Positions 1 to 33,716 of a stretch of 33,716 nt of DNA are shown piece by piece. Every line of letters begins with the position of its first letter. Within the stretch, counting starts at the first letter, position 1. A program made the position numbers and the translations under genes. The notes under the pieces were generated by a model. The model saw nothing but the letters and a program-made list of their open reading frames with translations. It was not told the origin of the DNA and searched no databases. The stretch comes from Mytilinidion resinicola (Eukaryota > Ascomycota > Dothideomycetes > Mytilinidiales > Mytilinidiaceae): positions 992,446 to 1,026,161 of the forward strand of contig NW_022985445.1 in assembly GCF_010093595.1 (NCBI RefSeq), written 5' to 3'.

Positions 1-302
1 CTCAAGCGCATCAACAGAAAACGCTAATCTCACCAAGATGTACATAAATTCCAACAGAAGTTAAGCCCCAAATCAGAATTAGCAGTTGAAAGATACTGTA
101 TATTACTCCTAGAGCATAGATTCTTATTAAAAAAGTTATATATCTATACTATTGCCCTAGTATTAAAGGTGTTATTTAATGCAGCGTGATGGACGTGCAG
201 TACAAAAAACAGCGTGGGGAGGCATTCTTATGTATTCTTAGCACTCCTGCAACCTTAACACTATGCTAGGACTTGACAATATACAAAATCAATTGAGATA
301 CG

Positions 303-396
303 GTGTGAGGAACATCAAATATGCGATAGAATGCTAATTTGTATACGATTGCCCTTACAAGCGGCATTCTCCGTCATTTTTGATGTTCCTACGCAC
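303..396. repeat. Imperfect inverted repeat (potential hairpin)
   Basis: AGGAACATCAAA at 308-319 is matched perfectly in inverted orientation by TTTGATGTTCCT at 379-390. The similarity continues inward to AGAATGC (328-334) against GCATTCT (364-370), giving arms of about 32 bp around a loop of roughly 29 bp. Setting in AT-rich sequence suggests a decayed miniature element or the end of a mobile element, but no target-site duplication was identified. Confidence 0.55.
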
Positions 397-660
397 GAGC
401 CATTTCAAATACCCCGTCGATTTCAAGAACCCCCTCAAATACTCTAGTAGTTCCGACCAGCTTTAAAAACGCGTACACAAACTTTAACGCTGTACTTCGC
501 CCCCTAATACACAGGTTAGCCAGCTATATTATATACTTTGTAGTTGAAAAATGGACTATAATTAATTTGCATCGACAACTAAGACTGTACCTAATGAAAT
601 AACCTTGCTACCTGTGTGTGAAGTTAAGACGCGTTGAAGATTCCGACCTGCTTACACCTA

Positions 661-696
661 GGGGGGGGGGGGCAGGGGTGTGGCAGGGGGGTTAGG
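661..696 (+). repeat. G-rich tract with four or more G-runs (G-quadruplex candidate)
   Basis: A run of 12 G (661-672) is followed by GGGG, a six-G run and another GGGG with short spacers. The + strand therefore has at least four runs of four or more G within about 36 bases, which fits a G-quadruplex pattern. The 12-G run is also a place where assembly length may be unreliable. Confidence 0.6.
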
Positions 697-1501
697 GGTA
701 GCGCGGGTCCTATTGGCTCAGGAGTTGGCAGAAGTGGGGCTGTGGCAATGCAGTGGGACCGGTGGGGTTGCACCGCCTCGAAATTCTCTGTGAAGCGTCT
801 GAGGCACTGAGATAAGACATAATGTAAAAGCGTCGTGCTCATCCCGTGACAGCTGCCAAAGCCTAAAAGGTGAAACTATCTGCTTCAAGAAGTCAGTTAG
901 ACTTGGACCTCTCTTCACGAAGGTTCGCTCTGAGAAGAGTCATCAATATATAGTCTTACGTAGAATAAAATCAGGCACGTGACCTGGGGGATAGTTCTTC
1001 CATATCCGTACATGTGCAAGGTCGACCTCAGCGATCAACGTGGCCTATAGATCCAACTCGCACTAATCTTGGAAGTCTAGTCCGGCACTATCCCGAAGCT
1101 GCACCTCTCATCAAGATCTTTAGCTGCGGCTTCATGACGGTCAGGCTGGTGGCCTTACTGTCCAGTTCTAACCTCAGCCTTGACTCCACCCCCAGTCGTA
1201 TCTCTACCACAGCCTGGTGGTGGCGAAGCGGACTATAAGCACCGGCAACTAACTTTCAACGAAGCGCATAGCACACGAGAGTTAAGGCAAGTCTTTTTAT
1301 CATCCCGTGGTGATGGTGACAGTGCCGCAGTCGAACTAGGCGGCAGAGGCCAGGCAACACTGATATCTTCACTGCTTTCACTGAGTCACCAATCACACCC
1401 TGGTCACGGCCAGCTAGCCGAGACACATATCACCTGCTACAAATACAGCCTGATAGTAACTTTCGCTCCTTCTCTCCTCCACTCCAGACCAAACCTCGAT
1501 C

Positions 1502-2824
1502 ATGGCTCCCCGACACACATGCGCCGTCTGCGGGTCGCGGAAAGTCCGCGAGGCTTTCCCTCGGGGTATGTCAGGCAGTCGGGTCACCGCGACATGCAGT
1601 GAATGTCTTGGCCAGACTCTGCGGGACGACGAGGCTTGGACCGGTCTTGGGTTGCGCGCCGACCAAAACACCCAGGAGGGCGACCAATCCGCAGGTATCG
1701 CTGACAACCAAGACGGCGGAGAGGCGCCTGATATCAATCCCACCGTGGCTGAGCCTACGAGGAAGCGCAAACGCCGAAACCCGACAGGTTACCCGCCTAC
1801 CAAACGTCGCAAGCAGCCCAAGGAACCCAAACCTCCTCCACCGCTATCGGCAACCTGCCGCATCTGTGTGGAAGAAAAGGAAGTTAGCGAGTTTGTCAAG
1901 AATGCGCGGAGCCGCAGGTTATCGACGGCCCTCCCCTTTGAGTGCATGGCCCATCTAAGCCACAGGCTGAACGGCCTCCCCAACAAGGCCGGTGGTGCTG
2001 TTTGCAAGAGCTGCATCGGCAACTCACTGGCTGCTGGTCTTGAGAGCACTGGCGCTGAGAACCTAGGCTGTCTGGAACCCGATTGCGATGCCGGCCCCTG
2101 GAGCTACGACTACATCAACCAGTACATGCCGGTGGAGGCCCTGGAAAACTACCACGAGCAGATGTTCACGATGTTCATGGCCACCGCGTCTACCTTCAAG
2201 TGCCTGAACGCCACATGTGGTGCTGTTGGACTCTTGGAGCAGACGGCCCCTGGCTTCCCGAATGTTGTCTGCTCTGCGTGCAGCCATCGTCATTGCGCGC
2301 TATGCGGGGTGGACTGGCATGAGGGTATCTCGTGCCAGGCATACCGTGCCAAGAACCACAAGGAACTGATCACCGCTGAAGAAAAGGCTGCTCTAAGGAT
2401 GCTCAGTAAGATGGGAGCGAAGCGTTGCCCGCGCTGTCAGCTGGCTATTCACAAAGATGGAGGATGTAACTCAATGTATTGTAAGCACTTATTCACCCTT
2501 TTCTTGCTGTCTTAAGGGGACTTGATCGGTGATGCTAATGAAGACATCATAGGCATCAACTGCAAGCGATACTTTGACTGGAACACGGCCGAGCCTGTCC
2601 TCGGGGTGAGCAAGAAGGCGGCGCCGCTCAAACAGCAGCTCGATTACTGGCAGGAGGTCTGCGAAGCTGATGCCCTGGCTGCTCCTCCGGTTCCTCCTCC
2701 TGTCCATCCTCCAGTTCCCGCTGGTAACCTATTCGATGCGGGGAACCCCTTCGCTGCTGAATTAGACGTCTTTAGGAATGAGGCTATGCCACTCCCCGAT
2801 GAAGATGACGCAGACCCACTTTAG
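1502..2824 (+). CDS. RBR-type (RING-IBR-RING2) zinc-finger protein, putative E3 ubiquitin ligase
   Basis: Model: exons 1502-2480 and 2553-2824. The intron at 2481-2552 has donor GTAAGC, branch GCTAAT and acceptor ATAG. The product is 416 aa. An N-terminal Cys pair set (C7/C10, C32/C35) may form a small zinc knuckle, followed by a basic, KR-rich segment that could be a nuclear signal. RING1 starts at C119-x2-C122. A well-formed IBR follows (C-x2-C-x4-C-x2-C-x4-H-x4-C pattern). RING2 is C309-x2-C312-x9-C322-x4-C327-x2-C330, where C322 in the DGGCNSM motif aligns with the thioester-forming cysteine of HHARI/Parkin-type ligases. Splicing joins C327 to INCKRYFDW, which supports the intron. The last two RING2 zinc ligands are absent: an aspartate sits where the first of them would be. 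RBR ligases pass ubiquitin through the RING2 cysteine; substrate unknown. The tail is proline-rich then acidic. Confidence 0.85.
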
Positions 2825-4270
2825 TGGCCGTGCGATGGCGACGGGTGGTTGAATGGAATCCATGATCAGTTCAGACTTAGGAGCATTCAACGTTATTCTC
2901 CTAACTGACTGGAGTTTGATTCACGGTAGGCGTTGGTATGCTTCAGGAGTTCGTGGCTGAGGAGGGTCTCGGTGGGTTGATTAACGACATCACGAATAGA
3001 ATACATACTCAGGCTTATTCCAAAATATATGCTGTAGTGATTTGCTTGTTCATTGCTGTTTGAAGTTCTCCGGTACATTTGTAGATAACGAGTTTCATCC
3101 GTTTTGGAGAATCCATGGGCTCGGCAGGCTACTCAAAGAGGACTTATCTTGAGTGTCCGAGGGTGTGGAGAATAGATACCCCAGACAGTGGTAAGCTTGT
3201 CCTAGTTCTGTACTAACAAAGCTATCCATTTTAGTCTTGTTGTGCATCAATAGCCCTGCATAAGTCTCCCGCACTTGTCTTCATGATTGTGTAGGCTATG
3301 CATCTCAGCAATAAACCGGCGAGCAAGAACGTAGGCTGCACAGTACAGACGCTGGATAGAAAGGAGGCGACAAGCACATGGAATTGGAACGTAGAGTTGC
3401 CGAGAGGTGATGAGGAAATGGATGAGATGCGGTGAAGTGCGCTATTCCCCGCTATCCCCCTTCAGGCTAGCGGCAGAGTGGAGATTCGATGATTCGTTGG
3501 CGCAAATGCGGAGTTAGCATCGCGGCAGTTGATTGGGCAATTGGAAGCATTAGAAAGCTTAACTCGCGCCGGCTCGCCATGGGAACGATCACCTGCAGCC
3601 GGCCGACGCGCCAGCGCACAACAGGCACCGTGGAACGAGTGGTCGGAGCATCTTGTTCTTTGCGAGATGAAACGCGAGTCGAGGACCCTGCTTCCTCAAG
3701 ACTGTGCTGGCGATGCCAATGGCTGGCCGGTGGTTCTGGACGAGTCTTGATCAGACGAGACGGCGGCGGAATCGTGTCTCCAACCACGCGTCGGCCAGGA
3801 AGGATGCGGGCAGACGTTGGGGACAACGGTGCTAGCAGCGGCTGTGGCAAGACGAGCCGGGAAGATGCTCGGCCGGCCCCATGTCTGTTGAGCTTCTCCA
3901 GCTTCGTGAGTTTGAGGCCGGTGTGGCAACTGTCGAGGCAGAATCATAGCTTCAGCGTTTACGGCCAGCTCCTCGCGGCTCGGCTCTTCGCGCGTTCCTG
4001 CAGGCGATGCCAGTGCCCGACTCCTGGGCAGGGCCATGGAGATTGCTTCTAATCTGCAAAGCTCCTGGACGTGCCGCACAGAAAGTACTGGCGCCCAGCC
4101 AGGCCGAAAAGCCGGTGGCCATGCACACGGTGATAAGGAACATTGGCAATCACCACCCGCGGCCTAGCTTGCTCTTGCTGCTTGCTGGGTGACGCGCGGG
4201 AGTACTTAAACAATCTCGTGCCCCGGTCGCCAGCTTCTTCATTCTTCGCCAGCCACCCCCAAACGTCGCC
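2825..4270. other. Intergenic region without a recognisable gene
   Basis: This is the 3' flank of the RBR gene and upstream region of the GPI-protein gene. The part from about 3490 to 4050 is GC-richer and has open frames on both strands (the longest is 187 codons from 3489), but their translations show no domain, signal peptide or family motif. They look like chance openings. No RNA gene was seen. Confidence 0.5.
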
Positions 4271-4357
4271 AGCATCCAGCATCCAGCATCCAGCATCCAG
4301 CATCCAGCATCCAGCATCCAGCATCCAGCATCCAGCATCCAGCATCCAGCATCCAGC
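4271..4357 (+). repeat. Heptanucleotide tandem array, unit AGCATCC, about 12.4 copies
   Basis: Twelve perfect copies of AGCATCC (4271-4354) plus AGC. Because the unit is 7 bp, every frame cycles through a 7-residue peptide (HPASSIQ on +, CWMLDAG on -), producing artefactual open frames on both strands. It ends about 160 bp before the start codon of the GPI-protein gene, so it lies in its promoter or 5' leader. Copy number is probably variable. Confidence 0.95.
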
Positions 4358-4362
4358 AGCTT

Positions 4363-4390
4363 GCATCGTGCATCGTGCATCGTGCATCGT
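4363..4390 (+). repeat. Second heptanucleotide array, unit GCATCGT, 4 copies
   Basis: Four perfect copies of GCATCGT lie 5 bp after the AGCATCC array. The units share the GCATC core and the 7-bp period, which suggests the second array arose from the first or from a common precursor by mutation and slippage. Confidence 0.93.
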
Positions 4391-4428
4391 GGGCTCTACT
4401 GACCGCCTCACCCATCATCAATCTGCCC

Positions 4429-4491
4429 GTGAGCGCATCCCAGCATCCTCCCGCGCCGTTGTGCATGCTAACCGGCTCCTGCACCGCACAG
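4429..4491 (+). other. Possible 5' UTR intron of the GPI-protein gene
   Basis: Donor GTGAGC (4429), branch-like GCTAAC (4467-4472) and acceptor ACAG (ending 4491) define a 63-nt intron of the size seen elsewhere in the window. Removing it would delete an upstream ATG (4465) whose frame overlaps the main start at 4521. Inferred from splice motifs only. Confidence 0.4.
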
Positions 4492-4520
4492 ACATCAACA
4501 CTCGACTTCACACCATCGCT

Positions 4521-5243
4521 ATGCTCTACGCCACTCTCCTCCTCGCCGCCTCGGCCTTCTCTGGCCTGGTCGCTGCCCAGAACTACTCCGCGTGCTGCGA
4601 CATCAACCCCGGCAGCGTCGACCTCCAGCTGCGCGAGACGTGGTGTCGCGCCGAGCAGAACACCTGCCCGGAGCTCTGCGGTGGCATCGGCAACCTCGCG
4701 AATAACGGCAATCTTTGCGATCCGGTAAGTTGGGTCGAGTACGACGCAATTGGCGTGCAATTGGGCTGTTGCTGACCCCATGGCTCCAGAATCTACTCAC
4801 CTACACCTGCCAGTGCCACGACGGCACGAAGCCCAACGTGACCAACTACCAGCAGAGCTTGCCCGCCCAGATGTGTCTCACCTGGGTCGAGCAGTGCGTC
4901 AACGCCAATCCCAACGACCTGATCGGCATCACGGCCTGCCGCGCCATCACGTGCGGCAACAAGACCCTGGGTGAGCTCCTTCGTCTCCAGAAGCCTAAGA
5001 GAGTGGTTTGCTAATGGACTTCTAGATGCCGCTGCTTCCTCGTCTATTGCCGCCGCTTCCTCGACTGCTGCTCCATCTTCGACTGGTGGCTCTTCTAAGA
5101 GCGCCTCTGTCACCGCTGCCTCTGCGACCTCTTCCACTTCGAAAGGCGCTGCCGCCGCTGCGACCGCTATGGGCATGGTCAAGGACTTTGGTACCCCGGT
5201 TCTTGCTGCGGGTATGATGGCTGTGTTTGGGCTTGCTCTGTAA
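4521..5243 (+). CDS. DUF7707-type secreted, GPI-anchored cell-surface protein
   Basis: Exons 4521-4724, 4790-4970 and 5026-5243. The introns of 65 and 55 nt have branch sites GCTGAC and GCTAAT. The product is 200 aa. It starts with a hydrophobic signal peptide (about residues 1-19, ending LVAAQ). A cysteine-rich domain follows, with ETWCRAEQNTCPELC, TYTCQCHDG, a WVEQC segment and ACRAITC, a pattern I recognise as the fungal DUF7707 family. After that comes a Ser/Thr/Ala linker of about 40 residues, typical of O-glycosylated stalks, and a hydrophobic C-terminal tail (GTPVLAAGMMAVFGLAL), as needed for GPI attachment. It probably sits on the plasma membrane or cell wall; the molecular function of this family is not known to me. 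The start was chosen because it gives the signal peptide; upstream in-frame sequence is the heptamer array. Whether it binds anything (CFEM proteins bind haem) cannot be told from sequence. Confidence 0.88.
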
Positions 5244-5832
5244 TTGAAGGAGAATGATTGGGACGTGGCGGATAATACGATGGTAATACGATGGTAATGA
5301 GATGAGGTAGCTTACGGCGATGCATGGGTTGCATTTTAGCGATCAGGATGACCACTAGGAGGATTCATTGTAGTGTTATTTTCAAGTAGCATTGACAATT
5401 GGAGACTCCACTTTTGAACTGAAACGAATACGAGCTTTGCTATCTTTGTTGGGCTTGAACGCGACGGCTATGAGGCCTTTGACTTACCGCTTCCTTGCCT
5501 TGTAGCTGGGTGCAAGATATATCATCTGTCGTGTACAGAACTGCTGTCACATCTCCATTTGTATATAACTGATGAGAACGGTTTGTTGAGCGTTGGGTGC
5601 TATACAATATCGGATCCGTAAGGCCAAAAATAAGGCAGAAGCTGCCATCGGTACTGGGAACGGCATTCAAGAGTTGCCAGCCCGAGAGTACAATGTCTGA
5701 AGGTAGTTGCCGGGTTTAGAAGTGTGGCAACAGCATGGGCAGCCCCTCCATCAACGTCAGTCGATCAATCTCGAGCTTCACCTCAACATTGGTCTGACCA
5801 CCACAATACCTGATCAGCTCGATACACTCACC
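5244..5832. other. Intergenic region between GPI-protein and DJ-1 genes
   Basis: Contains the 3' UTR of the GPI-protein gene, with an 11-bp direct duplication (TAATACGATGG at 5273-5283 and 5284-5294) 30 bases after the stop codon, and the promoter of the DJ-1 gene. No other gene or RNA was recognised. Confidence 0.6.
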
Positions 5833-6761
5833 ATGCCAGCAGCACTCATTCTCATCGCCGACGGCACTGAAGAGACTGAATTCGTTGCAACGTATGATGG
5901 TACCGTGCCCCACCCTAGCTCTTTGTACCCCGCCAACTGCTCAATGTGGAGCTGGCTAGCTATGCTAAAGTCGAGTTTACACAGTCTTAGTGGGAGTGAA
6001 CGCTAATGGGAGAGAACTGTAGTGCTCGTCCGTGCAGGATTCAGTGTGAAGTCTGTTGGCGTTGGTCTAAAGAATGAGTTTGCGACGTACGTTCACTATC
6101 TCTACTTGTCCTATCTCAACACTTCTAGCCATTCGCTCTTCTCTATCTTCTTCAGCACAACACTAATCGCACCCGTACTCAGCTGCACGAGGAACATCCG
6201 CATAATCCCCGATGAACACGATCTCGGAACCTTCAAATACAACAGCGAGTCCCCTGAGTACGACGTCTTGATTCTTCCCGGTGGCGGCCCGGGCGCTGCT
6301 ACGTTTTGTGCCTCCGAACCGGTGCTTGAAGTAATATCGGCCTTCCGTGTGCATAAGAAATGGGTGGCGGCCATATGCGCCGGCACGACAGCACTAGTGG
6401 CAAACGTCAAGAAGTCTGACAGCGGATCGGAGGAAAAGGGAACTGTGACCAGCCATCCGAGCGTGGAGGCGGAGATTAAGGCTGAGGGATGGACGTACTC
6501 GCAGGAGAGATGCGTTGTGGATGACAGGTTCAAGTTGATCACTTCAAGAGGGTATGTAGCCGGAATCGTATTATCTCTGTCAAGGCACTTCAGCATTGGA
6601 AGTGGAAATGAACTAAGCTGACGTCTGCGAATGATAGACCTGGCACGGTGCTGCTGTTTGCCTTGACGATTGTCGAGCAGCTGTGCGGGAGGGAGAAAAG
6701 GAAGGACGTTGAGGGACCAATGCTCATGCCTGCTAGCGATAGCTTGGATGGCACGGCTTGA
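5833..6761 (+). CDS. DJ-1/PfpI superfamily protein (Parkinson protein 7-like)
   Basis: Exons 5833-5899, 6023-6086, 6183-6551 and 6638-6761. The product is 207 aa, the usual size for DJ-1. The joined protein reads through the family landmarks. The N-terminal strand is followed by DGTEETE (E16 matches the conserved Glu near the active site), then TYDVLVRAGF across junction 1 and ATCTRNIRIIPDEHD across junction 2. LPGGGPGA comes next, and the nucleophile elbow AAICAGT holds Cys109. VTSHPSVEAEI carries a conserved histidine, and TSRGPGTVLLFAL spans junction 3. DJ-1 proteins act in oxidative-stress protection and glyoxal or methylglyoxal detoxification, usually in cytosol or mitochondria. The specific activity here is inferred only. 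Donor 1 is GTACCG, weak but required for frame. Intron 2 (96 nt) has no stop and is a multiple of three, so its retention would add 32 residues in frame. Confidence 0.9.
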
Positions 6762-8073
6762 TGAAACAGGGACTCCACGACTGATCGGGGTATTGAAATT
6801 TTCCCAGCGTTCCAATTTGGGCTAGGAATCGATGAGATACAAACTTCCGTGGGCACTTCTTGCCGTCAAAATAATTATCACAACATGGGAGCGTGATCAG
6901 AGAATGAACATGTAGTTCTAGCTCGAGTATGTATCAAAAGATCAATTCTACTCTCTCAAAGCTTCGGTTTATGTTTAAAGCTTTTGCTTTGCAAAATTTC
7001 ATACTGAGGACATGGGAATGTTGAAAAGTGAGGTGTAGGTCTGTTCCAAGTGTGGATGAGCATTGCCATTGGCGGTACCTGATTTCTTTCACCCCGAAGT
7101 TTATGCGCCCGCGAAAATGCTCTCTGTTCTTCACACTTTTGCGATTCCTTGCCAAGAGTTGCTGTGAAGGGAAACTTGGCAGGCGTGGAACCATGGATGA
7201 CAGTGGTCCGCCCGGCCTCATCCACCTAAAGTACTAGGTCATAAGTTTGGGCACACGGATATACGACTGCTCTGGCTTCGCTCTTGCTCTCTCGGCACCA
7301 CTCTGAGGAGTGCCCTAGGTAAAATGTCTTTAGTTAGTCAAGAGGTAATTTAATGTTCACTGCGTTGACCTTCACATCGGATTGGAGTTGAGAAAGCCTG
7401 TAGGGTACTCCACCCAGTTGCAAGGAGTGCCCAAAGCTACGTCTGGTACTGTATTGAAAGACTCAACATGCAAGGTAGAGGCTACATATGAAACGAGGAA
7501 ACATCACCTCAACCAATGGGTGACAGTGCACAGTTGAAGAATGGTCAAAAAATCGGGCAAGCAAGTTTTGAAGGTTCATGAGGTAGCACTCATACAACAT
7601 TGGAGATGAATATGCGAAGCCTTTAATGAAGATTGCGCTCTTCGGTCTTTCTCTGACCTGACCTTCCACGTCTTGATTCCTTTCGTGACTGCTGTCTTTC
7701 TGCGTGACCTGCCTCACGCTCTGCACACCCATCAATCTAGTTCTAGTGCAGCGTGGCATGGTGAGGGCACCCCTACGATCTATCGCATTTAATCTCAGCG
7801 AATCGACAGGACTGGCAAGCTCCATGAGCAGTATCGGAGCCGGGGGCACAGCTTGGTTCCCCGCGTGTGAGCTGGTTCCTATCCCAGGGTCGAAAAGCCG
7901 CGAGCTTACCCAAGAGTCCGTTAAAACCGTTCGCGGCAAATAGCTCAAGGCCATGGAGCGTCGTAATCCCTCTCCGTCAGATTTTGCTGGCGTGGTTTTC
8001 TATCAGCGGCGGCCATCTTGCGGCGCTTGTCGACAACTGGTATCACCCAGATTCCCACCGAGATCCAGTGGTC
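6762..8073. other. Intergenic region without a recognisable gene
   Basis: This spans the 3' flanks of two converging genes (DJ-1 on + and the small membrane protein on -). One 163-codon ATG frame on the minus strand (7463-7954) is open but has no recognisable domain, no clear codon bias and no membrane or signal segment. I do not call it a gene. No repeats or RNA genes were seen. Confidence 0.5.
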
Positions 8074-8425
8074 TCATCGCCCTTCCGTATTTTGACTCGC
8101 TCGCTCTTGATCTCTCTTCAACTTCCTGGCCGCGACCTGCGCAATCTTCCTCTCCATCTCCTTTCTCCTTCCCTCGAGGCTTTCCCGAGCAATTTCCAGC
8201 TGTGCGATTTTCTCGTCCGGCGTTGCGTCGAGGACCTTTTGCTTCTCCTATATACCATAGGGGTCAGCAGTGGGCTAATGAGATGGTGTTGGAGTGTGAA
8301 AGGAAACATGCCTGCTTCCACTCCTGCTTCGTTTTCAATCCAGCGCCATACAGCGCGCCCGTTGCTGTAATAGCCGCCACGGCGCCTGTCATGATGAAGC
8401 GGCGGATTGTTTGCCGTTGCGACAT
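8074..8425 (-). CDS. Small single-helix membrane protein, conserved fungal type, probably mitochondrial
   Basis: Minus-strand exons 8425-8312 and 8247-8074 give 95 aa. The 64-nt intron has a GC donor (CAG/GCATGT), branch GCTGAC and acceptor ATAG. The protein begins with a short basic amphipathic stretch (MSQRQTIRRF) followed by one transmembrane helix (about residues 11-29, ending YGAGLK). The rest is a charged, coiled-coil-like helix rich in Glu, Lys and Arg (TPDEKIAQLEIARESLEG and on). This layout is like small inner-membrane assembly factors of respiratory complexes, but I cannot assign a named family. The start is the first ATG that precedes the basic/hydrophobic pair. It is divergent to the Hsk3 gene, 285 bp away. 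Confidence 0.7.
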
Positions 8426-8710
8426 GTTCGCTGGCGCAGGAAGTAAATGCGAAATAGAAGAACTCCACGAGGATGGGTTAAGAAGCTTCAATGGCAATGG
8501 CAATGCGATGATGGGATGGACGCTGTCACCACGGCGGAGGTCCACGAAATGAAGTTTAACTCCGAGCGCGAAAACCCCCTAATGTACTCCACTACTCCAT
8601 GCGCGGCGCATCAACAAACCCCAAACATCCCACCTCTGCTCTCAACGACACGGAAGGCTGCCAACACCACGTGAACTACTTTCAAGGATAAAGACTGGTA
8701 CTACGTCACA
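8426..8710. promoter_or_regulatory. Shared divergent promoter region
   Basis: The 285 bp between the start codons of the small membrane protein (-) and the Hsk3 subunit (+) must hold both promoters and both 5' leaders. No TATA box was noted. The start codon at 8711 is directly preceded by CACA, a common fungal start context. Confidence 0.5.
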
Positions 8711-9185
8711 ATGTCCAACATCCCGCGCGCCGGCCAGCCCTCCACCTCCCGCCTCAGCACTCTCCCCTCGCAGAAGCCCCGCCAGCTCTCCCACCTCCAC
8801 GCGCAACTCGCACAGCTGACGGCGAACGTGTCGGACCTCGAGAACCTGCTGCGGATGACAGCGGTACAGGCGGAGAGTATGCGCGGGCTGGGGGGGTATA
8901 TGGGTGGAATGTACGTTATACCATTCTCCCTCGTCGCATTCTTTTGAAGATATATCTGGCCTGAGTAAGGGATCTGAATGGTGTTGGAAGAGGCACCGGA
9001 GCAGATCCATACGCAATGACGCTTTCTATACACAAGTCACAAGGCTGACATTCTCGTCACATAGGTTCATGGCCGCAAGCAAAGTCCTGGGCGAAGAAAC
9101 CGTGCGCGGAGGAGGGAGCGGAGCGGGCGGCACGAGCGGGAGTATGGAGGAGCGGAGCAGGAAGGAGGGGAGTCAGGGCGTCTGA
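8711..9185 (+). CDS. hsk3: DASH/Dam1 complex subunit Hsk3
   Basis: Exons 8711-8910 and 9065-9185, with a 154-nt intron (donor GTACGT, branch GCTGAC, acceptor ATAG). The product is 106 aa. The conserved block QLSHLHAQLAQLTANVSDLE with LLRMTAVQAESMRGLGGYMG is a heptad-like helix I recognise as the Hsk3 signature; FMAASKVLGEE follows directly across the junction. Hsk3 is a small structural subunit of the ten-protein DASH (Dam1) ring that couples kinetochores to spindle microtubules. Its family is short, and this length fits. The C-terminal third is Gly/Ser/Glu-rich and looks disordered. The start codon precedes a short Ser/Pro-rich leader. Confidence 0.85.
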
Positions 9186-9443
9186 AGGCATGGACACGCG
9201 CAATGGCATGGGGATGGGAGTCGGTATGCGGTTCGATGAAGAAGAAGCACCTGCGACGGGCCGAACCGCTGCATGTTGGTTCACAGGCCTCGGGATGAAT
9301 TCGTCATTCGGAGCCCAGATGACATTATTCCATTATGGGAGAACAAAGTTCTGAAAGTGTCCAAGAACGCTTAGCTTGAGAGATGGCGGAAGACGGCTAT
9401 GGTGCTAGCAGTACAGAGATGGCGCGTGTGGGAGCGTGGGATG

Positions 9444-10008
9444 AGATAGAAGCTCCCAACATGGGATTGGACTGGATTGAAAGTGTCGGTGAAGGTATGG
9501 GAGTTCTATCAGCGACACTTCTAGCTGCCAAAAGTGCCTTCTCCGTTGCAGGATCCCCTCCACTTATGTACATCAGAATGGCAAGTTTCTACGGGCTGTA
9601 TAGAGTGTGGCAGTAAGTGGGATGATAAAAAGCTCGAGTTGATACACCATGCTCTATCTCGGCCCTATCGAGCACAGCGCTCGTTTAGGAGAAGATAGCA
9701 AGTCGCACAATGGCATTTATGCACCCCAAATGCAGGGAGTCAACGCCTTATCTGCCAGATGCGCAGCGTCCCCAAACATCTGGTTCGACGGAGTCGATCC
9801 GCCACTGCAGGTCATCCTGACGAACAACAGGGAGCACGCCGATAAGATTGCCTAGGAGCTGCGATAGGAAGCTGACGCTGGCAGCTCGGGGGTCCGTGGT
9901 GTCGTCGTAGCCCCTGTTTTACCGTTGGCAGACTGCGCGGTGACGATGGGGGACAGATCATTGGTAGCAGCGCGAGCTGGCCGTTATCAAGAAAAAGATA
10001 AGCTATCG
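9444..10008. promoter_or_regulatory. Dense cluster of GATA-factor binding motifs (HGATAR)
   Basis: Twelve HGATAR motifs were read on the two strands: 9444, 9506, 9623, 9654, 9665, 9693, 9748, 9840, 9862, 9984, 9996 and 10003 (first base of each hexamer). The last three lie within 25 bp. By base chance about 1.7 are expected in this length. AreA-type factors bind such sites, typically in pairs or groups. The cluster stops about 50 bp before a TATA box on the + strand. Confidence 0.65.
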
Positions 10009-10060
10009 ATTCGCAAGCCTGAACGTCTGTGAGGTGCGCGCGCACGGAACTTCAAACGTG

Positions 10061-10073
10061 TATATATATAAGG
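10061..10073 (+). promoter_or_regulatory. TATA-box-like element
   Basis: TATATATATAAGG stands out in a GC-rich setting and lies just downstream of the GATA cluster, the usual order for a + strand promoter. A transcript beginning around 10.1 kb is inferred. No recognisable coding region follows until areA at 14332. Confidence 0.5.
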
Positions 10074-13000
10074 CGAGGGCCGCCTGCGTCTATGGTCTGG
10101 AAAGAATCTCGTCATGTTCGACGAGTATGACTCGGTTTGGTGTCGCTCTTCCGCTGTCCGTACCTGCATCTTGGATCCAACCGGATTCGCATGTCACGCC
10201 TCCCTGGACGTACCACTCCGGACCAGGACCCGCTACCTACTTACCTACCCATTACCATGGACTCTTGGAGCAACAGCTTTCCTTAACAACTTGCCTGAAG
10301 GACATCATATTGAAACCTGGACATACGATGGGGATAGGTCACGTGTTGATTGGCCAGTGGTCACGAGATGTGGTTGGGGTTGAGAAAAAGTGGAAGAGTG
10401 GAAGTTGGAGGCGGGGCGGGAGGACGACAACTCGACGACTCCTCCCACGCCCGATGTTTTCATCGCGTCTTCGACATGCCGGCTTCTGCGGGACGACGCC
10501 CGATGCGTGCAGGTCTCGTTCGACACACTCTGATCGGTGAGCGCTGGCCTGCAGACAATTATTTGGATTTCCAGGATACGAGGCAGGAATGAGACAAGCC
10601 CCCCACGCTCTATCCCGCGCTCATCTCCAGGAAACGCACTTCGGGCAGCTCCTTGCCACTGTCCGGCGAAGTTCCCCCTGGTACAGCTGGCGCGCATTTC
10701 TGCGGCATCGGCGGTACTACTCTGGACGGACGGTTGGACTGGACTGGGGAGGATGGGACATGTATGTACGCGCGCTTCGGAGTTTTTCCACCTTGCCACC
10801 TATGTTCGCGGTCAGCACGGTGGCGAAGCGAGACCAGCGGGATCTGCCCGTTGAAGACGGTACAGCAGTCGTGAAGAAGTAAGAAACCTGGTGTCGGAGA
10901 TGTACTGTAAGTGTCGCGGCGAGGTCTCTCACAGCACGGCGACCAAGAGAAAGCACGGGAGCTGGACACGGCAACGGGAACTGTCGGCTCAGCAAGTCGA
11001 TTGATGCATGGTCGGCTCCGCACACCCTTGGCGCGCTGACCTGCAGATTTCCGAGCTGGTGGCTTGAACGTGCAGGGACTCGGCTGCATCCATGCTCGGC
11101 GACCCCCACGAGTCCAAAGCATCCGATGGATATGGAGAGTGGAGTTACCCCTCCTGTGCGCGCCCGAGCCGAGTGTCGTGTTTCCTGGAGATGACGAGGG
11201 CGGGCGACGAAGCCGCACGTCTCTCTCCACTGGTGATCCCAACGTGAGCGCGGCGATGTTGACAGAGTTGGCGTACACTCCGGCAGCCAGACTACAGGAG
11301 CTGGCTTGCTCGCTGCCACGGGACCGGCTGTTGGATGGCCGTTGGGATTGGCTGCAGCCGTTGGAGATCAGCATGTGAAATGCCCCACGGGATCTGCCTC
11401 CAGACGCGAGACACCGGCGGGTGGACGACACACGACGTCGCTCGTCTCACGCCTTGGCCGGTCCATGAATCGCGGCCTCGGAGGACTGTTTTTGATGCTC
11501 TGGAGCTGTGTCCCAGTCCCAGCATCAGAGCACTCGCATCTTCAGCTTGCTACTGTAGATCTAGGCCTTGGCCGCAGTAATACTTGCTGATGCAGAGACG
11601 CAATGCCCCTGTCGCTTGAAGCCGCCAGGCTAAATCTCGCAAGCTGCAGCGGACCGCCGCCTCTGACCCTGGCCCTGGGCGTGCTAGTCGGGCTCCGTCG
11701 AATAGAAAGTGGCAGTTCAACACTGCCTGAGCTGGCCCTAAGAGCTATCAGGGCTCTCAAAACTGGCGATTTACAGTTTTAAATAAAACAGCGGAGGAAC
11801 TCAAGCGGTGCCAGCCCAGCCTGCACATGCACAGAAAGAGTGCAGACTGGAGTTCAAATCAGAACACAATTTCGCAGACTGCCACTTCTTGTTCAAGGGA
11901 GCCTGCTAGCACCCTCGCTATGCGCCGGGTGTCCGACACTGCCTTCTAGAATTGCCTGAAGGGGCGCGATCTCCAATCCTAGAGTAGATCTGGCAGGGTC
12001 CCTGCATCCTAGCCTCTGTTGTCTGAGCATTACGCTTTGCTTCTGGACAGCAGACGGTGCAGCAGCCGCTTGGTGGGTCCACGGACGGGGCTTAGGGTGC
12101 ATATGCGTGGAGACGTCGGTGCTTTGAATATTGTACGGAGCGCGCGGTGTTGGATGTGGGCAGCCTGTCGTGTGGCGAGCCCTCCTCGCTGCTCAGTGAT
12201 AGCAATGAAACAGAGTGAGGCCAAGCCGGCCATCCGCGATTATTTCCGGACTGCACAATTCGTAAGAGCGCACACGTCCCAGGGCCAATGGACCCTTTGA
12301 TGCGCCCAGTAGTTCGCGATGAGCACGGGTCAGATCGTCGTCTTTGCCCCAGGCCCAGAAACGCGTCGCGGTGGTCGTCTTCCAGAGCAATTGAGCGCGC
12401 TTTGATTGGCGCTGCGGCCTCCCGCTGGTCTGGATCCAGTGCTCAGCATCTGGAAGGCCGCGGAGACAAGAAGCTGAAGGGCGCCGGGATGTCGACAGGC
12501 CTGCGCCTCTGCTTCCAGCGCTGGCTTACGCGACGTTTGATTGGCGACATCGCCGCGGCACGTCAACGAACAATGAACCGAATGGCGCGACGCTCTGGTC
12601 GGACACGCAGACGTGCGCAGAATAAGGCTATTGAAAAGAGGGTCCAAAACGTGGACAGGAGCACGCGAGGTCCCGGAATGGCCTCGGGTGTTTGAGGAAG
12701 AGGGGAAACATCGGCCCGCTGGTGGGCGGAAGCGCGAAGTGGGAAATGCCGTGGTGTTGAGGTTGGCTGCGGCACAACAGCTGCTTTGGGCCATGGGAGC
12801 TCTCGACGACGCCGTCTTCCTTGCTGGCCTCGCCCACGGTGGAGCCTGCAGGAGCAGTACGGCCTCCTGCCTGCGGGCTTTGAGCTGGTGCGAGTCCTGA
12901 ATGTTGCAGCGTCGTGAAGAGCCCCACCTAGTGCTGAAGAGAGCGCGCCCCGAACCGTCCTGCGTCGACGAAGCTTTGGTCTGCTGTATGCAGACGAAGG

Positions 13001-13744
13001 TGACTGGACGGCCGGCTGGACTGCCGACATAGTACGGCCGTCTCGAGTGCACCTGGCTGTGAGGTCTGCATGGTGGTGTCCAACGCTCATCCAGCGGCGG
13101 CGAGGTGTAGCGCGTGGCGGTGGACCTGCCCTGTCTCGAGATCACCCGTGACGGGCGCGATGGAGGCCCGGCGGCTTCATGCTGTATGATGTATGGGCTG
13201 CTGTCGTACCAGACTGAAGGCGAGGTGATCGTCTAGCGGAGCAGCGCCCCAGATCGAGGAAGGGATCGAGATGCTTGGCACCAACGGTTGGGAGTAGGTA
13301 TGTAGCAAATGCCAGGCTAATTGCGTCCCGCCTGGGTTTGCAGACCGCGGTCGACGGCGACTGTGTCTCTGGTCGCGCGCATCTTGAGGCCGTCGTCGTC
13401 GCCGGGTACGCGTAACTGGCAATTCATCGTGACGTCCGCCGGCAGCCTCGCCGTTTGCACTCACGGCTGCAACACCTGCAGTCGAGAGGCCTCTTCGTGC
13501 AGGGAGCGGCTAGCTGCATGCCCAGCACCGCGCTGGAGCAACTCTGCCCGCCTGTGCGGCCCTCGTATGACGCCAACGGGCGAAGCTTGAGTGTCCCATC
13601 CACCCATCCACACGCTCCAGCGGCGGGCACTGCGAGCGCCGGCGCGTGTCTTTGTCCGCCACCTGCGGTCCATCCATTCTTGTGGAGGGCAGCGGGCCCC
13701 AGACCGTAGAGCTTGCGGTGTTGCGTCCTGCCACCTCGCCAGAG

Positions 13745-13880
13745 TGCTATTCTCGCCGTGCCGTCCTCCGCTTCTCGCTCTGCTCGCTCTGTGACTCTGC
13801 CCTCTGCCCTCTCGGTCCCCCCAGTGCCGCCTCGCCGCATCGCCAACCTCACCACCACGCTCTGCAGGCTCGCTCCCCTG
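13745..13880 (+). promoter_or_regulatory. Pyrimidine-rich stretch, possible proximal areA promoter
   Basis: The + strand is strongly C/T-rich here (repeated CTCGCTCTG and CTCTGCC-like words), about 450-590 bp before the areA start codon. CT-rich tracts commonly precede transcription starts in filamentous fungi. Assignment is by position and composition only. Confidence 0.35.
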
Positions 13881-14331
13881 CGCACCCACTCGCTCGGCTT
13901 GCGCCTGAAGAAACCTGGAGCAGCGGGGCGCCACTTGTCTGCTCATTCGGGCCCCCAGCTCCCCAGTGCCCCCACGCGCGGCACCAGCACGCACCACCAG
14001 GCCACTCGACGCCCGCAGAAGGCCCGAGAGCGCTCAAGGCGTTCGCACCACTGTCGTGAGGCCGCGCCCAGTCTGCAAACTGCCTGCTAGGCCCGCTGCA
14101 GCGACAGGCCGGACGCTGCTAGCCCAGCGTCTGAAATTGTCCCGACCGAGCTCGACGCCCTCACGCCGCTGACCTGTCCGCGACCGCACAGAGCAGCCCG
14201 TCACGCTGCCGAACGGACGCTGCTCTCCCGTGGGCTGCGCAAAAGCAAAACTCTAGCAATTGAATCCCCGGCATTTCGCTGCTGCCGTCCAACAGTCGCG
14301 TGCGCCCCCGGCTTTGCGCAACACCACACCT

Positions 14332-17219
14332 ATGTCTGGGGCACAATATGCGGAGCGTGGGGGAGCCCTGCGCGCTGCTCAAACCAACCACTTTGACGCA
14401 CCCGCCGATCCTGTCTTCTTCCCTACATCATCTTCTCCCAGACACTTCCGCGTCCCTTCAGGCCACTTCGACCACGACTCGGGCTCCTCGTCCGCCGTCC
14501 AGTCTCTCACCTCGGCCAGCACGCTGGACAGCAAGCTGGATTTTTCACCCTCCGATGCCGCTGCTCGCAAGGGCATGCTCCAAGACAGCTTCTTCCCGAC
14601 CTGGAGCAACGATGCGACCGACGTCAATCTAGACAGCCCGGAGGAGATGCAGAAGAATGACCCTCTAGCCACCCAGATATGGAAACTGTATAGCAAGGCC
14701 AAAACCCAGTTGCCCAACGCGGAGCGCATGGAAAATCTGACCTGGCGAATGATGGCCATGAGCATGAAGCGCGCTGAGCTGGATCGCAGAGGGTTCGTCC
14801 GCCTGACCCAGCAGCTATTTGCGATTTGAGCCCAGGGCCATGTTAACAGCAGTGCTCCAGGTTGTCGCGATCCAACTCCTCATTCATACCCTCCTCGAGC
14901 TCCATGTCGGCGCCCAGCGGCATTGCGCAGCTGCGGAAATCCGTCGACCAGCAGGCGCACGTCCAGGCGCAGCAGCCTCAGGCCGACGCGATGAATCTGG
15001 ACGATTTTATATTCCCTTCGTCGGTTGCGTCGCCCGCGGGTTTATCTCCGTCGCCGTCGAATGAACGCACAGCCTCGTCCAATACTACTGCACCGGGCAT
15101 ACCGATAAGGAAGACTAGCCAGATGGGCGATCAAAACCACCACCTCGCCCGCGCATCAGCCCCATCTGTTCCCCCAACCATCTCGAGAGAGCACGACTTT
15201 GAATACATCCAACGGCACGTGCGCAAGACAAGTATCGATGAACGACGGGTAAGTAAATGCCTTGTTCGGCGCCCTGCTGCCCTCTCAGTCCTTATCTAAC
15301 AGCACCAGCCTCGCAAGCGACCAGCGGAGAACTCCCCACAGGTTCCCGCCGTTAACAGCATCATGATACCCAATGAGCCCGAAGCAGACGCGGCTCTCCA
15401 TCACTATACCCTAGACCAGCCAATGCATCCCCCCACCTTCCAGCATCACGGCTCTCAGCCACAGGTACCCTACTCTATCGACAACTTCCAACTGCAAGAC
15501 GATCCCATTATTAGCTCCGCTGGCCCGTTCCAGCAGCAGTTCACCTTCTCTCCTGTTGGCTCGCCTATGATGGCCCAAGGTGGCCCATACTCTGCCATGT
15601 ACAACCCTAATTCAATGGGCTCTTCACTAAATTCCGCCGACTACTACTCCCCTCCTGGCTCCGCCTACCCATCCACCGTGTCGACGCCGCAGCCAATGGC
15701 CGAAGGCGATGGCCAGATGTACTTCGATCGCACTGGCATGGACATTCGCCAACCACACGGTCTACCAAGCCAATACGGACCGCATCGACCCTCGGGTCTA
15801 TCCAACGCGATGCAGCCACAGTACATCTTCAACCCAAGCGGCGAGTCTATCTTCAGTGCTGTCACCAGCGCTGCGCCGCCTACGCCATTCTCGTCGGCTC
15901 CCGCCTTCCATCAACCAAACCATGTTGACCCGTCGCAAGTCCTTCACCAAGACTTCCCGTCGCGGTCGGATACGCTCCAGAGCTCTCGGCAGGATAACAT
16001 GTTTTCGTTCGGAGCTGATTCTGACAACGAGGACGATGAGGGTGGTGCATTCCCCGACCGTACCATGCCCATGCAAGCCGAGTATTCTCCCATGGACGAA
16101 GGGCCGTTAGACTTTAGCAATGGCTTCCAGTGGGAGACTAGTCTGTCGAACCAATTCAACCCTGTCCCGGCTCGCTACCCGGCGGGGCCCCCACGCAAGC
16201 AGGTTACCATTGGGCCAACGGAAATGGTGCCTTCACCGCAAGATCATTGGAGCCCGGGAGGCAGCCTTGGCCGTACACATGGCTCTGCCGCGTCAGTCAG
16301 CGACATCCGCAATCGTGGCAACGACCCTAGACGGCAGAAAATACCCCGCACCAGTTCCACTCCTAACACTGCCGGCCTCGCGCACCCGCAAGCAATGCAT
16401 GGCCGGCCGCAGTCATCGCCGAGCTCACCACCAGAATCCGGCTTCAGTTCCGCGGCACCTTCGCGGCCTACCAGTCCGGGTGGAACCAAACAGGGTGACC
16501 AGAACGGGGTGCCGACGACGTGCACGAATTGCTTCACCCAGACTACCCCGTTATGGCGGCGAAACCCCGAAGGGCATCCCCTGTGCAATGCGTGCGGTTT
16601 GTTCTTGAAGCTGCATGGTGTTGTGCGGCCACTATCGTTGAAGACGGATGTCATCAAGAAGCGTAATAGAGGAAGCGGCAATACCGTCCCCGTCGGCACA
16701 GCATCAACACGCTCGTCCAAGAAGGCATCGCGCAAAAACTCCCTTGCACAGACGCCGGTCACCACTCCCACATCTGCAAAAGCTAGTGGCGGTGATTCAG
16801 AGTCGCCCAAGTCTACAGGGTCTGTCAGCGGCGGAAACTCGGCTCCAAATGCCTTAGGCATGTCTGGTGGCGCCGCAGGAGTCAACAAGAGTGGCGTGGT
16901 CCCAATCGCCCCAGGGCCGCCGAAACAGCAGAGCGCCGGGTCAGGTTCTAACCAAAACCGCAGTGGCAATGCTCCTCCAAAGCGGGCACGTCGGCCAAGC
17001 AAGTCTGGCATGATGGAATTCGAGATGGGCGACGCCGACGACACCAGTGGAAAGGCACTGGCACCGCCGACGGCGCGGAAGAAGGAGCCGGCGCCAATGA
17101 TCCCGCCCGGTATGGGCTCCCAGAACATGGGCAGTCTGCCGATGGGTGCTATGGGACAGGGTCTCGCAGCAGGAGTCAGCGGGCCCCAGGAATGGGAATG
17201 GCTCACAATGAGCTTGTGA
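14332..17219 (+). CDS. areA: AreA/NIT2 GATA-type nitrogen catabolite regulator
   Basis: Exons 14332-14792, 14861-15248 and 15309-17219 give 919 aa, close to A. nidulans AreA. Residues about 108-143 ([20 protein letters not shown] through [11 protein letters not shown]) form the conserved N-terminal DUF1752 block. The single GATA finger is C688-x2-C691-x17-C709-x2-C712 with [10 protein letters not shown] and [13 protein letters not shown], followed by the basic tail. The very C-terminus, EWEWLTMSL, matches the AreA end that contacts the co-repressor NmrA. Between them lie long Pro/Ser/Gln-rich disordered segments and an acidic patch ([10 protein letters not shown]). It activates genes for secondary nitrogen sources when ammonium or glutamine is scarce. 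Intron 1 has the unusual donor GTTCGT; intron 2 is canonical (GTAAGT) and restores [20 protein letters not shown]. Two AG sites 6 nt apart at the end of intron 2 could add two residues (HQ). The start is the first ATG before conserved sequence. Confidence 0.95.
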
Positions 17220-18893
17220 AGCGTTACGAGGACACGCACATCGTGCTGTATGTTTTCGCCGCGGGTTGACGACCAGCAACCGGCATCCGGATACCTTGGG
17301 TGGTACCCCTTACTATTGCAGCGCCTAAGGATGGCTTTAAGGCGGTTGACATTGTCCTGCCACTACTGCCTGATGAGGTCGTTTGCAATCTACCACCACC
17401 AGCTTTCCCGTCTATCAATCAGCACATGCATCATTTGCGACATGGCTCGTGGCGTTCTGGAGTTCTGTACTTGCTTCTGATTTTTGGGAGGTTGGGCGGT
17501 TTGTGAGTGCAGCGTTTCCAGACTCAATACGTCAGTCTCTACCACCATTGATTCCCCCCCTAGGACATTTTGTGTTTTCCAAAGCTATGGTTTTGGCTAG
17601 CAGATTCTTCATGATACCTCGGATCATCCTGTCGGGGTGCCCTATAGAGCCGTCTTGGTAATTCTTTGGAACGACACTACACTATAAACTACCTTATTGG
17701 TTATTCCCCGCTCGACCCGCTGGGTGAAGGAGGCAGGCGCTTCACACCGGCATCAATCACATCACTACACGACAACTACCACCGAGCGCGAGAAACTCTT
17801 GCGCCGCAATTCCCGGGACAGCGGGTAGGTACTCCCGCTCTACCGCAGAAAGCATCTATCTACGAGGAGGTGGTTCACTGGTTCCACGGGGTCCACGGGT
17901 TGGCTTTATATCCTTTTCCTTTCGAAGCTGCATGAATCTGATGAATTTTCGAGTTTGAGTGATTCCCTTAGATCAATGGTGTTCATGTTTGCTATCTGCT
18001 TTGCTTCTCCACTTCTTTATGGGATTGCGTTGTACTGTGTGGGCTGGAACGCAATGGAAATGGGTACATAGAGGGCCATTGTGGATCGTGGGGTTTCTGT
18101 CAAGGAGGCAGACTAGATGGGACGGATGGGATGGACGATTGCTTATGTTGATGTTGATGTCAGGGGCCGGGCTGGGGGCTAGGTTTCGACGGAACTGGCC
18201 AATAATGTCGGTTGCGTTTAGGTCCTGGCAGGAGGGCATCTAGTAATAACATGGTCGTGCTAGGCACGTGCCTTTTGCTTTATCAACATGTTTGAGGCCT
18301 CTGACGTTCGATCTGACTACTTGAAACTACATTACTTTCCGTTGTATGCCAATTTCTGGTCTGAATTGAAGGGCCATGGAATTTGTGCAGTGAAAACGAC
18401 GGAAGATTGAGCTGACTGACTACCTCATATCATCGTGACTCCGTAGTTTTGGAATATCGCTGAGTTCACATGTTAAAATACTTTTGAATTGGCGTATGTG
18501 CCACCTTCAATTCGCCCAAGGTCTAGACTTCGGACTGGCTCCCCTAGGGCTATTCATACATCCAGCCGCAATCCTATTTTCGTTGTCCAACTCCGACGGT
18601 CACTATTTTTACATCTGATGCCTTGCAAATCGAGCAGACAAGCCCCTATCCCTGCTTCATTATGTGTACCTCCCAGCTAGCCTAATTGAGCAGACAATCT
18701 TCCACTGACGTTCGAAAGCCAGACTAGAAACCCTGTTTTGCATCTAGTTCTTTATAGATATTCTGCAGCATCCTTAAGTTTAAACCCACGCGCATAGATA
18801 GTCCAAAACTAGAAAAATATGGCCTTAGAAATCCTCACAAGGGGTATCAAGTTCCAAGCTTCAGGTTTCCAGAAATGACACATTAGATGGCGT
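17220..18893. other. 3' flank of areA and intergenic region
   Basis: No gene was recognised. Small open frames (e.g. 17666-17935, 17959-18243) have no family features. The first few hundred bases are presumably the areA 3' UTR, which in A. nidulans helps control mRNA stability. A perfect 12-bp palindrome, AGGCACGTGCCT, with a CACGTG E-box core, is at 18262-18273. From about 18250 the region is AT-richer. Confidence 0.5.
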
Positions 18894-20093
18894 CTAATCC
18901 TCTGTAGAGGTATCTCCAACGAGCGGTCGAGTCTTTCCGTGAAACACATACACATCAACAGTTTCCGTAGGCTTCTCCTCGTCCCCGGGAACTTGGAGGG
19001 CGGTCTGACACCCAATCACGAAGCCGGCATCGAACATAAAATCGAAGAACGCAGCTTCGCTGGAATGGCGCACTTTCATGGCAACCAATACGATAGCTTT
19101 GGGGGACCTTTGTACAAGCGCGGTAAGCGTGCGGACGAGTGAAGGGCTGCTGTCCGCGTTGTATGTGCAGTCGGCTAAGACGATCAGGTCTAAAACCTTG
19201 CTTTGAACGTCTTGAGGGAGAGGCTCATCCCAATCCAGGGTTGTAAATGAGACTGAGGATGACATGGCTGGGTTCATGATATCGATGTTTTTCGCGACAA
19301 TTTCTTCAGCTTCTGCGAGGTCCGTGAGGAGAACTTCACAGTCTGGGACACTCTGTGCAAGGCCGATACCGACCTGAACCACATTAGTATAGCGGCACCT
19401 CAGAAAAAAACCTTCGCATGAGATCTCTTACGATTCCACACCCCGTGCCAAGCTCTAAGACACGGAGTTTCTTGTAGGTAGCAGAGCTCAATACGCGCTC
19501 CAAAATGTCTAGGCCATTGGCTTGGAGTGATACTATGCGGTCGAGGTAGGCTGAGAGCGCGATGCCGGCATCCCTGGGCAAATTTAGAAGCTGGCGACGA
19601 CTAGGAGACAAAAAGAATGCTACCATAGATGCCGTGCTATACTCTCGCCAGTCTCCTCCCATATACTTAGGGTCCGATTATTCAACGGCATAAAGCGTCT
19701 CTCAACTTTCTTCTCGGCGATGAAAAGTCCGCTTGGGGGATCGATGATGCCGCTCCATGCAGAAACGATACTGGGCAAGTCTGCATTGAGACTATGGTGC
19801 ATCTCGAAATGGTCCGACTCGGGACTCCCTCTGAGGCTCACATGGAGCTGGACAGGCCATTCAATATCGGTCTGGCCAATATCAAAAGCGACTGGGAGCG
19901 AGCGCATGCCACTCGTCCATTTTAGGGCCTTGCGGAGGGCGATCTCGCCAGCAGTATCGTCTGAACAGAGGGAGGCGGCCAGGACGACATCCTCGGCCAG
20001 GAATGAGTCGCCCAAGTCGGAGGCGATGGTGACTAGAGCGGTTAAAATGGTGCCTTGCAGTCGTGGCGGTTTGAGAAAGCGAATATACCGCAT
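18894..20093 (-). CDS. Class I SAM methyltransferase, lysine methyltransferase family 16 (METTL21/EFM-like)
   Basis: Minus-strand exons 20093-19624, 19573-19432 and 19373-18894, with introns of 50 and 58 nt (branches CTAAA and ACTAAT). The product is 363 aa. Motif I is LELGTGCGIVG at about 196-206, and it is completed only by splicing intron 2, good support for the model. An acidic residue in LLTD (D222) likely binds SAM ribose. LDWDEP (about 250-255) and the ADCTY motif (D272-C-T-Y275) are the family-16 post-motifs that in relatives mark protein-lysine methyltransferases. Intron 1 removal joins ESIARHLW to DAGIALSAYL, also typical. The ~150-residue N-terminal part (FLKPPR, DLGDSFLAEDV) is conserved in fungal members. 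The substrate cannot be inferred; elongation factors are methylated by relatives. Divergent to the gene at 20626. Confidence 0.82.
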
Positions 20094-20625
20094 CGTCGAT
20101 TGCGGACGTGGGGAAAATTGAAGTTTTTGGGTCCCTTAAAGGTGCCTCCGAGGGCTAATATGTATGACGTCGAGTCTTCCTAATTCAATACAAAGCGTCA
20201 AGCCACTGCCGTTGCGAGATGGTCCCGATGTGCCTGCTGTTGAATGGCCTCTTTGAGAAAGGAAACTTGTGAAGTCGACGCTTGGATGTACCGGGCAACG
20301 CAGTGAACATCCGGCGTTATGTCGCTATGGGTTCCAATCGCTCACCATCGTCTGAGGTGCTTCGATGCATTGGAAAATTCTTAGCAAGGCGTAGAGTTCT
20401 TGAGCCTTGAAATTGCTGGTGGGTTTTCCGCATCTGGGAGGTTGACTTGAAGCCACGTATCTACCCACGTTCCCAGCCATCTTTTTGTGGTTGAGGTTTC
20501 ATTGCTGCCCACGCGGCTCTTTCACGGACGTACCGCCTGGCACCTCGCTCAACACCACACCCCACACCTCGAGCTATCGCAACGTCCATGTCTCGCAGGC
20601 CGGCGCCTGCCCGCCCGCATCTGCA
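20094..20625. promoter_or_regulatory. Divergent intergenic region between methyltransferase and unknown-function gene
   Basis: These 532 bp separate two start codons facing away from each other and must carry both promoters. The frame of the + gene stays open upstream of 20626 to about 20485, but has no ATG there. No strong TATA box was seen. Confidence 0.5.
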
Positions 20626-22107
20626 ATGTACCACCGAGGCGATCCACGCTGGACGCGGCGCGTCGACACCATCGTGCACGGCATCGAGTCGGCCAACGAG
20701 TCGGCCCAGGCCAACCTCTTCACCTTCGCCCACAACTACATCGGGCCCTGTCTGGGCTCTATAGGAAACGCCTTCCACTCCTGCACCGCCTCCTGTTTCC
20801 CCTCCCGCGACGACCGTCGCCGCCACCGAGGCCGGTCGCGCGGCCGAGCTGAACTCAGCTTCGACTTCTATGACGACTGGGAAGAAGACGAGAACGATGG
20901 CCTGCTCGGATGGGGGAACGACGAGCTGGACCGCCTGCTTGCCGGCTCGAGGGGCAATGGCGCTGCACAACCTGCGCGCCAGCGCGCCATGAGCTATGGC
21001 ACCAGACGGGACCGCGATGGTCGGTTCCCAGGTGGACGCCGGAAAAGCGCAGTACAGCCTCACGATGGCGGCCCGGATCCTACCATAATTCCCAGTAGTT
21101 CCTATTTTGGCTTTCTGGGCAGGCTGCCCTTCAATATTGGGGGTAGGGGACTGCGATACAAGCCATCGGCCGCAGACTTGACCGAGCATCCAGGCGCGCT
21201 GCGCCGAACCGATGAAGAACAGCCTTTGGTGGAAGATAGTGACGAGGATGAGGCTTCTGGGGAAGGGAGAAAAGGACACAGACGGAAAAGAAGCCAGACG
21301 GCCCTCTCGGGACACTCGGGGCACACCACGGACTCATTGAGCTCCAGAGGGGACATATTTCCGAGCGAAGACGAGGACGACGCTGTGCCTTTAGACGACG
21401 AGTTCACAATGGCACTGGAGCGGCGGCAAACGGGACAGGGAATGGACGATACCAGCAGCGGGAAAACGAAGTCGCCTAAAGCAAGGCCGGCTGGTTCTCG
21501 CATGTCGACCCGGACAGCTTCGTCACGAAGCACGCACGAGTCGGGACGAAGATTCAGAGCAAATTCTCAAACTAAGCACCGTGACGCTGGAATTGAGGAG
21601 GTCCCCTCCTTGTCCGACCTCAAGCAGGAAGAGGAGCGCTTGCGACTAAAGGAAGAAGCGGAAGTCGAAAGGAAACGCCATGAAGCACGTCAGGTAGCCC
21701 TCAAACGGGGGCTGAGCGTGGACAATTTCACAGTAAGTTCGCGGACTACGGCAAATGCGCCTTCGTCGCTAATATCTGAATAGCCATCTGAGGGTAAACA
21801 TGACGCTGCAGTACTGTCGCCATCAAGTTTGCCGTTCCAGAAGAGCTCGACCCGTCAGTCTTCCTCTCCTGCGCGTTCTCCACAAATCGTGGAACCGTCT
21901 CAGACCCCTGAGACCATGCCATTCCCGACCTTCGACTCTCAAACTGCTCTGGAGAGCGGTGCCTTCGACATGGAAGGATCAGAGCTTTCAAGTGCTATCC
22001 CGACCCCAAACGGGCCACTCTCGTTGAGAAATGAAGTAGCGCAAAGTCAGCCGACTTCAACGTTTGTTCCCGCACGACTCCCGCATTTTGAGCTTGGACC
22101 GGACTGA
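20626..22107 (+). CDS. Conserved fungal protein of unknown function with C-terminal coiled coil
   Basis: Exons 20626-21732 and 21784-22107, with a 51-nt intron (GTAAGT, branch GCTAAT, acceptor ATAG). The product is 476 aa. The N-terminal ~100 residues look conserved: YHRGDPRWTRRVDTIVHGI, NLFTFAHNYIGPCLGS, paired cysteines in SCTASCFPSRDD, a basic stretch, then LSFDFYDDW and LLGWGNDELDRLLAG. I recognise this arrangement from other filamentous ascomycetes, without a known role. FGFLGRLPFNIGGRGLRYKPSAADL is a second conserved-looking block. The middle is acidic and Ser-rich (EDSDEDEAS, SEDEDDA). A short charged helix (about residues 325-365, DLKQEEERLRLKEEAEVERK) probably forms a coiled coil, and the tail is Ser/Pro-rich and disordered. 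There is no signal peptide or membrane helix, so it is probably cytosolic or membrane-peripheral. The start is the only in-frame ATG before the conserved block. Confidence 0.78.
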
Positions 22108-22942
22108 ACGAGACCATGAGGGTTTGATTGTACAGGACCATAATCTCAAGATCCACCAGCCTCAGGCCACCCCTTCCGACAGAATTACACCAAATTTGGG
22201 CAAGGCGGGAGCGGGTTCGAGAATTACACGATCTTATCCTAGGGTAGGACGTCCCGCGGATCATCGGCAGCACGAAAACCCTCGAGGCGTATTCCAGGAG
22301 CTAGCCGTTTCTGTAGAGCCAAGTTCTCTGTGGACACAAAAACCGGAGTCAATTTCATGGAAAGAGGCCCCCTTCATGGACCCTCGGCCGCGGAAACATA
22401 TCTCCTTGTTCTCCTCACTGTTATCAGTTCCTTGATGCTACTCGGGCCTTTTCTGACCTGTGTGTGGGTCAATCTGGTATTCGTTGACCCAATGATCGTG
22501 GTATTTTACGACAAGACCAACGTCATCCGTTCCATCGTTCTGGAGTACCTCATTCAGCTTGCAAATTTCCTGGCGTTCGTCGTTTTGCTATTATCACCCT
22601 TGCAGCGAAGGATGAAGCCGATGAGCCGAACATCAGCCGCATGCCAGCCGCTGGTTACGATATCAACGAGTTTTAGGAGTTCCGGCATGATCTTCCAGTC
22701 AATATCACAGACTGAAGACTTCGAATAGGTAGATGGGTCATCTTTACCTAGGTGAAGACGAACTTCACTTCTCAAGTACGATTGCTGTTGGAACGCACTT
22801 ATTACTACCATGGAATTCGTTCTGTGCTCAAAGATCCTATTTTGACGACATGAATTTTGCCTCCTCTCCAAGCGTGATATTTTGTTCCTCTCCCCTTCGT
22901 TTCCAGCCCCCCTTTTTGCAACGCAGCGTCGCACCCCTCCCA
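22108..22942. other. Region between unknown-function gene and protease gene
   Basis: Besides the doubtful membrane ORF at 22357-22728, nothing was recognised. The stretch contains the 3' flank of the + strand gene and the 3' flank of the minus-strand protease gene. Confidence 0.4.
22357..22728 (+). CDS. Doubtful small two-helix membrane protein ORF
   Basis: A 123-codon frame from ATG 22357 encodes two clear hydrophobic segments. The first is about residues 13-37 (TYLLVLLTVISSLMLLGPFL and on) and the second about 61-79 (LIQLANFLAFVVLLL). A short loop with FVDPMIVVFYDKTN separates them. The remaining tail is Ser/Thr-rich and undistinguished. The frame stays open upstream to a TAG near 22239 and is the same frame as the preceding gene, so it could be an extra exon of that gene if an intron removes the intervening stops, or a decayed fragment. 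I know no matching family. Confidence 0.3.
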   Translation: MERGPLHGPSAAETYLLVLLTVISSLMLLGPFLTCVWVNLVFVDPMIVVFYDKTNVIRSIVLEYLIQLANFLAFVVLLLSPLQRRMKPMSRTSAACQPLVTISTSFRSSGMIFQSISQTEDFE

Positions 22943-24028
22943 TCAATCCTCCTCCGTCAAATTCACACACTCCACCTCCTTCTCCGACCCTCTTCCTTCT
23001 CTCTCCCAAAAGCCCCTCAAAGCCCCATACCCAACCCCCCTCCTCATCCCCGTCCCCTCGTCCCAACTCGAATGCAACCCCACCAATCCCCCCGTCTTCG
23101 TCTCCACCAACGGCGCCCCTGAATGGCCCCAATACGTCCAGCAATCATGCATCAGCGCCCCAATCTCCTCATTATCCTCCACATCCTGCCCCGCCGCATA
23201 CCCCCGCCACGCCCCGTGGCTGACATGCAGCACGTCGTACCCCGTCGCCACGCCGCTCACAGCGGCTTCGAGGTCTTCGCTGCCCGGGTGGCCGATGCAG
23301 AGTAGCTGCGCGCCCGTTTGCGGCTCCGCGGAAGCAAACTCGATGTACGGGAACAGGTTTGGAGAACCAGGGCTCGGGGTAGAGGCGGCGACGATTCTTA
23401 ACATCGCGAGATCGCGGCGGGCGTCGAAGGCGATGCAGCGCGCTTCTACGACGCGGCCGCTGGAGAAGAGCAGCCAGTGGCGTGCCGAGAGGTCGAGTTC
23501 TTCTGCGTTCTCAGCGACGCAATGCGCGCATGTGAGGAGGATGCCGCTGGGGTGGATGCAGACGGCTGTGCCAGCGGCTTCTTGGGCGAATACGAGGGTG
23601 GCGGAGATGGCGGCGAGGAGGGGGGCGCTGGGGGAGACGGGGTTGGTGCGTTGGCGGGTTGGCTTCTTGGGGGGGAGGGTGGCGGAGGCGAGGCGGTGTT
23701 GGGTGGATGGGGAGGTCAGAAGGGCGCGTTTTTGGAGGAGAAGAGCTTGGGCAGGGGTGGGGAGGCCGGTTGTGGTGGTTGTCAGGGTGGAGAGGGGGGT
23801 GATGAGGGTGATGGGGATGGCTGGGGTTGTAGATGGTTGGAGCTCGGATAGGAGACCTGGAATTGACGTCGAGGCTGATTGAGATGGGGTGGGTTCTTTG
23901 CTCTTGCTTTGCTCATCTTGCTCTTTCCGAGACCGTGATCTGGTTCGTCGTTGTGTGGGCTCTGGTGGTGCTAGGGCTGGGGAGGTAGCTGTGTGTTTCT
24001 GGCGGCGAGCTGGGGCTTTAGGCCCCAT
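22943..24028 (-). CDS. Intracellular trypsin-like serine protease (S1/HtrA-type fold)
   Basis: Intronless, 361 aa from the minus-strand ATG at 24028. The catalytic triad is visible: H169 in LLTCAHCVAE, D206 in DARRDLAML and S303 in WGHSGAPLVE, matching the trypsin-like peptidase_2 (HtrA-type) pattern. The typical LLCIGHPG segment before the oxyanion region is also present. The N-terminal ~130 residues are low-complexity: a basic block (RRTRSRSRKEQDEQ) that could be a nuclear signal, then a Ser/Thr/Pro stretch. There is no signal peptide and no PDZ domain, so it is unlikely to be a secreted enzyme or a classical HtrA. The frame stays open upstream but without an ATG. Strong GC bias at third positions opens long antisense frames (23295-23882), which I consider spurious. 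Substrate unknown. Confidence 0.82.
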   Translation of the reverse strand: MGPKAPARRQKHTATSPALAPPEPTQRRTRSRSRKEQDEQSKSKEPTPSQSASTSIPGLLSELQPSTTPAIPITLITPLSTLTTTTTGLPTPAQALLLQKRALLTSPSTQHRLASATLPPKKPTRQRTNPVSPSAPLLAAISATLVFAQEAAGTAVCIHPSGILLTCAHCVAENAEELDLSARHWLLFSSGRVVEARCIAFDARRDLAMLRIVAASTPSPGSPNLFPYIEFASAEPQTGAQLLCIGHPGSEDLEAAVSGVATGYDVLHVSHGAWRGYAAGQDVEDNEEIGALMHDCWTYWGHSGAPLVETKTGGLVGLHSSWDEGTGMRRGVGYGALRGFWEREGRGSEKEVECVNLTEED

Positions 24029-24455
24029 TTTTTGGGAGTGGTTAGTATGAAGATGCAAAGAGGAATATATGACGGATCCCTCTTTAGTATGGATACATCT
24101 GATGTGCGTTGCTTCAGGCAACAGTCAGGAAGTGTGCACAGCCACCATACAAGCCTCAAAAGCCAGTAATGGACTAGTATACTAGATAAAACACTAAGGG
24201 CTTAGAATATCGTGATGGCCAGTGTCACATATTAGTTGTTGTTAGACGGCTGCGGAAATTGACTGGAAATTGTGTGCTATATTGATGGTAGCCCACTTTG
24301 GGATGGACTTCTCCCTTGATAAGCCCCTCAAGAACGCCATAAAACTTCAAGTCGTGCCTGACTATGCATCAGGCGGGTAACGCCTGGGTGAGTGCCTCGC
24401 TGGTGCCGGTAACGCCGTGATATGCAATCGTCTAGATGTAAAGAAAGTTCAAACC
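24029..24455. other. Intergenic region between protease and sgf11 genes
   Basis: These 427 bp lie upstream of the protease start and downstream of the sgf11 stop (both minus strand). No gene, RNA or notable repeat was seen. The protease promoter must lie here. Confidence 0.55.
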
Positions 24456-25748
24456 CTAGTTGCCACTGCCACTCGGGGCATTGGACCCAATCTCGCTCAA
24501 AGTGCTGTCCTCTTTACTCAGCGTGAGCTTGAGCTTCTTCCGCGGTGATTCTTCCGCATCGCCATCTCGGTCTCTCTTCCCTTCTCCTCCTGCTTTTGAC
24601 GCCCCAGAACCGCCTTCAGTAGGCTTTGGCAACCTCTTCGCGGCTATCGCTGCCTCCTTCTCTTGTGATTCCTTACTCGCCTTCAGCTTAACCTTCAGCG
24701 TGCCATCCTTGCCTCCTCGATCAGCCTTCTTGACATAGGAGCTCTTCTTCTTCTTTTTCTTCTCCGGCGTCTCATTGTCGTCTCCGTCGTCATCATCGCC
24801 ACCCTTCTTCACCGGGCTGATTCGCTTATCTTTCCCCGCAGCAACGCTCCCTTGTGAAGCCGGCACCGGTGTGCCCATGCGGCTTCCCAGCGGAGTATTT
24901 CCCATCCCACTACCATTCCCATTTTGCCCAGTCAGCTTCGCCATAGCATTCCTCGAGCTCTGACGTCCACTGATACCCAGACACTTCTCCAGATGCTGTG
25001 CGAACCGCGTGATTAGCAAGCTGCGCTTGCAATTGGGACATGTATGCCAGGGGATGTAATGTGCAGGTTTTCCACCGGTGTTCAGCTTGGGTTCAGCGGT
25101 CATGTCTGTGTCCTGTGATCCTGGCGTTCCGACCGACTCCTTGTCCGCATTCTTCAGCTGCTGCTTCTGTAGCTCCCGCTCTTTTTTGCTCTTAGCCATG
25201 TCCGTCGGAAACAGGTTGCCGTACACGTCGTGGCCTGGCCGCTGCACCCACGGATGTAGATTGCAGTATTCCTTGGTCATGTCTGGTGTCTGCGCCCCCT
25301 TACCTGACGCGGGATACTTGAGCCGTGGGAGCTTGCAGTGCGGGCAGATTATCTCCGGGGTTGTTTTTAGTGGATTGCCCTTGAGATGTACTCTGTGCCC
25401 GTCCCAGCTGGCGGCGTCATTGCTGATAGGGGGAGGTGGCGGCGGTGCGTGAGCGTTCTTGGCGGAGGGCTGCGAATCGAGCTGGGCGACGGCGAGGGAT
25501 TCGACTTGGGTGGCGGCCGAGGACATGCGGAGGAGCTTCTCGGAGCGGTGGCAGGACAGGGCGATGCTGGACATGACATCGTAGAGGACATCTTCGAATA
25601 TGTGCTTCGTCTGGCACCAGTTGGGTCAGTATATGGGAGTGGCAGAGCAAGGGAGGTGAACCCATACAACTTCATCCAGGGTTGCCGGCGAGATGTGGAC
25701 GCCAGACTTCAGGAGGTCCTCCAACTCAGCCGGCCCGTCCTCAGACAT
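24456..25748 (-). CDS. sgf11: SAGA deubiquitination-module subunit Sgf11
   Basis: Minus-strand exons 25748-25668 and 25610-24456, with a 57-nt intron (GTATGG, branch ACTGAC, acceptor CCAG). The product is 411 aa. The N-terminal helix, LDEVTKHIFEDVLYDVMSSI and on through CHRSEKLLRM, is completed by splicing and corresponds to the Sgf11 helix that packs on Sus1 and Ubp8. A conserved fungal module follows with C116-x2-C119 and C143-x2-H146 (IICPHCKLPRLKYP, TKEYCNLHPW, PGHDVYGN). The Sgf11-type zinc finger is C218-x2-C221-x11-H233-x3-C237 (CPNCKRSLLITRFAQHLEKC), which in yeast contacts the nucleosome acidic patch and orients Ubp8 for H2B deubiquitination. The C-terminal ~170 residues are Lys/Asp/Ser-rich and disordered, far longer than the 99-residue yeast protein, as in other filamentous fungi. 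Confidence 0.88.
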
Positions 25749-26559
25749 GGTGGAGGGTGTGCTCGTTGGTAGGTGACGTAGAAGGGAGGGCTTGGGCAAA
25801 GCGAGGCTGCGGTCCTGATCACTAAGGCACGGGAAACGAGTGTGGGTCCAGTATGCCGTTTGAGTCCTCGTCTCTCCACGTGTACGGGCTAGGCTAGCAA
25901 AACGGGATTAAAGTGGGAATAAGGGTGCGTTTCGGACGCCTGAAATAGCATTGCCGGCCGCTAGGGCTGCACAAGATCGGGGAAGCTTGACCGAGATCTG
26001 ATTAGATATGATAGGTCACGTGCAGGGAATTGTAGGGAAGCCAAGACAGCAAGAAGTGACTTCTACAGAGGAACTCTTCAACTGTAGTTCCCTTGTGTCA
26101 AATATGCATAAGTGCGTCTACGGTGAATGATACACAAGAGGCAGATTGCAATCTTTGAGAACACCGATCTGGGACTAGACGTACTGACAAAGTAAGCGTA
26201 TGGCATGTCAGCAGGCAAGAGCACGATATAGATAGCTGGATTCAGGATCAATTTGGACGGAAGTATACGAGTCAAAGACCACTTCTGGCTCTATCACCCC
26301 CTTATTTCTCCTCAACAGAGGCAAAAAGCCTTCTACCATCCCCAACAGCGCCATTCACCCCATGTGACGACCACATCAATGGCATGACTCCAACCCCGGG
26401 CATACCTCATCACGCCAAATCAGCGGTATCAACAATGCGAACCGTGCTCAGATTCCATATTAATACCTACCCGTGCTCATCACTCCCACCCCCTCTGAAA
26501 GCATCATCACGCCTCAACGCAAATGAAAAAAAACGATCGAATCTCCACTCTCCAAATTC
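25749..26559. other. Intergenic region upstream of sgf11
   Basis: 811 bp holding the sgf11 promoter and the 3' flank of the WASP gene. A CACGTG motif (26016-26021) and another at 25878 are present. No further gene was recognised. Confidence 0.5.
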
Positions 26560-28627
26560 TCACCAATCATCCTTTTCGTCCTCATCATCTGCAGGGTATT
26601 AGCATCTTCCCCAAACCAATGAAGAGCATAAAAGGGGGTAGAACTTACCACTATGGCTAACCTTCGCCTTCCTCGCCGCAAGCGCACTAGCCAGTGCTCC
26701 AGCCAGCCCTCCCTCTGCCGCATTCGGAGCAGCTCCACCGGCCGCACCCCCAGTAGCCGCCGGCTCGCTACCGGGCACTAGTGCCGCACTTCGATCCCGC
26801 TTCTCCTGAGAGCTAACTCTCTTGAGCTTAGCGCCGCCGCGGATATCGGCAAGCAGGTTGTCGACGACGGGGGCTCTCTTGGGCAGGCCTTGGGCCGCGG
26901 GCGCGCCGGGCATGGGAGGTGGTGGTGGCGGACCGCTGCCAGGTGGCATCGGTGGCGGGGGAGGCACGGAGGAGTTGGGCATGGGTGGTGGTGGGGGGAC
27001 TGCTGAATGCGGCATAGGGGGGGGAGGCGGGATTGAGCTCGTAGGCATAGGAGGGGGGGGAGGAATCGAGCTCGCAGGCATGGGCGAAGGCGGAGGGATG
27101 TCCCGAGAGGGTGGAGGTGGTGCGTGATTTGATGGCGGAGGAGGTACATGACGAGTAGAGGACGGAGGTAACGGAGGCGGTTGTGGGGCGCCGTGGTTCG
27201 AGGGTGGCAACGGAGGAGGCGCCGAGGATGTCTTTGGAGGCAATGGCGGCGGCGGAATGTGTGCAGGTGGAGTCTGTCGAGCTGGTGGTGGCGGGACATG
27301 TGCTGTTGGAGTCTCCCGAGCAGGTGGTGGGGGAGGAACAGGTCCACGACTTGGCGGAGGGGGTGGGTTTACCGGAGCCCTGGAGCCTGTGAATGGCGGT
27401 GGGACACCAAACCTGTGGCCTGGCTCTGGCGCCTCTTCCATCGGTGTCTTTGGCGGCCTGGGAGGAGGTGGAGGCCCTGGGTTCGTTACTGTATTGGATT
27501 CGGCCCGAGCTCTTGACGGTGGCGGCGGTGCGTTTGTGTGCGCGAATTTGCCAGCATCTGCAATTGGAGGAGGGGCACGGAATTTGGGGCCTGGTGGCGC
27601 GGGAGGAGAGGCCTGGCGAGGTGGAGAGGGCGCCGGACTAGCTGGTGATGCTGCAGCGTCAGTCTTGGTCCTTCGTGCTGGCGGAGGAGCTGGCGGCGGT
27701 CCTCTTCTCGATGTCGACGATCCCGTGTTTTGCGGACTTAGGGCAGTTGCTTTCATGGGCGGTGCACTTGGTGGTGGAGGCGGTGGAGCCCTTGATCGTC
27801 GTTCCGCAGCACTCTCTTCCACATTCTCTTGCGCCTTCCGCTGCTCAATGTACATTTTGATGAAGTCCGCATTGTCCTCAATCTGGTCCTCTGTGATGCC
27901 CATTGCCAGTAGTTCCTTCACCAAAGTAGGATCCGTGGTGTCGATTGCTGAGTTACGGCTGCTTGCAGCGTTCGAGTGGGTATGCTGAGTAGGAGAGGTA
28001 ACGGTCATTTCCCTGGGTGGTATAATCGACTGTGCTGGAGGATGATGCGAAGCGGACGAATGTCTGTGGCCAAACAGACCACCCAGAAGGCCGTGTGACT
28101 TCCCTCCGCCGCTTCCACCTCCATTCGAGGCCGCAGTATTCATAGCAGACCCAAACGGCTTCGACTTAGTGTTCTTGTGCGCATTCTTCTCCCGATCATC
28201 CATCTTCTTCTTGAACGTTTTTGCCTCCTTCTCGTCCGCAAATGACAGTCCCGCAAGGCAATCCTCCAGCTCAAAAGTGTGGAAGAACGTGCGGTCCTGG
28301 TTATAGGAGAAGGTGTCGTAGATTTCTTGGTCCCAGATCACTCCGCGGTTGGCAGGCTGGGGCTATCAGCACATACACGTCTTGCGATGCAGAGCATACA
28401 ATTGCTCGTCAACCTACCGAGACATCAACCATCTTGATCCAAAAAGTGTTCCCGACCAAGTCGTTCGCTAGTACTGCTGCTCCCTGCAGCCCTGTGAAGG
28501 TCCATCTTTGCTGGTTCGGATAGGCGACATAGAGCTTCGCAACGGCAACGGCATGGATCTTGTTCGAGGCTTTGGGTACAGTTCGCTTCACCGTCTGCTT
28601 ATCGTCGTCATTGAGAATCGAAGGCAT
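26560..28627 (-). CDS. las17: WASP family actin nucleation-promoting factor (Las17/Wsp1)
   Basis: Minus-strand exons 28627-28418, 28356-26649 and 26588-26560, with introns of 61 and 60 nt (branches GCTGAT and GCTAAT). The product is 648 aa, the same scale as yeast Las17. The WH1 domain (about residues 15-125) spans the first junction: LVGNTFWIKMVDVS joins PANRGVIWDQEIYDTF, then YNQDRTFFHTFELEDCLAG. A very long proline-rich region (about 190-545) carries many poly-Pro tracts for SH3 proteins and profilin. A WH2/verprolin motif follows (VVDNLLADIRGGAKLKRV, about 566-583), then an Ala-rich central helix. The 29-nt last exon supplies the acidic end DDEDEKDDW with the terminal tryptophan that contacts Arp2/3. 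It promotes Arp2/3-driven actin patches in endocytosis. Missing the tiny last exon would replace the acidic end by an unrelated tail, so the splice is decisive. Confidence 0.92.
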
Positions 28628-29940
28628 GGTGTCCAGTGAGGTCGATCACAGTCCTAGACGTCGTGATTGTGAAGGGTGCGGCGAATGTTGGAAGAACGGG
28701 AGGGGTGACGCCTGACAGCTACAGCGCTACAGCGCATGGAACGAGCAGGCGATGCGAGGCCGCCAGCAGCGAAGACCAGACAGGCGGTAGGTTAATGATT
28801 AGCTGGAGAGGGGCTTTCACTGCTCCAGGGAAGAATGGGTGAGGCCGCTGGGTACCTGGCGGTTGGGGTGTGGAGCTGTGGCTTTGAGCCGCGCAGTGAA
28901 GTCAGCTGCCAAGACGTCGAACCCCGTCTGTCGGATTCCATTAACCACATTCATGCGAAGGACCCTTGACATTCACTCAAATGCGCTGTACCTAATCTCG
29001 GATACGACGGAGTTTTGTTGACTCTCCGACGTCACCGCAATAGAGGGTTCACTATCTCAATCTTGACAACTCAACAGCATCAATTCGAAGAACAATGACG
29101 ATGGCGAATTTTGCAAGCTGATGCCTATTGCTTCATTCTCAGGCTTCGACACAGCAGGCTGTGACATTTTGTCCACGTAAGGATCAGACGACGCGGCCTT
29201 GTCACAGCCACCACTGTTCATGAACGACGTTTTAGTGTCACCTCGTCGCTTGTAGAAGTGACTCTAGAGCCGGGTGCTGACATCAAACTCAACGGAAAGG
29301 CTTTTACGAGCGAGTGAGTGAAACATTGAGATAAATGGTACGAGGTTCAGATAGAAAAGGCTAGATCAAGTTTGAACCAGTGCTCTAGACGTCGAGAGCT
29401 TCGTCTGGTGTAGTTTTGCACTAGTGACTTGTTTGCGAGCATCAAGCTGCTTGCTGAGGAGATTCACCAGTACCCATGTGTCTAGAAGAAGTTGCTCAGC
29501 CGAACAGTACATGTAATAACACCAAAGGAATAAGATTCACATCCACAGTCGCTTCTTGTCCCGAATAGCTGTCAGGCTTCGCGTAGCCAACATCCAGTAG
29601 TGATATGAACCCTTTCAATGGCAAGAAACGGTGGTGGAATCCAAATGCGTAAGCATAACATATACACTTTTTTCATTCAAACGCCTAAGCCAAGAAGTAG
29701 CCAGCTCAATAGAACCGCCCATCCTCTGAACGGAAGAGGGAGTATAAATTAGGTACACACCACCGATCACAATCAGAGAAGAGCAAAGCAGTGGTTCAGA
29801 CTGAGTGTGGAGGGGCCAAAAGGAAAGAGTATGGTGATTCCCAAGTTTCGCTTTCCCTTTCCAGCAGTAAGTAACTGGAGTGCCCCGATACGCAAACTTG
29901 TGGGGTTCGGTATGCGTGCATCTACCCTAGATCCCGTTCT
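28628..29940. other. Intergenic region upstream of the WASP gene
   Basis: 1.3 kb with the WASP promoter and the 3' flank of egd1. Only short open frames, no recognisable domain, no RNA gene. A short direct repeat (CTACAGCG twice, near 28721) is the only local repeat noted. Confidence 0.5.
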
Positions 29941-30879
29941 TTACTCGACCTCCCCCTTCGACTCAAAGTTCTCGCCCTCGACCAGCTCCGGGATGTCGTC
30001 GTCATCTTCATCTTCGCCCTTCTCGCCATCCTCGCCCTTCTCCTTCTGCATGCTCTGGTAGCTCTCGGCGAGCTTGCGCAGCGACGCCAGCGAGTCCGGC
30101 CCCAGTTGGTTGAGGATGCCGGGGACGAGCTCCGTGAGCTCCTTATCTTCGCCTTGGCCGTAGATGGCAAAGGTGTTTGCGGGGACGGAGGCATGGACTG
30201 TGGTTGATAGAAATTAGCAACCCATGATGCTGAAAGCGGCCACCGTATGTCGGCATGGATGAAAATGAAGACATCAACCCGCGGCTCTCTCCAAAAATTC
30301 CCTTTCAAGCCACAGACAGCCCAGCCAGTCTCGGACTTTTCCCGAGCAGATGTAGGAGAAGAATCAGACTAACCCTTTGGCGCAGAGAAATGGATGACAT
30401 TCCCGTCGCTTTTGAACATGTTCACCTCCTCAATCGCCTGAATCGGCTGCACATTCAGCTTCTTCAAGCTCGTCTGCAGCTTCTTGTCGTCGGTGCCAGC
30501 GCTCTTGTGGACCTTCTTGACCTTCCGGCGCGGGGTGCCTTTTCCTCTGTACGCCGGTTCCGTTAGCCATCTGTACTCTTCGCTCTATCTGCTGCCTCAA
30601 ACTCTTCGCTCCGGTATAGAACCCAAAACCGCAACTGCAATTTTTCCAGGATCGCAAGGGTATGTAAAGAGTCGGAGGCGGGGATTCGAGGGGATTCGCG
30701 ACGAAGATTCGAGGCTACGGAGTGGAAGAGCTGCTTACCCTAGTCACTCGTATTAGCATCGTTCATCTCTAGAAGCTCTCAGAAACAGCTCTAGAACTCC
30801 ATCGAGATGATGAAATCTTGGGCTTAAACTCACCAATTCGCACCGACGCCTGCATCCGCGCCAGCTTGGCCTGATCCAT
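29941..30879 (-). CDS. egd1: Nascent polypeptide-associated complex subunit beta (NAC-beta, Egd1/BTF3)
   Basis: Minus-strand exons 30879-30834, a single nucleotide at 30739, 30546-30374 and 30197-29941. Total 477 nt, 158 aa. Exon 1 encodes [15 protein letters not shown] and leaves one G. The next conserved residues, [12 protein letters not shown], need exactly one more nucleotide before exon 3, supplied by the G between acceptor GACTAG and donor GTAAGC. Introns are 94, 192 and 176 nt with branch sites GCTAAT, GCTAAC and GCTAAT. The NAC domain (about 34-99) includes [18 protein letters not shown], then [20 protein letters not shown] across junction 3. [20 protein letters not shown] and an acidic tail ending [10 protein letters not shown] complete the family. 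NAC-beta pairs with alpha, binds ribosomes near the exit tunnel through its basic N-terminus and shields nascent chains. Apart from the 1-nt exon the gene is ordinary. Confidence 0.93.
30739..30739 (-). other. egd1: Predicted single-nucleotide exon (G) of egd1
   Basis: Reading the minus strand: branch GCTAAT, acceptor GACTAG, one G, then donor GTAAGC. Without this G the joined exons total 476 nt and shift frame before GKGTPRRK. With it, the conserved [11 protein letters not shown] is produced. It can equally be described as a tandem intron in which removal of the first intron (30833-30740) creates ATTGG/GTAAGC for the second (30738-30547). Confidence 0.75.
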
Positions 30880-31788
30880 ATTTGCGGTTGATGAAGAAAA
30901 GAAGGGTTGGAGGAGCTGCGCCGTGGTAGAGGATTAGCGGGATGTCTGGAGGCGCTTCTCGGGTATGAATCGAGTGGCTGCAAGGAAGGGAAAGGGCGGT
31001 GAGGCGTACCTTGAGAGTTGCAGGATGGAGAGGCGGGCGGGCAGTGCGAAATGGTGAGGTTGGTTCGTGATGATCGGCCTTCGGCTGCCGGGCCACACAG
31101 TTTGTGTGCTCCAACTCGCTAAAATTCCAGCATTCACAGGTTATCACTTCACATAACTTGCGACGGCAGGTTGTTTGTGAGACTATTGCATTAGATACCA
31201 GGCCGTCTGTTGTTCTGACTTATTCCGAAGACTGGCTTTCCATTTCTGAGAGGCAAAAAGACGTGGGATTCTAGAGCTAGAGGGAATACAGATTTTGTCT
31301 TGGCACACCTACACATTTTCGAGGCGTAAGGAGAGTAACTTTTCTGAACATGCTGTTAGCTCGCTGAGTTACCTCAGACGGCGATTATTCCATGTCAAAT
31401 CATAAGTGCATGTGGTTAAACTATACTGCAGAACACCCTGTTTCTACAAAGACAAAATCTCGTGTTTAGGAGTTTCTGTATTCGTTCTAAACTAAGCATC
31501 GTGCATTGGGATGTCCGCTCCAACAACCCAGCGCCGTGCCATAGCATTGCCAAAAGGCTCAGGACGAAGGCACACAGCAGGGGCCAAAACGGCCCATTCG
31601 AACCTCTGAGGAAAACTCCAAATGCTCCGCACCGGGTATCGTGACCACTATCCGCCCACATCCCCTTTTACATCGCGTCGCTGTCGCTCAAGACATAGTT
31701 GAGCATATTACCACATACCACCAAAGACATATGCCCACATGGGGACTCTATCCGACCACTCCGTGCGCATCCATCGCATCCGTCACGC
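30880..31788. other. Intergenic region between egd1 and the FAD oxidoreductase gene
   Basis: 909 bp with the egd1 promoter and 5' leader and the 3' flank of the oxidoreductase gene. Open frames are short and unrecognised, and no RNA gene or repeat was noted. Confidence 0.5.
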
Positions 31789-32991
31789 TCACTTGAAAGC
31801 CTTGTCCCACTGCTTGCCGCTAACAATTGGGGGCGCCAGGCTGGCAAGATAGTCCTTACCCTTGACGATGGCCACCATCACAGACGGGAGCTTCCAGCCA
31901 CCGAAAGCACCAACCCCCTTGCTCTTGCCGACCGGCACAACCTGGGTCTCGGCGAGATTGGCCTTGTACTCTTTGTCCGGAACCTCAGCACCGCTGAGAT
32001 CCTTCTTCAAGTTGGCCACCACGATCGGGAGTGCTTCCCACATGTCCATAATGCCGCCACGAGTATAGGAGCCACAGTCGCCAAGGACGTAGACACGCTC
32101 GCCGGCAGCGGTCACGCGCAGAGTTTTGTCGCTATCGACGAAGCCCTTTTCGTTGAGGAGAGTTTTCGGGAGGAAACCGGTGTTGGGGCGCGCACCGGTG
32201 GCGTCGACGTAAAGGTCCGCTTCAATGGTCTTGCCGCCGCTGAGCGAGACAGTGGTCTTGCCGTCGGCAGTCTGGGTTGTAGACTCAACGCGGGTGCCGT
32301 AGACCACGTCGCAGCCCATCCTATTGAGGTACTTCTCCGCCGTCTTGGCGAGAGCTTCCCGGAGGACGGGCAGCAGCTTCTTGTCGGCGCAGATGAGGGT
32401 GAGCTGGGCCTTGGGGTGAGCTGGCTTGGCCGGCGCAAACCAGCCTGGCGTGCCGTTGAAGAACTCCGCAATCTCGCCAGCAACCTCGACACCGACAGGT
32501 CCACCACCTCCAATTACGATGGTCTTTGCAGTTGGAAGCGTCTTGCGGAAGTTGTCGAGGTCGGTCTTCACAGCCTCAGAGTCGGTCTGAAGAGACAGGA
32601 AGGGGGCAGGAGTATGGGTGCCAACGGCGAGGATCAGAGCGTAGTATGGAATGGATTCGGTCGCGCCGCCAACAGTAGAGACGGTGACAGTGCGAGCGGC
32701 GGTGTCCAGTGCCGTAGCCGTGCCTTGAACAAATTTGAAGCTGGTGCCATACTTGGCGAACTCTTTCTCGAGGGGGTACAGGTACTTGCTCTCGGGGAGA
32801 AGCTCGCTGGAGATACAGGCACGGGGGCCCGCAACTCGCCAGTAGAAGTCCTTCGAGGGAGTGACCATCGTGACATTGTAGGTGACGCCATCCTCCTTGG
32901 GGAGTGTAGGAAGGATGTGCTTGAGGGAGTAATGGCTGGTGCTGATGCCGGCCCAGCTACCTCCAATCACCAAGACGGTTCGAGCAGACAT
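31789..32991 (-). CDS. AMID/AIFM2-like FAD-dependent pyridine nucleotide oxidoreductase
   Basis: Intronless, 400 aa from the minus-strand ATG at 32991. The N-terminal dinucleotide fold VLVIGGSWAG (residues 6-15) uses Ser at the middle position of GxGxxG, common in this branch. ALILAVGT (118-125) is the ATG-type motif, and TIVIGGGGPVGVEVAG (157-171) is the second Rossmann fold for NAD(P)H. VYVLGDCGS near residue 300 is the FAD-binding GD motif. Length and motif order fit AMID/AIF-homologous proteins, relatives of type II NADH dehydrogenases and FSP1 that reduce quinones or other acceptors with NAD(P)H. No signal peptide, and no clear mitochondrial presequence from this start. The frame stays open upstream to 33168, but without ATG, and a TATA box at 33118-33111 lies inside it, so 32991 is preferred. 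A long antisense open frame overlaps nearly all of it and is considered spurious. Confidence 0.9.
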   Translation of the reverse strand: MSARTVLVIGGSWAGISTSHYSLKHILPTLPKEDGVTYNVTMVTPSKDFYWRVAGPRACISSELLPESKYLYPLEKEFAKYGTSFKFVQGTATALDTAARTVTVSTVGGATESIPYYALILAVGTHTPAPFLSLQTDSEAVKTDLDNFRKTLPTAKTIVIGGGGPVGVEVAGEIAEFFNGTPGWFAPAKPAHPKAQLTLICADKKLLPVLREALAKTAEKYLNRMGCDVVYGTRVESTTQTADGKTTVSLSGGKTIEADLYVDATGARPNTGFLPKTLLNEKGFVDSDKTLRVTAAGERVYVLGDCGSYTRGGIMDMWEALPIVVANLKKDLSGAEVPDKEYKANLAETQVVPVGKSKGVGAFGGWKLPSVMVAIVKGKDYLASLAPPIVSGKQWDKAFK

Positions 32992-33110
32992 GTTGTGCGG
33001 TTGATTGGTGGTAGGTAGTGAGGTTGTAGTCTGGGGCTTGCTGATGCGGTACTGTCGACGGTGGGTGAGGTGAGGAGATTGGTGGTACGGGCAGCGTCTG
33101 TCGGGCGTGC

Positions 33111-33118
33111 CTTTTATA
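33111..33118 (-). promoter_or_regulatory. TATA box of the FAD oxidoreductase gene
   Basis: TATAAAAG on the minus strand, about 120 bp before the start codon at 32991. Spacing leaves a leader of roughly 80-90 nt. It also argues against a coding start upstream of it. Confidence 0.6.
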
Positions 33119-33429
33119 GGTATTAGCGGTGGAGTTGAGAGGGCCCGAAGCGCGGCAGGCAGGATCAACAGATTACGCAGGTCAGCAATAAGGGTGAATC
33201 AGAGAGTTCAATGCCAGGAAAGGGTGGCCTTATAGCTCCTAAAGGATGTTAAGATCAATTCAGCTTACAAGGCAATTCGCAGTGGATTTCCAACGTTTTC
33301 AAGATATTGTTGAAGCTATTGAAGCTTGGGCCGCAGCGGCAGGGATTATCGGATATTTCGAAAGATCCTCTTCCGAAGCCACCAAAGTCGATTACAAAGC
33401 TGACAAACGTAAGTTAACTTAACGTACCC

Positions 33430-33463
33430 TGCGGGTGAGCTGCCCATGCGGGCGAGCTGCCCA
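33430..33463 (+). repeat. Tandem pair of a 17-bp repeat (copies 1 and 2)
   Basis: TGCGGGYGAGCTGCCCA occurs twice head to tail, differing by one T/C transition. A related pair lies at 33584-33617 with the same 17-bp period. Confidence 0.85.
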
Positions 33464-33583
33464 GTCCGTGCACCACTAGAAATTCAATAATCTAACCTTA
33501 AATAAACTCTACAACTACCTAATAAAAAGTTATACAAATATAATATATTATTCTTATATATATAAACACTTAGTAACGTATTC

Positions 33584-33617
33584 CACAAGCGAGCCGTCCA
33601 CCCAAGCGAGCCGTCCA
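33584..33617 (+). repeat. Tandem pair of a related 17-bp repeat (copies 3 and 4)
   Basis: CAAGCGAGCCGTCCAC occurs at 33586-33601 and 33603-33618, period 17. Its core GCGAGCCGTCCA differs from GCGAGCTGCCCA of the first pair by two C/T transitions. Confidence 0.85.
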
Positions 33618-33716
33618 CTTCATCATGAAAACCGGCCTCAAACGTTAATTGCTCCACAACGCCAATAGATATCAACTATATACAACTTGTAGCCTAATCT
33701 GCAGCAACCTCTGCAT

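Follow-up and report, generated by a model that had tools for sequence, protein, structure and literature searches.

In the accessible sections of the literature cited here, nuclear exons of one nucleotide are described for APC11 (PMC4674806) and VPS55 (PMC8831610) of plants and for CYP621A of Fusarium (PMC12940212). The CYP621A paper, published in 2026 and supported by 18 RNA reads, presents its exon as the first fungal case and, by its own count, the second overall, although the VPS55 exon had already been described in PMC8831610. A mitochondrial one-base exon has been named for cox1 of Placozoa, and single-nucleotide exons are mentioned for fungal mitochondrial genomes. The accessible text of three further papers (PMC10878826; PMC11121469, with a 20-nt fungal microexon; and PMC5913888) has no bearing on NAC-beta, and the literature searched, outside of which most subscription journals lie, yielded no description of a one-base exon in NAC-beta/egd1.

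Here, we describe the NAC-beta gene (egd1) of Mytilinidion resinicola, whose pre-mRNA very probably carries a constitutive one-nucleotide exon, a G at position 30739 of the window. Local signals favour this reading, and relatives back it strongly, if by an indirect route. The window is the whole stretch of DNA that was analysed, 33,716 nucleotides in length (positions 992446-1026161 of its contig), from a genome of 47.1 Mb in 44 contigs. The observation probably goes beyond a single-species oddity and would represent a very rare known kind of exon with unusual breadth.

Each of the described systems resembles this locus in part. As in egd1, the exon of CYP621A is a lone G in the context AG-G-GT between two introns and forms the middle base of a Gly codon within a conserved motif; its omission breaks the frame, and nearly all CYP621A gene models are wrong at this point (PMC12940212). 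However, that exon belongs to one P450 subfamily in one genus and is covered by RNA reads, whereas egd1 encodes a housekeeping ribosome-associated chaperone and its putative exon, read from sequence, would extend over eight classes. The exon of Arabidopsis APC11 is likewise constitutive, but it is a plant exon, consists of base A333 and was demonstrated experimentally (PMC4674806), whereas that of egd1 was read from genomic DNA. VPS55 has a deeply conserved one-base exon that is absent from reference annotations, as egd1 probably does, as well as GTRAGT donors, but it is a case from land plants, where the microexon is included in some forms and missing from others (PMC8831610); no such pair of forms was seen for egd1.

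Two other systems are similar in arrangement rather than in the exon itself. In [D1,2] stwintrons, two abutting canonical introns are successively removed by intron definition, and one-step removal shifts the frame (PMC12403724; PMC9024468; PMC5639578); in them, however, one of the splice sites is split and the introns are not separated by any exon base, whereas egd1 keeps an exon base and has no split site. Ratchet points of Drosophila have a juxtaposed acceptor and donor and are removed stepwise (PMC8605326), a behaviour with which the egd1 sequence is compatible. On the other hand, they occur in long introns, leave a remainder of zero bases and need a cryptic RS-exon (PMC8605326), whereas egd1 has short fungal introns and a one-base remainder.

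The gene lies on the minus strand of the window, and its CDS consists of 477 nt (158 codons and the stop), which on recomputation agreed with the length originally given for its four pieces. Its parts are as follows (all on the minus strand).

30834..30879, minus strand: exon 1, 46 nt, ending CGA ATT G, in which the G is the first base of a Gly codon (phase 1)
30740..30833, minus strand: intron 1, 94 nt, GTGAGT...GACTAG, fitting GURWGY/RYURAY/YAG
30752..30757, minus strand: branch-site-like GCTAAT of intron 1, 12 nt from the end of the motif to the end of the intron
30739..30739, minus strand: one-nucleotide exon G (putative), second base of the Gly codon in RIGGKG
30547..30738, minus strand: intron 2, 192 nt, GTAAGC...GTACAG, fitting GURWGY/RYURAY/YAG
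30562..30567, minus strand: branch-site-like GCTAAC of intron 2, 15 nt from the end of the motif to the end of the intron
30545..30546, minus strand: rival acceptor AG, 2 nt 3' of the CAG acceptor (CAG/AG/GAAAAGG), which with donor 1 alone gives an in-frame RIGKG
30374..30546, minus strand: exon 3, 173 nt, starting with the third base of the Gly codon (A/GGA AAA GGC ACC CCG)
30198..30373, minus strand: intron 3, an ordinary intron of 176 nt, GTTAGT...CACAG, which served as the control junction
29941..30197, minus strand: exon 4 of the spliced CDS, including the stop codon

The motif set GURWGY/RYURAY/YAG is the intron consensus of Aspergillus nidulans (PMC12403724). Direct reading and a script both reproduced the layout that had been proposed for this locus, namely ATT-G before GTGAGT, followed by GCTAAT, GACTAG, the lone G, GTAAGC and GTACAG.

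The product is NAC-beta, as the original prediction had it under the name egd1: it matches human BTF3 (PDB) over nearly its whole length with an E value of 6e-50, NAC-beta names occur among its matches, and full-length homology together with the presence of the RRK..KK region, which we take to be the ribosome-binding region of NAC-beta, places it in the EGD1/BTF3 family. The five best protein matches were 87-92% identical and included sequences from Ophiobolus, Pyrenophora and Polyplosphaeria, presumably all Dothideomycetes. A search of the genome for a second copy of the gene matched exons of its own locus only. Among the neighbouring open reading frames, matches to Pfam were obtained for IBR half RING finger (1502-2515, plus strand), GATA zinc finger (15363-17219, plus), Trypsin_2 peptidase (22943-24121, minus), Sgf11 (24456-25574, minus), WH1 (26599-28341, minus) and pyridine nucleotide-disulphide oxidoreductase (31789-33168, minus). 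An open frame of 439 aa at 31699-33018 on the plus strand, antisense to the oxidoreductase frame and without a Pfam match, is probably a codon-bias shadow.

The lone G stands in TAG-G-GTAAGC and is flanked on both sides by complete introns with donor, branch site and acceptor. It is required for both the reading frame and the conserved protein: with it the product reads RIGGKG, and without it either a stop or an altered motif results. Human BTF3 carries VRIGGKGTARRKKK, that is, RIGGKG with Gly-Gly, so that the conserved string is indeed restored by the extra base. If a single intron runs from GTGAGT to the CAG at 30547, the G is lost and the frameshift that had been foreseen leads to a stop after 42 residues, and if intron 2 is retained, translation ends after 16 aa. 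Single-intron canonical models that keep the frame do exist, and each of them changes the motif: an acceptor 2 nt further on gives 157 aa with RIGKG and one Gly lost, and a first donor shifted by 4 nt (GTGA/GT) gives 159 aa with an added Glu, RIGEGKG. Neither of these two models figured in the original prediction, and both are real rivals. Among the canonical splices examined, the conserved motif results only from the one that includes the G, and the claim that no canonical alternative acceptor preserves both frame and conserved residues still stands.

We also counted two-intron solutions with the outer sites fixed and introns of at least 40 nt. Nine of them were in frame, and a YAG acceptor, a branch site and a strong donor came together only in the solution with the one-base exon. 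A longer internal exon was rejected, each of the eight other in-frame solutions lacking at least one of these three elements. Ribosomal frameshifting on an mRNA without the G was set aside because all 86 transcript-like sequences of relatives described below are open in frame with a clean motif.

In 20,000 dinucleotide shuffles of the 287-nt stretch, the strict motif of a one-base exon ([CTRAY..YAG]-N-[GTRAGY], introns of at least 45 nt) appeared in 9, and a looser consensus in 216. The strict motif occurred once in the window when both strands were searched. Matches to the looser motif were found elsewhere in the window at 176 (plus strand) and 15514 (minus strand). A sample of 200 kb taken elsewhere in the genome did not contain the strict motif; it demonstrates rarity only, since controls with exons of 0, 2, 4, 5 and 7 bases also gave zero.

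With regard to the origin of the two introns, a search for tandem duplication or inverted repeats found only short weak repeats. One of these is an imperfect 18-nt inverted repeat (78%) with arms at 30719-30736 (intron 2) and 30783-30800 (intron 1), which brackets the lone G and could hide the second donor until intron 1 has been removed. The predicted RNA fold of the intron-G-intron complex was not better than that of shuffled sequences (z -0.75). A search for introner-like repeats matched the complex only to itself in the genome, at the sensitivity of that search, and Rfam gave no match in the window.

Comparison with relatives was made at the protein level because protein and alignment-based searches of genome contigs and viral contigs found no relative's DNA. 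Three protein searches, two of whose three queries bore the clean motif, were used to collect the best 120 of 4752, 4709 and 2664 matches, which yielded 247 distinct proteins. Transcript-like status was assigned to 86 of these from labels, short contigs and open frames: their sources are exclusively jgi, lgn, ena or merc, their contigs are 598-5203 nt long or not given, and the whole protein lies in one open frame, in some cases with a translated 5' leader. The other 161 are from genome records (ncbi, nr, uniref), a group in which P0134, known from UniRef only and labelled Photinus pyralis, was kept and counted as clean. P0134 and P0202 (labelled Quercus suber) rank among Pezizomycotina proteins and are probably fungal contamination. 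P0070, the NAC-beta of Chaenotheca, bears the record name 'DnaJ sub B member 9'.

The pattern R/Q-I/T/V-G-G-K/R-G was used to define a clean junction. Among the 247 best listed matches, it was found in 86 of 86 transcript-like proteins vs 28 of 161 genome-record proteins (Fisher 3e-42, a value that ignores shared ancestry). Thus, 133 of the 161 genome-record models deviate at or around the RIG/GKG junction at the protein level. The ordinary junction at intron 3 matches a control pattern in 155 of the 161 models, and among the other six only P0034 has an indel; the control pattern misses natural substitutions, and 10 of the 86 transcript-like sequences fail it as well. Since this control junction is so well preserved, the damage is concentrated at one junction of the gene. 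An alignment of 14 proteins chosen for a clean junction has RIGGKG in 14 of 14 by selection and is not used here as evidence for the motif.

The deviant models comprise 40 with a one-residue insert, 67 with longer inserts, P0224 among them, 9 that lose one Gly, 3 that lose GGK and 14 with other changes, several of the last with a different N-terminus. In the one-residue inserts, which read RIG-X-GKG, X is T in 16, I in 10, D in 7 and E in 2, and N, H, A, S and K occur once each. This is as expected if a donor GTxxGT had been shifted by 4 nt: X would track the donor sequence because it is the codon xx+n of the shifted site, with GTATGT giving I, GTACGT giving T, GTGAGT giving D or E and GTAAGT giving N or K, and 37 of the 40 inserts fall within I/T/D/E/N/K. 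The same 4-nt move of the donor in the M. resinicola gene would yield RIGEGKG. The nine models that lose a Gly fit an acceptor moved by 2 nt, and the three that lose GGK fit one moved by 8 nt. Each of the three readable classes (donor +4, acceptor +2 and acceptor +8) would then correspond to one missing base modulo 3, a count limited to these classes, as longer inserts and other changes are not countable from protein.

Forty-two of the longer inserts start with RIG or RTG, and the next residue is E, M, K or T in 23, which may represent the xxG codon of a donor GTxxG that had been read through, and Y in 14. In 12 of these 14 models V follows Y, and the 12 span ten genera, including Venturia, Pyricularia, Sclerotinia, Monilinia and Emmonsiellopsis. 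RIG/RTG-Y-V is readable as ATT GGG TAY GTN, that is, exon 1, the lone G and run-through of a second donor GTAYGT. However, an unusual first donor GTTAYGT would read alike, and in P0008 and P0136 a lone-G reading of RIG-Y-V would need a 7-nt exon. In the M. resinicola gene, read-through past the lone G meets TAA at once, so that such a form could not be annotated there. GGKG is retained in 11 deviants, and in 9 of them the preceding residue is codable by NYA (L, I, V, S, P, T or A), as would be expected of a spurious exon ending in ..YAGG/GT, an ending that P0045 and P0218 do not fit.

Several pairs of proteins have bodies that are 100% identical and differ at the junction (P0234/P0179, P0166/P0080, P0026/P0011, P0024/P0011 and P0201/P0095); they come from Zymoseptoria brevis/tritici, Aspergillus filifer/venezuelensis, Pseudevernia and Alectoria/Letharia, and Botrytis/Monilinia. 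The transcript-like P0040 matches P0110 of Xylographa at 99.3%, and its junction is clean. Such cases argue that the deviations are a matter of annotation rather than evolution, apparently a database-wide error with one common cause, of which one old one-base exon would be the simplest account.

The first alternative is a single ordinary intron that starts with GTGAGT (30833) and ends with the AG at 30545, without a one-base exon, giving RIGKG and the junction CGAATTG-GAAAAGGC. It would be a canonical GT-AG intron that keeps the frame (157 aa), and its protein outcome is annotated in 9 relatives among the best listed matches. However, it depends on a G-AG acceptor located 2 nt past the CAG acceptor, and the intron of 289 nt would bypass a complete internal array of branch site, acceptor, G and donor. 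It also deletes a glycine that is present in human BTF3 and missing in none of the 86 transcript-like relatives. We therefore regard it as very unlikely.

Another alternative is a single non-canonical intron whose cut has slid by one base (a G/TGAGT donor or a YA/G acceptor) and so keeps an extra G, the identity of the retained base being ambiguous because both ends of the intron carry G. It would likewise give RIGGKG. On the other hand, it needs a non-GT or non-AG boundary though both boundaries fit the consensus, and it explains neither the internal array of splice sites, whose chance occurrence is about 9 in 20,000, nor the relatives with RIG/RTG-Y-V. Such an intron appears highly improbable here.

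Strictly defined, a stwintron consists of an external intron, one splice site of which is broken up by an internal intron. Such an arrangement would also place two adjacent, consecutively removed canonical introns in an ascomycete, and stwintrons have been described from several ascomycetes; it is hardly credible for egd1, because no donor, branch site or acceptor is interrupted and because one-step removal here loses a base, whereas a mis-spliced [D1,2] stwintron ends up with one G extra (PMC12403724). The stwintron-like label of the original prediction was thus not borne out in its strict sense, all six splice and branch sites being uninterrupted in the genomic sequence. A base error in the assembly or a broken gene is barely conceivable: one base missing from exon 1 or exon 3 would give an equal gap in frame, but no second copy was found, the remainder of the gene is intact, the lone G lies between two complete consensus sites, and the junction is likewise broken in the models of many other genomes.

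If the lone G is an exon, the mRNA would contain the junction CGAATTG-G-AGGAAAAGGC. The two introns would then be removed one after the other, since sites one base apart leave hardly any room for U1 and the 3' splice site machinery at the same time. Intron definition is the mode by which ascomycete splice sites pair (PMC12403724) and would presumably operate here, and the authors of the APC11 study judged it very unlikely that a single base is recognised by exon definition and favoured intron definition with recursive splicing (PMC4674806). On paper either order works, because each intron is complete on its own. The upstream intron, being transcribed first, would probably be removed first; the intermediate ATTG-G/GTAAGC would keep an intact donor, whose partners would then be the distal branch site and acceptor. 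The order could also be reversed, as in potato invertase, in which the second intron is removed first (cited in the discussion of PMC4674806).

The lone G would thereby act as ratchet points do in recursive splicing, but with one base left over. Sequential splicing had been proposed for this locus together with the idea that the first excision builds the donor of the second; the former is probably the mechanism, whereas the latter does not hold, because the donor GTAAGC of intron 2 and the acceptor TAG of intron 1 are already intact. Splicing is predicted to fail when the outer sites pair directly, which would give CGAATTG-AGGAAAAGGC with the G dropped, a frameshift and a stop after 42 codons, a form likely to be degraded by NMD.

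Deviant models were found in Dothideomycetes, Eurotiomycetes, Lecanoromycetes, Leotiomycetes, Sordariomycetes, Orbiliomycetes, Sareomycetes and Coniocybomycetes, of which Sareomycetes and Coniocybomycetes are represented by one record each (P0233 and P0070); the class was checked for one example in each of the eight, and the remaining genera are assigned to the classes to which we presume they belong. The three listed Pezizomycetes (P0037, P0048 and P0057; class checked for Wilcoxina) are clean, and the one-base exon may be absent from them. Because the deviant models span eight classes and their readable deviations amount to one missing base, the exon is probably ancient and often misannotated. 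Within Pezizomycotina, it was probably already present in the ancestor shared, at the least, by the orbiliomycete and leotiomyceta lineages. Deep conservation of this kind predicts the arrangement ATTG/GTNNGT ... YAG/G/GTRNGY ... YAG/NGGAAAAGG in relatives, Pezizomycetes perhaps excepted.

A more far-reaching proposal, which we consider doubtful, is that the exon, hundreds of millions of years old if shared by Orbiliomycetes and leotiomyceta, has been kept as a splicing checkpoint that couples the output of NAC-beta to splicing kinetics. The presumed link is that an mRNA spliced directly between the outer sites lacks the base and would be a target of NMD.

If the listed sample is representative, most public genome models of NAC-beta in these fungi bear a false indel near the RRK..KK region, and false indels next to this region mislead structural and evolutionary work. 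The combination of clean transcripts and broken genome models at a fixed junction would be a simple signature for finding more one-base exons. Many genomes and RNA-seq sets exist for filamentous fungi, and egd1 would be a good natural test system for how the spliceosome removes introns one base apart, in which order and with what failure rate. The NAC-beta case would add a housekeeping gene to those with a nuclear one-base exon, and this exon would be more widespread than any other fungal one known to us.
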